NCBI GenBank assembly: GCA_036265815.1
Contig: DATAOI010000001.1
Coordinates: 1 to 64,000, forward strand
Source of the DNA: Gemmatimonadales bacterium
GTDB lineage: Bacteria; Gemmatimonadota; Gemmatimonadetes; Gemmatimonadales; GWC2-71-9
DNA: 64,000 bases
Direction: 5' to 3'
Below are positions 1 to 64,000 of this stretch, in pieces. Position 1 is the first letter of the stretch; each line of letters opens with the position of its first letter. Below the pieces are notes generated by a model that was given only the letters and a program-made list of their open reading frames with translations, was not told the origin of the DNA and did no database searches. A program made the translations under genes and the position numbers.

Positions 1-1
1 C

Positions 2-148
2 CCATCGCGAAGTATGGCCCCGGCGGTCAGCAGCTCGCTCGGTCCCGTGGGCCGCGCCACGGCCGCGGAGCCAGAGGTCGGGCGAAACGATCCGTGTCCC
101 TGCGGGTCGGGGAAGAAGTACAAGAAGTGCCATGGGGTGGGGCGGTAG
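2..148 (+). CDS. secA: SecA C-terminal end (partial), SEC-C zinc-binding tail
   Basis: The gene runs in from outside the window and ends at TAG 146-148. The last 22 residues read [20 protein letters not shown] plus VGR, the C-P-C...K-C-H metal-binding SEC-C motif that closes most SecA proteins. In SecA this tail binds zinc and contacts SecB or ribosomes; SecA is the ATPase that drives preproteins through SecYEG. The residues before it (a low-complexity S/A/P/G linker) fit the usual SecA linker. Only 48 residues are visible, so another SEC-C-tailed protein is not excluded. A degenerate second copy of this tail lies at 10468-10514. Confidence 0.7.
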
Positions 149-187
149 CCGACCACGGACCTCTTTCTGAGCGCGAGCAAGCGCTGA

Positions 188-685
188 CCCAGACAGTCCT
201 CTAGCTCGCCGGAACGGCTGGCCCAGGTCACTACTGCATTGCAGGGGCGCTACGCGCTGGAGCGCGAGCTGGGTCGGGGCGGGATGGCGACGGTCTACCT
301 GGCTGAGGACCTCAAGCTCCAGCGTCGCGTCGCACTCAAGGTGCTCCGCCCCGATCTCGCGGCGGTCCTGGGGAAAGAACGCTTCCTCCGGGAGATCGCG
401 ATCGCCTCCCGTCTCACCCACGCGCACATCCTGCCGCTGCTCGACTCCGGCGACGCCGATGGCCGGCTGTACTACTCCATGCCATACATCGAGGGTCAGT
501 CACTGCGCCGCTGGCTGGAGCGGGAGCCGCAGCTGCCGCTGGACGAGGCGATCGCGATTGTCAGCGCGGTGGCTGGGGCGCTCGACTATGCGCACTTGGC
601 TGGGGTAGTGCATCGGGACATCAAGCCGGAAAACATCCTGCTGGCGCGCCTCTCAGTCCGCAATGACCCGGCTGCCGTGCACTGA
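188..685 (+). pseudogene. Ser/Thr protein kinase fragment (N-lobe to catalytic loop)
   Basis: The open frame begins after TGA 185-187 and has no ATG or GTG before the kinase homology; a TTG at 239 is the only weak start. The glycine loop (LGRGGMATVYLA), the VALK lysine and HRDIKPENILL are all present. Just after the catalytic loop the kinase sequence stops and a non-homologous tail of about a dozen residues leads to TGA 683-685, so the DFG loop, activation segment and C-lobe are missing. It cannot be an active kinase. It resembles the N-terminal part of the kinase gene at 3604, and I read it as a duplicated, truncated remnant in a decaying kinase cluster. Confidence 0.7.
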
Positions 686-815
686 GCAAGAAGGAGGCAG
701 AGCGAGGCGGATCCGAATAGGCCAGACCGACGGCGCTCGCCTTGGCGCGGGGCGAGCGGGACCGTTAGGTTTAGGGATCCCTCCTCAGATCGGCCCGCAT
801 GGCAGGTCGGCCCGC

Positions 816-929
816 ATGGCGGCTCAGCTCGCCCGGGTGAGCGACGCCTTCCAAGGGCACCACGCGATCGAGCACGAGCTCGGCCGCGAGGGCATGGCCA
901 TGGTCCGTCGGACTTGGCGGCTCGCATGA
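816..929 (+). pseudogene. Degenerate kinase N-terminus remnant
   Basis: From ATG 816 the frame reads MAAQLARVSDAFQGHHAIEH followed by ELGREGMAMV and then unrelated residues to TGA. This matches the start of the neighbouring kinases (FADRYRLERELGQGGMATVY) with the glycine loop damaged (GREGMA) and nothing after it. The end overlaps the start of the intact kinase at 926 by four bases. It is a short relic, not a working gene; the alternative is a coincidental open frame, but the run of matching positions argues against that. Confidence 0.5.
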
Positions 930-3607
930 CAGATCTCGAGCGGCTTTCGACCGCCTTCGCCGATCGCTACCGCCTCGAACGGGAGCTGGGCCAGGGCGGC
1001 ATGGCGACGGTTTACCTCGCGCAGGACCTCAAGCACGACCGCGAGGTGGCGATCAAGGTGCTCCGGCCCGAGCTCGCCGCGTTGCTCGGCCGGGAGCGGT
1101 TCCTGGCCGAGATTCGGCTGACCGCCAAGCTGGACCATCCCCACATCCTGGCGCTGATCGACTCCGGTGAGGTGCTGGCGGAGCATGACGACCCCGAGCA
1201 GCACTCGGGGCAGGCGCCTCGCTCCGTCCTGTACTATGTCCTCCCCTATATCCGCGGCGAATCCCTGCGGCAGCGGCTGGACACGGAGAAGCAGCTCCCC
1301 ATCGACGACGCGGTGCGCATCGCCCGCCAGGTGGCGAGCGCGCTCGACTACGCCCACCGCCACGGGGTGATCCACCGGGACATCAAGCCGGAAAACATCC
1401 TGTTGCACGAGGGCGAGGCGATGCTGGCCGACTTCGGCATCGCGCTGGCGGTACGTGAAGCGGGTGGCGAGCGGCTGACCGGGACCGGCCTCTCCGTCGG
1501 TACCCCGCAGTATATGAGCCCCGAGCAGGCCACGGGCGAGCGTGACCTCACAGGGCGGAGCGACCTCTTCTCGCTGGGCGCGGTGGTCTACGAGATGCTC
1601 ACCGGGGAGCCTCCCTTCCAGGGCCGCACGCCTCAGGCGATCGTCGCGAAGCTCATAACCGAGCGGCCGGCCGGGATCCGGACCGTGCGGGACGCGGTGC
1701 CCTCTGGGCTCGAGGTCGCTGTGTTCAAGGCCCTGGCCAAGGTGCCGGCTGACCGCTTTTCGATCGGCGCCGAGTTCGCTGCGGCGCTGAGCGATGGGAT
1801 GATGCCGACAGGCACGAGCCCGATCACGGCGGTCCAGGGACGCCGCCGCCGCGCGCTGGCAGTGCTCGGGAGCGCCGCGGTGGTGCTCGTGATCGGGGTG
1901 ATCGCGAGGCAGGTGCTGCAGCGCCAGACGATGAGCATCACGCCGTCGGATATCCGCCACGTGACCAGCGAGCCGGGTGTCGAGTTCGAGCCCGCGCTCT
2001 CGCCGGACGGAAAAGAGGTGGCGTTCGTCGCGGGCCCGATTGGCGACCCGCGGCTGGTCATCCGGAGCACCGTCAACTTGACGGGCGGCGAGTTCCGCCT
2101 GGCGGATACGTCGTTGGGAAGCCAGTGGCTCCCGAGCTGGAGCCCGGACGGCGAGTACGTGCGGTTCTGGGCCTGTCCTAGCGCTCCGGATCTGGAGAGT
2201 GATGATCCCGGCTGTGTTTGGAAGGAGACCGGGAGGCTGGGGGGCGCGGTCCGTTCTATTCCGCTGCCACGGAGGACGTCCACAGCCTCCTGGTCGCCAG
2301 ACGGCGCTCGCGTGGCCTTCTGGATCAAGGACAGCCTCTTCAGCTACTCCGTGCCCGACGGGAAGACGACGCTGGTAGCGGTCCAGACGGTGGACCCGGC
2401 GGATCAGCATTCGCTGGCCTGGTCGCCGGACGCCCGGCTGCTGGCGTACGTGTCCGGCAATTCGCGTTGGCGGTGGAGCGGCAACGTCAATCAGGCGGCG
2501 ATCTGGATCGTGGCTGCTGCAGGCGGCGAGCCGGTCCAGGTGACCAGCGACGAGTTCCTCAACGTCAGCCCCGCCTGGATCGATAGTCGGCACCTGCTGT
2601 TCGTCTCGAACCGGGACGGTCCGAGAGGACTCTGCGTCGTCGAGGTGGGTCCTCGGGGACCCCGCGGGGAGCCACGGAGCGTCTCGGGCGCCTCCGACCC
2701 CCACGCCATATCGTATTCCGTCGCCGGCCGGAGGCTCGCCTACGCGAATCTTTCCCTGCGGCAGAACATCTGGTCCTACCCCATGGGGCGGTCCGGCCCG
2801 ATCTCCATCGGGGACGGCCGTCGCCTGACGAACGGCAACCAGGTCATTGAAGACCACAATGTGTCGCCCGACGGCAAGTGGATCGCTTACTCCAACAACC
2901 TCGGGGGCAACATGAACCTCTACAAGATGCCCCTGGGAGGCGGCGATCCCGTGCAGCTTACCCACGAGCCCGGAGACGAGTTTGACCCCCAGTGGTCACC
3001 GGACGGGACCGAGATCGCGTTCCACAACGGCGGTGTAACGTCGCATGTCTTTGTGATCCCCGCGGAGGGAGGCACCCCCGTCCGCCTCCCGAGCGGCCCG
3101 AGCGGCGGAGGCCTCCCGGGGTGGTCGCCGAGCGGGCTGCAGATTGCGTTTGTATCGGGCCGAAGGGAGCTGTGGCTCGTGTCACGCGACCGGGTTGGCG
3201 GACCCTGGCACCAGGCCCTGCCGTTGGCGGACTCGGCGTGCGCCGTAATTGGGCGGCCCACGAGAGCGGTGCAGCTGTGCAGACAGGGATCAACGTTTAC
3301 TCAGGCCTCCCCACAAGGGCGAGTTTTCTGGCGCAACGATGTCGCGGTCACGAACCACCTGAGAGTGTCCCCCTTTGGAGTCTTCGCACCAGACGGCTCG
3401 ACGAGGTACACCAGCGGAGTCCACGAAGACGGTCGGCGAGGGATCTGGGCCATCCCGACGGCGCGAGGCGAGCCGCGGCTGGTGATCGCCGACGACGATC
3501 CGGCCCTTGTGAACTTCGGAGCGCTCAGCGTGGGCCCCGGCCGGCTTTACCTGACGGTGGCGGAATACGAGAGCGACGTCTGGGTAGCCGCACTGGCGAC
3601 AAAATGA
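926..3607 (+). CDS. Membrane Ser/Thr kinase with periplasmic PD40 beta-propeller
   Basis: 893 residues. A Hanks-type kinase domain spans about 14-285: glycine loop LGQGGMATV at 21-29, lysine K44, HRDIKPEN at 150-157, DFG at 169-171, GTPQYMSPEQ near 192-201. A basic stretch RRRR and a single membrane helix follow at about 307-328. The rest (about 345-890) is TolB-like, with repeated WSPDG/SPDG motifs that form a propeller, presumably outside the membrane as a sensor. The family phosphorylates Ser/Thr on partner proteins; the target is unknown. ATG 926 is chosen over the TTG at 914 because it gives the usual short N-terminus. Its stop overlaps the next kinase start (ATGA at 3604), so the two are probably co-translated. 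Confidence 0.9.
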   Translation: MTDLERLSTAFADRYRLERELGQGGMATVYLAQDLKHDREVAIKVLRPELAALLGRERFLAEIRLTAKLDHPHILALIDSGEVLAEHDDPEQHSGQAPRSVLYYVLPYIRGESLRQRLDTEKQLPIDDAVRIARQVASALDYAHRHGVIHRDIKPENILLHEGEAMLADFGIALAVREAGGERLTGTGLSVGTPQYMSPEQATGERDLTGRSDLFSLGAVVYEMLTGEPPFQGRTPQAIVAKLITERPAGIRTVRDAVPSGLEVAVFKALAKVPADRFSIGAEFAAALSDGMMPTGTSPITAVQGRRRRALAVLGSAAVVLVIGVIARQVLQRQTMSITPSDIRHVTSEPGVEFEPALSPDGKEVAFVAGPIGDPRLVIRSTVNLTGGEFRLADTSLGSQWLPSWSPDGEYVRFWACPSAPDLESDDPGCVWKETGRLGGAVRSIPLPRRTSTASWSPDGARVAFWIKDSLFSYSVPDGKTTLVAVQTVDPADQHSLAWSPDARLLAYVSGNSRWRWSGNVNQAAIWIVAAAGGEPVQVTSDEFLNVSPAWIDSRHLLFVSNRDGPRGLCVVEVGPRGPRGEPRSVSGASDPHAISYSVAGRRLAYANLSLRQNIWSYPMGRSGPISIGDGRRLTNGNQVIEDHNVSPDGKWIAYSNNLGGNMNLYKMPLGGGDPVQLTHEPGDEFDPQWSPDGTEIAFHNGGVTSHVFVIPAEGGTPVRLPSGPSGGGLPGWSPSGLQIAFVSGRRELWLVSRDRVGGPWHQALPLADSACAVIGRPTRAVQLCRQGSTFTQASPQGRVFWRNDVAVTNHLRVSPFGVFAPDGSTRYTSGVHEDGRRGIWAIPTARGEPRLVIADDDPALVNFGALSVGPGRLYLTVAEYESDVWVAALATK

Positions 3608-5082
3608 CCGTCGATCGCCTCGCGACCACGCTTACTGACCGCTACCGCCTCCAGTGCGAGCTGGGCCGCGGCGGGATGGCCACGGTCTACCTGGCCGAGG
3701 ATCTCAAGCTGCACCGGCTGGTGGCACTCAAGTTCTTGCGCGCGGAGCTGACGGTGGCGCTTGGCCCCGAGCGGTTCCAGCGCGAAATCGCCATCGCGTC
3801 TCGCCTGACGCACCCCCACATCCTTCAGCTATACGACTCGGGCGCGGCCGATGGCCGACTCTTCTACACGATGCCTTACGTCGAGGGGGAGACCTTACGG
3901 CAGCGGCTCCGGCGCGAGCCGCAACTCCCTGTCGACGAGACTGTGGTGATCGTCCGAGCGGTCGCCGCCGCGTTGGACTACGCGCACCGCGCTGGGGTCA
4001 TCCACCGGGACATCAAGCCGGAGAACATCCTGCTGGCGAGGGACCCGAGTGGCGGGAAGTCGCCCCATGCGCTGGTGGCGGATTTCGGGATCGCGCGTGC
4101 GCTGGACGCGGCGGGTGGAGAGCGGCTGACCGAGACCGGCCTGGCGCTCGGGACCCCGGCGTATATGAGCCCCGAGCAGGCGGCCGCGGGGAGCCGTCTG
4201 GACGGCCGCAGCGATCTTTACGCGCTCGGCTGTGTGGCGTACGAAATGCTCGCGGGGGCGCCCCCGTTCACCGGGTCAACCGCCCAGGCGATCCTGGCCC
4301 GCCACGCCGTGGATCCGGTGCCGCCGCTTCGAACGGTACGCGCGACGATAGTCGAGCCGGTGGCGTATGCGATCGAGCGGGCGCTAGCCAAGGTGCCGGC
4401 CGATCGGTTCGCCACGCTCGGCGAGTTCGCGGCGGCGCTGGTGGCGGAGGCCGCGCCCCCATCGCGCCGGAGGCCCCCTCGCGTAACGCGCCTCGTGGGT
4501 GCGATGGCGGCTGCGTTGGTCGTCGGCGCTGGCTTGGCTGGCGCGCTCGTCCACTGGCGGAGATCCGCCGATCCCGTCGTGGCACCGTCGGCGGCCAGAA
4601 TCGCCGTGCTGCCTTTCCTCGCTACGGCGACTGATACGGCGCTCATTCGGCTGGCGCGGGATCTCGCCATCACCGTGAGCGCCAGCCTCGACGGCGTCGG
4701 CGGCGTGGAGACGGCTGACCGATTGAGCGTGTCCGCCGCCACAGCGGGGCGAGGTTCTCTCTCGCGTGCCGAGGCTACGACGCTGGCGCGGCGCCTGGGC
4801 GCCCGGAGCGTGCTGCGGGGCACGCTGGTACGGGAGGGCACTCAAGTGCGGGTCGACCTGGGATTGCGCGACACCGAGACCGAGGCGCCCCTGGCACAGG
4901 GCATCACGATCACCGCCGACCGTGACAGCCTTCGTGCTTTGACCGACTCCGTCGTGTGGGCGCTGCTGCGCCAAATCTGGCGGCGGGGCGATGCTCCCAC
5001 GCCGAGCCTCGATGCGGTGACGACGCTCGCTGCCCGCCCTTCGCGCCTTCCTCGAGGGCGAGCGCGCGATAGAGCGAAATGA
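3604..5082 (+). CDS. Ser/Thr kinase, 5' part of a frameshifted kinase-TPR gene
   Basis: 492 residues as read. Kinase domain about 14-285 with LGRGGMATV, lysine K43, HRDIKPENILL, DFG and GTPAYMSPEQ all intact. A membrane helix (VGAMAAALVVGAGLAGALV) follows near 300-320, then a TolB_N/FlgO-like region starting ARIAVLPF. Near 5023-5027 the frame is lost and the protein ends with an aberrant tail PSRLPRGRARDRAK. The homologous continuation SLPALRAFLEGERAIERNEW is readable from 5027 in the next frame. So this and the entry at 5021 were one gene of about 1,000 codons. Either a one-base insertion (or two-base deletion) is real, or it is a sequencing error. Confidence 0.85.
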   Translation: MTVDRLATTLTDRYRLQCELGRGGMATVYLAEDLKLHRLVALKFLRAELTVALGPERFQREIAIASRLTHPHILQLYDSGAADGRLFYTMPYVEGETLRQRLRREPQLPVDETVVIVRAVAAALDYAHRAGVIHRDIKPENILLARDPSGGKSPHALVADFGIARALDAAGGERLTETGLALGTPAYMSPEQAAAGSRLDGRSDLYALGCVAYEMLAGAPPFTGSTAQAILARHAVDPVPPLRTVRATIVEPVAYAIERALAKVPADRFATLGEFAAALVAEAAPPSRRRPPRVTRLVGAMAAALVVGAGLAGALVHWRRSADPVVAPSAARIAVLPFLATATDTALIRLARDLAITVSASLDGVGGVETADRLSVSAATAGRGSLSRAEATTLARRLGARSVLRGTLVREGTQVRVDLGLRDTETEAPLAQGITITADRDSLRALTDSVVWALLRQIWRRGDAPTPSLDAVTTLAARPSRLPRGRARDRAK

Positions 5083-6628
5083 GTGGGATGCGGCGGCGTT
5101 GGCGTTTCGGGGCGCGATCGCCGCGGATGCCACGTTTTGGCTCGCCTATTTCCGGTACGCCCTGGCGCAGAATTGGTTGGAGCAGCCTGTAGAGCCTGAG
5201 TTATCGGCCGGACTGTACCGGCACCGTAACGTGCTCCCCGAGCGCGATCGGCTGCTGGTCGAGGCCTGGGAGACCGTGGACTCGCTGCCCCTTCAACTGC
5301 AGCGGTATCGGGAGGTCACACGACGGTTTCCTGACTACTGGCCCGGGTGGTTCGTTCTCGGTGATCGCCTGTTCCACGCCGGGATCATCCTAGGGCACGA
5401 TTGGCGGGAGACGCAGAGTGTGTTCAATCATGCCATTGTCCTCAACCCGAGGCTGCGGCCGGCGCTGCAGCATATGTGGCAGAACAGCTTCGGCAAGGAT
5501 CCCCTCGAGAGCGGCCGCGTTCTCTCACGCTTGCGCGAAATATGGCGGCCAGACACGTCACCCGATCCGTGGCACAGCCATGTCCGCTTGCTTGTACGCG
5601 TGATGCAAACAGTGTCCGACGCAGGCGGTGTCACCGATTCCGCGAGCCGCGCCATGGTCGACAGCCTGGCTCGGGAGCTCGCGGGACGATTCAAGAGGGA
5701 TCCGGATGAAAGCGAAGTCGCGGCTTGGAGCCCATTCCTGCAGACGGGGTATCCGGCTGCACAGATCGAACTGAATCGCCGGATCTTGAAGCTGGGATTG
5801 GAGGGAACGCCAGCGGCGGCGCAGCTTCGGGGAATCGCGTGGGCCTGGGCCGCCCGCGGGGAGTGGGACTCCGCCTTCGCGACGATGCACGAGGCCCTCC
5901 GACTGGTGCCGCGAACGACGAACCATGAGGAGCTCACACCTCTGGATGACTACGGGCTCGCCGTGCTGGGCGGTTGGCTCGGTGCCGTCGGATCCAGGGA
6001 GGCCGAGGCCCGTCGGCCGGCGGCATGGGCTGGCGTTCAGCGGCTCGAGAGCGGGGACCAGAAGGCCTTCTCACTCTGGATGCTCGCCTGGCTCGACGGT
6101 CTATCGGCGTTCACCCGCGGCGACAAGCCGGCACTCCACCGTGCGCGCAAGGACGCCGGCCGGAGCGGTAATCCTAGTGGCGGGTCGCTCGACCGCTCGC
6201 TGGCAGCGTTCGACCGGGCTCTGAGCGGCGACCGGGCCACGGCCGGGCGAGAGTTGGCCTCGACTCAGTGGTGCATCGTCACCACTTCGTGCGCCTATCG
6301 CATCATGCCAAACATCGCGACCGACCGGCTGGCGGCCGCCACGTGGCTGCTCGAGGCCGGCGACACCGCCCAGGCCGTTCGACTCCTCGTCTGGTACGAA
6401 TCGCTCCAGGGCGGCTGGGACGCTTCCTATAGCCATGTCACGACCGCTCTGGCGTACCTGCTGCGCGCGCGGATTGAGGAAGCCCAGGGCGACGCAGGCT
6501 CAGCGCGAACACACTACGCGTACTTCCTTCGCCGGTACGACGCGCCGATACCCAGCCAGCGGCATTTGGTGGACGAAGCACAGACGGCGCTGGAGCGGCT
6601 CTCGGTCGGGACAGCCGCCAACCGATGA
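5021..6628 (+). CDS. TPR-like C-terminal part of the frameshifted kinase gene
   Basis: Open from 5021 (after TGA 5018-5020) to TGA 6626-6628; a bare gene call would start at TTG 5099. The opening SLPALRAFLEGERA and AFRGAIAADATFWLAYFRYA is the sensor/TPR-like half seen after kinase and TolB_N regions in this type of kinase. It holds no kinase motifs. The C-terminus LAYLLRARIEEAQGDAGSAR...YFLRRYDAPIPSQRHLVDEA is TPR-like and is duplicated downstream at 6705-6890. Without its kinase half it lacks a membrane anchor and a credible start, so it is probably expressed only if the shift at about 5025 is an error or is bypassed. Confidence 0.75.
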   Translation, partial: RRSLPALRAFLEGERAIERNEWDAAALAFRGAIAADATFWLAYFRYALAQNWLEQPVEPELSAGLYRHRNVLPERDRLLVEAWETVDSLPLQLQRYREVTRRFPDYWPGWFVLGDRLFHAGIILGHDWRETQSVFNHAIVLNPRLRPALQHMWQNSFGKDPLESGRVLSRLREIWRPDTSPDPWHSHVRLLVRVMQTVSDAGGVTDSASRAMVDSLARELAGRFKRDPDESEVAAWSPFLQTGYPAAQIELNRRILKLGLEGTPAAAQLRGIAWAWAARGEWDSAFATMHEALRLVPRTTNHEELTPLDDYGLAVLGGWLGAVGSREAEARRPAAWAGVQRLESGDQKAFSLWMLAWLDGLSAFTRGDKPALHRARKDAGRSGNPSGGSLDRSLAAFDRALSGDRATAGRELASTQWCIVTTSCAYRIMPNIATDRLAAATWLLEAGDTAQAVRLLVWYESLQGGWDASYSHVTTALAYLLRARIEEAQGDAGSARTHYAYFLRRYDAPIPSQRHLVDEAQTALERLSVGTAANR

Positions 6629-6704
6629 AGGGCGTGAACGCGAGCGACCGATCCTGAAATGTCCGACATATGGCAATTGTCCCTGACCTACGCCCTTACC
6701 CCTG

Positions 6705-6890
6705 CTGGCCTACCTCATGCGCGCCCGCATCGAGGAGGCGCAGGGTGACGCGCAGTCGGCGAGAGCGCACTACCAGCAGTTCCTGCGCCGCTATGACTCA
6801 CCCATGCCAGGGCAGCGCCATCTGGTGGATGAGGCAGCCGCGGCAATGGTGCGGCTCGCGGGCCAGAGTGAGCCGGCCTCGAGTCCCTGA
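6705..6890 (+). pseudogene. Duplicated 3' tail of a kinase-TPR gene
   Basis: The 61 codons LAYLMRARIEEAQGDAQSAR...FLRRYDSPMPGQRHLVDEAA, ending at TGA 6888-6890, closely match the last residues of the gene ending at 6628, but nothing homologous lies upstream of 6705. It is the 3' end of a second, otherwise lost kinase-TPR gene, or a tandem partial duplication. It has no start or promoter of its own. Confidence 0.7.
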
Positions 6891-6985
6891 AGTGCTCATG
6901 CCCGCTCGCCGCCGATGTTCCACGGTCGCTTCACGCCGCAGTACATAGGTTCAAGCATGCTCACCGGCGTTACGGAGACGTGATC

Positions 6986-9900
6986 ATGGTCCCGCGGAGA
7001 TCTCGTTTCCTGCGCTCACTGCAACTGCTCGGAGCGCTCGCCTGCTCACTGGCCGGCGATCTCCACGCGCAGGCAGAGACGGGAAAGCTCCAGGGCCGGG
7101 TCCAGGACGAGGCCGGGACCTCGCTTTCCGCGGCTCAGGTGTACCTGGTCGGCACCGCGTTCAGCGCGGTCACGGACGCTCACGGCCGTTACTTCATCAA
7201 CAATATTCCGGCCAGCAGCTGGGAGGTGCGAGCGATCTCCCTCGGATTCCATCCGGTGCAGGCCAGTGGCCTCCGCATCTTCGCCGACCAGACGACCACT
7301 CAGGATTTCACTCTGGCTCGGGCCCCAGTCAACCTGCAGGAGATCGCCGTTCTGGCGGCGGAGCAGCCGCTGGTACCCCGCGATGAGGTCACGACTAAGC
7401 AACGCGTGGACGGCCAATTCGCCGACGCCCTGCCGGTGGACCGGATTCGCGATGTGCTGGCCCTGCAGCCCGGCGTCATCGCGGTCAGCGGGAACCTTCT
7501 GTCGGGCCGCGGGAAGGACACCGGTGGCGGGCTGTCGATCCGGGGCGGCCGGGAGACCCAGAACGTCACCTACATCGATGGGGTGCCAGTCCAGGCTGGC
7601 TACATGGGGGATCGCCTGTTCGGTTGGGCAGACCTTGGCGCGCTGGGCACCAGCATCGAGATCGGCACCAACGCGTTCGAGGAGGCCTCGGTCACGACCG
7701 GCTCGGCATCCGCGGCGTTCGGCAACGCCACCTCCGGCATCGTGTCCATCGTCACCAGGACGGGGAGCCCGACCGGCTACCAGGGGTCGCTCAGCTTCGA
7801 GACCGACGAGCCCTTCGGGGTTGACTATGGCGTGGGCTTCAACCGGATCGAGAGCGGATTCAGCGGTCCGCTCGCGGAACGGCTCACCTTCGTGATCAAT
7901 GGGACTCTAGAGGGTGAGAGAGCGGTGGAGGAAGGTTTCCACAGTCAGAATGTGCCCATCTTCATCCAGGCGGGAGTCGACACGACGGTCCACCAAGCGA
8001 GCGCGATAAAAGATGATTCAACGACGGTGCGAAACGAAAGCCAGGACGCGGACACCACACTCGTCGAGGTCTCCCGATACGCCATTTCACGCGGACGATG
8101 CGAGACGTTCGACCAGGCTGGCTCGGCCGGTCTGCATGGTCGGGATGCCGCGGCGATCGTCGACATCAGGAACAACTACGGGTTCGACTGCAACGGGGTA
8201 CGCATCCCGGCCACGGCGCGGTCCCTCCTCGCCATCAATGGAAAGCTCAACTACACCTACGGCACCGGGTCGCGAATATCATTGAGCCTCGCGACCAGCC
8301 GGTTCCAGGGCCATCAGTTCGATTTCATCATTCGCCATCTGAATCGGCTGTCGGTGCCATGGAACCTGCGCGGGTTCAGCAATCGCAGCCGGCTGGCGAC
8401 GCTTACCTGGGTGCAGAATCTCTCCAAGAGCGCCGACCGGGCCTTGGCGTTGGATGTGTCGTTGTCCTATCAGCAGGACCGCACCATTGGCGCTCCCCTC
8501 ACCGTCGAGAGCGAACTCTCGACCCGCAGTCCCTTCGGCGGCTTCATCCTCAAGCCAATGGAGTTCCTCTACGACTTCGACACCTTCCCGATCACCGAGG
8601 ACTTGATCCGGAACCTCCGGCAGAACCAGGGGCGCATCACGCCCCAGGATCCCAACAACGCCACCTACAGCATTGTGGATGAACTCCGGAACAACGCGTA
8701 CGGTCTCTACGGAGAGTTCGGGGGGTTTTCTAGCACGATGGGCGGCAACACCTGGCAGTTCGGCGAATCGGGCGGGATCGCAGGGTTCCAGCACGTGAAC
8801 CTTTATCAGGAAGACCGGTACCTCGGCAAGGCGACGCTCGATTGGCAGGCCGATCGCTACAACCGGGTGAAATTGGGCGCAGAGCTCACCCGGTACGCCA
8901 TCGGCTACTACGCGTTCCTGGTGCGGTTCAAAGATGGCGGTGACGCCTACATCGAGAAACCGGTCCGTTGGAATGCATTCGTCGAGGATCGCCTGGATCT
9001 TGGCGACCTGGTGGTGGTAGGTGGACTCCGCTTCGACTGGTACGACTCCCGGGCCTCACGGCCATATGCCACGGACAGTCTTGGTGACCGGTATCCATTT
9101 CCCCGAATATCCTCGATGCCGACCTTTGACCCGAACAATCCTACGGCCTTGCTCGTCCGTGACCACAGCCACGGCTATCTCAGTCCGCGCGTGCAAGTGT
9201 CCTTTCCGGTGACCGCGCGGACCAATTTCCGGCTCAGCTATTCCCACCAGGTACAGGCGCCCGATTTCGGGCTGGTCCTGGGCGGGATCAACGGAGACCT
9301 CACTGTTACTGGGGCCAACCCCTTCGGCGCGGATCTCGACTTTGGCAAAACCATCGCCTTCGAGTTTGGCGTCCGGCACGCTTTCAACGATGACATGGTC
9401 GTCGACGTCGCAGCGTACAACAAGAACGTCATCGCCGATCCTGCCGCGCGCCTGGTTACCCGATTCGATCCGTATTTGAATCGAGACAACACTTTTCACA
9501 CGCTGACCAATCTGGACTTTGGCAACGTGCGCGGGGTGGATATCAGGCTGGACCGCCGGTTCGGCAACTTCTTCAACGGGACGATCGCCTACGCCTATCA
9601 GGACGCCCGAAATACCGGCTCAGATCCGTTCACCTATCTCAACTACGGCTCCCGCATCGTGAATTCGGCCACCGGGGGGACCCAGCCGCCCCCTCAAGCC
9701 ACATTGCCCACCGACAACAGCCGCCCACACACACTCGCCGGTGCCCTCTCTCTCACTCTCCCGGGCAAATGGAAGCGAGGCTCGCTGCTGGGCGAGATCC
9801 TGCAGAATGTCAGCGTATACTCGACCTTCCGCTACACCAGCGGATCGGCGTATTCCAGATGCGGAGAGAGCAACCCAGAACAGAGCATCCTTTCTGGCGA

Positions 9901-10423
9901 GAACTGCTTGGGGTCCTTTCCCGAGGGGATCAATACTCGCCGGCTGCCGGCCTTCAAGGAACTCAATGCCCGGGTGACGAAGAGCTTCGGACTGGGTTCG
10001 ATGGATGTGACGGTGTACCTCGACGTCCGTAATCTGCTCAATCTCAAGAATGTGCTTCAGGTCTTCGCGGTGAATGGTAGCGTGCGGAACGATGTCGAGC
10101 GGGCAGCAAACCTTCGAGCCGACCTGGGACAACTGGCTCTGGAGGGTGCGAACAACGGCGTGCTCGCGGCCGACAGCTCCCTGATGCTGCCCGTCCGTCA
10201 CGAGAGCTGCGCCACTTGGATTTCGAGCAAGGCGTCCCGGCCGGCCGCGGCAAACTGCATGTACCTCATTCGGGCTGAGGAGCGTTTCGGGGACGGCGAC
10301 GGCGTGTTCACGGTCGAGGAGCAGAGTCTGGCGATCAACGCCCTCTACGATGTCGCGCGCGGCGAGCAGGAACAGACTGCTCCGGGTCGCCGCGCGCGCG
10401 TCGGGCTGGAGCTCAGCTTCTGA
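6986..10423 (+). CDS. TonB-dependent outer-membrane receptor with carboxypeptidase-regulatory-like domain
   Basis: 1,145 residues. The signal peptide (RRSRFLRSLQLLGALACSLA..LHAQA) is followed by a CarboxypepD_reg-like domain at about 25-110 (GRVQDEAGTSLSAAQVYLVG, TDAHGRYFINNIP), a plug domain around 135-260 and a 22-strand-type barrel ending in LELSF with the terminal Phe typical of outer-membrane barrels. ATG 6986 is preferred to GTG 6980 because the GGAG at 6974-6977 is then 8 nt away. Such receptors import large substrates using TonB energy; the ligand is unknown. Before the last strand an insert carries two Cys and a calcium-loop-like DGDGVFTVEE. It sits directly after the kinase cluster, so the kinases may control it. 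Confidence 0.9.
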   Translation: MVPRRSRFLRSLQLLGALACSLAGDLHAQAETGKLQGRVQDEAGTSLSAAQVYLVGTAFSAVTDAHGRYFINNIPASSWEVRAISLGFHPVQASGLRIFADQTTTQDFTLARAPVNLQEIAVLAAEQPLVPRDEVTTKQRVDGQFADALPVDRIRDVLALQPGVIAVSGNLLSGRGKDTGGGLSIRGGRETQNVTYIDGVPVQAGYMGDRLFGWADLGALGTSIEIGTNAFEEASVTTGSASAAFGNATSGIVSIVTRTGSPTGYQGSLSFETDEPFGVDYGVGFNRIESGFSGPLAERLTFVINGTLEGERAVEEGFHSQNVPIFIQAGVDTTVHQASAIKDDSTTVRNESQDADTTLVEVSRYAISRGRCETFDQAGSAGLHGRDAAAIVDIRNNYGFDCNGVRIPATARSLLAINGKLNYTYGTGSRISLSLATSRFQGHQFDFIIRHLNRLSVPWNLRGFSNRSRLATLTWVQNLSKSADRALALDVSLSYQQDRTIGAPLTVESELSTRSPFGGFILKPMEFLYDFDTFPITEDLIRNLRQNQGRITPQDPNNATYSIVDELRNNAYGLYGEFGGFSSTMGGNTWQFGESGGIAGFQHVNLYQEDRYLGKATLDWQADRYNRVKLGAELTRYAIGYYAFLVRFKDGGDAYIEKPVRWNAFVEDRLDLGDLVVVGGLRFDWYDSRASRPYATDSLGDRYPFPRISSMPTFDPNNPTALLVRDHSHGYLSPRVQVSFPVTARTNFRLSYSHQVQAPDFGLVLGGINGDLTVTGANPFGADLDFGKTIAFEFGVRHAFNDDMVVDVAAYNKNVIADPAARLVTRFDPYLNRDNTFHTLTNLDFGNVRGVDIRLDRRFGNFFNGTIAYAYQDARNTGSDPFTYLNYGSRIVNSATGGTQPPPQATLPTDNSRPHTLAGALSLTLPGKWKRGSLLGEILQNVSVYSTFRYTSGSAYSRCGESNPEQSILSGENCLGSFPEGINTRRLPAFKELNARVTKSFGLGSMDVTVYLDVRNLLNLKNVLQVFAVNGSVRNDVERAANLRADLGQLALEGANNGVLAADSSLMLPVRHESCATWISSKASRPAAANCMYLIRAEERFGDGDGVFTVEEQSLAINALYDVARGEQEQTAPGRRARVGLELSF

Positions 10424-10467
10424 ACGATCCTCAAGGTAGCGCCTCCCCGTCACGGACCATTCTCACC

Positions 10468-10514
10468 GGTCGGAGAAGAAGTACACGAAGAAGTACGGAA
10501 GTGTCACGGGGTGG
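10468..10514 (+). repeat. Degenerate copy of the secA 3' tail
   Basis: Bases 10468-10484 match secA tail bases 105-121 at 16 of 17 positions, and 10498-10514 match 124-140 at 15 of 17. Between the halves the copy has 13 bases instead of 2, apparently a small tandem duplication of an 'aagaagtac' unit. The copy no longer encodes the zinc ligands in one frame. It shows that the end of secA, or a relic of another secA-like gene, lies on both sides of the kinase/receptor block. Confidence 0.65.
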
Positions 10515-10599
10515 CCAAATACGCCGCGATCGCGAGGCCGGAGAGAAGGACTCTCGTGGGGCAAGAGTGGCCCCCGGCGAACACCGGGGGCCACGGTCA

Positions 10600-10785
10600 T
10601 CATTGGGCGCTGCAGTTGATTGTCTGCAGGAACGCCGGCAGGGCAGGATTGCTGGGGCACGTCTGCGTTACGGGTTCCAGCGCCGCGCCGCCCGGATCGG
10701 GGACGCCCACGGGTGAGTTGTCACAAGCGGTTGCAGCCAACACGACGGACAGCAGAACCGCGATCGAGAAGTAGTCACGCATCAT
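10600..10785 (-). CDS. Small lipoprotein, putative SARP target
   Basis: 61 residues, start at one of two adjacent ATGs (10785 or 10782) behind a GGAGG. The N-terminus is a lipoprotein signal (hydrophobic SIAVLLSVVLAATAC) with the lipobox ending in Cys, so the mature chain is only about 40 residues, with two further Cys that could form a disulphide. No family recognised. Its upstream region holds a four-repeat SARP-like operator and -10 box at 10868-10921, giving a predicted leader of about 75 nt. The shared operator type with the next lipoprotein gene suggests joint control by the SARP-kinase at 11549. Confidence 0.65.
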   Translation of the reverse strand: MMRDYFSIAVLLSVVLAATACDNSPVGVPDPGGAALEPVTQTCPSNPALPAFLQTINCSAQ

Positions 10786-10867
10786 AGCCTCCGGGTGAGG
10801 ATGCGGGGTAGGTGTCTCGGAGCGCAGGCGCGTGCCGGAGAGTTGCCCACCGCCGAACCTGGGTCCA

Positions 10868-10921
10868 ACACTAAGCTTCGATGCTCACCGGGCCCTCACA
10901 CCCTCCTCACCCGCTCCTCAT
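10868..10921 (-). promoter_or_regulatory. SARP-type operator and promoter for the small lipoprotein gene
   Basis: Read on the minus strand, heptamers ATGAGGA, GTGAGGA, GTGAGGG and GTGAGCA start every 11 bp (plus coordinates 10915-10921, 10904-10910, 10893-10899, 10882-10888). After the last heptamer come exactly 8 bp and then TAGTGT (10868-10873), a plausible -10. This is the layout known for SARP-activated promoters. It lies 82 bp from the start codon at 10785. Confidence 0.6.
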
Positions 10922-10950
10922 GTTGCGCCTTCGTCCGGCGGCGGCCACTC

Positions 10951-11409
10951 TCACCGAGCTCCGCACTTCGAAATCGGCAGAGCGCTTGCTCCCACCGCAG
11001 CGAGTGCCCGCTTCGGGCACGGCCCAGACAGCGGCTCGTTGCTTAGCACGGTGACCGTCGCGGCTCCCTTCATGCCGTGCCACTGGGCGGTGATCTGTGC
11101 CGTCCCAGGCGCCGCGGCCAGCACGGTCCCGTCCAAGCCGATCCTTGCAACCTTGAGATCTGAGCTGACCCACGCGATCTCCGTGGGCGCAATCGACATT
11201 CCCCGAGGACTTTCCCGGCTCGCGGTGAGCTGGACAGTCTGGCCACCCTTGATCGTGGTCTGGCTGGGTGCGACCAGCAGGACCAGCGTGGCGCCCGGCG
11301 GTAGCGGCGACCGCTTCGTCTCAGACGGCTCGGTAGGCGAGGAGCTGCAGGCGCCGAGGAGTCCGATCGCGGCGCACAGATAGGGTGAGGTCCAGCAGTG
11401 AGCGCGCAT
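10951..11409 (-). CDS. Lipoprotein with bacterial Ig-like (Big2) domain
   Basis: 152 residues, ATG 11409 with a GGGAGG about 6 nt upstream. A lipoprotein signal ends in the lipobox LLGAC. Residues about 40-125 look like a Big2 fold: hydrophobic strands, then KGGQTVQLTAS, WVSSDLKVARIGLDGTVLAA and GTAQITAQW, where the V-A-x-I/V-x-x-x-G-x-V motif is typical. The C-terminus adds a Cys-containing tail (SGPCPKRALA..). It is probably a surface or periplasmic adhesion or sensor-ligand protein anchored by lipid. It is divergent from the SARP-kinase gene and has its own SARP-like operator at 11497-11550. Confidence 0.75.
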   Translation of the reverse strand: MRAHCWTSPYLCAAIGLLGACSSSPTEPSETKRSPLPPGATLVLLVAPSQTTIKGGQTVQLTASRESPRGMSIAPTEIAWVSSDLKVARIGLDGTVLAAAPGTAQITAQWHGMKGAATVTVLSNEPLSGPCPKRALAAVGASALPISKCGAR

Positions 11410-11472
11410 CGAAAACCTCCCGGGTGGCGTGGGAATGGACGCGGATACCGCTCAGCCTGCGTGCTGCGCGGC

Positions 11473-11501
11473 TTGCTGCTCCCATACGCGGGGCCTACTA
11501 T
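11473..11501 (+). promoter_or_regulatory. Candidate promoter of the SARP-kinase gene
   Basis: TTGCTG (11473-11478), 17 bp, TACTAT (11496-11501). The predicted start near 11508 puts the SARP-like repeats (11511-11550) just downstream of it. Binding there could block the regulator's own transcription while activating the opposite strand; this is inference. Confidence 0.4.
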
Positions 11502-11550
11502 AGACTGAAGGGCTCACGGGGCTCTCACCCCCTGCTCATCTAGAACTCAT
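11497..11550 (-). promoter_or_regulatory. SARP-type operator and promoter for the Ig-like lipoprotein gene
   Basis: On the minus strand four heptamers, ATGAGTT, ATGAGCA, GTGAGAG and GTGAGCC, start every 11 bp (plus 11544-11550, 11533-11539, 11522-11528, 11511-11517). Exactly 8 bp later comes TATAGT (11497-11502), a good -10. The outermost repeat overlaps the ATG of the divergent SARP-kinase gene. The start codon of the target is 88 bp from the -10. Confidence 0.65.
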
Positions 11551-13105
11551 GCTGCGACTCCAGGCTCTCGGCGGACTCACCCTGCTCGATGCGGCAGGAA
11601 CGCCGCTTGTCACCCAGCGGCGGCGGCTGGGCCTGCTGGCCCTGCTTGCCGCCGCGGGTGGCCGGGGGTCGAGCCGCGACAAGCTCGTGGCCTATCTCTG
11701 GGCGGAGAGCTCCACGGAACACGCCCGGCACGCGCTGGAGCAGCTGCTCTACTCCATTCGGCGTCAGATCTCCGATGACGCTCTGCTCGGCACCGATCCG
11801 CTGCAGCTCAATCCCAGTGTCCTCACGAGCGATGTCGGCGATTTCGAGCGCGCGCTCGCCCGCGACGACCTTGCCGAGGCCGCCGCGCTGTACCATGGTC
11901 CCTTCCTGGACGGGTTCTTTCTGAGCGACGCCCCCGCCTTCGAGGTGTGGGCCGAGTCGGAACGCAGCCGACTGGCGACCGCGTACGAGGGAGCGCTCTT
12001 TCGTCTCGCGAGGGAGGCTGGTGGCCGAGGGCAGCACACGACCGAAATCGACTGGTGGCGACGGCTCGCCACGCTCGACCCGCTCAGCGAACGATCGGCA
12101 CTGGGGCTCGCGCGCGCGCTCGCGGGCGCGGGGGATTGGGCCGGCGCGCTGCACCACGCGGAGGTCTACGAATCGCTGGTGCGGGAAGAACTGGCCATGC
12201 CACCGACGCCGGAGTTGACTGCATTCGTCCAGCGAATCCGGACTGGTGACGACGCGCCAAGCAAGGGCAGGAAGGACGCAGGCTCGGTTCCAGCCGAGCG
12301 CTACCGGATCGAGCGCGAGCTCGGGCGGGGCACCATGGCCACGGTCTATCTGGCGCGGGATCTCAAGCACAACCGACCGGTCGCCCTCAAGGTCCTGCGG
12401 CCGGAGCTGGCCACCTCGACCGAAGCCAAGCGGTTCCTCCGCGAGATCGCCATCGTCGCCGGCTTGCACCACCCGCACATCCTCCAGCTGTACGACTCGG
12501 GCGCGCTGGAAGCGCCCGGGAGATGCCCCAGCCTGTACTACGTCATGCCCGTCGCGGGCGGTGAGTCAGTTCGCGAGCGGCTGGTGAAGGAGGAGCAGCT
12601 TCCACTGGGAGACGCGTTGCGGATCGCCCGGGAGGTGGCCGATGCGCTGGCCTACGCGCATGCTCATGGGATCGTGCATCGGGACGTCAGGCCGGAGAAC
12701 CTCTTGCTCGAGTCGGGCCACGCGCTGGTGGCGGACTTCGGGATCGCCCACGCGTTGGACCTCGCCGGCGGCGAGCGGCTCTCGCTGACCGGGGTGATGC
12801 TCGGCAATCCGAGCTACATGAGTCCCGAGCAGGCAGCCGCCACCGGGGGAATCGACGGACGCAGCGATATCTACAGCCTGGGATGCGTGCTCTACGAGAT
12901 GCTGGCCGGCGAGCCACCGTTCAGCGGCCGCACCTCCCAGGCGATCCTGGCGCGCCACGCGGCGGATCCGGTGCCGTCGCTCCGGACGGTCCGTCCCGAC
13001 GTTCCGGCAGCGCTCGAGCGGGCAGTCGAACGCGCGCTGGCAAAGGCGCCGGCGGACCGGTTCCCGTCGGCAAGGGAGTTCGCCGAGGCCTTGGGCCTGG
13101 CATAA
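11549..13105 (+). CDS. SARP-type transcription activator fused to a soluble Ser/Thr kinase
   Basis: 518 residues. Residues 1-95 form an OmpR/SARP-like winged helix (MLRLQALGGLTLLD..., RRRLGLLALLAAAG, DKLVAYLWAESSTEHARHAL). Residues about 97-230 are a bacterial transcriptional activation domain (TPR-like; DFERALARDDLAEAAALYHG, PLSERSALGLARALAGAGDW). Residues 253-515 form a kinase with LGRGTMATVYLA, lysine K281 and DFG 396-398. Two hallmark positions differ from the neighbouring kinases: the catalytic loop is HRDVRPEN (Arg381 for the near-invariant Lys), and GTP before YMSPEQ is GNP (419-421). No membrane helix, so it is cytosolic. It is divergent from two lipoprotein genes carrying SARP-like operators, and one operator overlaps its own start codon. 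It could be a phosphorylation-controlled activator or a pseudokinase-gated one. Confidence 0.85.
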   Translation: MLRLQALGGLTLLDAAGTPLVTQRRRLGLLALLAAAGGRGSSRDKLVAYLWAESSTEHARHALEQLLYSIRRQISDDALLGTDPLQLNPSVLTSDVGDFERALARDDLAEAAALYHGPFLDGFFLSDAPAFEVWAESERSRLATAYEGALFRLAREAGGRGQHTTEIDWWRRLATLDPLSERSALGLARALAGAGDWAGALHHAEVYESLVREELAMPPTPELTAFVQRIRTGDDAPSKGRKDAGSVPAERYRIERELGRGTMATVYLARDLKHNRPVALKVLRPELATSTEAKRFLREIAIVAGLHHPHILQLYDSGALEAPGRCPSLYYVMPVAGGESVRERLVKEEQLPLGDALRIAREVADALAYAHAHGIVHRDVRPENLLLESGHALVADFGIAHALDLAGGERLSLTGVMLGNPSYMSPEQAAATGGIDGRSDIYSLGCVLYEMLAGEPPFSGRTSQAILARHAADPVPSLRTVRPDVPAALERAVERALAKAPADRFPSAREFAEALGLA

Positions 13106-13174
13106 CCCGCGTCCGCGCTGCAGGATAATGGCACCGGTAAGAGCCCGGAGAGGTGGCATCTTGAACCCGTGCCA

Positions 13175-13852
13175 ATGCCCTTTTCCGTGGTGCCGGAGGC
13201 CGACCGCCCCCGGGAGCGCCTCTGGTCCCTCGGCCCTGCCGCGTTGACGACCGCCGAACTTCTCGCCATCCTGTTAGGGACGGGTGGCGCGGCGGCGGGC
13301 GTTCTGGAGCTGGCCGGACGGATCCTGGAGATCGGCGAGGGCTCACTCCGCCGGCTCGCCCAGCGGCCCAGCGCCGAACTGCTCCGGGCCCAGGGCGTGG
13401 GCCCGACCAAGGCGGCGCGGCTGCTTGCCGCCTTCGAGCTCGGGGCCCGGATCGCGCGGGAAGAGCGTCCTCCGCTGGCCCGGATCAGGGAACCCGACGA
13501 CGTCGCCCGGCTGTTCCATAACCGGCTGCGGGACTTGCAGGTGGAGGAGTTCCACCTGCTGGCTCTCGACAGCCAGAGTCAGGTGTTGCGGGAAGTGCTG
13601 GTGACCCGCGGGTTGCTCAACAGTTCCCTGGTGCATCCCCGAGAGGTGTTTCGCGCCGCGATCGCGGAAGCCGCGGCGGGGATCATCGTCGTCCATAACC
13701 ACCCGAGCGGAGATCCCACGCCCTCGGCGGAAGATCGGGCGGTGACCCAGCAACTGGTGGCGGCGGGCCGGCTGCTGGACCTGCCGCTCTATGACCACGT
13801 GATCATCGGAGGAGACCGCTTCGTGAGCTTTGCCACCGCTGGACTGCTGTGA
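13175..13852 (+). CDS. radC: RadC family JAB/MPN-domain protein
   Basis: 225 residues from ATG 13175 (GTG 13169 is two codons upstream). The N-terminal helical/HhH-like part (RPRERLWSLGPAALTTAELLAILLGTG) precedes the JAMM-type metalloprotease-like core with HNHPSGDPTPSAED. The name comes from an old repair link; the biochemical role in most bacteria is unsettled. The stop overlaps the GTG start of the Rel gene (GTGA), so both are probably translated together. Confidence 0.9.
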   Translation: MPFSVVPEADRPRERLWSLGPAALTTAELLAILLGTGGAAAGVLELAGRILEIGEGSLRRLAQRPSAELLRAQGVGPTKAARLLAAFELGARIAREERPPLARIREPDDVARLFHNRLRDLQVEEFHLLALDSQSQVLREVLVTRGLLNSSLVHPREVFRAAIAEAAAGIIVVHNHPSGDPTPSAEDRAVTQQLVAAGRLLDLPLYDHVIIGGDRFVSFATAGLL

Positions 13853-16008
13853 CCGGCACCTTGCCTGACCTCGCGCCCGATCTCAGGGCGGTACTCGAGC
13901 GTCACGCCGACCGACTCGATCTCGACCTGATCGAGCGGGCGCTCCGCTTCAGCGCGTCCGCCCACCGGGGACAGAAGCGGATGTCGGGCGAGGACTTCGT
14001 CACCCACAGCATCTCGGTGGCGCTGATCCTGGCCGAGCAGCTGCTGGACAGCAGCACCATCGCGGCTGCCCTGCTGCACGACGTGGTGGAGGACTCCGAT
14101 GTCCGCACCGAGGATATCGCCAAGGAGTTCGGCGGCGAGATCGCGAGCATCGTGGACGGGCTCACCAAGATCTCCAGCCTCACCTTCCGCTCCTCCGCGG
14201 AAGAGCAGGTCGAGAACTATCGGAAGCTGCTGCTGTCGATCGCCAAGGACGCCCGGGTCATCATCATCAAGCTGGGCGACCGGCTGCACAACATGCGCAC
14301 CCTCGAGCACCTCCCGCCCGAGCGGCGCCAGCGGATCGCGCTCGAGACCCGCGAGATCTACGCCCCGCTGGCCCATCGCTTCGGTATGGCCGGAATCAAG
14401 GCGGAGCTGGAAGATCTGGCGTTCAAGTTCCTGGAGCCCGACGAGTACCGCGATCTGGTCAACCAGGTGGCGTCCAAGCGGGCCCAGCGGGAGAAGACCA
14501 TCCTCAAGCTGCGCGCCCCGCTGGAGCAGGAGCTTAAGCGCGCCGGCATCGAGTGGTACGAGGTCACCGGCCGGCCCAAGCACCTCTGGTCCATCTTTCA
14601 GAAGATGCGGAAGCGGAACAAGGCGTTCGACGAGATCTACGATCTCATGGCCATCCGCGTCATCGTGCGCTCGGTGCCGGAGTGCTATCACGTGCTGGGC
14701 ATCATCCACCACAACTGGACCCCGATCCAGGAGCGGATCAAGGACTATATCGCCTCGCCCAAGTCGAACGCCTACCAGTCGCTCCACACCACCGTCTTCG
14801 GACCCGGCGGGCAGCTCTTCGAGGTCCAGATCCGCACCCAGGAGATGCACCGCACGGCCGAGTTCGGTATCGCCGCCCACTGGCTCTACAAGAAGGATGG
14901 CAAGCGGGACGAGCTGGACCAGCACCTCGGCTGGTTCCGCCAGCTGCTCGAGCTGCAGCAGGACACCCACAGCCCCGAGGAGTTCCTCGAATTCCTCAAG
15001 ATCGACCTCTACCAGGACGAGATCTTCATCTTCACCCCGCAGGGCGACGTGAAACGGCTGCCCAAGGGGTCCACCGCCATCGACTTCGCATTTCACGTGC
15101 ACACCGAGGTCGGGCTCAAGTGCCAGGGTGCCAAGATCAACGGGCGGATCGCCCCGCTGCACCGGGAGCTCAAGAGCGGCGACACGGTCGAGATCCTCAC
15201 CGGCCCCAGCGCCAAGCCGAGCCGCGACTGGCTGAGTCACGTGCGTACCGCTCGGGCCCGGCAGAAGATCAAGCAGTGGGTCAATCACGAGGAGGAGAAG
15301 GTCAGCCTCACGCTGGGCCGGGAGATCCTGGCCCGCGAGGTGCGCCGCCGGCGGGTCGAGCCGCCCGACGAGGCCCGGCTGGCCCGCGCCGCGGAGGCGC
15401 TCTCGCTGGCGGACGGGCAGGGGCTCGAGATCGCGGTGGGCCGCGGGGACGTGGCCTTGGGCCAGGTGATGCGGGCACTCTATCCCGACCTCACCGGGGA
15501 CGAGATGCAGGAGCCGAAACCCACGGTCTTCGGCCGGGTCATCGAGCGGATCCGGCTGGGACGGGGCATCAAGATTCAGGGCGTCGACGGCCTGATGGTG
15601 CGCTACGCCCAGTGCTGCCAACCGGTGCCGGGAGACTCGGTGGTGGGATACGTCACCCAGGGCCGGGGCATCTCGATCCACCGGTCCGACTGCCCCAATC
15701 TGCTCACCCTCTCATCCGAGGGACGCCGGGTGGACATCGACTGGCAGGAGACCGCCGGAGAAGCATTCGCGGTGCGTCTCGCCGTCACCGGGGAGGACCG
15801 CCGAGGTCTCTATGCCGATATCATGGAAGCGGTGAGCCAGACGGGCACCAACATCCGCGGCGCCGACCTCCACACCAAGGACGGATCGGTCTTCGGCAAC
15901 ATCTTTGTGGAAGTGGACAACCTGCCGCACCTGGGCAAGGTCCTGAAGGCGGTGCGCAAGGTGAAAGGCGTGACCGAGATCGAGCGCAGGGAAGCACCCC
16001 CGAACTAG
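13849..16008 (+). CDS. rel: Bifunctional (p)ppGpp synthetase/hydrolase Rel
   Basis: 719 residues, GTG start overlapping the radC stop. An HD hydrolase domain lies at about 45-200 with HDVVEDS and DRLHNMRT. The synthetase domain follows at about 240-350 (DYIASPKSNAYQSLHTTV, EVQIRTQEMHRTAEFGIAAH), then TGS at about 390-450 (DVKRLPKGSTAIDFAFHVHT), the zinc-finger-like RYAQCCQPVPGD, and a C-terminal ACT domain (RGLYADIMEAVSQTGTNI). Both catalytic domains look intact, so it can make and degrade the stringent-response alarmone. It is the only Rel/SpoT gene in the window. Confidence 0.95.
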   Translation: MTGTLPDLAPDLRAVLERHADRLDLDLIERALRFSASAHRGQKRMSGEDFVTHSISVALILAEQLLDSSTIAAALLHDVVEDSDVRTEDIAKEFGGEIASIVDGLTKISSLTFRSSAEEQVENYRKLLLSIAKDARVIIIKLGDRLHNMRTLEHLPPERRQRIALETREIYAPLAHRFGMAGIKAELEDLAFKFLEPDEYRDLVNQVASKRAQREKTILKLRAPLEQELKRAGIEWYEVTGRPKHLWSIFQKMRKRNKAFDEIYDLMAIRVIVRSVPECYHVLGIIHHNWTPIQERIKDYIASPKSNAYQSLHTTVFGPGGQLFEVQIRTQEMHRTAEFGIAAHWLYKKDGKRDELDQHLGWFRQLLELQQDTHSPEEFLEFLKIDLYQDEIFIFTPQGDVKRLPKGSTAIDFAFHVHTEVGLKCQGAKINGRIAPLHRELKSGDTVEILTGPSAKPSRDWLSHVRTARARQKIKQWVNHEEEKVSLTLGREILAREVRRRRVEPPDEARLARAAEALSLADGQGLEIAVGRGDVALGQVMRALYPDLTGDEMQEPKPTVFGRVIERIRLGRGIKIQGVDGLMVRYAQCCQPVPGDSVVGYVTQGRGISIHRSDCPNLLTLSSEGRRVDIDWQETAGEAFAVRLAVTGEDRRGLYADIMEAVSQTGTNIRGADLHTKDGSVFGNIFVEVDNLPHLGKVLKAVRKVKGVTEIERREAPPN

Positions 16009-16021
16009 CTCGCCGGAGCCG

Positions 16022-16435
16022 ATGCCCCAGTACTGGATTCTCAAGACCGACACCGATACCTACTCGTTCGACGATCTCGCGCGCGAGGGCCGCGCCGTCT
16101 GGGATGGCGTCTCCAACGCGCTCGCGCTCAGACACATCCGCAGCATGGCCAAGGGCGATCAGGTGCTGATCTATCATTCGGGCGAGGAGAAGGCCATGGT
16201 CGGGCTCGCGCGGGTGGCCAGCGCGCCGTATCCCGACCCCAAGCAGGATGACCCGAAGCTCGCCGTGGTCGATATCGAGGCCGGCAAGCGGCTGCCTCGA
16301 CCGGTCACGCTCGCCGCCGTCAAGGCGGATCCCGCCTTCGCCGATCTGGCGTTGGTTCGCATGTCGCGGCTCTCGGTCATTCCGGCGTCCGAGTCCCACT
16401 GGAAGCGCCTGCTGACCCTGGCGGATGCGCGATAG
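16022..16435 (+). CDS. EVE domain protein
   Basis: 137 residues. It begins MPQYWILKTDTDTYSFDDLA and continues VWDGVSNALALRHIRSMAKGDQVLIYHSGEEKAMVGLA, the signature of the EVE (PUA-like) fold related to human THYN1. Such proteins are thought to recognise modified bases; the exact role here is unknown. It starts 13 nt after the rel stop, so it is likely cotranscribed. Confidence 0.85.
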   Translation: MPQYWILKTDTDTYSFDDLAREGRAVWDGVSNALALRHIRSMAKGDQVLIYHSGEEKAMVGLARVASAPYPDPKQDDPKLAVVDIEAGKRLPRPVTLAAVKADPAFADLALVRMSRLSVIPASESHWKRLLTLADAR

Positions 16436-16475
16436 CGGCGCCATTCTTTGTCACTCACACTTACCGGAGACGAGA

Positions 16476-16958
16476 ATGCGATTCGCACGGATGCTCTTGC
16501 CCGTCACGCTCGCCACCGTTTCACTAGTCGGGTGCGGTGGTGGTGACACGCGGAAGAGCACCGAAAGCGCTGCCGCGGACTCTGCCGCAAGGGTGGCGGA
16601 CTCGGTCAAACGGGCGGAGACAAGCGGGAAGGCGCGACTGGGGAACGTCATGATCGGAAAGCGGCTCGGTCCCGAAAACCTGATCGCCGAGCCCACGTTT
16701 CAGTTCGCGCCTCAGGAGACCGTCTATGTTTCCGCGGCCTTGCACGGGACCCCGGGGCAGGCAACACTGGCCGCGCGCTGGATAGCGCAGGGACCAAAAC
16801 TGCTCGACTCCACGGCCCAGTCCGTCACGATTGGGTCGAAGTCCAATGCTCTCTTCCAGTTCGCCCCTCCCAAGGGGTGGAAGCCCGGGACCTACGTCGT
16901 CCTCCTGTACCTCAATGGCGATTCAGCAGACGCCAAGGCCTTCGCGGTCCGCAAGTAG
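16476..16958 (+). CDS. Putative lipoprotein of unknown function
   Basis: 160 residues from ATG 16476, chosen because GGAG (16466-16469) sits 6 nt upstream and the signal peptide then starts correctly (MRFARMLLPVTLATVSLVGC). The lipobox is LVGC. The mature chain starts with a Gly/Ser/Ala-rich linker. The rest is beta-rich (ETVYVSAALHG, ATLAARWIAQG, WKPGTYVVLLYLNG), resembling small Ig-like or accessory periplasmic domains. No family recognised. A strong hairpin follows the stop. Confidence 0.75.
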   Translation: MRFARMLLPVTLATVSLVGCGGGDTRKSTESAAADSAARVADSVKRAETSGKARLGNVMIGKRLGPENLIAEPTFQFAPQETVYVSAALHGTPGQATLAARWIAQGPKLLDSTAQSVTIGSKSNALFQFAPPKGWKPGTYVVLLYLNGDSADAKAFAVRK

Positions 16959-16966
16959 CGGCACAC

Positions 16967-17011
16967 CGGCGGGGAGCGGTTCCCCGGATTGACATTCCGC
17001 TCCCCGCCGGG
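16967..17011 (+). terminator. Strong 14-bp hairpin after the lipoprotein gene
   Basis: CCGGCGGGGAGCGG (16967-16980) and its perfect complement (16998-17011) flank a 17-nt loop. There is no U-run after it, so intrinsic termination is uncertain. The loop holds most of a TTGACA (16990-16995) that, with CACACT at 17013-17018 (17-bp spacing), could be the mmsA promoter, so hairpin and promoter may interfere. Confidence 0.5.
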
Positions 17012-17064
17012 CACACTCCCTCCGGCAGCCGTCGTTTCCGTCCCATTCCGCCCGGGGTGAATCC

Positions 17065-18573
17065 GTGACCTCCATCGATACGCTCGCCGCGCCTGCCCAG
17101 GATCGCGGATCCCCTCGGCCGCACCCCGACGCCGCCCATTGGATCGGTGGCCAGCGGCTGGCGGGTGGACCGAGGTTCCAGGATGTGGTGAATCCATCCA
17201 CCGGTGCCGTGATCAGCCGCGTCCCGCTCGGCGGTGCGCCCGAGGTGGACCTGGCCGTGGCGGCAGCCCGGCAGGCGTTTCCGGGCTGGTCGGCGACGCC
17301 GATCAAGGAACGGGTCCAGGTGTTCTACCGCTACAAGGCCTTGCTCGAGCGGCATCTCGCCGAGCTTGGCGCGCTGGTCAGCGAGGAGCACGGCAAGATC
17401 AAGGTCGAGGCCGAGGCGGAAGTCTTGAAGGCGATCGAGCTCACCGAGTTCGCCTGCGCGCTGCCGCAGATGCCGCTGGGAGAGGTGATGGAGGTGAGCC
17501 GAGGCGTCGAGTGCCGGCTGGAGCGGCACCCGCTCGGCGTCGTGGCCGCCATCAACCCGTTCAATTTTCCCTCAATGGTGCCGCACTGGACCTTTCCCAA
17601 CGCCATCGCGCTCGGCAACGTCTTCATTCTCAAGCCCTCCGAGCAGGTCCCGCTGAGCGCTGGCCGGATCGCCGAGCTGCTGCGTGAGGCCGGCCTGCCC
17701 GACGGGGTGTTCAACGTGGTCCACGGCGCGCGGGAGGCGGTCGAGGCCATCTGCGATCACCCGGGCATCGAGGCGGTCACCTTTGTGGGGTCCACCGCCG
17801 TGGCCAAGGAGGTCTACCGGCGGGGGACCGCGGCGCTCAAACGGGTGCTGGCGCTGGGTGGGGCCAAGAACCACGTGATCGTCATGCCGGACGCCGACCC
17901 TGAAATGGCCGCCGGCGGCGTGCTCGCCGCGATGAGCGGCTGTACCGGCCAGCGCTGCATGGCGGCGTCGGTGATGGTCGCGGTCTCGGAGACCGATCAC
18001 GTCGTCGAGCGGCTGGCGGCGCAGGCCCGCGCCATGGTGGTTGGCCGGGACGTGGGTCCGGTGATCACCCGGCAGGCGAAGGAACGGATCGAGGCGGCCA
18101 TCACCGAGGCGGAGCGGGGCGGGGCCCGGGTGCTGGTCGACGGCCGGAACGCCGTGGTGCCCGGCAAGGAGCAGGGGTTCTACGTCGGCCCGACGGTGAT
18201 CGATCAGGTTCGCCCCGACATGCGGATCGCACAGGAGGAGGTCTTCGGGCCGGTGCTGGCCATCGTGCGGACCCGGGATCTCGACCAGGCGATCGCGCTG
18301 CAGAACGCGTCGCCCTACGGCAACGCCGCCTCGATCTTCACCGAGAGCGGTGGCCTGGCGCGGCAGACCATGGAGCGGGCCAGCGCCGGCATGGTCGGCA
18401 TCAACGTCGGCGTCCCGGTGCCCCGTGAGCCGTTCCCCTTCGGGGGGTGGAACGACTCGAAGTTCGGGGTGGGGGACATTACCGGGCGCGGCTCGATCGA
18501 GTTCTGGACCAAGGCGAAGAAGATCACGACCAAGTGGAATCGGGAAGCGGGGACGAGCTGGATGTCGAAGTGA
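17065..18573 (+). CDS. mmsA: CoA-acylating methylmalonate-semialdehyde dehydrogenase
   Basis: 502 residues, GTG start. It is an aldehyde-dehydrogenase fold with features of the MMSDH subfamily: INPFNFPSMVPHWTFPNAIA, KPSEQVPLSA, FVGSTAVAKEVY, and the catalytic Cys in GCTGQRCMA. It oxidises (methyl)malonate semialdehyde to propionyl-/acetyl-CoA with NAD and CoA, in valine, beta-alanine and beta-aminoisobutyrate breakdown. The next gene is an AGXT2-like aminotransferase that could supply the semialdehyde, so the pair makes a compact pathway. Confidence 0.92.
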   Translation: MTSIDTLAAPAQDRGSPRPHPDAAHWIGGQRLAGGPRFQDVVNPSTGAVISRVPLGGAPEVDLAVAAARQAFPGWSATPIKERVQVFYRYKALLERHLAELGALVSEEHGKIKVEAEAEVLKAIELTEFACALPQMPLGEVMEVSRGVECRLERHPLGVVAAINPFNFPSMVPHWTFPNAIALGNVFILKPSEQVPLSAGRIAELLREAGLPDGVFNVVHGAREAVEAICDHPGIEAVTFVGSTAVAKEVYRRGTAALKRVLALGGAKNHVIVMPDADPEMAAGGVLAAMSGCTGQRCMAASVMVAVSETDHVVERLAAQARAMVVGRDVGPVITRQAKERIEAAITEAERGGARVLVDGRNAVVPGKEQGFYVGPTVIDQVRPDMRIAQEEVFGPVLAIVRTRDLDQAIALQNASPYGNAASIFTESGGLARQTMERASAGMVGINVGVPVPREPFPFGGWNDSKFGVGDITGRGSIEFWTKAKKITTKWNREAGTSWMSK

Positions 18574-18661
18574 AGGTGGCTCGAGCCGACGGCTCCGCTC
18601 GGAGCTGCCTGAGCTTCACGCTGACCGCAGGACTATCGACGTCTTCAAGAAGGAGCGATCC

Positions 18662-20023
18662 GTGACGACGACCGCGCCTGCCCGGCCCACCATGCCGCCG
18701 AGCGACCATCGACCCCGTCCCTACACCGGCCCCTCCAAGCAGGAGGTGCTGGCGATGCGCAGGCAGTACTGCCATCCCAGCACGTTCCTGTACTACCGCG
18801 ATCCGCTGATGCTGGTCGAGGGGTACATGCAGTACCTCTACGACGAGTCCGGCCGCCGGTACCTCGACATGTTCGCAGGCATCGTCACCGTCTCCTGCGG
18901 TCACTCCCATCCCCGGTTCGTGGAGCGGGTGAAGGCGCAGATCGACGCCATCCAGCACACCACCACGATCTACCTGCACCCCGGCTTCCCCCTGCTGGCC
19001 AAGCGGCTCGCCGGGAAGATGCCGGCCGGGCTCGACGTCACCTACTTCGTCAACAGCGGGAGCGAGGCCAATGACCTGGCCGTGCTCATGGCACGCGCCT
19101 TCACCGGGCACACCGATGTCGTCGCCGTGCGGAATGGGTACCACGGCGGCTCGCCGTCGACCATGGCGCTCACCTCGCACCACACCTGGAAGTTCCCCCA
19201 GCAGCTCAATCTCGGCATCCATCACGCGGTGAATCCTGACCCGTACCGGAGCCCCTTCGGCGGGACGCCGGAGGAGATCGCCCGGAAGAGTGCCGAGGAC
19301 ATCCGGGAGTTGATCCGCTACTCCACCCCGGGCAAAATCGCCGCCTTCATCGCCGAGCCGATGCAGGGGGTCGGAGGGGTGACGTACGGCGCGGCGAACT
19401 ATCTGCGAGAAGCCTACGCCGTCGCCCGGGAGCACGGTGGGCTCTGCATCGCCGACGAAGTGCAGACCGGATTCGGTCGCACCGGCGAGCACTACTGGGG
19501 CTTCCAGCGCTCCGGCGTGGTGCCCGACATCGTCACCATGGCCAAAGGGATTGGTAACGGTTGGCCGCTCGCCGCCGTGACCACCCGGCGGGAGATCGCC
19601 GAGGCACTGAGCCAGCGGATCCATTTCAACACCTTCGGCGGGAACCCGGTCTCGATGGCCGCGGGACTCGCCGTGCTCGACATCATCGAGGAAGACGGCC
19701 TGCAGGAGAACGCGCGCATCGTGGGCGGCCGGCTCAAGGCCGGACTCGAGGAGCTGCGGACCCGCCACCGCCTCATCGGAGACGTCCGCGGCATGGGGCT
19801 CATGCTGGGCGTCGAGCTGGTGAAGGATCGCGAGACCAAGGAGCCGGCCACCCAGGAGACGCTCGCTGTCTGGGAGGCGCTGCGGGAGATGGGCGTACTG
19901 ATGGGGAAGGGCGGGCTCTTCGGGAACACCCTCCGCATCAAGCCGCCGATGTGCGTCACGGCAGCCGATGTGGATTTCACCCTCGAGGTGCTGGACGCCG
20001 CGCTGGGCCGGGCGGAGCGCTAG
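18662..20023 (+). CDS. Class III aminotransferase, AGXT2-like
   Basis: 453 residues. GTG 18662 is chosen because AAGGAG (18650-18655) lies 6 nt upstream; the frame stays open much further up, but without homology. Fold-type I PLP motifs are VNSGSEANDLA, CIADEVQTGFGRTGEHYWGF and the Schiff-base Lys in TMAKGIGNGWPLAAV. The opening (FLYYRDPLMLVEG..., YLDMFAGIVTVSCGHSHP) closely resembles mammalian AGXT2, which uses beta-aminoisobutyrate and beta-alanine as amino donors. Directly downstream of mmsA, which would use the products. Exact donor and acceptor are inferred. Confidence 0.85.
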   Translation: MTTTAPARPTMPPSDHRPRPYTGPSKQEVLAMRRQYCHPSTFLYYRDPLMLVEGYMQYLYDESGRRYLDMFAGIVTVSCGHSHPRFVERVKAQIDAIQHTTTIYLHPGFPLLAKRLAGKMPAGLDVTYFVNSGSEANDLAVLMARAFTGHTDVVAVRNGYHGGSPSTMALTSHHTWKFPQQLNLGIHHAVNPDPYRSPFGGTPEEIARKSAEDIRELIRYSTPGKIAAFIAEPMQGVGGVTYGAANYLREAYAVAREHGGLCIADEVQTGFGRTGEHYWGFQRSGVVPDIVTMAKGIGNGWPLAAVTTRREIAEALSQRIHFNTFGGNPVSMAAGLAVLDIIEEDGLQENARIVGGRLKAGLEELRTRHRLIGDVRGMGLMLGVELVKDRETKEPATQETLAVWEALREMGVLMGKGGLFGNTLRIKPPMCVTAADVDFTLEVLDAALGRAER

Positions 20024-20029
20024 CCGCGC

Positions 20030-21406
20030 TCAGCTGGAGAATCCCAGCCCCATCCGGTCGAGCAGCAGCAGCAGCAGGCTCGGGCGCTCGCCCTGGTCCA
20101 CCCGGCGGAGCGCCCGTGTCACGCCGGCCACCGACCAGGTGCGAAGCGGCTCGGGCGGATAAGGAAACGGCTTCCGCCGAACCAGCGCCAGATCGAGCAG
20201 CCCGCTCGGCCGGTCGAGCGCCAGATGGGCGAGGATGCGCCCAGCCAGCCGGGTAGTGCCGAGGCCGTGCCCGGTGTAGCCCAGTCCATAGAGCACCCGT
20301 CCCTCGAGCGCCCGCCCGAAAAAGGGCGTGAGCCGCGTCGTGGAGCAGATCGCGCCGCCCCAGGCGTAGGGGAACTCCAGCCGCTCGAGCGCGGGGAAGT
20401 GCCGCGCGAAGCTCTGCCGCAACGCCGCGTAGTGTGCCGGGGAATGATCGCAGGACGGATCCACCCGGTTCCCCCCGTAGTACGCCGCCTCGCTGGTGCC
20501 CCACAGGATGCGGTCGTCCGCGGTCAGCCGATAGTAGTTGAAGAAGGCCCGCCCGTCGGTGACGCCTTGGCGCCGGCGCCAGCCGATCGTCGCCCGCTGG
20601 GTGGGGGAGAGCGGCTCGCTCACCAGCACGTAATCGTAGAGCGGAATGAATCGCCGCGTGACCTCTGGCAGGAGATGATGGGTATAGGCGCTGGTGGCGA
20701 GGATGACCCTTCGCGCATCGAGGCTCCCGCGCTCGACCTGAATCCTGACTCCGGCACCCCGCCGCTCCAGGCCGGTCACCCGGCTCTGCTCGTGGATCCG
20801 CACTCCCCGCCGCTCCGCCGCGTCGCAGAGACCATCCACCAGCTTCACTGGATCGAGGATGCCGCCGCCGCTCACGCCGACCCCACCCAGATAGAGCGGT
20901 GAATCCAGCTCGGCCCGCACCGCCTGCCGATCGAGATAGTGGAACGAATCGAGCCCTAGGCTCGCGGCGATCTCGATTGTTCGGCGCGCGTCTTCCAGCT
21001 GACCATCGGTGAGCGCCACCAGCAGACGGCCGGTGGGCTCGTAGTCGCAACGGATCCCTTCCCCCTCCAGGAACCCCACCAGCTCCGCCACGTTGCTCTC
21101 GCCCAGGCGGGCGAGCCGACGCGCCTCTGCCTGGCCGAAGTGGGTGATCGCGAGGCCGTGACTGTGGTCGACCGTCTCGGACAGCATCCCCGCGTTGCGC
21201 CCGCTCGCGCCGTGCGCCGCCAGTCCCTGCTCCAGCACCGTCACGTCCAGCGCGGGTGCAAGCTCCTTGAGGAAGAGCGCGGTCCAGAGCCCGGTGAGCC
21301 CCGCCCCGACGATGGCGATCTCGGTCTGGGCGGGGCCTTCCAGCGGGTGGGCAGCGCGGGGTGCACGGCGCGCCAGCCAGTAACAGGCCTGCTCGATGGG
21401 AGGCAC
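20030..21406 (-). CDS. FAD-dependent amine oxidoreductase (PuuB/DAO-like)
   Basis: 458 residues, GTG start. An FAD-binding GAGLTGLWTA motif lies near residue 33 and GRNAGM near 68. The C-terminal part has YGLGYTGHGLGTTRLAG, typical of the DAO family that includes gamma-glutamylputrescine oxidase, sarcosine oxidase and glycine oxidase. It is the last gene of the potA-potD-potB-potC operon (16 nt after potC), so oxidation of an imported amine is likely. I see no puuA-type ligase here, so the true substrate is open. It converges with the aminotransferase, with stops 6 nt apart. Confidence 0.82.
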   Translation of the reverse strand: MPPIEQACYWLARRAPRAAHPLEGPAQTEIAIVGAGLTGLWTALFLKELAPALDVTVLEQGLAAHGASGRNAGMLSETVDHSHGLAITHFGQAEARRLARLGESNVAELVGFLEGEGIRCDYEPTGRLLVALTDGQLEDARRTIEIAASLGLDSFHYLDRQAVRAELDSPLYLGGVGVSGGGILDPVKLVDGLCDAAERRGVRIHEQSRVTGLERRGAGVRIQVERGSLDARRVILATSAYTHHLLPEVTRRFIPLYDYVLVSEPLSPTQRATIGWRRRQGVTDGRAFFNYYRLTADDRILWGTSEAAYYGGNRVDPSCDHSPAHYAALRQSFARHFPALERLEFPYAWGGAICSTTRLTPFFGRALEGRVLYGLGYTGHGLGTTRLAGRILAHLALDRPSGLLDLALVRRKPFPYPPEPLRTWSVAGVTRALRRVDQGERPSLLLLLLDRMGLGFSS

Positions 21407-21422
21407 GGCTGGGTGAAACGGC

Positions 21423-22235
21423 TCAGGCGAGCGGGATCGGAGAGCTGGTGCTCTCCCGCACCGTCCGATGTTGCCACAGCACGGTGGCCCCGAGCGCGAC
21501 CAGGCTCACGAAGAGGATCGCGGTGGCGAGCACGTTGATCTGGGGAGGAAAGGCGGCCCGGCGCGCGCCGTACACGTACAACGGGTAGGTGACGCGGCTG
21601 CCGGCATTGAACAGGGTGATGATAAAGTCGTCCAGCGAGAGCGCGAACGCGAGCATGGCGGCCGCCGCCACGCCCGGAGCGATGATCGGCAGCGTCACCT
21701 TCCAGAACACCCGGAATGGGGGCGCGCCAAGGTCCATCGCCGCCTCCTCCAGGGTCCAGTCGAAGCCCCGGATCCGGGCCCGCACGCAGAGCGCCACGTA
21801 GCTCACCGAGAACATGATGTGCGCGATCACGATGGTGGTGAACCCGGTGGGGGCGTTCACGTTGAGGAACAGGGTGAGCAGCGACGAGCCGAGCACTACC
21901 TCGGGCGTGGTGAGCGGCAGCACCAGCAGCAGGCCCACGGCGCCGCTGCCGCGGAACCTGTAGCGCACCAGGGCCAGCGCGATGAGGGTGCCGAACAGAG
22001 TGGCCACCGCTGTCGAGAGCGCCGCCACCCGGAGGCTCAGCTTCAAGGCCTCGACCAGGGCCTGGTACTGGAACGGGTCCCGCCAGGCGTCCAGCGAGAA
22101 CGACTTCCAGACGAAGTTGAATTTGCCGGCCGGCTTGTTGAAGCTGTAGAGCACGATCACGAAGATCGGCAGGAAGAGATAGAGCAGTACCAGCGCGGCG
22201 TACCCATCGAGCAGCCACCGGGTCATCCGCCTCAT
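21423..22235 (-). CDS. potC: Polyamine-type ABC transporter permease (PotC-like)
   Basis: 270 residues with six predicted membrane helices and the permease EAA loop EEAAMDLGAPPFRVFWKVTLP, which docks on the ATPase. The start FLPIFVIVLYSFNKP and LDAWRDPFQYQAL match PotC/PotI of spermidine/putrescine importers. The start overlaps the potB stop by four bases. The operon's other members give the substrate class; whether it is putrescine, spermidine or another amine cannot be told. Confidence 0.88.
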   Translation of the reverse strand: MRRMTRWLLDGYAALVLLYLFLPIFVIVLYSFNKPAGKFNFVWKSFSLDAWRDPFQYQALVEALKLSLRVAALSTAVATLFGTLIALALVRYRFRGSGAVGLLLVLPLTTPEVVLGSSLLTLFLNVNAPTGFTTIVIAHIMFSVSYVALCVRARIRGFDWTLEEAAMDLGAPPFRVFWKVTLPIIAPGVAAAAMLAFALSLDDFIITLFNAGSRVTYPLYVYGARRAAFPPQINVLATAILFVSLVALGATVLWQHRTVRESTSSPIPLA

Positions 22236-23077
22236 GCCAGCTCCTCGGTGCCGAGCACCCGGGCGTATGCCAACACGCCGAGGGTGATGATCAGCATGAG
22301 CACGAACGAGAGCGCGGCGGCCAGCGGATAGTCCCGGACGGCCAGAAACTGGTTCTGGATGATGGTGCCGATCATCTGTTGGTTGGGGCTGCCGAGCAGT
22401 TGGGCGTTGATGAAGTCACCCGCGGCCGGAATGAAGGTGAGCAGGCTGCCCGCGAAGACGCCGGGGAGCGAGAGCGGCAGCACCACCTTCCGGAACGCCC
22501 CTATCGGTGTGGAGTACAGGTCCTCGGCCGCCTCCACCAGCCGCCGATCGATCTTCTCCAGGCTGACGTAGATCGGCAGGATCATGAACGGGAGGAAGTT
22601 GTACGTGAGTCCGCCGACCACCGCCAACGTTGTGTCCAGCAGCCGGCCGCCCTCCGCCAGCAGATGCATCCGGCGGAGCAGCCAGGCGGCCGGTCCCTCG
22701 TCGTTCAGGATGGTCTTCCAGGCGAAGGTGCGGACCAGAAAGGTGGTGAAGAACGGCAGCACCACCAGACCCAGCAGCAGGTTCTTGAAGCGGCCCGCCC
22801 GGAACGCGATCACGTAGGCCAGCGGATAGCCGAGCGCGAGCGCCAGGAGCGTGGCGATCAGGGCGTAGCGAAAGGAACGGAAGAAGTGCACCCCATAGTT
22901 GTTGAGCGCCCGGTAGTAGCCGTCCCACCAGGGTGCGTCGACGACGTGCACTGAGGTCTGCGCCAGGGTGACGATCGGCACCACGAAGAAGACGAGCAGC
23001 CACAGGATGCCCGGCGCGATGAGCAGGTAGGGGGCCAGGCGACTCCGCCTCGACCCCCCTGCCGCGGTGCCCGCCAT
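22232..23077 (-). CDS. potB: Polyamine-type ABC transporter permease (PotB-like)
   Basis: 281 residues, six predicted helices. APYLLIAPGILWLLVFFVVP is the PotB-type first helix, and RRLVEAAEDLYSTPIGAFRK is the EAA loop. It pairs with PotC as the channel of the importer. It starts six bases after potD and overlaps potC. Confidence 0.88.
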   Translation of the reverse strand: MAGTAAGGSRRSRLAPYLLIAPGILWLLVFFVVPIVTLAQTSVHVVDAPWWDGYYRALNNYGVHFFRSFRYALIATLLALALGYPLAYVIAFRAGRFKNLLLGLVVLPFFTTFLVRTFAWKTILNDEGPAAWLLRRMHLLAEGGRLLDTTLAVVGGLTYNFLPFMILPIYVSLEKIDRRLVEAAEDLYSTPIGAFRKVVLPLSLPGVFAGSLLTFIPAAGDFINAQLLGSPNQQMIGTIIQNQFLAVRDYPLAAALSFVLMLIITLGVLAYARVLGTEELA

Positions 23078-23083
23078 GTGTCG

Positions 23084-24286
23084 TCAGGCTCCGATGGCGT
23101 CCTGGAAGATACGGTTGAACTCGGTCTCTTCCTTCTCGTCCAGCGCCTTGAAGACGTGGAGCCGGGCGCGGAGATCATCGGGCGGATTCACCAGCGGGCT
23201 CTTGGCCAGGTCGGGCGCGACCTTGGCCAGCGCCTCGCCGGTGCCCTTCACGTCGGAAAGGTACGGCGCCGCGGCGACGATCTGGGCCGAGTGGACCGGA
23301 TCGTACACGTAGTTGATCCAGGCCATCGCCAGGTCCTGCCGGTCCGACGTCTTGGGAATCATCATGTTGTCCGAATAGAGCATGGCCCCTTCCTTCGGCG
23401 CGAGCCACACTAGATCCGGGTTGTCGGCGTGCAGTCCCTGAATGTCTCCCGACCAGGCGATCGCCACCGCGATGTTCCCCGCCGCCAGGTCCTCGGCGTA
23501 GTCGTTGCCGGTGAACTTGCGAATCTGACCACCCAGTCGTGCCTTCTTGATCTTGGCGGCGGCGGCCCGCGCATCGGCGACCGTGGCCTTGGTCGGGTCC
23601 TTCCCCATTCCCAGCATCACCAGACCGATCGTGTCCCGCATCTCGGTCAGCATGGTGACCTGCCCCTTGAACTTGGGATCGAAAATGTCGTTGATGCTGG
23701 TGAGCTCCCGGCCGGTCTTCTTGGGGTTGTAGCCCACGCCGGTCATCCCCGAAAGCCACGGCACGCTGTACTTCCGGCCCGGGTCGAAGCTGACGTCCTT
23801 CACGTTGTCGACCACGTTGGCCTTGTTGGGGAACTTGCTGTCGTCCAGCGGCGCGACATAGCCCAGCCGGATCAATCGGCCGGCCATCCAGTCGGTCAGG
23901 ACGATGATGTCGCGGTCGACGCTCTGGTTCCGCTTGAGCGGCTCGTCGATCTTGGCGAAGAACTCGTCGTTGTCGTTGATGTCCTCGGTGTACTCCACCT
24001 TGCTGCCGGTGGCCTTCTCGAATTCCGGCACGGTCTGCTTGTCGATGTACAGCGGCCAGTTCGAGATCCGGAGCGTCTTGCCGCCGCCGGTTCCTCCAGC
24101 GGCGGCGGGAGCCCCGGCAGCTGGGGCGCCTTCCTTGCCGCCGCCGCAAGCCGCGAGGAAGCTGCTGCCCAGCGCCAGCCCGCCGGCGCCAAGCGCTGTC
24201 CGTGCCAGGAAGCCTCGGCGGGTGACTGCCTGGCGGAGAAACTCGTGGAGCTGGTCATCACGCGGATCCGAATCTCGACGGCTCAT
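23084..24286 (-). CDS. potD: Polyamine-binding periplasmic lipoprotein (PotD-like), Tat signal
   Basis: 400 residues, ATG 24286 with an AGGAG upstream. The N-terminus carries a twin-arginine-like motif (TRRGFLART) followed by a hydrophobic stretch and a lipobox-like LAAC, so it may be exported folded and lipid-anchored. The mature chain has the PotD pattern: LRISNWPLYIDKQTVPEFEK, EYTEDINDNDEFFAKI, PWLSGMTGVGYNP. It would bind the polyamine and hand it to PotBC. It sits between potA and potB, an unusual order compared with potABCD. Confidence 0.9.
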   Translation of the reverse strand: MSRRDSDPRDDQLHEFLRQAVTRRGFLARTALGAGGLALGSSFLAACGGGKEGAPAAGAPAAAGGTGGGKTLRISNWPLYIDKQTVPEFEKATGSKVEYTEDINDNDEFFAKIDEPLKRNQSVDRDIIVLTDWMAGRLIRLGYVAPLDDSKFPNKANVVDNVKDVSFDPGRKYSVPWLSGMTGVGYNPKKTGRELTSINDIFDPKFKGQVTMLTEMRDTIGLVMLGMGKDPTKATVADARAAAAKIKKARLGGQIRKFTGNDYAEDLAAGNIAVAIAWSGDIQGLHADNPDLVWLAPKEGAMLYSDNMMIPKTSDRQDLAMAWINYVYDPVHSAQIVAAAPYLSDVKGTGEALAKVAPDLAKSPLVNPPDDLRARLHVFKALDEKEETEFNRIFQDAIGA

Positions 24287-24296
24287 GGCTGCGCTC

Positions 24297-25535
24297 CTAA
24301 GCGTGGGGGGGACCGAGGTGGGGCATCGGCATAACGGCCCGTTCGACGGTGGTTCGCAGATCGGACTCGACCGGCACCTGGTAACCGGCCGGCGGCAGCA
24401 CCCGGGCGGCGTCCAGGTCCCAACTGGCCCACAGAGTCAGGCCAGGGTGGAGAGTGGGGAGCGACTGCTCGGGACCGATGTGTGCCACTACGTCAGTCCC
24501 GTCGGCGGTGCGCAGGGTACAGCGGACCACCGGACCCTGGAAGATGGCGTGCTGCAGGGTGAGTGGGACGGCGGCGCCGGCGGCGGGCGCCGCCTCTGAG
24601 AGGCGGAGCCGCTCCGGCCGGACCATGACCGTGGCGGATGAGCCGGCCGGCAGGGCCCACTCTCCGGTCGCCACCGGCACGGCGCGATCGCCGGCCACGC
24701 TCACCACGGCCTGGCGGCCGTTCGTCTGCAGCACCGTGGCCGGGAGCAGATTGGCGACCCCGATGAAGTTGGCCACGAACACCGAGGTGGGCGAGTGGTA
24801 GATGGCCTCCGGCGTGCCGATCTGCTCGACCCGGCCCTCGTTCATGACGGCGATCCGGTCGGACATCGTCAGCGCCTCCTCCTGGTCGTGGGTCACGTAG
24901 ATGAACGTGATCCCCACCTCGCGCTGGATCCGCTTGAGCTCGATCTGCATCGCCTGGCGCAGCTTGAGGTCGAGTGCGCCAAGCGGCTCGTCCAGCAGGA
25001 GCGCGCTGGGATAGTTCGCCAGCGCCCGTGCCAGCGCCACCCGCTGTTGCTGGCCGCCGGAGAGCTGGGCCGGCTTCCGGGACGAGAATTGGGTCAGCCG
25101 TACTACCTCGAGCAGCTCCCCGACCCGCCGGCGGGTCTCCTCGTCGGTCAGCTTCAGACTGCGGGGTCCGAACGCGACATTGTCCGCGACGCTCATGTGG
25201 GGAAACAGCGCGTAGTGCTGGAAGACGGTGTTGACGTTCCGCCGGTACGGGGGCACCCGGGAGACATCCTTCCCCTCCAACAGGATCCGTCCGGCGGAGG
25301 GCTGCTCGAATCCGGCAATCATCCGGAGCGTCGTCGTCTTGCCGCAGCCGGACGGGCCCAGCAGCGAGAAGAACTCTCCCCGGCCGATGGCGAAATGGGC
25401 CTCCTCTACGGCGACGTAGCTTCCGAAGCGCTTGACCACGTGCTCCAGCGTGATGACCGGATCTGGAGTGGCCGCGCCGGAACCGCTCCGCGACGGTCGG
25501 AGGCTGGCGTCATCGAGTCTCTGCGGTATGGTCAT
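24297..25535 (-). CDS. potA: ABC transporter ATPase (PotA-like)
   Basis: 412 residues. It contains Walker A GPSGCGKT, signature [15 protein letters not shown], Walker [13 protein letters not shown] and the switch His in [16 protein letters not shown]-terminal TOBE regulatory domain follows from about 290 ([13 protein letters not shown]). It powers the importer and is the first gene of the operon. Its promoter region overlaps the divergent aminotransferase promoter. Confidence 0.92.
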
Positions 25536-25561
25536 GCCCTGATCTTGGCGGATGGAAGCTC

Positions 25562-25612
25562 AATCTGCACCGAGCCCGGGGAGTTGACAACTGCCATAGG
25601 CAGGCTCATGGT
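25562..25612. promoter_or_regulatory. Divergent promoters with overlapping -35 boxes (potA / aminotransferase)
   Basis: Plus: TTGACA (25584-25589), 17 bp, CATGGT (25607-25612). Minus: TTGTCA (complement of 25585-25590), 17 bp, CAGATT (complement of 25562-25567). The two -35 hexamers share five base pairs, so polymerase binding must be mutually exclusive or jointly regulated. Distances to starts: about 35 nt (plus) and 26 nt (minus). Confidence 0.5.
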
Positions 25613-25647
25613 TGGCTCAACCTTCACCGGCACACAGGACGTGACCC

Positions 25648-27036
25648 ATGAGCACCACCCTCGTCTCCGACGAGCGCGCCGCACGCAATCGTCTCCTCGC
25701 CCGCGCCCAGGAGATCGGCCAGGCGGAAATGGCCCGGCTGCTCGCCCGCACCAGCGGGTCCGCTGAGCTGTTCCAGCGGGCGCGCCGAATCCTTCCCTAT
25801 GGTGTGGTCTCCTCGTTTCAGAAGATGCAGCCGTATCCGATCTACGTCCGCCGGGGCAAGGGCAGCCGGATCTGGGACCAGGACGGGGCGGAGTATCTCG
25901 ACTTCCACGGGGGGTTCGGGGCGATGGTGCTGGGCCACGCCCATCCGCGGGTGGTCGAGGCCATTCAGCAAGCCGCTAGCCAGGGCACCCACTTCGCGGT
26001 GACTACGGAGGCCGCGGTGGCATTCGGCGAGGAGATCTGCCGCCGCTTCAAGCTGGAGATGCTGCGGTTCGCCAACTCCGGAACCGAAGCCACCATGGAC
26101 GCGATCCGGGTGGCCCGGGCCGCCACCGGGCGGGACGTGGTCTGCAAGATCGAAGGCTCCTACCACGGGCACCACGACAGCGTGATGTTCTCGGTCATTC
26201 CCAACGCCGACACCATGGGAGGTCGCGAGCGGCCGGCGAGCGCGCCGGTCTCCAAGGGGATGGTCAAGGACGCCTCGAAGTACATCGAGGTGGTGCCCTT
26301 CAATGATGCCGGGCATCTGGAGCGGGTCTTCGCCGAGCGGGGTAGCGAGATCGCCTGCCTCATCATGGAGCCGGCGATGATGAACCTGGGCATCGTGCTG
26401 CCCCAGCCGGGGTACCTGGAGCGGGTGCGGGAGCTCTGCACCCGGCACGGCGTGGTCTTCATCTTCGATGAGATCAAGACCGGATTCACCATCGCCCCGG
26501 GCGGCGCCTCGGAGCGCTTCGGGGTGCAGCCCGACCTCGTCTGCCTGGCCAAGGCCATCGCCGGCGGGCTGCCGGCAGCGGCGTTCGGCGGCCGGGAGGA
26601 TCTGATGCGCCTGATCGAGCAGGGCGTCTCCCAGCAGGGCACCTACAACGGCAACCCGCTCGTGGCGCAGGTGGGCCTGGTCGTCCTCACCGAGCTGCTC
26701 ACCGCCGATGCCTACCGCCACTTCGCCCGGCTCGGCACCCGGCTGGCGCAGGGATGTCAGGCGGCCATCGAGCGCTATCACATCCCGGCACACACCATCG
26801 ATCTGGGCGCCAAGGGCTGCGTCTCCTACCGCCCGACGCCGATGACCAACTACCGGGACTTCCTGGAGACCACGCCGGAGCTCTTCGCCGCGTCGTACCC
26901 CTGGCTGCTGAACCGCGGGATCTTCATGACCCCGGGCGATGAGGAGCAGTGGACCCTCTCGGTCCAGCACACCGACGCGGACGTCGACCGCTACGTCGGG
27001 GTGTTCACCGAATTCTGCGCGGCGCTGACAGGGTAG
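25648..27036 (+). CDS. Class III aminotransferase, glutamate-1-semialdehyde aminomutase-like
   Basis: 462 residues. The PLP Lys is in CLAKAIAGGLPAAAFGG; FANSGTEATMDAIRVARAAT, YHGHHDSVM and FIFDEIKTGF are the GSA-aminomutase/aspartate-aminotransferase-like family marks. It lacks the strict HemL signatures, so a role in tetrapyrrole synthesis is doubtful. Because it is divergent from the polyamine importer with overlapping promoters, an amine or amino-acid transaminase is more likely. Confidence 0.85.
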   Translation: MSTTLVSDERAARNRLLARAQEIGQAEMARLLARTSGSAELFQRARRILPYGVVSSFQKMQPYPIYVRRGKGSRIWDQDGAEYLDFHGGFGAMVLGHAHPRVVEAIQQAASQGTHFAVTTEAAVAFGEEICRRFKLEMLRFANSGTEATMDAIRVARAATGRDVVCKIEGSYHGHHDSVMFSVIPNADTMGGRERPASAPVSKGMVKDASKYIEVVPFNDAGHLERVFAERGSEIACLIMEPAMMNLGIVLPQPGYLERVRELCTRHGVVFIFDEIKTGFTIAPGGASERFGVQPDLVCLAKAIAGGLPAAAFGGREDLMRLIEQGVSQQGTYNGNPLVAQVGLVVLTELLTADAYRHFARLGTRLAQGCQAAIERYHIPAHTIDLGAKGCVSYRPTPMTNYRDFLETTPELFAASYPWLLNRGIFMTPGDEEQWTLSVQHTDADVDRYVGVFTEFCAALTG

Positions 27037-27078
27037 GCGCTCCCCCCGGCACCCCCCGCCGAACAAAGACCGGCAGTA

Positions 27079-27084
27079 TATATT
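27079..27084 (+). promoter_or_regulatory. -10 box of uvrB, probably leaderless
   Basis: TATATT ends 6 nt before the ATG at 27091, so transcription would begin at or next to the start codon. No ribosome-binding sequence fits between. No -35 match is visible. Confidence 0.45.
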
Positions 27085-27090
27085 TCTCCG

Positions 27091-29136
27091 ATGAGCAACC
27101 CACGTTTCGAGGTCGTCGCTCCCTTCGCGCCGGCCGGTGATCAGCCCAAGGCCATCTGCGAGCTCTCCGAAGGCCTCCGTCGGGGCGACAAGTACCAGAC
27201 CCTGCTCGGCGTCACCGGGTCGGGCAAGACCATGACCCTGGCGCACACCATCGCCAGCCACGGGAAGCCCACGCTGGTGCTGTCGCACAACAAGACCCTC
27301 GCCGCCCAGCTCTACGGCGAGCTGCGCCAGTTCCTGCCCAAGAACGCCGTCGAGTACTTCGTCTCCTATTACGACTACTACCAGCCCGAAGCGTACGTCC
27401 CCTCCACCGACGTGTACATCGAGAAGGACGCGTCGATCAACCAGGATATCGAGAGCCTCCGGCTCCGCGCCACCTCGAGCCTGATGGAGCGCGACGACGT
27501 GGTCATCGTCGCCACGGTGAGCGCCATCTACGGTCTGGGCGATCCGGTGGAGTATCGCAAGCTGATGGTGACCGTCAGCCGCGGCGAGCAGCGGGGCCGG
27601 GACGACATCCTGAGCGAGCTGGTGCGGATCCAGTACAGCCGCAATGACGTCAGCTTCGAGCAGGGCACCTTCCGGGTCCGGGGCGACTCGATCGAGATCT
27701 TCCCCGCGTACGCCGAGCAGGCCATCCGGATCGAGCTCTGGGGCGACGAAGTGGAGCGGATCAGCAAGATCAATCCGCTGACCGGCGACACCATCGCCCA
27801 GCTCGACCAGTGCGCCATCTATCCCGCCAAGCACTTCGTGACCGAGCGCTCCAAGATCGAACGCGCGGTCACCCTCATCCGGGCCGAGCTGGCGGAGCGG
27901 TTGACCGAGCTCAAGGCGGCGGGCAAGCTGCTGGAGGCCCAGCGGCTGGAGTCCCGCACCAACTTCGACGTCGAGATGCTGCTCGAGGTCGGCACCTGCG
28001 CCGGGATCGAGAACTACTCCCGCCACCTGAGCGGTCGCCGCCAGGGGGAGCGGCCCGCCTGCCTGTTCGACTACTTCCCGCCCGATTTCCTGGTGGTGGT
28101 CGACGAGTCGCACGTCAGCTTCCCCCAGATCGGCGGCATGTACAACGGCGACCGGGCGCGGAAGCTCACGCTGGTCGAGTATGGCTTCCGCCTGCCGTCC
28201 GCGCTGGACAACCGTCCCCTCCAGTTCGACGAGTTCATGGCGCTGGTGCCGCAGATGCTCAGCCTCTCGGCCACGCCGGGCGATTTCGAGCTCGGGCTCT
28301 CCCAGGGGGTCGTGGTGGAGCAGATCATCCGGCCCACCCACCTGGTCGACCCCGAGGTGGACGTGCGGCCGGTCCGGGGCCAGGTCGACGATCTGCTGAA
28401 CGAGATCCGGATCCGCGAAGCCCGCCACGAGCGGGTGCTGGTCACCACGCTGACCAAACGGATGTCGGAGGATCTCACCGACTACCTGCAGCAGGCCGGG
28501 GTCCGGGTGCGGTATCTCCACTCCGACATCGACGCGATCGAGCGGATGGAAATCCTCCGCGGCTTGCGGCTGGGCGACTTCGACGTGCTGGTGGGGATCA
28601 ACCTGCTGCGCGAGGGGCTCGACCTGCCCGAGGTGTCGCTGGTGGCCATCCTCGACGCCGACCAGGAAGGCTTCCTCCGGTCGGATCGCTCGCTGGTGCA
28701 GACCATCGGACGGGCGGCCCGCAACCTGAACGGCCGGGCCATTCTCTACGCCGACCGGCTGACCGGCTCGATGCAACGCGCGTTGGAGGAGATGGACCGC
28801 CGGCGCACCATCCAGCGGCAATACAACGAGCAGCACGGCATCACCCCGCGCTCCATCATCAAGTCGATGGACGAGGTCCGGCTCTCCACCCACGTGGCCG
28901 ACGCGCGGACCGAGCGGCCGGAGCCCAAGCTGGCGATTCAGGAGCGGGTCGACCTGCACGATCCGGCCAAGCGGGCGGCCATGATCCAGTCGCTGGAGCG
29001 GCAGATGCGCCAGGCGGCCGCCAACCTGGAGTTCGAGCTCGCCGCCATGCTGCGCGATCAGGTGAACGACCTCAAGGCGCTCGGCGCGCCCGACGTGCGC
29101 CGGGGCGGAGTCCCCCGGCTCCGCCGGCAGGCGTGA
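27091..29136 (+). CDS. uvrB: Excinuclease ABC subunit B
   Basis: 681 residues, full length. Walker [13 protein letters not shown]-like [20 protein letters not shown], the damage-contacting beta-hairpin region around [15 protein letters not shown], helicase motif [11 protein letters not shown], and a C-terminal UVR motif ([20 protein letters not shown]) that binds UvrC. UvrB verifies damage in nucleotide excision repair. The stop overlaps the tsaE start (GTGA). Start is supported by homology from the first residues. Confidence 0.97.
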
Positions 29137-29543
29137 TCCGCGAGTTGACCCGCGCCGAGCTCGAGTCGGAGGGCGTCGCGCTGGGCCGCTCGCTGCCCCC
29201 CGGAGCGGTGCTCGCCTTCGAAGGCGAGCTGGGAGCGGGCAAGACCACCTTCATCCAGGCCATCGCGCGCGGGCTCGGCGTCGCCGCGCCGGCCACCAGC
29301 CCGACCTACGCGCTGGTGCACCGCTACCAGGGGCGTCGCGGTCCGGTCTTCCACCTCGATTGCTATCGTCTGCGCTCACCCGAGGAAGCCGCCGACCTCG
29401 ACTGGGAGGGGCTCGCGGCCGAAGGCGATGCCATCCTGGTGGAGTGGCCCCGCCAGGCGGGCGAGTGGTTGCCGCCCACCGACCGGTGGTTCCGGCTGCA
29501 TCATCTGCCCGACCCGGCCCGGCGCGGCCTGGAGATGGTCTGA
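29133..29543 (+). CDS. tsaE: tRNA t6A synthesis ATPase TsaE
   Basis: 136 residues, GTG start overlapping the uvrB stop. P-loop [10 protein letters not shown], then the TsaE motif [12 protein letters not shown] and HLDCYRL. TsaE works with TsaB and TsaD in threonylcarbamoyl-adenosine formation at position 37 of tRNAs that read ANN codons. The next gene, tsaB, begins inside its stop (TGATG), so the partners are translated together. Confidence 0.93.
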
Positions 29544-30259
29544 TGTGGCTCGCCATCGAGACCGCCACCCAGCGGGCCTCCATCGCGGTGGGCCGCTCCG
29601 CCGGCGACGCGGTAGCGGAGAGCCTCGCGGGTGCACGGCGTCACGCGGCCGGTCTGCTTCCCATGATCGCCGCTCTGCTGGACCGGACCGGGGCGACGCT
29701 CGATGACCTCACCGGTCTTGCGCTCAGCGATGGACCCGGCAGCTTCACCGGCCTTCGGGTCGGCGCCGCGGTGGCCAAGGCGCTGGTACAGGCGCGCGGG
29801 CTGCCGCTCTGGACCGCGCCGTCGCTCATGGTGCGGGCCAGCGGGGTCGCCCGCGAGGGTCACACGGTGCTCGCGGTGGCCGACGCGCTCCGGGGTGAGG
29901 TGTATGCGGCCGCCTATCGCTTCGAGCCAGGGGAGGTCGTCACCCTGCTGGCTCCGTCGGTGTATCGCCCGCAGGTGCTGGTCGACGCGGCGCCGCGTCC
30001 GTCCACCCTGGTGGGCGAAGCATCGCCCAGCGCCGTGGAGCTGCTGGAGCGCTGGTCGGGCTCCCGGCTGGTGGGGCCACCCGAGGGTGCTCCTCACGCC
30101 AGCCAGCTCATCGAGCTGGTGGGGCGCCGTGGCGGCGCAGTCCGGATCACAGCCGTAGAGCGGTGGGCGCCGGAGTACGGCCGGCCCGCCGAGGCACAGG
30201 CACGCTGGGAGGCGGCGCATGGACGCCCCATGCCGGATCCGCTCGGCAGCGCCGGCTGA
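29543..30259 (+). CDS. tsaB: tRNA t6A synthesis protein TsaB
   Basis: 238 residues. The N-terminal ASKHA fold is recognisable in [17 protein letters not shown] and LALSDGPGSFTGLRVGAAVAKAL. TsaB is the scaffold that joins TsaD and TsaE. The last 41 bases overlap the start of rimI. tsaD itself is not in the window. Confidence 0.92.
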   Translation: MWLAIETATQRASIAVGRSAGDAVAESLAGARRHAAGLLPMIAALLDRTGATLDDLTGLALSDGPGSFTGLRVGAAVAKALVQARGLPLWTAPSLMVRASGVAREGHTVLAVADALRGEVYAAAYRFEPGEVVTLLAPSVYRPQVLVDAAPRPSTLVGEASPSAVELLERWSGSRLVGPPEGAPHASQLIELVGRRGGAVRITAVERWAPEYGRPAEAQARWEAAHGRPMPDPLGSAG

Positions 30260-30677
30260 CGCGCCGGCGCTCGTCGGCATCGAGCGCCGCGCGTTCAGCG
30301 ATCCCTGGAGCGAGACCAGCTTTCGGGAGGCGCTTACCTCTTCCTGGACTTTCGGGCTGGTGGCGGAGACGGCGCGTGGGGTAGCCGGCTACCTGATCGG
30401 ACGCGATGTGGCCGGCTCGGGCGAGGTCCTCAACCTGGCGGTGGCCCCCGAGTTCCGCCGGCGAGGCATCGGCAGCGCGCTGCTCCGCGCCGGGATCGTC
30501 GCGCTCCGGCGCCGAAGGGTGGACGAGGTCTTCCTCGAGGTGCGCGAGTCCAATCGTTCCGCTCAGGCGCTGTATCTGAGTCATGGGTTCCGGCCGGTCG
30601 GACAGCGGGCGGCGTACTACCGGAACCCGCGGGAGGACGCGCTGGTCCTCCGGCTGGAGCTGGAGCAGCCTGCGTGA
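30219..30677 (+). CDS. rimI: GNAT acetyltransferase RimI
   Basis: 152 residues, ATG 30219 lying inside tsaB. The acetyl-CoA loop is RRRGIGSALL with the preceding LNLAVAPEF strand, and the end has AQALYLSHGF and AAYYRNPREDA, the RimI pattern. RimI acetylates the N-terminus of ribosomal protein S18 and possibly others. The tsaE-tsaB-rimI order is widespread in bacteria. Confidence 0.9.
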   Translation: MDAPCRIRSAAPADAPALVGIERRAFSDPWSETSFREALTSSWTFGLVAETARGVAGYLIGRDVAGSGEVLNLAVAPEFRRRGIGSALLRAGIVALRRRRVDEVFLEVRESNRSAQALYLSHGFRPVGQRAAYYRNPREDALVLRLELEQPA

Positions 30678-30703
30678 AACCGGGTGGCCGCGCGGACCTT
30701 TGA

Positions 30704-30732
30704 TTGCCGCGCCGCGTCGCGCGGTCTACATT
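30704..30732 (+). promoter_or_regulatory. Candidate ssb promoter
   Basis: TTGCCG (30704-30709), 17 bp, TACATT (30727-30732). The predicted start leaves a leader of about 43 nt with a GGAGG at 30772-30776. Confidence 0.45.
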
Positions 30733-30781
30733 TTATCGGGGTCCGTACGAGCGGGCCTACCCCGGAACCCTGGAGGTGCAT

Positions 30782-31261
30782 GTGAGCCGAAGTCTGAACA
30801 AAGTCATTCTCATCGGGAACCTGGGGGCGGACCCGGAGGTCCGCAGCACCTCGAACGGGTCCCGGGTGGCAACGCTCTCGGTGGCCACCAGCCGGCAGTG
30901 GAAGAACCAGTCCGGCGAGAAGCAGGAGAAGACCGAGTGGCACCGGGTGGTGCTCTGGAACAACAAGGGCTCCACGCTCGCGGACATCGCCGAGAAGTAT
31001 TGCAAGAAGGGCGATAAGGTGTACGTCGAAGGCAGCATCGAGTACCGCTCCTGGCAGGACCGGGAGGGCCAGACCCGCTACACCACCGAGATCACCGCAC
31101 GAGAGCTCATCCTGCTGTCGGGCCGGAGCGACGGCGGCTCCGAGTTCGCGGCCCCGAGCAAGGTCGCCGCGGCCGCCGCCGGGGCGCCCAAGGGCAAGGA
31201 CCAGTCGTTCGAGGATTTCCCCGAAGCGCTCGACGCCGAGGACGACGATCTGCCGTTCTAG
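30782..31261 (+). CDS. ssb: Single-stranded DNA-binding protein
   Basis: 159 residues, GTG 30782, 5 nt after GGAGG. OB fold: SRSLNKVILIGNLGADPEVR, WHRVVLWNN, YVEGSIEYRSWQDREGQTRY. The acidic C-terminal tip DDDLPF, which recruits repair and replication partners, is intact. The linker is rather short and Ala/Lys-rich. It is monocistronic, with a repeat-rich hairpin after the stop. Confidence 0.95.
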   Translation: MSRSLNKVILIGNLGADPEVRSTSNGSRVATLSVATSRQWKNQSGEKQEKTEWHRVVLWNNKGSTLADIAEKYCKKGDKVYVEGSIEYRSWQDREGQTRYTTEITARELILLSGRSDGGSEFAAPSKVAAAAAGAPKGKDQSFEDFPEALDAEDDDLPF

Positions 31262-31264
31262 GGG

Positions 31265-31380
31265 AGGTGGGGCAGGGTGATGCAGGGTGGGGCAAGGTGG
31301 GGCAGGGGTCGTGAGCCATTGGATCGGTTCTTCCACCTTGCCCCACCTTGCCCCACTCTGCCTCACCTTGCCCCACCCTG
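31265..31380. repeat. Tandem decamers in inverted arrangement behind ssb
   Basis: Four 10-bp units of the type GGGTGGGGCA (31265-31304) are followed, after about 26 bp, by five units of the complementary type TTGCCCCACC (about 31331-31380). The arms can pair over some 45 bp with few mismatches, giving a very stable hairpin right after the ssb stop. The remaining intergenic DNA to 31543 shows no gene. It could act as terminator, mRNA end-protector or a dispersed repeat. Confidence 0.7.
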
Positions 31381-31543
31381 CCCCCGGCCGCTTCAACGCC
31401 CAACCACTTCCCGCGCTGGCGCTTAGGGGTTCTCGGCGCACCCTTCCCCCGGTGGCGTTGAACTTGCCTCGTCTGCCCCTGAACCGCGTTCCACGTTCAC
31501 GACCCATCTCCATACCCGACAACGACGTCGCTGGGAGATCCCG

Positions 31544-32809
31544 ATGCCGCGCACGTTCCACCGGAAGTGGCTGGGCATGCTCGCCCTGGCCGTAAGCCCG
31601 ACCCTGGTGCTCGCCCAGGAAGCCACGCCCCAGTCCCACACCGTCCGGCAGGGAGACACGCTCTGGGACCTCGCCAAGCAGTATCGTGGCGACCCGTTCC
31701 TCTGGCCCGACATCTACCGGATGAATACGGCCACAGTGGCCGACCCGCACTGGATCTACCCAGGGGAAGTGCTCCGTCTGGCCGGCGCCGATACCGTCCC
31801 GTCGGTGCCTGCCACCGACACACCCATCCCGCCGGTCGCCGAGGCGGCCGACACCGTGCCGGCAGTCGCCAACGCCGCGGATTCGTCAGCCGCCGCCACG
31901 GATTCGTCAGTCGCCGCCGCGGATACGGTGCAGGCCGGGGAGCCCGCTGCAGTCACCGCGCAGGCGCCGGTCACTGACAGCGAGGTCAGTCACCAGCTCA
32001 CCCTGGCGCAGCTCACGTCGGCGTCCGCCACCGATGAGGGACCCGCGCCGCTGTTTGCCTCGCGCCGATCCCAGATGCTGCAGGAGACCATCCGGGGGTA
32101 CGTGGAGCAGCCGTATCGACCGCTCCGACGCAGCGAGTTCTACTCCTCCGGATTTCTCACCGAGGGTGAGAACCTGCCGTTCGGCAAGGTGGTGGGACCG
32201 GTGACGCCGCAGCAGATCCGCTCGGAGGGCGGCAACGCCAGCGCGCTGCCCTATTCGCTCATCGCGGTCGAGGCACCGCGGGGCGCCACCTACCAGATCG
32301 GCGACAGTCTCCTGGTGGCCCAGCTCGGCGCCGAGTTGCGGTCCCACGATGAAGTGGTGATGCCCACCGGCCTCGCTCGCGTGGTCGACACCGTGTCCGG
32401 GCGCTACATCGCGAGCGTCGATGCCACCTACGGCCCTATCCGGAGCGGCCAGCGGGTCCTTCCGGCTGAGAAGTTCACTCCGTCGGGCACCGAGCACGCG
32501 GTGCGGGTGAGCAATGGGGTCCGCGCCCGGCTGCTGGGCGGCCCTGGCCGGCAGGAAATGAAAGCGCCCCAGATGGTGCTCTTCCTCGACAAGGGCCGGG
32601 CGGATGGCGTCGCGGCCGGCGATCTGTTCGAGGTCCGGCGCCGGGCGGAGCGGTTGAGCGACGGCAGCCAGCGGATCAACGAGCTGATGGCCACGCTCCA
32701 GATCGTGCACGTACGAGAGCATACCGCTACCGCGCGGATCATGAATGTGGTGTCGCCCGACATCCCGCCCGGCACGGACGCCGTGCAGGTCGCCAAGCTG
32801 CCGAGCTGA
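31544..32809 (+). CDS. Secreted LysM-domain protein
   Basis: 421 residues. A signal peptide ends near VLAQE. One LysM domain lies at about 31-80 (HTVRQGDTLWDLAKQYRGDP, WIYPGEVLRLAG), which binds peptidoglycan. A linker of about 90 residues is rich in Ala, Asp, Thr, Val and Pro. The C-terminal half is globular and unrecognised; a stretch such as LFLDKGRADGVAAGDLFEVRR resembles small surface beta-domains found in periplasmic proteins. The RBS is GGAG 8 nt upstream. It stands alone, closed by a strong terminator. Confidence 0.85.
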   Translation: MPRTFHRKWLGMLALAVSPTLVLAQEATPQSHTVRQGDTLWDLAKQYRGDPFLWPDIYRMNTATVADPHWIYPGEVLRLAGADTVPSVPATDTPIPPVAEAADTVPAVANAADSSAAATDSSVAAADTVQAGEPAAVTAQAPVTDSEVSHQLTLAQLTSASATDEGPAPLFASRRSQMLQETIRGYVEQPYRPLRRSEFYSSGFLTEGENLPFGKVVGPVTPQQIRSEGGNASALPYSLIAVEAPRGATYQIGDSLLVAQLGAELRSHDEVVMPTGLARVVDTVSGRYIASVDATYGPIRSGQRVLPAEKFTPSGTEHAVRVSNGVRARLLGGPGRQEMKAPQMVLFLDKGRADGVAAGDLFEVRRRAERLSDGSQRINELMATLQIVHVREHTATARIMNVVSPDIPPGTDAVQVAKLPS

Positions 32810-32829
32810 GCTTCTCCACCCGATAGGAT

Positions 32830-32870
32830 CGATGCGGCGCCGGGGCATGCCCCGGCGCCGCATCGTTTTT
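32830..32870 (+). terminator. Rho-independent terminator after the LysM gene
   Basis: A perfect palindrome with 18-bp arms, 32830-32865 (centre GCATGC), is followed directly by TTTTT (32866-32870). It separates the LysM gene from the following envelope operon. Confidence 0.9.
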
Positions 32871-32897
32871 CCCGGTTCCTTCCTCGCTTCACGTATC

Positions 32898-32903
32898 TAT
32901 ATT
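32898..32903 (+). promoter_or_regulatory. -10 box of the galE-tol-pal operon
   Basis: TATATT, the same word seen before uvrB and alaS, lies 68 bp before the epimerase start. No clear -35. Between it and the gene an RBS-like GGAGATCCCG precedes ATG 32954, opening a 6-codon frame (MARPSE) whose TGA overlaps the epimerase ATG at 32971, so a coupling leader peptide is possible. Confidence 0.35.
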
Positions 32904-32970
32904 GCGGGGCGGTAGATCGCGACATCCCCCTGGCGTCACAAGCGGAGATCCCGATGGCGAGACCGAGCGA

Positions 32971-33924
32971 ATGAGCCGGCGCGTGCTGGTGACCGGAGGA
33001 GCCGGGTTCATCGGCTCCCACATCGCGGAGGCGTATCTCCGCGACGGGTGGGAGGTCACGGTGCTCGACGACCTGTCGCGTGGTCATGAAAAGAACGTTC
33101 CCGCCGGCGTTCGGTTCGTCCGCGCCGACATCCGCTCGCCCGAGGCCCGCCAGCTGCTCGCCGCCGGCGGCTTCGACGTCCTGAACCACCATGCGGCCCA
33201 GATCGATGTCCGCGTCTCGGTCGACGATCCCGCGCTGGACGCGGGGATCAACATCGTCGGACTGGTCAATCTGTTGGACGGGGCGGGCGCCGGCAGGGTG
33301 AAGCGCGTGGTGTTCGCCAGCAGCGGTGGCGTGGTGTATGGCGACCCCGAGATCATCCCCACACCGGAGACCGCACCCAAGCTGCCGATCTCGCCCTACG
33401 GCGTGAGCAAGCTTTCCGGCGAGCACTACCTCCGGACCCTCGGTGCGTTGCGTGGGTTCGAGGCGGTCGCCATGCGCTACGCCAACGTGTTCGGACCCCG
33501 GCAGGACCCCAAGTCGGAGGCCGGCGTGGTCTCCATCTTCGTCTCCCGGCTGCTCGAGTCCCGGCCGCTCACCATCTTCGGCGACGGGCTGCAGACCCGC
33601 GACTACGTATTCGTGAAGGACGTGGCCCGGGCCAACGTCCTCGCCAGCGGCGCGACCCTGCCTGCCGCCGATGGCCTGGATGCGGCGGCGTTCAACGTGG
33701 CCACCTCGATCCAGCGCAACGTGATCGAGCTGGCGGACGCGGTCGGCCAGGTGATGGGCCGGCCCAAGCCTCCCCGGGAGTTCGCGCCTCCGCGTCCGGG
33801 CGAGCTCCTGCGCAGCTCGCTCGACATCCGCAAGGCACGCCAGGTCCTCGGATGGACGCCCGAGGTGACCTTCGACGATGGGCTTCGCGAGCTGATCGCG
33901 TGGTTCGGAAAGGAGGCCAGGTGA
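32971..33924 (+). CDS. NAD-dependent sugar-nucleotide epimerase (GalE/WbpP-like)
   Basis: 317 residues. Extended SDR fold: VTGGAGFIGSHIAEAYLRDG (NAD-binding GxxGxxG), FASSGGVVYG and the catalytic YGVSK (YxxxK), then RYANVFGPRQDP. It most likely interconverts UDP-sugars (C4 epimerase); dTDP-glucose dehydratases are related, so the substrate is not certain. ATG 32971 fits the family N-terminus. Its stop overlaps the tolQ start (GTGA), tying sugar-nucleotide supply to the Tol-Pal operon. Confidence 0.85.
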   Translation: MSRRVLVTGGAGFIGSHIAEAYLRDGWEVTVLDDLSRGHEKNVPAGVRFVRADIRSPEARQLLAAGGFDVLNHHAAQIDVRVSVDDPALDAGINIVGLVNLLDGAGAGRVKRVVFASSGGVVYGDPEIIPTPETAPKLPISPYGVSKLSGEHYLRTLGALRGFEAVAMRYANVFGPRQDPKSEAGVVSIFVSRLLESRPLTIFGDGLQTRDYVFVKDVARANVLASGATLPAADGLDAAAFNVATSIQRNVIELADAVGQVMGRPKPPREFAPPRPGELLRSSLDIRKARQVLGWTPEVTFDDGLRELIAWFGKEAR

Positions 33925-34634
33925 CGCTGCAGGGGGGAGGCGCCGTTCCGGGTTCGGCGGTCGAGCTGGTGCTCACCGCCAGCGTCGAAACCAAGGTCGT
34001 TCTCTGCATCACCGCCGTCTTCTCGCTGGTCTCGTGGTTCATCATCGTGTTCAAGTGGTGGCAGTTTCGGAAGCTGAACCGGCAGGCGGACCGGTTCTTC
34101 GCCGAGATGGAGCGGACCACCCGGCTGCAGGAGGCCTATCACGCGGTGATGAAGCAGCCGCCGTCGCCCTACAATCGCCTGTTTCGGGAGGCCATCACCT
34201 TCTATTCGGAGCTGCGCCCCGGCGTGTTGCGGGAGGAGCGCGGCGCCGATCGGAGCACCCTCACGCCGACCCAGCTCGAGGCGCTGAAGATGGTGCTGGG
34301 GAAGGAGGTCGCGGCCGAGCGGGATGTGCTGGGACACTACATCCCCTGGCTCGCCACCATCGGCTCGGTGAGCCCCCTGCTGGGCCTGCTCGGCACCACC
34401 CTCGGCATCATCGCGGCGTTCACCGGTATCGCTACCAAGGGATCGGGCAATCTGGCCGCCGTGGCGCCAGGCGTGGCCGAAGCGCTGGTGGCCACGTTCG
34501 CCGGACTCGCGGCGGCCATCCCGGCGGTGATCGCGTACAATCTCTACGTCAACCGGGTGCGGCTCTTCGCCGGCGAGCTCGAAGGCTTCGCCAACGAGCT
34601 CGTCGGCACCATGGCCCGGGAGGGGCTGCTCTAG
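33921..34634 (+). CDS. tolQ: Tol-Pal system proton channel TolQ (MotA/ExbB family)
   Basis: 237 residues, GTG 33921 with AAGGAGG 4 nt before it. Three membrane segments: near 20-45 and about 130-155 and 175-195, with the family loop WLATIGSVSPLLGLLGTTLG and GVAEALVATFAGLAAAIPAV. With TolR it forms the inner-membrane motor driven by the proton gradient. It is followed directly by tolR, tolA/tonB-like, tolB, pal and cpoB, so TolQ rather than ExbB is the better name. Confidence 0.9.
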   Translation: MTLQGGGAVPGSAVELVLTASVETKVVLCITAVFSLVSWFIIVFKWWQFRKLNRQADRFFAEMERTTRLQEAYHAVMKQPPSPYNRLFREAITFYSELRPGVLREERGADRSTLTPTQLEALKMVLGKEVAAERDVLGHYIPWLATIGSVSPLLGLLGTTLGIIAAFTGIATKGSGNLAAVAPGVAEALVATFAGLAAAIPAVIAYNLYVNRVRLFAGELEGFANELVGTMAREGLL

Positions 34635-35063
34635 ATGGCGGGGCTCGGGGGCGGGTTGGGCAGCCAGCGGGGCGAGCTGCCACTCATGGCGGACGTGAAC
34701 GTCACCTCCTTGGTCGACGTAATGCTCGTGCTCCTCATCATCTTCATGATCACGGCACCGATGATGCAGGGCGGCGTCGATGTCGAGCTGCCCAAGGCAG
34801 AGGCCCGGCCGCTCTCCCCCAAGGAAGGCATGGTGGTGTCGGTCAACCGTGACGGGCGCATCTTCGTGGACCAGACGCCGGTCTCCTTCAATGATTTTCG
34901 GGTGACGTTCCGTTCCCTCGTGACCACCAGAAAGCCGACCGGGGTGTACCTCCAGGCGGACACTCGTGTCCCCTACGGACAGGTGGTCCGGGTCCTGGCG
35001 ATCATCCGGAACGCCGGCATCCAGAATGTGGGACTGGTCGCGGCGGAGGAATCGTCCCCGTGA
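34635..35063 (+). CDS. tolR: Tol-Pal system protein TolR (ExbD family)
   Basis: 142 residues. One membrane helix near 25-45 (VTSLVDVMLVLLIIFMITAP), containing the proton-carrying Asp in LVDVMLVLL, followed by a periplasmic domain (GVYLQADTRVPYGQVVRVLA). It starts one base after the tolQ stop. Confidence 0.9.
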   Translation: MAGLGGGLGSQRGELPLMADVNVTSLVDVMLVLLIIFMITAPMMQGGVDVELPKAEARPLSPKEGMVVSVNRDGRIFVDQTPVSFNDFRVTFRSLVTTRKPTGVYLQADTRVPYGQVVRVLAIIRNAGIQNVGLVAAEESSP

Positions 35064-35755
35064 ACCTCCGTACCGACCGTGGGCGCCCGCCCGGCACTGC
35101 GGCGGGCATGGTCGGGACGATCGTGGTCCACGCGGCCGCGGCGGGCTTCCTCTTCAGCCAGGTGGGATCGTCCACCCCGACGCCGCCGGCGTACGCGGTC
35201 GAGCTGGTGGCCGCCCCGGCGCCCGCGCCCAAGCAGCGGCTGGCTCGGGAGGCGGTTCCGACCCCGCCTCCGGAGGAGAAGCCGGCGCCGGTGAAGCCGC
35301 CGCCCAAGCCGCTCAAGAAGCCGCCGGCGCCGGTGCCCAAGCCGGCGCCGCCCAAGGAGACCACACGGGAGCCGCCGCCCAAGACCGCGGCACCGGTCAC
35401 CCCGGCTCCCGGCGAAACGCCGAGCACCGGCACCGACGTGGCGACGATCAAGACACCGGGACTGCAGTTTCCTTTTCCGGAATATCTCCGGAACATCGTG
35501 ACCCAGGTCTATAAGAATTGGGACCGCGAGACGGCCCGGCAGAACAGCTTCGCAGAGATCAGCTTTCTCATTCTCAGGGATGGTTCGGTGCGCGAAATCC
35601 ACTTCGTTACCCGCTCGGGCAGCTTTGCCTTCGACCTCGGCGCACAGGGCGCCATCGAGGCGGCCGGTAACGCGCGAGCGTTCGGTCCGCTGCCCGATGG
35701 CTGGGACGCCGATGTCCTGCCGGTGAGCTTCTACTTCAAGCCCACCGTGCAATGA
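35060..35755 (+). CDS. TolA/TonB-like energy transducer
   Basis: 231 residues, GTG start overlapping tolR. A membrane segment near 15-35 (AGMVGTIVVHAAAAGFLFS) is followed by a Pro/Lys/Ala-rich extended stretch (about 45-135; KPAPPKETTREPPPKTA) that would span the periplasm. The C-terminal domain (about 140-231; YLRNIVTQVYKNWDRETA, FLILRDGSVREIHFVTRSG) is the TonB/TolA-C fold that contacts partners. Its location in the tol operon favours TolA; a TonB role for the receptor at 6986 is possible. Confidence 0.85.
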   Translation: MNLRTDRGRPPGTAAGMVGTIVVHAAAAGFLFSQVGSSTPTPPAYAVELVAAPAPAPKQRLAREAVPTPPPEEKPAPVKPPPKPLKKPPAPVPKPAPPKETTREPPPKTAAPVTPAPGETPSTGTDVATIKTPGLQFPFPEYLRNIVTQVYKNWDRETARQNSFAEISFLILRDGSVREIHFVTRSGSFAFDLGAQGAIEAAGNARAFGPLPDGWDADVLPVSFYFKPTVQ

Positions 35756-37098
35756 GCGGCCGCACGGGTGTGGCGGCGCTGGCCGCCGTACTGCTGGGGC
35801 TGTTCACAGCCTCTCGTGCCGGGGCGCAGGACACGACCCAGGTCAGGGAAGGCGTGCGGGTGGGGCTGGAATACCGACCCGGCGTTCGCCCCGGGCTCGT
35901 GGTGCTTCCCGGCGCCGGGCTCGATTCGGTGCGCGCGGTGGTGCGGCGCGATCTCGACTACAGCGATCGTTTCGAGATGATCGCGCTGGAGGACGCGCCG
36001 CCCAGCTCGGCCGCGGGGCGGACCGGCGCCGAAGCCGGAGGCGGGGTCAACTACGGCCTCTACAAAACGCTGGGGGCGCAGTTCGCGGTGGAGCTGCTGG
36101 ATGCCGCCGGTGGCGGCGTCACCGCGCGGCTGTACGACATCACCACGGCGCAGGTGCGGAGCCAGCAGAGCTTCGCCCTTCCCGGCGCCGCCGACGCAAC
36201 CTACCGGCTCGAGCTCCACCGGGTGGCCGACGAAGTCGCCCGCTGGGCCACGGGCACGCCTGGGTCGGCCGCGACCCGATTGCTCTTCGTGTCGGGCGGA
36301 CGGGTCTATCGCATGGACAGTGACGGGGAGGACATTGCGCCGCTCACGCCCGCGGGGGCCACGGCGCTCTCACCGGTCTGGTCACCGGACGGGCAGCGCT
36401 TCGCCTTCACCCAGTTCGCCGCTGGCCGCGGCCCGATCTCGGTACAGCCCGTCGGCGGCGGCGCGGGGTTAGTGGTGCCGGGCACGCAGACCGGCCTCAA
36501 CATCACGCCGATGTTCTCGCCCGACGGCCGCACGCTGGCGTACGCCCATTCGGACGAGAACGGCACCGACGTCTTCACCGCCAATGTGATCGATCGTTGT
36601 TGCGCGCAACGCTTGACCGTGGGACGCTTCGCGGACAACTTATCACCAACGTTTTCGCCAGATGGCCGGCGCATCGCCTTCGTGTCCACCCGCGCCGGGC
36701 CCCCGCAGGTCTACGTCATGGCAGCGGACGGAACCGACCAGGAGCTCCTGGCGCCCTTCGACTATGGCGCGACCGGCAGCTCCAACGCTCCGGAGTGGTC
36801 GCCCGACGGCGCCAACGTCGCCTTTCACCGCGAAGTCGCCGGCAGCCCGCAGCTGTTCCTGGTCGATGTCGCGGGTCGCCACGTGCGGCAGCTCACGTCG
36901 TCCGGCCGCAACGAAGACCCGACCTGGGGTCCCGACGGCCGGCACATCGCCTTCGTGTCGGACCGGAGCGGTCGGCGCCAGCTTTGGGTCATCGACGTCG
37001 AGACCGGTCGCGTACGCCAGCTGGACACGCCCGGCGCGGCGCGGCTCCCTGCGTGGTCCCGCCGCCTGGGGCGGACCGCGGTACCCACCAACCCATGA
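35752..37098 (+). CDS. tolB: Tol-Pal system periplasmic propeller TolB
   Basis: 448 residues, ATG overlapping the preceding stop (ATGA). Signal peptide to about 28 (SRAGAQD). A TolB N-terminal domain (about 35-165) is followed by a six-bladed propeller with repeated SPDG motifs (PVWSPDGQRFAFT, MFSPDGRTLAYAHS, TFSPDGRRIAFVST). It links Pal to the TolA/TolQR motor. Confidence 0.93.
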   Translation: MSGRTGVAALAAVLLGLFTASRAGAQDTTQVREGVRVGLEYRPGVRPGLVVLPGAGLDSVRAVVRRDLDYSDRFEMIALEDAPPSSAAGRTGAEAGGGVNYGLYKTLGAQFAVELLDAAGGGVTARLYDITTAQVRSQQSFALPGAADATYRLELHRVADEVARWATGTPGSAATRLLFVSGGRVYRMDSDGEDIAPLTPAGATALSPVWSPDGQRFAFTQFAAGRGPISVQPVGGGAGLVVPGTQTGLNITPMFSPDGRTLAYAHSDENGTDVFTANVIDRCCAQRLTVGRFADNLSPTFSPDGRRIAFVSTRAGPPQVYVMAADGTDQELLAPFDYGATGSSNAPEWSPDGANVAFHREVAGSPQLFLVDVAGRHVRQLTSSGRNEDPTWGPDGRHIAFVSDRSGRRQLWVIDVETGRVRQLDTPGAARLPAWSRRLGRTAVPTNP

Positions 37099-37108
37099 AC
37101 TCGGAGTC

Positions 37109-37681
37109 ATGATGCGCGCTTCACCCATGCTGATGCTCCTGGCCACCGCCGGGTTCGCCGTCGCCTGCGGCGGGAAGCCCAAGCCGGAGGAGCCCGTCCC
37201 GCAGGCGGAGCCCGCACCGGCTCCCACCCCTGCTCCGACCCCGACCAACACCGAGAGCGACGCCGATCGCATCGCGCGTGAAAAGGCGGCACGCGACGCG
37301 GCCGCCAAGGCCCTGTCCGCCGACCTGGCCGCCATGATCAACTTCGATTACGACCAGGCCACCATCCGGCAGAACGACGAGGCCACGCTGGATCGGAAGG
37401 CCGCCATCCTCGCGGCCAACTCGAACGTGAAGCTCACCATCAGCGGCCACGCCGACGAGCGCGGGTCCGACGAGTACAACCTGGCGCTGGGGAACCGGCG
37501 CGCCGCAGCGGCCAAGCGGTACCTGCAGAACAAGGGCGTCGACGCCTCCCGCATCGACGTGGTGTCCTACGGCGAAGAGCGGCCGCTCAACCCCGGCCAC
37601 GACGAGACCGCCTACGCCCAGAACCGGCGCGACGAGTTCCAGGTGACCGCCGGCGGGGACAACCTGGTCGCGCCGCAGTGA
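37109..37681 (+). CDS. pal: Peptidoglycan-associated lipoprotein Pal
   Basis: 190 residues; ATG 37109 or the adjacent 37112, with CGGAG upstream. The lipobox is AVAC; a Pro/Ala-rich linker follows. The OmpA-like domain (about 80-185) shows NFDYDQATI, ISGHADERGSDEYNLALGNR and the binding Arg in NRRAAAAKRYL. It anchors the outer membrane to peptidoglycan. Its stop overlaps cpoB. Confidence 0.93.
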   Translation: MMRASPMLMLLATAGFAVACGGKPKPEEPVPQAEPAPAPTPAPTPTNTESDADRIAREKAARDAAAKALSADLAAMINFDYDQATIRQNDEATLDRKAAILAANSNVKLTISGHADERGSDEYNLALGNRRAAAAKRYLQNKGVDASRIDVVSYGEERPLNPGHDETAYAQNRRDEFQVTAGGDNLVAPQ

Positions 37682-38499
37682 TCGTACACCGCCCGGCGCG
37701 GCTCCCCGCGGGTGTCACCCGCCGGCTCCCAGGCCTCCTGCTGGCGGCGCTCGCGGCCGGCGGCTGCGTCACCAAGGGAGACGTGCAGATGGTCCAGGCG
37801 GACGTGGCGCTGCTCAAGGCCGAGTCGGCCCGCCGGGACTCGGCTCGCGCGGCCCAGCTCGCCGAAGTGATTCAGGTGCAGCAGCGCATCATGGACTCCC
37901 TGACGGTGAGCCGGCGGGCGTTGGGCCAGCTCAAGGGAGACATCGGGACCGACCTCTACAACATCCAGCAGCAGCTGGTGCAGTTACAGGAGCTGACCGG
38001 CCAGAGCCAGCAGCGGCTGAGCGAGCTCCGGACCCAGCTCGAGGCCCGCGGGGCGCAACGAGACCTCTCCCCGACCACTCCCCCGGCGCCGGGCGACAGC
38101 GCGCAGCCGTCGTCGGGGGCCAATGCCTCGGCGGACCAGATGTACGAGGCCTCGCTCGCGCAGCTCCGGCGGGGCAGCACCTCCACCGCCCGTATCGGCC
38201 TGCGCGAGATGCTTCGGTCCTATCCCACCAGCCCCCGGGCGCCCGATGCGCTCTACTTCATCGGGCAGAGCTTTGCCGCCGAGAACCCCGACTCCGCCGC
38301 CGAATACTACGGGCAGGTGGCGGAGAAGTACCCGACGTCCCCTCGGGCGCCGTCGGCGCTGTACAACCTCGGCCTGCTCGCGGAGCGGCGAAAAGAGTCG
38401 GCCAAGGCGAAGGACGCCTATCAGCGGGTGGTGCAGAAGTACCCTCAGTCCGACGAAGCGGCGCTGGCCCGTGACCGACTGAAGGCGCTCGGGCGCTAA
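37678..38499 (+). CDS. cpoB: Tol-Pal coordinator CpoB (YbgF)
   Basis: 273 residues, GTG start overlapping pal. A lipoprotein-like signal (LLLAALAAGGC) is followed by a coiled coil at about 35-120 (trimerisation), and TPR repeats at about 150-270 (MLRSYPTSPRAPDALYFIGQ, AEKYPTSPRAPSALYNLGLL). In E. coli CpoB (soluble, not a lipoprotein) links peptidoglycan synthesis with the Tol machine; here a Cys after the signal suggests membrane anchoring. Confidence 0.9.
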   Translation: MIVHRPARLPAGVTRRLPGLLLAALAAGGCVTKGDVQMVQADVALLKAESARRDSARAAQLAEVIQVQQRIMDSLTVSRRALGQLKGDIGTDLYNIQQQLVQLQELTGQSQQRLSELRTQLEARGAQRDLSPTTPPAPGDSAQPSSGANASADQMYEASLAQLRRGSTSTARIGLREMLRSYPTSPRAPDALYFIGQSFAAENPDSAAEYYGQVAEKYPTSPRAPSALYNLGLLAERRKESAKAKDAYQRVVQKYPQSDEAALARDRLKALGR

Positions 38500-38520
38500 G
38501 CCCGGGCGCGCCACCGCTTC

Positions 38521-41500
38521 ATGACCGGCTCTCCGGGGGAAATGCCGTTCCTTGATCATCTCGAGGAACTGCGCTGGCGGATTCTCCGGTCGATCGGCGC
38601 CGTGGTCGTGGGGTTCGCCATCGGGCTCTGGGCGGTGCAGCGGCTGCAGCTGGTGACCGTGCTCAAGCAGCCGATCGCCCCCTATCTCACCGGCGGCAAG
38701 CTGGTGGTGACCAGTCCGACCGACCCGGTCATGATCGTGTTCAAGCTCGGCTTCGTGGTCGGGCTGGTGCTCGCCTCTCCCATCATCCTGTGGCAGGTGT
38801 GGGCCTTCCTGGCTCCGGCGCTCTACGCCCGGGAGAAGAAGGCCCTGGTGCCGGCGTTGTTCGCCGGGACCGGGCTGTTCCTCACCGGAGCGGTCCTGGC
38901 CTACCTCTTCGTCGTTCCTCAGGCGCTCCGGGTGCTGTTCAGCTTCCAGACCGAGGCGATTCAGCCGTTCATCACCTACGACGCCTACTTCGACTTCGTC
39001 CTGCAGGTGGTGCTGGCGCTGGGACTCTCCTTCGAGCTCCCGCTCATCATCATGATCCTCGCCTGGCTGGGCATCGTCGGCCCGTCGGAGCTCAGCCGGT
39101 TCCGCCGCTACGCCGTGGTCATCGCCTTCATCCTGGGGGCCGTGCTGTCACCCGGCACCGACCTGGTCTCGATGGTGATGATGACGATCCCGCTCCTGCT
39201 GCTGTACGAGGTGGGGTATGCCGGAGCGGTGATCATCGGCCGGCGGCGGCGGGCAGCCACGGTCACGGCGGTGCTGCTGGTGGGGCTGGGCCTCCTGGGG
39301 GCCCCGGCCAGGCTCGACGGCCAGGTTCCCAGCGGGCGGCAGGTGCCGGTGACCAGGGCCGACTCCTTGCGCGCTCAGGCGCGGCTCCGGGCGGACTCGC
39401 TGGGCGACAGCACCCAAGCCCGCGCGGGGCAGTCGCTCGACACCGCCACCGCCCGCCGGCTGGGCATTCCCACCCAGCCCTCCCGCTCGTTCGCCCCGCC
39501 CGACTCGGTGGTCAATGCGCTGCTCAACGACAAGCCGGGCTACCAGGCCACCCGCTACCGGGCGGATTCGGCCACCGTGTTCATCCAGGGAGAGCGGGTG
39601 CTGCTGGAGGGCGAGGCGCTCACCGAGCGCCAGGGGTCCATGCTGGAGGCGGACACGATCACCTACCTCCGCAGCAGCTGCCTGCTCGACGCGAGCGGCC
39701 AGCCGCACATGTTCGATCGGGGCCAGGTCTTGGTGGGAGAGAGCATCCGCTACGATACCTGCCGCCGGCGTGGCGTGGTGAACGAGGCCCTGACCAACTT
39801 CACCGAGGGCTCGACGGTGTGGTTCCTCCGGGGCAACGTCGCCCAGGACTCGAGCTCCCGGCGGATCTACGCCGGGTCCAGCGAGATCACCAGCTGCAAC
39901 CTGCCGATCCCGCATTACCATTTCGCGGCCCGCGAGGTGAAGTGGATCTCCAAGAGCGTCCTGGTGGCCCGGCCGGTGACGCTCTACGTACGGGATGTGC
40001 CCATCCTCTGGCTCCCGTTCGTGTTTCAGGACGTGCGGCCGGGACGCCACTCCGGCATTCTGATCCCCCAGTTCGGCCTCAACGATCTGGTCCGGCCGAC
40101 CCGCACATACAACCGGCAGGTCACCAACATCGGCTACTACTGGGCCCCGAGCGACTATCTCGACCTGACCGGCCGGCTCGACTGGTTCGCCAATCGGTAC
40201 GTGCAGTATGGGGTGGCGGGGCAGTACCGCTGGCTCAACCGCTTCATGACCGGCTCGGTGGGCTTCAACGAGCAGCGGCAGGATGGTGGGGGATCGGGAC
40301 TGACCTTCCGCTGGGACCACCGGCAGACATTCAATCTCTCGACCAGCCTGAATTTCAGCGTCAACTACGCGAGCAACACGGCGGTGGTCCGGCGGAACGC
40401 GATCGATCCGCTGCAGAACACGCAGCAGATCACCAGCTCGCTCAACTACTCCAAGCGCTTCGGCTGGGGCACGGTGACGCTGGGTGGCAACCGGCGGCAG
40501 AGCCTGACCGACGGGAGTGTGCAGCAGCTCCTCCCGGCGCTGACGCTCTCGCCGGTGCCGATCGCCATCGGATCGAACGTCACCTGGTCGCCGGGGCTCA
40601 GCATCACCAACAACACCACCTCCAAGACCGCGCTCCCCAGCTTCGTGCAGGTACTTCCCGGAGGGGTGCTCGACACCATCGCCCAGACCGGCAGCAGCCG
40701 GATCACGGCGCTCAACCTCGACACCCCGATCCGGTTCGGCGGATTCAACTGGCAGAACTCGATCCAGGTGAACGACCAGACGTCCACCGGGCGGGACTCG
40801 GTGTCCTTCGGTACCGACGATCCATCCACCCCGGATCCGACCGACTCGGTCACCGTCACCCGGTTCTTCGCCGGCGATTTCCAGAGCTCGCTCGACTGGG
40901 ATACCGGGATCAACCTGCCGGTGCTCTTCCGCGGCTCGTGGAAGCTCCAGCCGGTGGTCGGAATCGGCAACTCACTGGCGGGGCAGCCGTTCGCCATCCG
41001 GAATCGCAACACCGGCGGCAGCTTCGTGCAGCAGGGGAAGCGGTTTCGCTTCTCGGTGACCTCCGCACCGACCCTGTTCGGATTCTTTCCCGGCATCGGG
41101 CCGCTGAGCCGCATCCGGCACAGCTTGTCACCGGTCATCACCTGGAACTATCAGCCCGCGGCCAATGTGAACGAGGAGTTCGCCCGCGCGGTGGCCCAGC
41201 CGGGCCAGCCGGTCACGCTCCGGAGCGACGCCACCCAGCAGGTGAGCGTCTCGCTCTCGCAGACCTTCGAGGGGAAGCGGCGCCCGCCCCGCGGCGACAC
41301 CTCCTCGGTGAACGATCAGAAGCTCCGCCTGCTCAGCATCAGCACCAGCGCGGTGAGCTACGATTTCGAGCAGGCCAAGAAGCCGGGCTTCACCGGGTGG
41401 ACCACCCCGAGCGTCACCAATTCGCTGCTCAGCGACCTCCTGCCGGGCTTCAACGTGAGCCTGACCCACGATCTGTGGCGAGGCCAGGTCGGCAGCGACA

Positions 41501-42057
41501 CGGCCAAGTTCGTCCCCTTCCTCTCCAACGTGAGTGCCAGCTTCGCCATCTCGGGGAATACCTTCCGCGCGATCGGGTCGATCTTCGGCCTGGGCGGCAA
41601 GGGCGGGGCCCGCGCCGGGGGCGATCAGGTGCCGACGTCCTACGTCGCCGAATCGGGACGAAACCGGCGCCCGGGATCGTTCTACAGCAGCAGCGAAGTA
41701 CCGCTGCAGCGGGGCGGTCGGAGCTTTTCAGCCAACTTCAACTACTCGCTCTCCCGCACCCGCCCGGTGGAGGGTGTGGTGGCCTCGACCTCGAGCCCCG
41801 AGCGCCAGAGCCTGGGATTCAGCACCAGCTTCTCGCCCACTCCGTTCTGGGCGCTCTCCTGGTCGTCGCAGTACAACATCACCGACGCAAAGTTCGAGTC
41901 CCATGTGGTCCGGCTGGAGCGTGATCTCCACGAATGGCGGGCGGCATTCAACTTTACCCGCAATGCCAACGGGAACTTCGCCTTCTATTTCTCGATCTAC
42001 CTGAGCGACCTGCCCGACCTCAAGTTCGACTACGATCAGACGACGTTCGAGCAGTAG
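38521..42057 (+). CDS. TatC fused in frame to an LptD-like outer-membrane assembly protein
   Basis: 1,178 residues without an internal stop. Residues 1-239 are a full TatC: FLDHLEELRWR at 10-20, then six hydrophobic segments to about 238, the normal TatC length. After GRRRR (240-244) a hydrophobic segment (AATVTAVLLVGLGLLGA) reads like a signal peptide. Residues about 330-450 are OstA/LptA-like (VFIQGERVLLEGEAL, FDRGQVLVGE), and about 450-1178 are an LptD barrel (YVRDVPILWLPFVFQD, GILIPQFGLND). TatC forms the twin-arginine export site; LptD inserts LPS in the outer membrane. An internal GTG at 39229 (residue 237) with GGAG just before it might start LptD separately. If no separate start is used, cleavage by signal peptidase would be needed. 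It ends the tol-pal operon. Confidence 0.85.
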   Translation: MTGSPGEMPFLDHLEELRWRILRSIGAVVVGFAIGLWAVQRLQLVTVLKQPIAPYLTGGKLVVTSPTDPVMIVFKLGFVVGLVLASPIILWQVWAFLAPALYAREKKALVPALFAGTGLFLTGAVLAYLFVVPQALRVLFSFQTEAIQPFITYDAYFDFVLQVVLALGLSFELPLIIMILAWLGIVGPSELSRFRRYAVVIAFILGAVLSPGTDLVSMVMMTIPLLLLYEVGYAGAVIIGRRRRAATVTAVLLVGLGLLGAPARLDGQVPSGRQVPVTRADSLRAQARLRADSLGDSTQARAGQSLDTATARRLGIPTQPSRSFAPPDSVVNALLNDKPGYQATRYRADSATVFIQGERVLLEGEALTERQGSMLEADTITYLRSSCLLDASGQPHMFDRGQVLVGESIRYDTCRRRGVVNEALTNFTEGSTVWFLRGNVAQDSSSRRIYAGSSEITSCNLPIPHYHFAAREVKWISKSVLVARPVTLYVRDVPILWLPFVFQDVRPGRHSGILIPQFGLNDLVRPTRTYNRQVTNIGYYWAPSDYLDLTGRLDWFANRYVQYGVAGQYRWLNRFMTGSVGFNEQRQDGGGSGLTFRWDHRQTFNLSTSLNFSVNYASNTAVVRRNAIDPLQNTQQITSSLNYSKRFGWGTVTLGGNRRQSLTDGSVQQLLPALTLSPVPIAIGSNVTWSPGLSITNNTTSKTALPSFVQVLPGGVLDTIAQTGSSRITALNLDTPIRFGGFNWQNSIQVNDQTSTGRDSVSFGTDDPSTPDPTDSVTVTRFFAGDFQSSLDWDTGINLPVLFRGSWKLQPVVGIGNSLAGQPFAIRNRNTGGSFVQQGKRFRFSVTSAPTLFGFFPGIGPLSRIRHSLSPVITWNYQPAANVNEEFARAVAQPGQPVTLRSDATQQVSVSLSQTFEGKRRPPRGDTSSVNDQKLRLLSISTSAVSYDFEQAKKPGFTGWTTPSVTNSLLSDLLPGFNVSLTHDLWRGQVGSDTAKFVPFLSNVSASFAISGNTFRAIGSIFGLGGKGGARAGGDQVPTSYVAESGRNRRPGSFYSSSEVPLQRGGRSFSANFNYSLSRTRPVEGVVASTSSPERQSLGFSTSFSPTPFWALSWSSQYNITDAKFESHVVRLERDLHEWRAAFNFTRNANGNFAFYFSIYLSDLPDLKFDYDQTTFEQ

Positions 42058-42075
42058 GTGTCACCCAGGTCGGAC

Positions 42076-42098
42076 GCCGACCCCTTTCCCGGGTCGGC
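42076..42098 (+). terminator. Weak hairpin after tatC-lptD
   Basis: GCCGACCC (42076-42083) pairs with GGGTCGGC (42091-42098) across a 7-nt loop. It lacks a U-run, so the termination role is uncertain. Confidence 0.35.
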
Positions 42099-42187
42099 TA
42101 AGTGTCGCCGGGAATGGAGTTGGCCCACTCGGCCAGGTGGCACGCGAACTGCGAGTCGAAGCCCAACCCTCTTCGGAGACGTTCCCA

Positions 42188-43027
42188 ATGCGTGGCTGGC
42201 CGATCCCCATCGTCCTCCTGGTCGCCGGGTGCTCCTCCCATGACGGGTCGGGGCCAGGCACCGCGGTCGACACTCCCAACACCCTCTCGAGTACCACATT
42301 GGATGGAGCGATCGCGCTGAGTTGGTCGGATAATCCATTTATCGCCGATCCCGACATTTTCCAGAACTACCGGGTCTACAGCACCTCATACGATCTCGAC
42401 AACGACGCGTGTGGCACGAAGTGGAGCCTCGAGGGTACTACCGTCGCCCCCGAGTTCGTGGTCGGTGCGCTCACCAACGGCGTGCCGAAGTGCTTCTCCG
42501 TGACCGCGGAGAGCGTCGACGGGTTCGAGAGTGCCCGCTCGCCACTCCGACCCGACACGCCGCGCCCGGACGCGCGGAACGTGGTGGTCTACGCCTTTCA
42601 GGAGAGACCGGACCAGAGCGGCTTTCGCTTCTGGGAGGACCTCGACGGAGATGGCCTCACGCAGGGCGGTGAGCTCGGGCTGATCCAGCCCGGCACGTCC
42701 AACACCATCGACTTCTTTGTCGACCGGGACACCTCAGGCGATCTCTTCCTGACTCCCGTGCGGGCCGGCACCGGGGTCGAGTACTACGATGACAGCGCTC
42801 CGGTGGCGGATCTCACCAGCATCGATTTCGCGGCCTTTCGGACGTACCGGCCCGACGGCATCCTGGCGATTCCGGGATACGGGTACGTGTTCCAGATGAG
42901 CGGTGGCGACGGCTTCAAGCGCTATGGGGCCGTGCGGGTGACCCATGTGGGGCAGAACTTCCTGATTCTCGACTGGGCCTTCCAGACCGATCCGGGCAAT
43001 CCCGAGCTGGTGGTGACGCACCGCTGA
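42188..43027 (+). CDS. Hypothetical lipoprotein with fibronectin-like segment
   Basis: 279 residues from ATG 42188 (GGAG 9 nt upstream; GTG 42137 is an in-frame alternative that would spoil the signal). Signal peptide with lipobox LVAGC. The part at about 30-125 resembles a fibronectin type III module (LDGAIALSWSDN...YRVYSTSYD, AVT-like KCFSVTAESVDGFES). A later stretch DLDGDGLTQGGELGL looks like a calcium-binding loop. Likely surface-located; function not recognised. Confidence 0.7.
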   Translation: MRGWPIPIVLLVAGCSSHDGSGPGTAVDTPNTLSSTTLDGAIALSWSDNPFIADPDIFQNYRVYSTSYDLDNDACGTKWSLEGTTVAPEFVVGALTNGVPKCFSVTAESVDGFESARSPLRPDTPRPDARNVVVYAFQERPDQSGFRFWEDLDGDGLTQGGELGLIQPGTSNTIDFFVDRDTSGDLFLTPVRAGTGVEYYDDSAPVADLTSIDFAAFRTYRPDGILAIPGYGYVFQMSGGDGFKRYGAVRVTHVGQNFLILDWAFQTDPGNPELVVTHR

Positions 43028-43086
43028 CGTGGCACGCCGTCCGGGTGGGGGTTGAATCAGGGGGCGGCCGCGGGCAACTTCGGGCG

Positions 43087-44616
43087 ATGCCCGAATTCAC
43101 CTGCGTCATCGATGGTCGCTCGCTCTCGGTCGCCGACGTGACCCGGGCGGCCCGGGAGGCCCGCGTCAAGGTCGGCATCGACGATGGCGCCCGCCGAGCG
43201 CTGCTCCGGAGCCGGCAGCTGGTCGAGGCGGCGATCGCGTCGGGACAGACGATTTACGGGATCAACACCGGGTTCGGCAAGCTCGCCAACGTGCGGGTCG
43301 CACCGGACCAGCTCGACCGGCTCCAGACAAACCTGATCCGCAGCCACTCCGCCGGCGTCGGCTCGCCGCTGCCGGAGGGCGTGGTGCGCGCCGTGATGCT
43401 CCTCCGCGCCAACGTCCTGCTCCGTCCCACCAGTGGGGTCCGCCCCGAGTTGGTGGACGCCCTGGTGGCCCTGCTCAACGCCGGCATCGTCCCGGTCGTG
43501 CCGGAGCAGGGGAGCGTGGGCGCGAGCGGAGACCTGGCCCCGCTCAGCCACATCGCGCTCGTGCTGATGGGCGAGGGCGACGTCCTGCTCCCCGGCGGCC
43601 GCGGGCCCGCGGCGGCAGCCCTCGCGGCCGCGGGCCTGGCGCCGTTCCGCCTCGCTCCTAAAGAGGGCATCGCCTTCATCAACGGCACCCAGGCGCAGAC
43701 CGCGCTCCTGGCTCTCCTGGTGCACGATGCCCGGGTGCTCTGGCGCACCGCGGTTGGCGCCGCGGCGATGAGCCTGGAAGCGCTGCGGGGCACGCCCGCG
43801 CCGCTCGATCAGCGGATTCACGCCGCACGTCCGCACCGTGGGCAGATCGAGACCGCCGAACTGATGCGGGACCTGCTGCAGGACAGCGAGATCCGGGAAT
43901 CCCACCGGGAAGGCGATCCCCGCGTCCAGGACGCCTACAGTCTCCGGTGCGCTCCTCAGGTGCTCGGCGCCGTCAGTGACGCGCTGCGATTCGCCGAGGA
44001 GACCGTGGCGGTGGAGCTCAACGCCTCCACCGACAACCCCCTGGTGTTCGAGAACGGCGAAGTGATCTCCGGAGGAAACTTCCACGGGCAGCCCGTGGCG
44101 CAGGCTCTCGACGTGCTGGCGATGACGCTCACCACCCTGCAGGCGATCGCGGAGCGGCGGGTGGAGCGGCTGGTGAACCCCGATCTCTCCCAGGGGCTCC
44201 CCGCCTTCCTGACTCGCGATCCCGGCCTCTGCTCCGGGCTCATGATGGTGCAGATCACCGCGGCATCCCTGGTGGCGGAATCCCGGGCGATCGCGATGCC
44301 GGCCAGCATCGGGTCGATTCCCACCGACGCCAATCAGGAAGACTTCGTGCCCATGGGCATGGCCGCGGCGTACAAGGCCCAGCGCATCCTGCTCAACGCG
44401 CAACGGGTGGTCGGCGCGGAGCTGCTGTGCGCCGCCCAGGGACTCGAGTTCCTCAAGCCCCTGGCCCCGGGGCGCGGCGTGGCCGCGCTGTACCGGCGGC
44501 TGCGAGGGCTCACCCCCCCGGTTCTGCCGCTGGAGGACGATCGGGCGCCCGCCCCAGACCTGGAACGGATGGCGCAGGCGGTGGCCGCCGGCGCACTCGA
44601 TCCTGCGGCCATCTGA
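43087..44616 (+). CDS. hutH: Histidine ammonia-lyase
   Basis: 509 residues from ATG 43087, where family homology begins. The Ala-Ser-Gly that cyclises to the MIO cofactor lies in GSVGASGDLAPLSH. YGINTGFGKLANV, LIRSHSAGVG and GGNFHGQPVAQALDVLAM are family marks. It removes ammonia from histidine to give urocanate, the first Hut step; a related phenylalanine/tyrosine lyase is not excluded. No other hut genes are near, so the pathway must be completed elsewhere or the gene is used alone. Confidence 0.9.
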   Translation: MPEFTCVIDGRSLSVADVTRAAREARVKVGIDDGARRALLRSRQLVEAAIASGQTIYGINTGFGKLANVRVAPDQLDRLQTNLIRSHSAGVGSPLPEGVVRAVMLLRANVLLRPTSGVRPELVDALVALLNAGIVPVVPEQGSVGASGDLAPLSHIALVLMGEGDVLLPGGRGPAAAALAAAGLAPFRLAPKEGIAFINGTQAQTALLALLVHDARVLWRTAVGAAAMSLEALRGTPAPLDQRIHAARPHRGQIETAELMRDLLQDSEIRESHREGDPRVQDAYSLRCAPQVLGAVSDALRFAEETVAVELNASTDNPLVFENGEVISGGNFHGQPVAQALDVLAMTLTTLQAIAERRVERLVNPDLSQGLPAFLTRDPGLCSGLMMVQITAASLVAESRAIAMPASIGSIPTDANQEDFVPMGMAAAYKAQRILLNAQRVVGAELLCAAQGLEFLKPLAPGRGVAALYRRLRGLTPPVLPLEDDRAPAPDLERMAQAVAAGALDPAAI

Positions 44617-44634
44617 GGCTTCGCGGCGGGCTGC

Positions 44635-44663
44635 TTGCCGCTCCTCAGACAGCCCGGTATCTT
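44635..44663 (+). promoter_or_regulatory. Candidate promoter of the TPR-protein gene
   Basis: TTGCCG (44635-44640), 17 bp, TATCTT (44658-44663); the -35 word is the same as that of ssb. The leader would be about 45 nt. Confidence 0.45.
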
Positions 44664-44714
44664 TTGGTCGCTCCTCGCCTTATCCCTGGTCTCCTCCTTC
44701 TTCGTCCGAGCCGC

Positions 44715-47048
44715 ATGAATCTGGAAAAGCTGAAAGACTCGGCGCGGAAGTTCGAGCAGAAGGAGGATTGGCGGAAGGCCATAGAAGTCTACCTGAAGGC
44801 CATCCAGCAGATCGAGTCCGGCGCGGAGACCAGCCCCGACCTGTCGCTCTACAACCGGGTCGGCGACCTCTACCTCAAAATCAACGACACCGCGGCTGCC
44901 GTGCGCTCCTACGAGCGCGCGGTCGACCTGTATTCCGACCAGGGGTTCTTCAACAACGCCATCGCGCTCTGCGGCAAGATCCTGCGGGTCAATCCGGGCA
45001 GGACCCAGACCTACCTCAAGCTGGCTCAGCTCCACGCGCGGAAGAATGTCGTCATCGAAGCCAAACGGAACCTGATCGAGTTCCTCGAGCGGATGAACGC
45101 GCTGGGCCAGCTCGACCTGGCCTTCCAGTCGGTGAGCCAGTTCGCGGATCAGTTCTCCGGCAGTCAGGAGATCCGGATCATGCTGGTCGAGCTGCTGCGG
45201 GCCGCTTCCCGGGAGGATGAAGCCCGCGAGCAGCTGGAGAAGCTGGCGGGCGACCTGGAGGCCCGGGGCGATAAGGCCGGTGCCCGCCGAACGCTCGAGC
45301 AGATCCAGGAGATCGATGCTCCCCGGTCAGCGCCGCAGCCGCCGCCAATGGCCCGTCCCGGTGATCTGGTGTTTCTCGACACCGGCTTCCACCTGCCGGC
45401 CGCACCGCCGGCACGCCCCTCTGGCGAGCAGTCCGAGCCTGCCGCCGCGGAACCGCCCTCGGACGAGCCGGCGGCGGCGGGGATTCCGGAGCCGGAGTCC
45501 GCGGCCCCGCCGGAAGGCCTGATGGTCACGGAATCGTTTACCGAGACGGCTGGCTCGGAAGACTTGATTCTCGACCCGTTGGCACCCACTGCCTCGGAGC
45601 TGGGGAGCGAGGGGGAGCTCGGGGACGCCATGCTCACCGGGCTGGAGCATACCTCCGAGCCTGCTGTGGACCGGGCGCCGGAGAGCGAGAGCATGGAGCC
45701 GCTCGATCTGGAGGAGATGACCTCGGAGGGGCTCCAGTTCGAGGGCGTACGGCTGGCCGGCATGGAGGAGGAACCGGTCTTGCCGTCGGAGCTCATGGAC
45801 GAGCTGCTCGACATCCCAGACATGGTCGGGATGGAGGAGCCTGCCGCCGAGCCGCCGCCGGCGGACCTCGCCGCGCCGACGGCCGGGCTGCCCCTCATCG
45901 AAGTCGAGTCGGAGTCAGCCGGGCAATTGGACGAGTCGGAAGCCGGGGAGCTCGCGGCGCTGGAGGACCGGATCGCGGACGAGCCGGACAACCCGGACCT
46001 GCATCGCGAGCTGGCCGAGCGGGTGCTGTTGCAGGGCGATCTGGCGCGGGGGCGGGACGAGCTGGATCACGCCCTGGCGGGCTACGAGCGACTGGAGGAT
46101 TGGGCCGCCGCCGCCCGGGTCAGCGACCTGCTCGTGACGCTGGATCCCGACGGCATCCGGTATCACCAGAAGCGGGTCGAGCTGGCCTACCGCATGGGGG
46201 ATAAGGCGCCGCTGCTGGAAGCCTACCTCTCGCTGGGCGATGCGTTGGCGCGCTCCGGCGCCACGGACAAGGCCATCGCGGTCTATGGTCGGGTGCACGA
46301 GCACGACCCGGACAACCCGCGCGCCATGACCGCGCTCGCGGCGCTGACTGCCGAGCCAGCCTCCCCACAGGCCTCGACGTCGCCAGTGGCGCCGACCGTG
46401 GCCCCGCCGCCCCCCGCGCCCCGGGTCAGTCCTCCCGTTCGCGCCCCAGCGGCTTCGGCTCCTGCCGCGTCGCCGCCGGACGCGGCGCCTCCTGCCCCCC
46501 CGGTGGCCGGGGGCAGCTTTGTCGATCTCGGCTCCATGGTGCTGGAGGAGACCGGCCCGCGTGACACCCGGATGCGGATCGACCGCCGGGAGCCGCAGGA
46601 CGAAGACGAGCAGCGGGAGTTCAAGGAGATCCTGGAGCAGTTCAAGCGAGGCATCGAGGAAAACCTGGACACCGACGACTACCAGGCCCACTACGACCTC
46701 GGCGTCGCGTTCAAGGAGATGGGCCTGCTGGACGAGGCTATCGCCGAGTTCCAGAAGGCGCTCCGGGCACCGGAAGGCCGGCTCCGCACCTCGGAGGCGC
46801 TGGGGATGGCCTTCTTCGAGAAGGGCCAGTTTCCGGTGGCGGAGGCGGTCCTGCGCCGCGCGGTCGAGGCGGTGGACGAGGGCGACGAGGCCAAGATCGG
46901 ACTGATCTACTGGCTGGGCCGGGCGTCGGAGGCTCAAGGGAAGGACACCGACGCGATCGCGAGCTACGAGCGTGCGATGGCAGTCGATATCCGCTTCATG
47001 GATCTGAACGACCGGATCCATCGGCTCTCGGCTGGGCGGCGGGAGTGA
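44715..47048 (+). CDS. TPR protein with a long acidic linker
   Basis: 777 residues from ATG 44715. TPR blocks lie at about 1-195 (WRKAIEVYLKAIQQI, AVRSYERAVDLYSDQGF) and, after an acidic Glu/Pro/Ala-rich linker (about 205-410), again at about 415-560 and 640-777 (LLDEAIAEFQKALRAPEGR, SEALGMAFFEKGQFPVAEAV). A second Pro/Ala-rich linker precedes the last block. No signal peptide or membrane helix, so it is probably a cytosolic scaffold. Its stop overlaps the polyprenyl synthase start. Function not recognised. Confidence 0.75.
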   Translation: MNLEKLKDSARKFEQKEDWRKAIEVYLKAIQQIESGAETSPDLSLYNRVGDLYLKINDTAAAVRSYERAVDLYSDQGFFNNAIALCGKILRVNPGRTQTYLKLAQLHARKNVVIEAKRNLIEFLERMNALGQLDLAFQSVSQFADQFSGSQEIRIMLVELLRAASREDEAREQLEKLAGDLEARGDKAGARRTLEQIQEIDAPRSAPQPPPMARPGDLVFLDTGFHLPAAPPARPSGEQSEPAAAEPPSDEPAAAGIPEPESAAPPEGLMVTESFTETAGSEDLILDPLAPTASELGSEGELGDAMLTGLEHTSEPAVDRAPESESMEPLDLEEMTSEGLQFEGVRLAGMEEEPVLPSELMDELLDIPDMVGMEEPAAEPPPADLAAPTAGLPLIEVESESAGQLDESEAGELAALEDRIADEPDNPDLHRELAERVLLQGDLARGRDELDHALAGYERLEDWAAAARVSDLLVTLDPDGIRYHQKRVELAYRMGDKAPLLEAYLSLGDALARSGATDKAIAVYGRVHEHDPDNPRAMTALAALTAEPASPQASTSPVAPTVAPPPPAPRVSPPVRAPAASAPAASPPDAAPPAPPVAGGSFVDLGSMVLEETGPRDTRMRIDRREPQDEDEQREFKEILEQFKRGIEENLDTDDYQAHYDLGVAFKEMGLLDEAIAEFQKALRAPEGRLRTSEALGMAFFEKGQFPVAEAVLRRAVEAVDEGDEAKIGLIYWLGRASEAQGKDTDAIASYERAMAVDIRFMDLNDRIHRLSAGRRE

Positions 47049-48034
47049 GCCCACGGACCGCGCCGATCAGCCTGGCCGATCTGCAGCGGCCGGTGCGCGC
47101 CCGGTTGGAGCGGGTGCCGCAGGAGCTGCGTCGGATCGTGGAGGCCGATTTCGGGCTCATCGCCCAGGTGAACTCGCATCTGTTCCAGACCCAGGGGAAG
47201 ATGTTCCGTCCCACCCTTCTCCTGCTGTCCGACGAGGCCACCGGCGCGCGGGATCCGAGGGTGAGCACTCTGGCAGCCGTGGTCGAGCTCATCCACCTCG
47301 CCACCCTGGTCCACGACGACTCGGTGGACCATTCGGTGCTCCGGCGTGGGATGCCGACCATCAATTCGCTGTTCAGCCACCAGGTGTCGGTCATCATGGG
47401 CGACTACCTGTACTCCCGGGCCGTGATCGAGCTGGTCCGGCTGGACGACCTGGAGCCGCTCCGGGTGCTGAGCCGGGTGACCAACGAGATGACCGTCGGC
47501 GAGATGCGGCAGCTCCTGGCGCACGAGCCGCTGGAATTCAGGGAGGAGTCGTACGATCTGCTGATCCGGGCCAAGACCGCGTCGCTGCTCTCGGGGGCCT
47601 GCGAGGTCGGCGCGCTGCACGCCGCACCGGAGGAGCGTGCGGCTCTCCGGCGATTCGGTGAGGCGCTGGGAATGGCCTTCCAGATCGTGGATGACCTGCT
47701 CGACTACGTGGGCGACTCCAGCGTCACCGGCAAGCCCACGGGGTCCGATTTGAGGGAGCACAAGGTCACCTTGCCGCTCATTGCCGCGCTGCCCCGGATG
47801 GGGGACTGCGAGCAGCGCCAGGTGGCGGGATTGATGGCAACCGCGGAGCCGTCGGACGGCCAGATCGCCGATGTGATCGCCGCGGTGGCCGAAGCTGGCG
47901 GGCTGGAGTACGCCCGAGACCGGGCGCTGCGCCTGGCGCAGCAGGCCGATGGCGAGCTCGACGCCCTGACCCCCTCGCGGGGCCGTGACGCGCTCCGCGC
48001 CAGCATCATCTACGTCGTGGACCGGACCCGCTGA
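47045..48034 (+). CDS. All-trans polyprenyl diphosphate synthase
   Basis: 329 residues, GTG start overlapping the TPR gene. Both Asp-rich motifs are present: DDSVD (first) and DDLLD (second), with GKMFRPTLLLL near the N-terminus and KTASLLSGACEVGAL. It condenses isopentenyl units into a long prenyl chain, most likely the menaquinone side chain (IspB/HepT type); the chain length cannot be read. Confidence 0.9.
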   Translation: MSPRTAPISLADLQRPVRARLERVPQELRRIVEADFGLIAQVNSHLFQTQGKMFRPTLLLLSDEATGARDPRVSTLAAVVELIHLATLVHDDSVDHSVLRRGMPTINSLFSHQVSVIMGDYLYSRAVIELVRLDDLEPLRVLSRVTNEMTVGEMRQLLAHEPLEFREESYDLLIRAKTASLLSGACEVGALHAAPEERAALRRFGEALGMAFQIVDDLLDYVGDSSVTGKPTGSDLREHKVTLPLIAALPRMGDCEQRQVAGLMATAEPSDGQIADVIAAVAEAGGLEYARDRALRLAQQADGELDALTPSRGRDALRASIIYVVDRTR

Positions 48035-48306
48035 TGGCCAGCGGACCGCATCGACCCGGGTGGTACTTCGGGGTGCTCGTCACCGGGTTCCTGACCGGTG
48101 GCTTCCTCACCGCGCTGCTCCGACGGTGGCTGCCGGAAAGCGCCGCCCGGGACTTCTTCACCACCACCGCCACCTCGGTGTTCGGGCCTGTCTCGATGGA
48201 CCTCCTGGTGGTAAACTTCACTCTGGGCCCGATCGGTCTGCACATCTCCCTCTTGAGCCTGATCGGGGTCCTGCTGGCGTACGTGATCGCACGTTCGCTC
48301 TTCTAG
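48034..48306 (+). CDS. Small membrane protein, DUF4321-like
   Basis: 90 residues. Two hydrophobic segments: WYFGVLVTGFLTGGFLTALL and LHISLLSLIGVLLAYVIARS. The layout and length resemble DUF4321, a family without known function. The ATG overlaps the synthase stop by one base; tatA follows 8 nt later. Confidence 0.65.
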   Translation: MASGPHRPGWYFGVLVTGFLTGGFLTALLRRWLPESAARDFFTTTATSVFGPVSMDLLVVNFTLGPIGLHISLLSLIGVLLAYVIARSLF

Positions 48307-48314
48307 GGGGTCCC

Positions 48315-48563
48315 GTGGCAAACCTCGGCTTACCTGAAATCCTGATGATTCTGGTGGTGGTCCTGCTGCTCTTCGGCGCCAAGCGGCTGCCGGAGGTGGG
48401 CGCGTCGATTGGCAAAGGTATCCGGGAGTTCAAGCGGAGCCTGACCGATACGCAGGAGGCCATCATGGGGGGGGAGGAGTCCCAGCGGAATACGGCTCGT
48501 CAGATGGATGCGCCGCCGCCCCCCAAGCAGACGTCGGGCGAGCCCAAGCGGCTCTCCCAGTAG
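48315..48563 (+). CDS. tatA: Twin-arginine translocase subunit TatA
   Basis: 82 residues, GTG start. N-terminal helix LPEILMILVVVLLLFGAKRLPEV (the FGxKRLPE hinge is intact), amphipathic helix IGKGIREFKRSL, then a polar tail. It forms the pore-like part of the Tat pathway. The tatC partner is 6 kb upstream, fused to lptD, so the Tat genes are split here. A strong hairpin follows. Confidence 0.92.
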   Translation: MANLGLPEILMILVVVLLLFGAKRLPEVGASIGKGIREFKRSLTDTQEAIMGGEESQRNTARQMDAPPPPKQTSGEPKRLSQ

Positions 48564-48568
48564 CCAAA

Positions 48569-48602
48569 CGACGGGGCCCGCGATAGCCCGCGGGCCCCGT
48601 CG
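48569..48602. terminator. Bidirectional hairpin between tatA and the foldase gene
   Basis: Perfect 14-bp stem (48569-48582 with 48589-48602), 6-nt loop. It lies between two convergent genes (stops at 48563 and 48635), where it can serve both strands. No long U-run. Confidence 0.6.
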
Positions 48603-48634
48603 AGCTCCGGGTCCGGACCTGTTGCGGCCGAGAG

Positions 48635-50455
48635 CTACGTCTGCTGGCCCGCCGGTGCCGAACGCAGGACCTGCTTCCGGTCGTCGACCACCTTGGCCGC
48701 CTCCCGCAACGCGCTCAGGTAGCTCCGCACCCGCTCCTGCCGGGCCAGATTGATCATCCGCCCGCGATACTCATCCAGCTCCTTCACGAACTTGGCCGAG
48801 TCTGCCTTGGTGTGCTGGAGCGACTGGACGACGTAGATCCCTTCCTTGGTGTCGAGCAGGCCACTGGTCTGACCGCTATCCAGACCGAATGCCGTGCCGA
48901 CCACCACGGGATTGGTGAGCGGTGGGTTGATTCGGGAGAACGGCCCGAACTCCTGGTTCGGCACCTTCATGGCGGCCGCGGCATCGGCCAGGCTGGCGCC
49001 CGACTCGACCCGCTTGAGGTAGTCCTGGGCTACCTTGCGTCCTAACGCCAGCTTCTTGTCGTTCCGGGCGGTGTATTCGACCGCCGAGCGGATTTGCGCC
49101 AGTGGAGGCACGCCCTCCGGCTGCAGGCTGTCGAGACGGAAGACATAAAAGGCTATCGTGCTCTCGATGACCGGGCTGGTGGCGCCAGGCTTGGCCTGGA
49201 ACGCCCAGACGCCGGCGTCGGGCACCACCAGGCGCCCGAGCTGGACCTTGGTGCCCTCCTGGACCGGTCCCGACCGTCCGATGGGAAGCTTGAGCGCACG
49301 GGCCGCGGTGTCGAGCGCCGCGGGGTCGGCGTGGTCGGCCCCCAGCCGCTCCAGGCTATCGGCCTCGGCGTCGAGCTTGTCGCGGTGCGCCCCGGACACC
49401 TGGATCGGGATCAGGACATGGCGGCCCTTCGCCTTGTTTCCCTTCCGGCTGGTGATCTCGATCAGATGGAAGCCGAACTGAGACAGCACCGGCTGTGAGA
49501 CGGTGTTGAGCGGGAGCTTGAAGGCGGCTGAGTCGAACGCCGGATCCATGGAGCCTCGGGTCCATTCATCGAGGTCGCCGCCGCGGGCAGCGCTCACGCT
49601 GTCGGACGATTCCCGCCGGGCCACGTCGGCGAACGGCGCGCCGCCGGCGATCTCCTGGCGCAGCGAATCCGCCCGTGCCCGCGCGGCGGCGGTATCGGCG
49701 GCAGTGGTCAAGCGGGGGAGCGCGACGAAGCTCAGGAAGGCGGTGGCCGGGCGCTTGAAGTCGCTCTGGTGCGCCTTGTAGTAAGCCTGGATCTCCGCGT
49801 CGGTGAGCTTGACCGTCGAGTCGGGGATGACGTTCTTGGGCACGACGGCGGTGAGGGAGACCTTCACCATCTCGTGCTCGTCACGGTACTGCTCCCAGAG
49901 GGCCGCGTCGGAGAGGTAGACGTCGGCTGTCACCACCCGCAGCAGCTTGGAGCGCAGCAGCTGCTCGCGATACTGGCTCTCCAGCGCCGGCAGATACTGC
50001 TCGGCAACGCTGGAGGTGAGCCAGCGCTGATACTTGGCCATGTCGAACTGGCTGTCGGTCTGGAACTCGGGAATCTTCTGGAACTCGGGCGGCGGCGAGG
50101 TCCTGAGCGCCTGGACGATCTCGTCCTCCGACACGGTGATGCCCCGGCGCCGGTACTCGGCCTGCAGCACGCTGGTCTGCACGAATTGCTCCCAGACCTC
50201 GTCCCGGATCTGAGCGTATTCCTCCATGCCGAGCGCGCCCGGCGCCTGGCGCTGGCGGGCGTCGATGTTCTGCTGGACCACCGTCTGATAGGTCCGGGCA
50301 TCGATGCTCTGCCCATTGACCTTGCCGACGGCGGTCTTGGTGAGCAGCCCGGTGCCGCCGGTGATGCCGCTCAAGTCGAGCACCAGCCAGGCGAAGAAGG
50401 TGAAGGCGACCACCACCATGAGCGGCTTGGCGGCATTGCGGAACGCTTGCATCAT
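48635..50455 (-). CDS. PpiD/SurA-like periplasmic peptidyl-prolyl isomerase
   Basis: 606 residues from ATG 50455 (or the adjacent 50452). A single N-terminal anchor (PLMVVVAFTFFAWLVLDL) is followed by a SurA-N-like chaperone domain, about 40-230. A parvulin domain lies at about 265-380 (DVARRESSDSVSAARGGDLDEWTRG, LSQFGFHLIEITSRKG). A second, degenerate parvulin-like part covers about 470-590. It would assist folding of exported and outer-membrane proteins from the inner membrane. Confidence 0.88.
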   Translation of the reverse strand: MMQAFRNAAKPLMVVVAFTFFAWLVLDLSGITGGTGLLTKTAVGKVNGQSIDARTYQTVVQQNIDARQRQAPGALGMEEYAQIRDEVWEQFVQTSVLQAEYRRRGITVSEDEIVQALRTSPPPEFQKIPEFQTDSQFDMAKYQRWLTSSVAEQYLPALESQYREQLLRSKLLRVVTADVYLSDAALWEQYRDEHEMVKVSLTAVVPKNVIPDSTVKLTDAEIQAYYKAHQSDFKRPATAFLSFVALPRLTTAADTAAARARADSLRQEIAGGAPFADVARRESSDSVSAARGGDLDEWTRGSMDPAFDSAAFKLPLNTVSQPVLSQFGFHLIEITSRKGNKAKGRHVLIPIQVSGAHRDKLDAEADSLERLGADHADPAALDTAARALKLPIGRSGPVQEGTKVQLGRLVVPDAGVWAFQAKPGATSPVIESTIAFYVFRLDSLQPEGVPPLAQIRSAVEYTARNDKKLALGRKVAQDYLKRVESGASLADAAAAMKVPNQEFGPFSRINPPLTNPVVVGTAFGLDSGQTSGLLDTKEGIYVVQSLQHTKADSAKFVKELDEYRGRMINLARQERVRSYLSALREAAKVVDDRKQVLRSAPAGQQT

Positions 50456-50499
50456 AGCGGAACGAGACTCCAGACTTTGGGGGGCGCAGGCCGGCCTGA

Positions 50500-50577
50500 A
50501 GCTTAAGTCCGGCACTGCAGAACCTCAAGGCGGCAAATTGGTTAACAGTTGACAGGCCAGCAACGGCTGGCTACTCT
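50500..50577. promoter_or_regulatory. Divergent promoters between the foldase and TPR/aroQ genes
   Basis: Minus: TTGAGG (complement of 50523-50528), 17 bp, TAAGCT (complement of 50500-50505). Plus: TTGACA (50549-50554), 17 bp, TACTCT (50572-50577). In the plus spacer lies GCCAGC-AACG-GCTGGC (50556-50571), an inverted repeat well placed for a repressor. Confidence 0.5.
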
Positions 50578-50650
50578 CACCGTACTCTCCGCAACGACGT
50601 AGATCGTTCCTTCCTCCAGGGAAATTCTGACCTCCGACACCGGGACCCGG

Positions 50651-52138
50651 ATGGCCATAAGCGAGATCGAAAAGCTCGAACGAAGGTACGCCGAAAACCC
50701 GCAGGGGCTCACCTTCGCGCCGCTCGCCGAGGTCCACCGGAAGAACGGGGATGTCGCTCGCGCGCTCGAGCTGCTCCGGTCGGGTCTCGAGCTGCACCCC
50801 GATTACATCCCGGCCAGCATCGTGCTGGGACGGTGTCACCTCGATCTGGGAGACCTGCCGGCCGCGGAGACGGCGTTTACCCACGTGCTCAACCTCGACG
50901 GCGAGAACGTCATCGCGCTCAAGGCCCTGGCCGACATCAACGAGCGCCTGTTCCGCTTCGACGATGCGGAGCGCTGGCTGGACACCTTGATCTCGGTGGA
51001 CCGGAGCAACGACGAGGCTCGCGATCAGCTCGAGCGGGTGGAAGCCTCGCGCCGTCAGGCCGAGCAGGCGTCCTCGGCGGATCCGGACGCCGCTCGCCCG
51101 GCGGCGGAGGCCAGCGACGCCGTTTCGGACGCCGTTTCGATAGAGCCGAGCCCGTCCGACTCGCCCCCAGCGGAGGCGTCGGAGGTACCGGCGGCCTCGG
51201 TAGCCGACGAGACGATGCCGCTCGGCCTGGAAGAGCTGGTCCGCCCGCCCGAGGAAGCCGAGCTACTGCCCGAGGGGCTCGAGCTGGACCAGCCGGTCAC
51301 CATGGACGAAGCCGTGGCACCGCTCGCGGGACTGGTCGGCCGGGATGAGGTCGACGAGCCTGAGGTTGCCGAGAGCGTGGCGGAGACCGTGGCGGAAAGC
51401 GCGGCGGACATCGATGCCGACGGATTTCAGGTGGAGCTGAGCGAAGAGATCGTGCTGCGGAGCGCGGGCGGCGGTGAGTTTCAAGTGCCCAACGCGGCGG
51501 ATGAGCTGCGGAGTGCGACGGCCCCGCAGGAGAGGTTTCGCGCGGAAGCGCCGGAGCCCGAACCGGAGCCAGAGGCCGTCGAGGTAGCGGACGCGCCCGA
51601 GGCCGCTCCGTTCCAAACCGCCCTGGCCGAAGCCCCGGCCAGCGAGGCCGTCGAGCGCGCGGAACCGATCGAGGCCGCGCCCCCGCCGCCGCCGGCACCA
51701 TCACCGGAGCCAGCTCCACCATCGGCTCCGCCTCGGCTGGCGTATGCCGCGAGGGACACCCAGGGTCAGTCGGTGGCGGAGTTCTTCCGCGGCATGCTGG
51801 CCGCGCGACTACCCGCGGCGGGCGTCTCCTCGCCCAAGCGGGTGGATGCGCCGGCGGCCGGGCCGCCGGCCGAAGAAGTAGAAGGGGCCCCCACCCGGCC
51901 GGCCCACGACTCGCTCTCTTTGAGCTCGGTCTTCGGCGACGAGGGGACGCCCACCCCGCCAGCCATGCCGGTTCCCGCCGCGAGCGCGCCTCCGCCTCCG
52001 ACCGCCGGAGCCGTTTCCTTCGACCAGTTCTACAGCCAGCCCGACCGCGGCGACACTCCACGACCCGTGCGGGCGCCCGACAATAAAAGCGACGATCTGG
52101 ACCAGTTCCACGCCTGGTTGCAGAATCTCAAGCGCTGA
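50651..52138 (+). CDS. TPR protein with acidic, Pro/Ala-rich tail
   Basis: 495 residues. TPR repeats at about 1-140 (GLTFAPLAEVHRKNGDVARAL, LDLGDLPAAETAFTHVLNLD). Residues about 145-470 are low-complexity, rich in Ala, Glu, Pro and Val with no predicted domain. The end is a short folded-looking segment (DDLDQFHAWLQNLKR). No export signal. It starts the aroQ operon (stop directly followed by the aroQ ATG). It recalls the TPR protein at 44715 in layout, not in sequence. Function unknown. Confidence 0.72.
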   Translation: MAISEIEKLERRYAENPQGLTFAPLAEVHRKNGDVARALELLRSGLELHPDYIPASIVLGRCHLDLGDLPAAETAFTHVLNLDGENVIALKALADINERLFRFDDAERWLDTLISVDRSNDEARDQLERVEASRRQAEQASSADPDAARPAAEASDAVSDAVSIEPSPSDSPPAEASEVPAASVADETMPLGLEELVRPPEEAELLPEGLELDQPVTMDEAVAPLAGLVGRDEVDEPEVAESVAETVAESAADIDADGFQVELSEEIVLRSAGGGEFQVPNAADELRSATAPQERFRAEAPEPEPEPEAVEVADAPEAAPFQTALAEAPASEAVERAEPIEAAPPPPPAPSPEPAPPSAPPRLAYAARDTQGQSVAEFFRGMLAARLPAAGVSSPKRVDAPAAGPPAEEVEGAPTRPAHDSLSLSSVFGDEGTPTPPAMPVPAASAPPPPTAGAVSFDQFYSQPDRGDTPRPVRAPDNKSDDLDQFHAWLQNLKR

Positions 52139-52576
52139 ATGCGGATCGCCGTGCTCAACGGCCCCAACCTCAACCTGCTGGGTCAGCGGGAGCCGGAGGT
52201 CTACGGTCGCACGACCTTGGCGGAGATCGAGGCCCTGGTGCGCGAAGCCGCACGAGAGCACGGGGTCGATCTCGAGTGGTTTCAGACCAATCACGAGGGC
52301 GCGCTGGTGGACGCCGTCCAAGGGTTGCGCGGCCGGGTGGACGGGGCCCTCATCAATGCCGCGGCACTGACCCACTCCAGCCTGGCGCTGCGGGATGCGC
52401 TCCTGGCGGTGCGGGTCCCCTTCGTCGAGCTCCACCTCTCCAACATCTTCGCCCGGGAGCCGGAGCGGCGGCACTCGATGATCGCGGACCTGGCGCTGGG
52501 GATGGTGACCGGCTTTGGCGCCCAGAGCTACATCCTGGCGCTCGAGGCCTTGATGGGCCGGCTGCGTGCTGCCTGA
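52139..52576 (+). CDS. aroQ: Type II 3-dehydroquinate dehydratase
   Basis: 145 residues. Catalytic Tyr in GQREPEVYG, and the His in ELHLSNIF; NGPNLNLLG and the Asn of INAAALTHSS match the family. The usual INPxAYTHTS is changed (Pro to Ala, Tyr to Leu), a mild deviation. It makes 3-dehydroshikimate in aromatic synthesis. The aroQ-pepQ-efp-accB order is widespread. Confidence 0.9.
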   Translation: MRIAVLNGPNLNLLGQREPEVYGRTTLAEIEALVREAAREHGVDLEWFQTNHEGALVDAVQGLRGRVDGALINAAALTHSSLALRDALLAVRVPFVELHLSNIFAREPERRHSMIADLALGMVTGFGAQSYILALEALMGRLRAA

Positions 52577-53654
52577 CCGGCGCGCCGAACGCCAGACGGC
52601 GCTGAGGGCGGCACTCGCGGGCGAGGGACTGGACGGCCTGCTGCTGACCCACCTCCCGAACATTCGCTACCTGACCGGATTTACCGGGTCGGCGGCGATG
52701 CTACTGGTCCGGGCCGATGCCACGATCCTCATCACCGATTTCCGCTATGCCACCCAGGCTCCCGGCGAAGCCGGCGCGGCCGCGGTGGTCGAAGTCGATC
52801 AGAAGAGCGTCTGGGAGCGACTGGGCCGGGTGCTGTCGGCGGCGCCGATGGAGACGCTCGGAATCGAAGGCCATTCGCTCACGGTGCGCGACGCCGAGCG
52901 GGTGAGCGGGCTGACTCGTGCGCGGGTGGTGCCCACGGCGGATCTGGTGGAACGCCTGCGGATGATCAAGGCGCCGGAGGAGGTCGCGGCGATCGAGTCT
53001 GCCGCCGCCCTGGCGCAGGACGCGCTGGCGGAAGTGCTCCCGAGTGTCCGGACCGGCCAGACGGAGCTGGACGTGGCCGCTGCGCTGGAAGGAGCGCTCC
53101 GGCGGCGGGGGAGCGAGTGGCATCCCTTTCCGACCATCGTGGCCTCGGGTCCGCGGTCGGCGCTCCCGCACGCCCGGACCAGCGGCCGGGTGCTGGGCCG
53201 GGGCGAGTGGCTGCTGCTCGATTTCGGCGCCCAGGTGGATGGCTACTGCGCCGATCTCACCCGGACCCTGGTGGTCGGAGCCCGCGCCGACGAGCGCCAG
53301 CGCACCATTCATGAGCTGGTGCAAACCGCTCAGCGCCGAGCGGTGGACCATCTCCGGGCCGGCATGACCGGACGGGAGGGCGACGCGCTGGCCCGTGAGG
53401 TCATCGCGGCGCGAGGCTTCGGCGACGCCTTCGGCCACTCACTGGGTCACGGCCTCGGGCTCGAGGTCCACGAGGCGCCCCGGCTGGCGCCCACAGCCGA
53501 CAGCCCCCTGCCGGAGCATGCGGTGGTCACGGTCGAGCCGGGTGTCTATCTTCCGGGCTGGGGTGGAGTGCGGCTGGAGGACGACGTCTATCTCGGTCCC
53601 GATGGTCCCCGTCGCCTGTCAGACGGGCGGACCGAGCTCGTCGAACTGGTCTAG
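52566..53654 (+). CDS. pepQ: Xaa-Pro aminopeptidase/dipeptidase (M24)
   Basis: 362 residues, GTG start within aroQ. N-terminal creatinase-like domain (YLTGFTGSAAMLLV), then the pita-bread fold with metal ligands Asp (LLLDFGAQVDGY, CADLTRT), His (GHSLGHGLGLEVHE) and Glu (VTVEPGVY, VRLEDDVY). It cleaves bonds next to proline in peptides. All five ligands are present, so it should be active. Confidence 0.9.
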   Translation: MLPDRRAERQTALRAALAGEGLDGLLLTHLPNIRYLTGFTGSAAMLLVRADATILITDFRYATQAPGEAGAAAVVEVDQKSVWERLGRVLSAAPMETLGIEGHSLTVRDAERVSGLTRARVVPTADLVERLRMIKAPEEVAAIESAAALAQDALAEVLPSVRTGQTELDVAAALEGALRRRGSEWHPFPTIVASGPRSALPHARTSGRVLGRGEWLLLDFGAQVDGYCADLTRTLVVGARADERQRTIHELVQTAQRRAVDHLRAGMTGREGDALAREVIAARGFGDAFGHSLGHGLGLEVHEAPRLAPTADSPLPEHAVVTVEPGVYLPGWGGVRLEDDVYLGPDGPRRLSDGRTELVELV

Positions 53655-53733
53655 GTCGCCGCGCCACCGCGCCCCGTTCCGCGCATGATCTCCCGTTCCG
53701 CTCGGGATGACGAACCGCACCCAGGGAGTATCA

Positions 53734-54294
53734 GTGGCGACGACGGCCGATTTCAAGAATGGGCTGGTGCTGGAGATCGACGGGCACCTGCTCCAGATGG
53801 TGTACTTCCAGCACGTGAAGCCGGGGAAAGGCGGGGCGTTCGTACGCACCAAGCTCAAGAACATCCGGACCGGGGCCGTGCTGGAGCGCACCTTCAACGC
53901 GGGTGAGCGAGTGACCGACGTCCGGCTGGAGCGGCGTCCGATCCAGTTCTCCTACGCCGACGGGCACTTCTACCACTTCATGGACCAGCAGACCTTCGAC
54001 GATATCATGCTGACCGAGGACCTCATCGGGACCGATCAGCTGCGCTACCTCAAGGAAGGCATGGAATGCGAGGGGCTGGTGCACGACGACCGGGTGATCC
54101 TGGTCGATCTGCCGTTCTTCGTCGAGCTCGCGGTCACCCGAACCGATCCAGGGGTTCGGGGTGACACCGCCACCGGGGCGACCAAACCGGCCACCCTGGA
54201 AACCGGCGCCACGGTGCAGGTCCCGCTCTTCATCGAGGAGGGCCAAGTGATCCGGGTCGATCGCCGCGAAGACAAGTACCTCACCCGCGTATGA
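53734..54294 (+). CDS. efp: Translation elongation factor P
   Basis: 186 residues. GTG 53734 is chosen over ATG 53707: GGAG sits 5 nt before it and the protein then begins MATTADFKNGLVLEIDGHLL like other EF-Ps. The loop Lys is in KPGKGGAFV; C-terminal GDTATGATKPATLETGA and IRVD are present. It relieves ribosome stalling at proline runs, useful for the Pro-rich linkers of TolA and the TPR proteins here. Whether the Lys is modified cannot be seen. Confidence 0.95.
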   Translation: MATTADFKNGLVLEIDGHLLQMVYFQHVKPGKGGAFVRTKLKNIRTGAVLERTFNAGERVTDVRLERRPIQFSYADGHFYHFMDQQTFDDIMLTEDLIGTDQLRYLKEGMECEGLVHDDRVILVDLPFFVELAVTRTDPGVRGDTATGATKPATLETGATVQVPLFIEEGQVIRVDRREDKYLTRV

Positions 54295-54818
54295 CGCCCC
54301 AGGAGATGAAGCAGTTGGCCGAGCTGCTGCAGACGGTCCCGGGCATCAAGTCGATCGAGCTCCAGGATGTGCAGGGGCTGGCGCAGCTGCTGCGCGAATC
54401 GCCCGAGATCGGGTCGATCGAAGTGAAGGGCTGGTTCGGGACCGGCGTCGTCATCACCCGTACTTCGGCGGCGCCGGCGGCCGCGCCGCCGCCCCCGGCG
54501 TACCACCCCCCGGCGCTCCCGCCTGGTCCGGCGCCGGAAGCCCGGGAGGCCTCCCGCGGGTCGGTGGTGGCCGCGCTCAAGGAGATCAAGTCCCCCATGG
54601 TCGGCACCTTCTACAAATCCCCTGAGCCTGGGGCCGAGTCCTATGTGAAGCCGGGCAGCCGGATCACTCCCGGGCAGACCGTCTGCATCATCGAGGCGAT
54701 GAAGATCATGAACGAGATCGAGGCCGAGATCGCCGGGGTCATCCGGGAGATCAGCGTGGAAGACGGGCAGCCGGTCGAGTTCGGCCAGGTGCTCTTCCGG
54801 GTCGATCCCCATGGCTGA
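54291..54818 (+). CDS. accB: Acetyl-CoA carboxylase biotin carrier protein
   Basis: 175 residues, ATG overlapping the efp stop. An N-terminal helical part and a Pro/Ala-rich linker (about 60-95) are followed by a biotinyl domain with the biotin Lys in IIEAMKIMNEIEAE and IKSPMVGTFYKSPEP. It carries CO2 between the carboxylase and transferase. Usually accC follows; here a pilT-like gene intervenes, overlapping accB by 8 bases. Confidence 0.95.
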   Translation: MTPQEMKQLAELLQTVPGIKSIELQDVQGLAQLLRESPEIGSIEVKGWFGTGVVITRTSAAPAAAPPPPAYHPPALPPGPAPEAREASRGSVVAALKEIKSPMVGTFYKSPEPGAESYVKPGSRITPGQTVCIIEAMKIMNEIEAEIAGVIREISVEDGQPVEFGQVLFRVDPHG

Positions 54819-55992
54819 GCCCGCCGGTGCGGCGCCTGCCGCCACTGCCACCTTCAACTTCAAGCAGACCATCGGCCAGATGGTCCAGAAGAACGCGTCC
54901 GACCTCCTGCTCAAGGTCGGCCGGCCGCCGACCGTGCGACTCAACGGCGAGCTGCAGTCCCTGGAAATGCCGCCGGTCAAGCCGGAGGATCTCAAGCTGC
55001 TGGCGGAGCAGGTGATGACGCCGCGGCAGGTGAAGGAGTTCGCGGAGAAGAAGGAGGCGGATTTCGCCATCGGGGTGCCGGGCGTGGGCCGCTTCCGCAC
55101 CAACATCTATCAGCAGCGCGGCACGCTGGCATTCGCCTTCCGGGCCATCCCGTACGAGGTGAAGACCATCGAAGAGCTGCACCTGCCCAAGGTGCTGGAG
55201 GAGATCGCGCTCAAGCCGCGCGGGCTGATCCTGGTTACCGGAATCACCGGCTCGGGCAAGTCAACGGCGCTGGCGGCGATGATCAATCACGTGAATCAGA
55301 ATCGCCGGGTGAACGTGATCACCATCGAAGACCCGATCGAGTTCCTCCACCGGGACGTGATGTCTAACATCTCGCAGCGCGAGGTCGGCAGCGACACGCT
55401 CTCCTTCGCCTCCGCGCTCCGGCACGTCCTCCGGCAGGACCCCGACGTGATCCTGGTGGGCGAGATCCGCGACACCGAGACCCTGGACACCGCCCTCAAG
55501 GCCGCCGATACCGGGCACCTGGTGTTCTCCACCCTCCACACCACCGACGCCACCCAGACGCTCAACCGCATCATCTCGTTCTACCCGCCCTACCAGCATC
55601 AGGAGATCCGGATGCTGCTGGCCACGGCGCTCCAGGCCGTGGTCTCGCTCCGGCTGGTGCCGCGGGCCGACGGCCGCGGGCGGGTGCCGGCCGCCGAGGT
55701 GCTGATCAACACCGCCGCGGTGGCGGACAACATCCGCGACATCGAGAAGGCCCTCAACATCCCCGACCTCATCGCCGAGGGGACGGTCTCCTACGGCATG
55801 CAGTCGTTCGACCAGTCGCTCATGCGCTGGTTCAAGGACGGGATGATCTCCTACGAGAGCGCGCTGTTCTATTCGACCAACCCGAGCGAGTTCGCCCTCC
55901 GGGTCTCGGGCGTCGACTCCGCGTCCGATCGCACCTTCACCGAGATCACCGGCGACTCGTCGGCAGCCCGCTCGCTGGACCTGACACCCTGA
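54811..55992 (+). CDS. PilT-like type IV pilus retraction ATPase
   Basis: 393 residues. Walker [10 protein letters not shown], Asp box [10 protein letters not shown], Walker B-like [12 protein letters not shown], His box [12 protein letters not shown]. The retraction-type AIRNLIRE motif appears as IPDLIAEG near the end. The first part binds as [11 protein letters not shown]. It is an oligomeric motor for pilus disassembly, DNA uptake or twitching. No pilus genes are nearby. It lies between accB and accC and overlaps both. Confidence 0.88.
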
Positions 55993-57350
55993 TGTTCCGG
56001 AAGGTATTGATCGCGAACCGCGGGGAGATCGCCTTGCGGGTCATTCGCGCGTGCCGCGAGCTCGGCATCGAGACGGTGGCCGTGTACAGCGAGGCCGACC
56101 GCGAATCGCTGCACGTGCGCTTCGCCGATGACGACGTGTGCATCGGCCCGCCGCCGAGCCGGGCGTCCTACCTGCGGATCCCCCACCTGATCGCCGCCGC
56201 CGAGATCACCGGGGCGGACGCCATCCACCCGGGTTACGGCTTCCTGGCGGAGAACGCCGAGTTCGCCGACACCTGCCGCGCGTCCAACATCACCTTCATC
56301 GGCCCCACCGGCGACCAGATCCGGCAGATGGGCGACAAGGCCACGGCCCGCCGGCTGGCGCAGGAGGCCACCGTTCCCACGGTGCCCGGGTCTCCCGGCA
56401 CGATCGACGACCCGGACGACGCCCTGTTGTTCGCCACCCAGATCGGCTTCCCGGTGATCATCAAGGCGACCGCCGGCGGCGGCGGCAAAGGGATGCGGAT
56501 CGCGCCGGACCCGGAGAGCTTCAGTCAGCTGTTCGGCCTGGCGCAGAACGAGGCGCTCTCCGCGTTCGGCAACGGTGCGGTCTACGTGGAGAAATATCTG
56601 GAGCACCCGCGGCACGTCGAGATCCAGGTCATGGGCGACGCGTTCGGCAGAGTGGTCCATCTGGGCGAGCGCGACTGCTCCATTCAGCGGCGGCATCAGA
56701 AGCTGGTCGAGGAGAGTCCCAGCCCGGCGCTCGACATGGAGCTGCGCGGACGCATGGGCGATGCCGCCGTGGCGCTGGCCTCCAACATCGGCTACTGTGG
56801 GGCGGGCACGATCGAGTTCCTGCTCGATACCGACGGGCAGTTCTATTTCATGGAGATGAACACCCGGATCCAAGTGGAGCACCCGGTCACCGAGATGGTG
56901 ACCAGCTTCGACCTGGTCAAGGAGCAGATCCGGGTGGCCGCGGGCGAGCCGATCGGATTCCAGGGCGACGGGCGCCGGCTGCGCGGGCACGCCATCGAGT
57001 GCCGGATCAACGCCGAGGATCCCTACCGCGGCTTCCAGCCGTCGCCGGGGCTGATCACGGCGTACCATCCGCCGGGCGGCCCCGGAGTCCGGGTCGATAC
57101 CCACGTCTATGCGGGCTATGCGGTGCCGCCGTACTACGACTCGCTGCTGGCCAAGGTCATCGTGCACGGCAACGATCGCGCGGAGGCGCTGACCCGGATG
57201 GGTCAGGCGCTCGACAGCTTCATCCTCGAGGGTGTGACCACCACGATTCCCTTTCTCGCCCGGGTGATCCGCCACCCTGACTTCGTGGCCGGCGCGGTGG
57301 ACACCCGATTCCTCGAGCGGGAGCCGCAGCTGCTCAGACCAGAGACATGA
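55992..57350 (+). CDS. accC: Acetyl-CoA carboxylase biotin carboxylase
   Basis: 452 residues. ATP-grasp fold: [81 protein letters not shown] and the N-terminal/central catalytic residues. It carboxylates the biotin of AccB, starting fatty-acid synthesis. The ATG overlaps the pilT-like stop by one base (TGATG). Confidence 0.96.
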
Positions 57351-58090
57351 GGCTCGACGTCCTCTTCACTCCAGTCGGACTGATCCCCGCCGAGGTGCAG
57401 GGCCGGACCGTGTTCGTGCTGGACATCCTCCGCGCCACCACCGCGATGTGCGCGGCGCTGACCCGCGGCGCCAAGGCGATGATCCCGGTGGCATCCACCG
57501 AGGAGGCGCTCCGCCTGGCACAGACCATCGGGAGCGCGGACGTGCTGCTCGCGGGAGAGAAGAACTGCGTGCGGATTCCCGGCTTTCACCTGGGGAACAG
57601 CCCGCTGGAGATGACCGAGTCCGCGGTGCGGGGGAAGACCATCATCATCACCACCACCAACGGGACCAAGGCCCTGCTCGCCTGCCAGGGCGCGGCCGCC
57701 GTCTACCCCGCGTGTGCCGCTAATCTGAGCCTGGCCGCGGAGAAGGCGCGCGAGGCCCTGGAGCGCGATGGCGACCTGCTGGTGGTATGTGCGGGTCGGG
57801 ACGGCGCCTTCTCGCTGGATGACGCCTACTGCGCCGGCAGGCTGGTGGCCGCGGTGCTGGGCGACCGGCGACCCCGGCGGTGGTTGAGCGACGCGGGCAT
57901 CGCCAGCCTCGACCTGGTGCGCCGGTACGGCGACAACTGGGAGCGCCCGCTGGCCTACAGCCGGGCCGGCCGGGAGCTGATCAAGCTGGGCTTTCGGGAC
58001 GACGTCGTCGACGCGGCCCACCTCGACGCCTACCCGGTCCTGCCGTATTTCCACGAACGCCGGGTGACGCTCGCGCCAGTGCCGGTATGA
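57347..58090 (+). CDS. comB: 2-phosphosulfolactate phosphatase family protein
   Basis: 247 residues, ATGA overlap with accC. ComB motifs: [17 protein letters not shown] and [12 protein letters not shown]. ComB removes phosphate from phosphosulfolactate in sulfolactate/coenzyme M synthesis; bacterial members may use another substrate, and no other coenzyme M genes are seen. It overlaps ftsK by four bases. Confidence 0.85.
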
Positions 58091-60360
58091 CGACCGAGAA
58101 CGGCCGCCCAGCGGGCGGAGTGCAGCGGAGACGGTTCGGCGCGGTCACCGCGCTGGTGATCGGTCTGTTCGTCGGGCTCACCCTGCTGCCTCTGTCGGTG
58201 ACCGGGCCCATCGGGCACGCGCTGGGCGCGACGCTCTGGCGGGTGCTGGGTGCCGGCGCGCTGGGCATTCCGGTGCTCGGGATCGCGCTCGCGCTGGCCG
58301 GCTTCGAGCGGCTCGGCACGCTGGACATGAAGCGCGCGGCGTTCCTCATCGTCGGTCTCAGCGTGCTGCTCCCCTACCTGGTCGGAGTCCTCCTGCACGT
58401 CAGCGTCCGCGACCTCGACAATCAGCGACTGCTCGGCCGAATGGTGGGCGTGGTGCCGGGCTTCTTCGCGGTGGAGATCCCCATGGGCGTCGGCACCGCG
58501 GGCGCCGTCCTGGTGGGCTTCCTGGCGCTCACCGCACTCACCCTCGCGACGTTCGCTTGGCACCCGCTGCAGCCGCTAGAACGGAAGCCGGAGTCGCCGT
58601 TCACGCCGGGCACCACTGGCAGCAATGCCGAGGGTCGCGCACGCAAGGCACCGGCCTCGGCGGCCAAGGGAGAGGAAGACCCACCGGCGCTGCCCCGGGC
58701 CGATGGGCCGGTCAAGCCAGCCGCGGCTCGCGGCGATGGGAAGACCGGAAGGCTCAAGCCTGGCAAGCGGCCAGACCCGAGACGGGCTCCCGGGCAGAAG
58801 GAGCTCGGCCCGGTCTGGGACGTCGAGCTGCTGGAGGCGCCGCGTGCCAAGGCAGTGGATGCCGGCGAGGCCGAGCTCGACGTGCTGCAGGAGCGGCTCG
58901 AGTCCACCCTGGCGGAGTTCAAGGTCGAGGGCGACGTGGCGGGCCGGACCACCGGACCAGTGGTGACCCAGTACGGCGTTCGACTCCGGGCCGGAGTCAA
59001 GATGAACCGCCTGGTCACCCTGGCCGACGACCTCGCGCTCAAGATGAGCGCGCGCTCGATCCGGGTCGCCCGGATTCCCGGGCGCGACATGGTCGGCGTC
59101 GAAGTGCCCAACCCGAAATCGCGCGTGGTGCTGCTGCGCGAGCTGCTGGAAGACGAGCAGTGGAGCGGCGAGGAGCGGCTCCTGCCGGTAGCGCTGGGGC
59201 TCGACCTCGAGGGCCGCCCGGTCATCGCGGATCTGGCCAAGATGCCGCACCTGCTCATCGCGGGCGCCACCGGCACCGGCAAGTCGGTCGGAATCAACGC
59301 CATCATCACCTCGCTGATCTACCACTACCAGCACAAGGAAGATCTCCGCCTGCTGATGATCGATCCCAAGATGGTGGAGCTGTCGATGTACAAGGACCTC
59401 CCCCACTTGCGGCACCCGGTCGTCACCAACAACAAGGAGGCCGCGCGGGTCCTCAAGTGGGCTGTCGGTGAGATGGAGCGCCGCTACGTTCTGCTGGAGG
59501 CCAACGGTGCCCGCAATCTCAGCGACTTCAACCGCAAGGTCCTGGAGGGCAAGCCGCTCCGGAATCCGGTGCCGCGCCGGGTGACCCTCACCGACATCGT
59601 AGCCGAGCCGCCCGACACCCCGCCGCCGGCGCCGGTGGGTGACACCTACACCGAAGGGAAGCTGCCGCTCATCGTCGTGGTGGTCGACGAGCTGGCCGAC
59701 CTGATGATGACGGTGCAGACAGAGGTCGAAACGCCGCTGGCCCGGCTGGCGCAGAAGGCACGCGCCGTTGGGCTCCACCTCATCCTGGCCACCCAGCGCC
59801 CCTCGGTGAATGTCATCACCGGTCTCATCAAGGCGAACTTTCCCAGCCGGATCGCTTTCCGGGTCGCCTCCAAGGTGGACAGCCGCACCATCCTGGACCA
59901 GAACGGCTCGGAGGCGCTGCTGGGGAAAGGCGACATGCTGTTTCTCGAGCCGGGCAAGAGCGACCCGATGCGGCTGCAGGGCGCGTACATCTCCACCGAG
60001 GAGAGCGAGCGCATCATGGAGCGGTACCGCCAGTGGCGCGAGGAACGGGACCACCGGGGGATGGCGGAGCTGGCGGAGAGCAACATCCTCGACGAGGTGC
60101 CGGAGGCCGAAGGGGAAGGAGGCGACGAGGCCACCGACCCCGGGGAGCGTGACCCGCAGTTCAAGGACGCCGCCATCGCCTGCGTGCAGAACCAGGGCGG
60201 CTCGACCTCGCTGCTGCAGCGGAAGCTGGGTATCGGCTACGGGCGGGCAGCGCGGATCATGGACCAACTCGAGGAGGCCGGCATCCTGGGCCCCGCCAAC
60301 GGAAGCAAGCCGCGGGATGTGCGGATCGGGATCGAGCAGATCGACGAATACTGCCGGTGA
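58087..60360 (+). CDS. ftsK: FtsK/SpoIIIE family DNA translocase
   Basis: 757 residues from ATG 58087. Four membrane segments in the first about 160 residues, a Pro/Lys/Ala-rich linker, then the alpha/beta motor with Walker A GATGTGKSVG, Walker B LIVVVVDELADLMM, and the C-terminal gamma winged helix (GGSTSLLQRKLGIGYGRAARIMDQ) that reads KOPS-like orientation sites. It pumps chromosomes at the division septum. The linker is short compared with E. coli FtsK. Confidence 0.94.
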   Translation: MTTENGRPAGGVQRRRFGAVTALVIGLFVGLTLLPLSVTGPIGHALGATLWRVLGAGALGIPVLGIALALAGFERLGTLDMKRAAFLIVGLSVLLPYLVGVLLHVSVRDLDNQRLLGRMVGVVPGFFAVEIPMGVGTAGAVLVGFLALTALTLATFAWHPLQPLERKPESPFTPGTTGSNAEGRARKAPASAAKGEEDPPALPRADGPVKPAAARGDGKTGRLKPGKRPDPRRAPGQKELGPVWDVELLEAPRAKAVDAGEAELDVLQERLESTLAEFKVEGDVAGRTTGPVVTQYGVRLRAGVKMNRLVTLADDLALKMSARSIRVARIPGRDMVGVEVPNPKSRVVLLRELLEDEQWSGEERLLPVALGLDLEGRPVIADLAKMPHLLIAGATGTGKSVGINAIITSLIYHYQHKEDLRLLMIDPKMVELSMYKDLPHLRHPVVTNNKEAARVLKWAVGEMERRYVLLEANGARNLSDFNRKVLEGKPLRNPVPRRVTLTDIVAEPPDTPPPAPVGDTYTEGKLPLIVVVVDELADLMMTVQTEVETPLARLAQKARAVGLHLILATQRPSVNVITGLIKANFPSRIAFRVASKVDSRTILDQNGSEALLGKGDMLFLEPGKSDPMRLQGAYISTEESERIMERYRQWREERDHRGMAELAESNILDEVPEAEGEGGDEATDPGERDPQFKDAAIACVQNQGGSTSLLQRKLGIGYGRAARIMDQLEEAGILGPANGSKPRDVRIGIEQIDEYCR

Positions 60361-60471
60361 ACGACATGGCCTGAGGGGTGCCCCGCCGACTCAAGGCGCA
60401 CGCGATCGGTGGCACGCCTTCTCCTTCCAACGACCACGACTCGAATCCAGCGGTAGCGTCCGGACGTCCTC

Positions 60472-60500
60472 AGCGCCGGTCGACCGTTCCGGCGCTTTGT
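60472..60500 (+). terminator. Small hairpin after ftsK
   Basis: AGCGCCGG (60472-60479) pairs with CCGGCGCT (60489-60496), followed by TTG. Weak terminator candidate in the 199-bp gap before the YraN-family gene; the rest of the gap holds no recognisable gene. Confidence 0.35.
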
Positions 60501-60559
60501 GGCCCCCTTCCTCACCGGAATGGTGGCGCCCCCACCGCCGCTCGCCGATACCGTGCACC

Positions 60560-60961
60560 ATGCGACCCACCCGACGCTTCACCCCGACCTCGCAATGGGA
60601 AGACGCACGTCAGCGGCGGGGGCTCTGGGGGGAACGAATCGCGATGGCGTTCCTCACCAGCTGCGGGTGGCACATCGAAGGGCATCGTTTCCGCTTGGGC
60701 CGTCACGACGTGGACGTGGTGGCGCGGCGCGGTTCACTGGTGGCGTTCGTGGAGGTGAAGGCGCGTGGCTCCCTGCTGTGCGGCATCCCCCAGGAGAGCG
60801 TCCGCTGGCAGAAGCGGCGCATCCTCGGCAAGGTCGCGGCGCTCTGGCAGGTGCGCCACGGCCGCCCGAACGACGAGTACCGGTTCGACGTCATCGCCAT
60901 TCAGTTCCGGGCGGGTGGCGGGTACGCCATTGAGCACCTGGAGGATGCGTGGCGTCTTTGA
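60560..60961 (+). CDS. YraN/UPF0102 family nuclease-like protein
   Basis: 133 residues from ATG 60560. It has the family's restriction-like core: RRGLWGERIAMAFL, HDVDVVARRGSLVAFVEVKA (Asp...Glu-x-Lys metal site), and FDVIAIQF at the end. The usual GEIDLIA appears as HDVDVVA. The function is unresolved, probably DNA processing. It lies right before recA. Confidence 0.88.
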   Translation: MRPTRRFTPTSQWEDARQRRGLWGERIAMAFLTSCGWHIEGHRFRLGRHDVDVVARRGSLVAFVEVKARGSLLCGIPQESVRWQKRRILGKVAALWQVRHGRPNDEYRFDVIAIQFRAGGGYAIEHLEDAWRL

Positions 60962-60999
60962 GGCTTTCTGGTGGAGCAAAACAAGTCACATATCTACTC

Positions 61000-61028
61000 T
61001 TGATTCGGCTCCTTTTCGGTATTAGGTT
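61000..61028 (+). promoter_or_regulatory. Candidate recA promoter
   Basis: TTGATT (61000-61005), 17 bp, TAGGTT (61023-61028). The leader is about 50 nt with AGAGGA before the ATG. A direct repeat GGTGKAGCAAAAY flanks it at 60970-60982 and 61044-61056. No standard LexA box was seen. Confidence 0.4.
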
Positions 61029-61084
61029 CAAGGCAGGTATTCCGGTGTAGCAAAATCAGCCACTACAACACATCAGAGGATACA

Positions 61085-62134
61085 ATGGCCGCAGAAGAGA
61101 CCCGGCTCGATGCCGATCGCCGGAAGGCCCTCGGGCTCGCCATCTCCCAGATCGAGAAGCAGCTCGGTAAGGGCTCCATCATGCGGATGGGCAGCGAGTC
61201 GCCCCGGGTGAAGGTGGCTGCCATCCCCACCGGCGCCATCAACCTGGATGCCGCCACCGGCGTCGGCGGCATTCCCCGCGGCCGCATCACCGAGATCTAC
61301 GGGCCCGAATCGTCGGGCAAGACCACTCTCACCCTGCATCTGGCGGCCAACGTGCAGCGGATGGGCGGCGTCGCCGCCTACGTGGACGCGGAGCACGCGC
61401 TCGACATCGAATACGCCAAGAAGCTCGGCGTCGACATCGAGAACCTGCTGGTCTCCCAGCCCGATACCGGCGAGCAGGCGCTGGAGATCGTGGAGATCCT
61501 GGTGCGCTCGGGTGCGGTGGACATCGTCGTCATCGACTCGGTGGCGGCACTGGTGCCCAAGGCCGAAATCGAGGGCGAGATGGGTGACAGCCACGTCGGG
61601 CTCCAGGCCCGCCTCATGAGCCAGGCGCTCCGCAAGCTCGCGGGGGCCATCAACCGGTCCAACTGCGCGGTGGTGTTCATCAACCAGCTGCGGGAGAAGA
61701 TCGGGGTCATGTTCGGCAACCCGGAGACCACCACCGGCGGCAAGGCCCTCAAGTTCTACGCTTCCCTGCGGCTCGACATTCGCCGGATCGGTCCGGTCAA
61801 GGAGCGCGAAGCGGTCATCGGGAACCACGTGCGGGTGAAGGTGGTGAAGAACAAGGTCGCGCCGCCGTTCCGCCAGGCCGAGTTCGACATCATGTTCGAC
61901 GAGGGGATCAGCCACACCTCGCTGCTGGTCGATCTCGCCTCCGAGGCCAACATCATTCAGAAATCTGGCGCCTGGTACTCCTACGGCGATCAGCGGATCG
62001 GCCAGGGACGGGAGAACGCCAAGCTCTTCCTGCGCGACAATCCGCCGCTCATGGCCGAGGTCGAGGGGAAGGTGAAGGAACTCCTCGGCATGCATGCGGT
62101 GGCGAGCGCGGCGCGGGGAGACGACGAGGAGTGA
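61085..62134 (+). CDS. recA: Recombinase RecA
   Basis: 349 residues. Walker [32 protein letters not shown]-binding loops L1/L2 ([39 protein letters not shown]). Full length. It forms filaments on single-stranded DNA for strand exchange and SOS signalling. The RBS AGAGGA is well spaced. The stop overlaps recX. Confidence 0.98.
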
Positions 62135-62763
62135 CCCTGCCGATCATCACCGCCGTCGAGCCGGATCCCCGCCGGCCAGGCACGGTCCGCCTCGCCATCG
62201 ACGGCGTGAAGTTCGGGGCCGTACCGCGGGAGTTCGCTTCCGCGGCCGGCCTCGCGGTGGGGAAGCCGGTAGTTCCGGAGCTGCAACCGCGTCTGACCCA
62301 GGCGGCGGATGCGGAGGCGGCGTTTCACACGGTGCTCCGCGCACTGGAGCGACGCTCGTTCGCCCGGCGAGACCTGGAGCGACGGCTGCTGCGGAAGGGT
62401 CATCCTCGTCCGGCCGTCGAGGCGGCATTGGCCCGTGGGGCGGAAATGGGCTTGCTGGAGGATGGGGCGTTCGCGCGGGACTTCGTGCGCACCCGCGCCG
62501 CGCGCGGCCGGGGTCCCGGCCGCCTGATGCGCGATCTCCTGGCCATGGGAGTCGACCGCGGCCACATCGACCGCGCGCTCGCGGCCGAGTGGCCGGAGGG
62601 GGCCGATCGCACCAGGGTGCCGCAGGCGCTGGCTGCCAAGCGGGCCGCCCAGCTGGGCGATCTGCCGCGGCCGGTCAAGCGCCGCCGCATTCTCGCCTAT
62701 CTCGCGCGCCGTGGCTTCACCGGGCACGACATCTCCGACATCGTCGCTAAGGTGGTGGCCTGA
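62131..62763 (+). CDS. recX: RecA regulator RecX
   Basis: 210 residues, GTG overlapping the recA stop. Helical RecX repeats: [40 protein letters not shown] and [20 protein letters not shown]. RecX limits RecA filament growth. The recA-recX-alaS order is common in bacteria. Confidence 0.9.
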
Positions 62764-62825
62764 TCGCCTCGCCGGGCCGACCGCGCATCCCACCGCCGCC
62801 CATGGCCCGTAGGTGCTGGTGCCTC

Positions 62826-62831
62826 TATATT
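62826..62831 (+). promoter_or_regulatory. -10 box of alaS, probably leaderless
   Basis: TATATT ends 8 nt before ATG 62840, so the message would start at or within 2 nt of the codon. No RBS is present. It is the same word as upstream of uvrB. Confidence 0.45.
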
Positions 62832-62839
62832 TTGTCTCC

Positions 62840-64000
<1,161 letters not shown>

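Follow-up and report, generated by a model that had tools for sequence, protein, structure and literature searches.

A predicted SARP-type operator before a small lipoprotein gene and its counterpart at a neighbouring SARP-kinase gene in Gemmatimonadota

SARPs are known chiefly as activators of antibiotic gene clusters in actinomycetes. EmbR is tied to Ser/Thr kinase signalling, and contains an FHA domain and no kinase. SARP promoters carry direct repeats spaced 11 or 22 bp apart, with the 3' repeat located 8 bp from the -10 element, as described in a study of AfsR (PMC10936776). In the AfsK-AfsR system, the SARP is under the control of a Ser/Thr kinase (reviewed in PMC10972967). Searches of open-access papers for fusions of a SARP to a kinase, or for BTAD genes, in Gemmatimonadota found nothing relevant. 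The DNA analyzed here (the window, 64,000 nucleotides in its full length) is from a soil bacterium of this phylum, and the nearest relatives with a name are genomes of Gemmatimonadales.

Two arrays of heptamers are present on the minus strand of the window. Site 2 (10868-10921) consists of ATGAGGA, GTGAGGA, GTGAGGG and GTGAGCA, followed by the -10 element TAGTGT at 10873-10868, and reads, from 10921 to 10868, ATGAGGA gcgg GTGAGGA gggt GTGAGGG cccg GTGAGCA tcgaagct TAGTGT. Site 1 (11497-11550) consists of ATGAGTT, ATGAGCA, GTGAGAG and GTGAGCC, followed by an 8-bp gap and the -10 element TATAGT, and reads, from 11550 to 11497, ATGAGTT ctag ATGAGCA gggg GTGAGAG cccc GTGAGCC cttcagtc TATAGT. Both sites have four heptamers at a step of 11 bp, exactly 8 bp between the 3' heptamer and the -10, and repeats that cover the -35 position. 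An earlier note had described site 2 as four heptamers in 11-bp steps, 8 bp and TAGTGT, and all of these elements are present. Because the geometry equals the published SARP rule (PMC10936776), the two sites are interpreted as SARP-type operators.

When the whole window is scanned, the scores are 22.5 and 22.0 for the two sites and at most 15 for any unrelated place. The strict pattern GTGAG-N6-GTGAG-N10-TANNNT has two matches in the 4.59-Mb genome, which are sites 1 and 2, and its reversed control has none, in agreement with the earlier view that chance is unlikely. A looser three-repeat search of the genome adds only the site that belongs to a paralogous SARP, C44, and two places that lack a -10. 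The two sites are identical at 19/20 core positions versus 12/28 non-core positions (Fisher p = 1.8e-4), so that what they have in common is the repeats and not the DNA overall. Judged from the -10 positions, transcription would start at ∼10861 from site 2 and ∼11490 from site 1, giving leaders of 76 nt (to the ATG at 10785) and 81 nt (to the ATG at 11409), close to the nearly equal lengths of ∼75 and ∼80 nt proposed earlier. On the opposite strand, the start codon of the SARP-kinase gene falls within the distal heptamer of site 1 (CTCATG). At site 1 and its orthologues the -10 is often TATAGT/ACTATA when both strands are read, and the -10 of site 1 is possibly common to both directions, also serving the regulator gene.

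Site 2 is directed toward its putative target, a small lipoprotein gene encoding 61 aa (10600-10785, minus strand; MMRDYFSIAVLLSVVLAATAC...), which is preceded by the RBS GGAGG; the site lies 29 bp past the end of the gene for a second, Big_2 lipoprotein. The GC content of the small gene by codon position is 0.61/0.53/0.76. Its product has no Pfam or NCBIfam match and, in nine genomes of the same genus, no convincing homologue (the best hit has E = 0.0025 over 47 residues). A 12-bp stem-loop without a U tract (10545-10605, minus strand; -31.6 kcal/mol, z = -4.3) directly follows the small lipoprotein gene, separating it from the convergent TonB-receptor gene, and is a possible terminator. Site 1 is directed away from the SARP-kinase gene and toward its own putative target, a 152-aa lipoprotein gene (10951-11409, minus strand) with a Big_2 domain (PF02368, E = 3e-9), homologues of which adjoin orthologous SARP-kinases. 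An operator was also looked for before the TonB-receptor gene of the window (6980-10423) and was not found.

The adjoining SARP-kinase gene (11549-13105, plus strand) encodes 518 aa, comprising a winged HTH and BTAD (residues 1-234) and a Ser/Thr kinase (residues 252-504). The BTAD, which follows the HTH, matches PF03704 with 46.6 bits (cut-off 22.1), while the HTH matches Trans_reg_C with 22.1 bits, under the cut-off of 26.2, and the kinase domain matches Pkinase with E = 6e-46. An AlphaFold model of residues 1-234 (pLDDT 94.7) has strong Foldseek matches in the PDB to AfsR (8k60/8hvr) and EmbR (2fez/2ff4) only, and these matches span the HTH domain. As modeled, the product has a true SARP fold, including the OmpR-type winged HTH. 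The kinase motifs GRGTMATV, VALK, HRDVRPEN and DFG are found. In the catalytic loop HRDVRPEN, R replaces the usual K; some orthologues share this change, and K is kept in one of three orthologues checked. The C44 paralogue, encoded on another contig of the same genome, is 61% identical to the SARP-kinase.

The site 1 operator is kept in six relatives of the same genus with SARP-kinases that are ∼60-65% identical, and in nearly all same-genus orthologues the distal heptamer likewise overlaps the SARP start codon; in one genome (G069) the orthologous operator is farther from the gene start. Across seven orthologous operators the mean column majority is 0.95 for the cores and 0.63 for the other operator positions, 0.64 for the gap and 0.60 for the downstream 60 bp. 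The earlier expectation that the repeats are kept in relatives while the flanks drift is thus borne out for the orthologues of site 1 (cores 0.95 versus ∼0.63). With two mismatches allowed, ten same-genus genomes contain 12 sites, most of them at the gene of the SARP-kinase or of a close paralogue, and the reversed control yields none. Site 2 was not found in any relative examined and, on the genomes compared, is lineage-specific. Elsewhere in the group, a 140-aa lipoprotein gene located away from the SARP-kinase has a GTGAG-type array in front of it (L055, G013:C250:3758-3800, plus strand), and is possibly a further lineage-specific target. Another array, of GTGA(G/T) type (L058, G000:C24:2669-2711, plus strand), resembles the operator of the C37 SARP gene (L008) and has no adjoining BTAD gene; it may be a second target of the C37 paralogue.

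The published SARP geometry, the SARP fold and the kept heptamers of site 1 strongly support the operator architecture put forward earlier, and it is very probable that site 2 works as a SARP-type operator of the small lipoprotein gene. In the proposed mechanism, the SARP domain of the adjoining SARP-kinase would bind the tandem 11-bp units as monomers lying side by side along one face of the DNA. The two promoter-proximal units, at about -38 to -21, would occupy the place of AfsR and engage sigma region 4, replacing the absent -35, so that RNA polymerase would start ∼7 nt past TAGTGT, at ∼10861. Transcription of the 61-aa lipoprotein gene would thereby be driven from site 2, and that of the Big_2 lipoprotein gene from site 1. 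Binding of the arrays by the SARP is a prediction, to which the covariation of heptamers with the recognition helix speaks indirectly, and activation rather than repression is suggested by analogy. The fused Ser/Thr kinase may gate SARP activity as a built-in AfsK, comparable to the separate AfsK acting on AfsR; kinase control of the SARP, and a signal for it, are presumed.

The occurrence of such arrays was surveyed in 166 distinct SARP-domain genes, drawn from the same family and from named contigs and nearly all from Gemmatimonadota. The detector requires three heptamers and TAnnnT, with a threshold set by us and applied equally to all controls. A divergent array at step 11 is detected at 70/166 genes, compared to 3, 4, 0, 2, 3 and 1 at control steps of 8, 9, 10, 12, 13 and 14, respectively, and 1.35 detections in mono-nucleotide shuffles of the 166 loci; at this threshold, more than half of the 166 genes have no array. 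The distance from the T of the last TGA to the -10 is 14 nt in 54/63 arrays. A further 69 SARP genes from a phylum-wide search contain 14 arrays at step 11, versus 0-2 at the control steps, and the same distance of 14 nt in 12/12. An ORF with a lipobox and RBS follows 42 of the 70 arrays, versus 3 in reversed sequence. The locus L015 (G000:C5) encodes a paralogous SARP with a stop after ∼235 residues, and hence a small SARP without a fused kinase, and keeps its own array (TTGACCG).

The heptamers vary by paralogue: the window sites have GTGAG, and three further SARP genes in this genome have GGTGATT, TTGACCG and ACGACAC. This recurrence across the phylum with regulator-specific heptamers goes beyond the earlier note. 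Covariation between regulator and heptamer was analyzed in 66 non-redundant loci, over ∼210 variable SARP-domain columns with the same phylogeny. With the T of TGA numbered 0, the best-covarying columns are residue 62 with base -1, residue 64 with bases +3, +4 and +5, and residue 67 with base -2. All three residues fall within the predicted recognition helix α3 (residues 56-73, of which 57-73, EHARHALEQLLYSIRRQ, are encoded at 11717-11767, plus strand). E64 occurs with TGAG in 5/5 loci, K64 with TGAC in 7/7 and R64 with TGAC in 14/16, these classes being partly clades that contain related proteins. One pair within a single clade, L253 (K64, TTTGACCGG) and L090 (R64, TTTGACGCG), differs in class, and for each protein the identity to the nearest one from another class is 76%. 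In 5/6 bins of matched overall identity, agreement at base +3 is more frequent among pairs with the same residue 64 than among pairs in which this residue differs. For an independent test on other families only 12 held-out loci are usable, too few by themselves: the covariation ranking is not reproduced in them and column 64 has no rank support at base +3, so that the recognition code is derived from the combined set.

An origin of site 2 by duplication of the 5' region of the SARP-kinase gene was previously considered probable, on the basis of a resemblance to the first codons of that gene. The resemblance is real but short: the site 2 flank and the SARP start (CTCATGTTGCGCC / CTCATGCTGCGAC) share 8/13 bases (shuffle p = 0.0075), the differences are synonymous in the Met-Leu-Arg-Leu codons, and of the 79 occurrences of ATGAG in the window just two outscore the site 2 flank, one being the SARP start itself. 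Within the window, these 13 nt at p = 0.0075 argue weakly for duplication, which gains plausibility from another genome, G082. There, just downstream of the orthologous SARP-kinase, a GTGAG-type operator (L061, G082:C500, 4008-4050, plus strand) lies in front of the gene for a TonB-dependent receptor. This receptor gene is a homologue of the window gene at 6980-10423. Compared to the first operator of G082, the second shares 7/8 gap positions and 9/13 positions of the SARP-start flank (p ∼0.002 each), remnants that make operator duplication a plausible route in this group, and by which the TonB-receptor operator likely arose. For site 2 itself, duplication of the SARP 5' region is a plausible origin to which the sequence lends weak support.

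Several other explanations of the arrays were considered. Chance or simple repeat DNA is scarcely credible: GAGG-like words are common in GC-rich sequence (68% GC), but in the genome the strict pattern matches nowhere else and its reversed control nowhere at all, and the array signal is period-specific across the phylum. An origin by chance or from simple repeats was rejected on the step controls in the phylum together with the reversed-pattern control in the genome. It is improbable that C44 is the true regulator of site 2, alone or together with the neighbouring SARP-kinase. Its own array (ATGAGGGGCATATGAGGGCGGCATGAT) is similar to the site 2 class, and since the heptamers are of a similar ATGAG type, C44 could also bind at site 2; however, C44 has Q64 and G62, its heptamers are A-type without TAnnnT at the same distance, and it lies on another contig, while the site 2 repeats are mostly GTGAG, as at the own site of the neighbouring SARP-kinase.

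We consider it quite improbable that the SARP-kinase bound to these arrays acts mainly as a repressor, with autoregulation of the regulator as the function and site 2 as a by-product. Since the arrays coincide with the translation start of the regulator itself, binding there would autoregulate the regulator. Consistent with this, the distal site 1 heptamer overlaps the SARP start codon in almost every same-genus orthologue, and 14/166 genes also give a detection oriented toward the regulator. The strict 8-bp spacing is nevertheless to a -10 directed away from the regulator, with the same distance in 54/63 arrays, and the same geometry recurs at site 2 and at the G082 TonB-receptor site, neither of which has a regulator start codon that could be repressed. 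Equally doubtful is that site 2 is a decayed or inert remnant of a duplicated operator and SARP start, with no present role. Its lineage-specificity and the persistence of the SARP-start-like flank (MLRL codons) would fit a remnant, but all four site 2 cores are intact and at least of site 1 quality (19/20 core versus 12/28 elsewhere), and the site is followed by a -10, an RBS, a lipoprotein ORF and a stem-loop.

A working operator at site 2 also fits into a broader interpretation, which we favor by a small measure. The Gemmatimonadota would contain an expanded family of SARPs and SARP-kinases, every member having its own SARP operator between itself and a divergent lipoprotein gene. The heptamers would have co-diverged with residues 62, 64 and 67 (E64 with TGAG, K64 with TGACC, R64 with TGACG), and regulons would grow by copying of the operator with a 5' piece of the regulator gene to positions before lipoprotein and TonB-receptor genes, site 2 being one such copy. 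If this is correct, co-divergence of the heptamers and the recognition helix would insulate several parallel systems in one cell. The present analysis places the complete predicted regulator-operator pair in a phylum other than that of the actinomycetes, and many uncharacterized SARP-kinases gain a predicted direct target. The natural series of regulator-operator pairs may make SARP DNA-recognition rules readable, and the second copy before an orphan lipoprotein gene suggests how such a regulon may grow.

Of the known systems, the Streptomyces SARP operators (the afsS, ActII-ORF4, DnrI and PimR sites) are alike in their 11-bp heptamer repeats, 8 bp to the -10, the overlap with the -35 region and the SARP fold of the regulator. 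The sites described here differ from these in belonging to Gemmatimonadota, in having four repeats, in a SARP that is fused to a kinase, and in a target that is a divergent lipoprotein gene and not a biosynthetic cluster. In contrast to the AfsK-AfsR phosphorelay, the kinase and the SARP form one polypeptide, in which kinase control would be exerted internally. EmbR of Mycobacterium tuberculosis, a SARP-fold regulator, is among the only strong PDB matches. The kind of operator and the kind of regulator are known; what sets the present case apart is the phylum, the fusion to a kinase, the predicted lipoprotein targets and heptamers that covary with the regulator.
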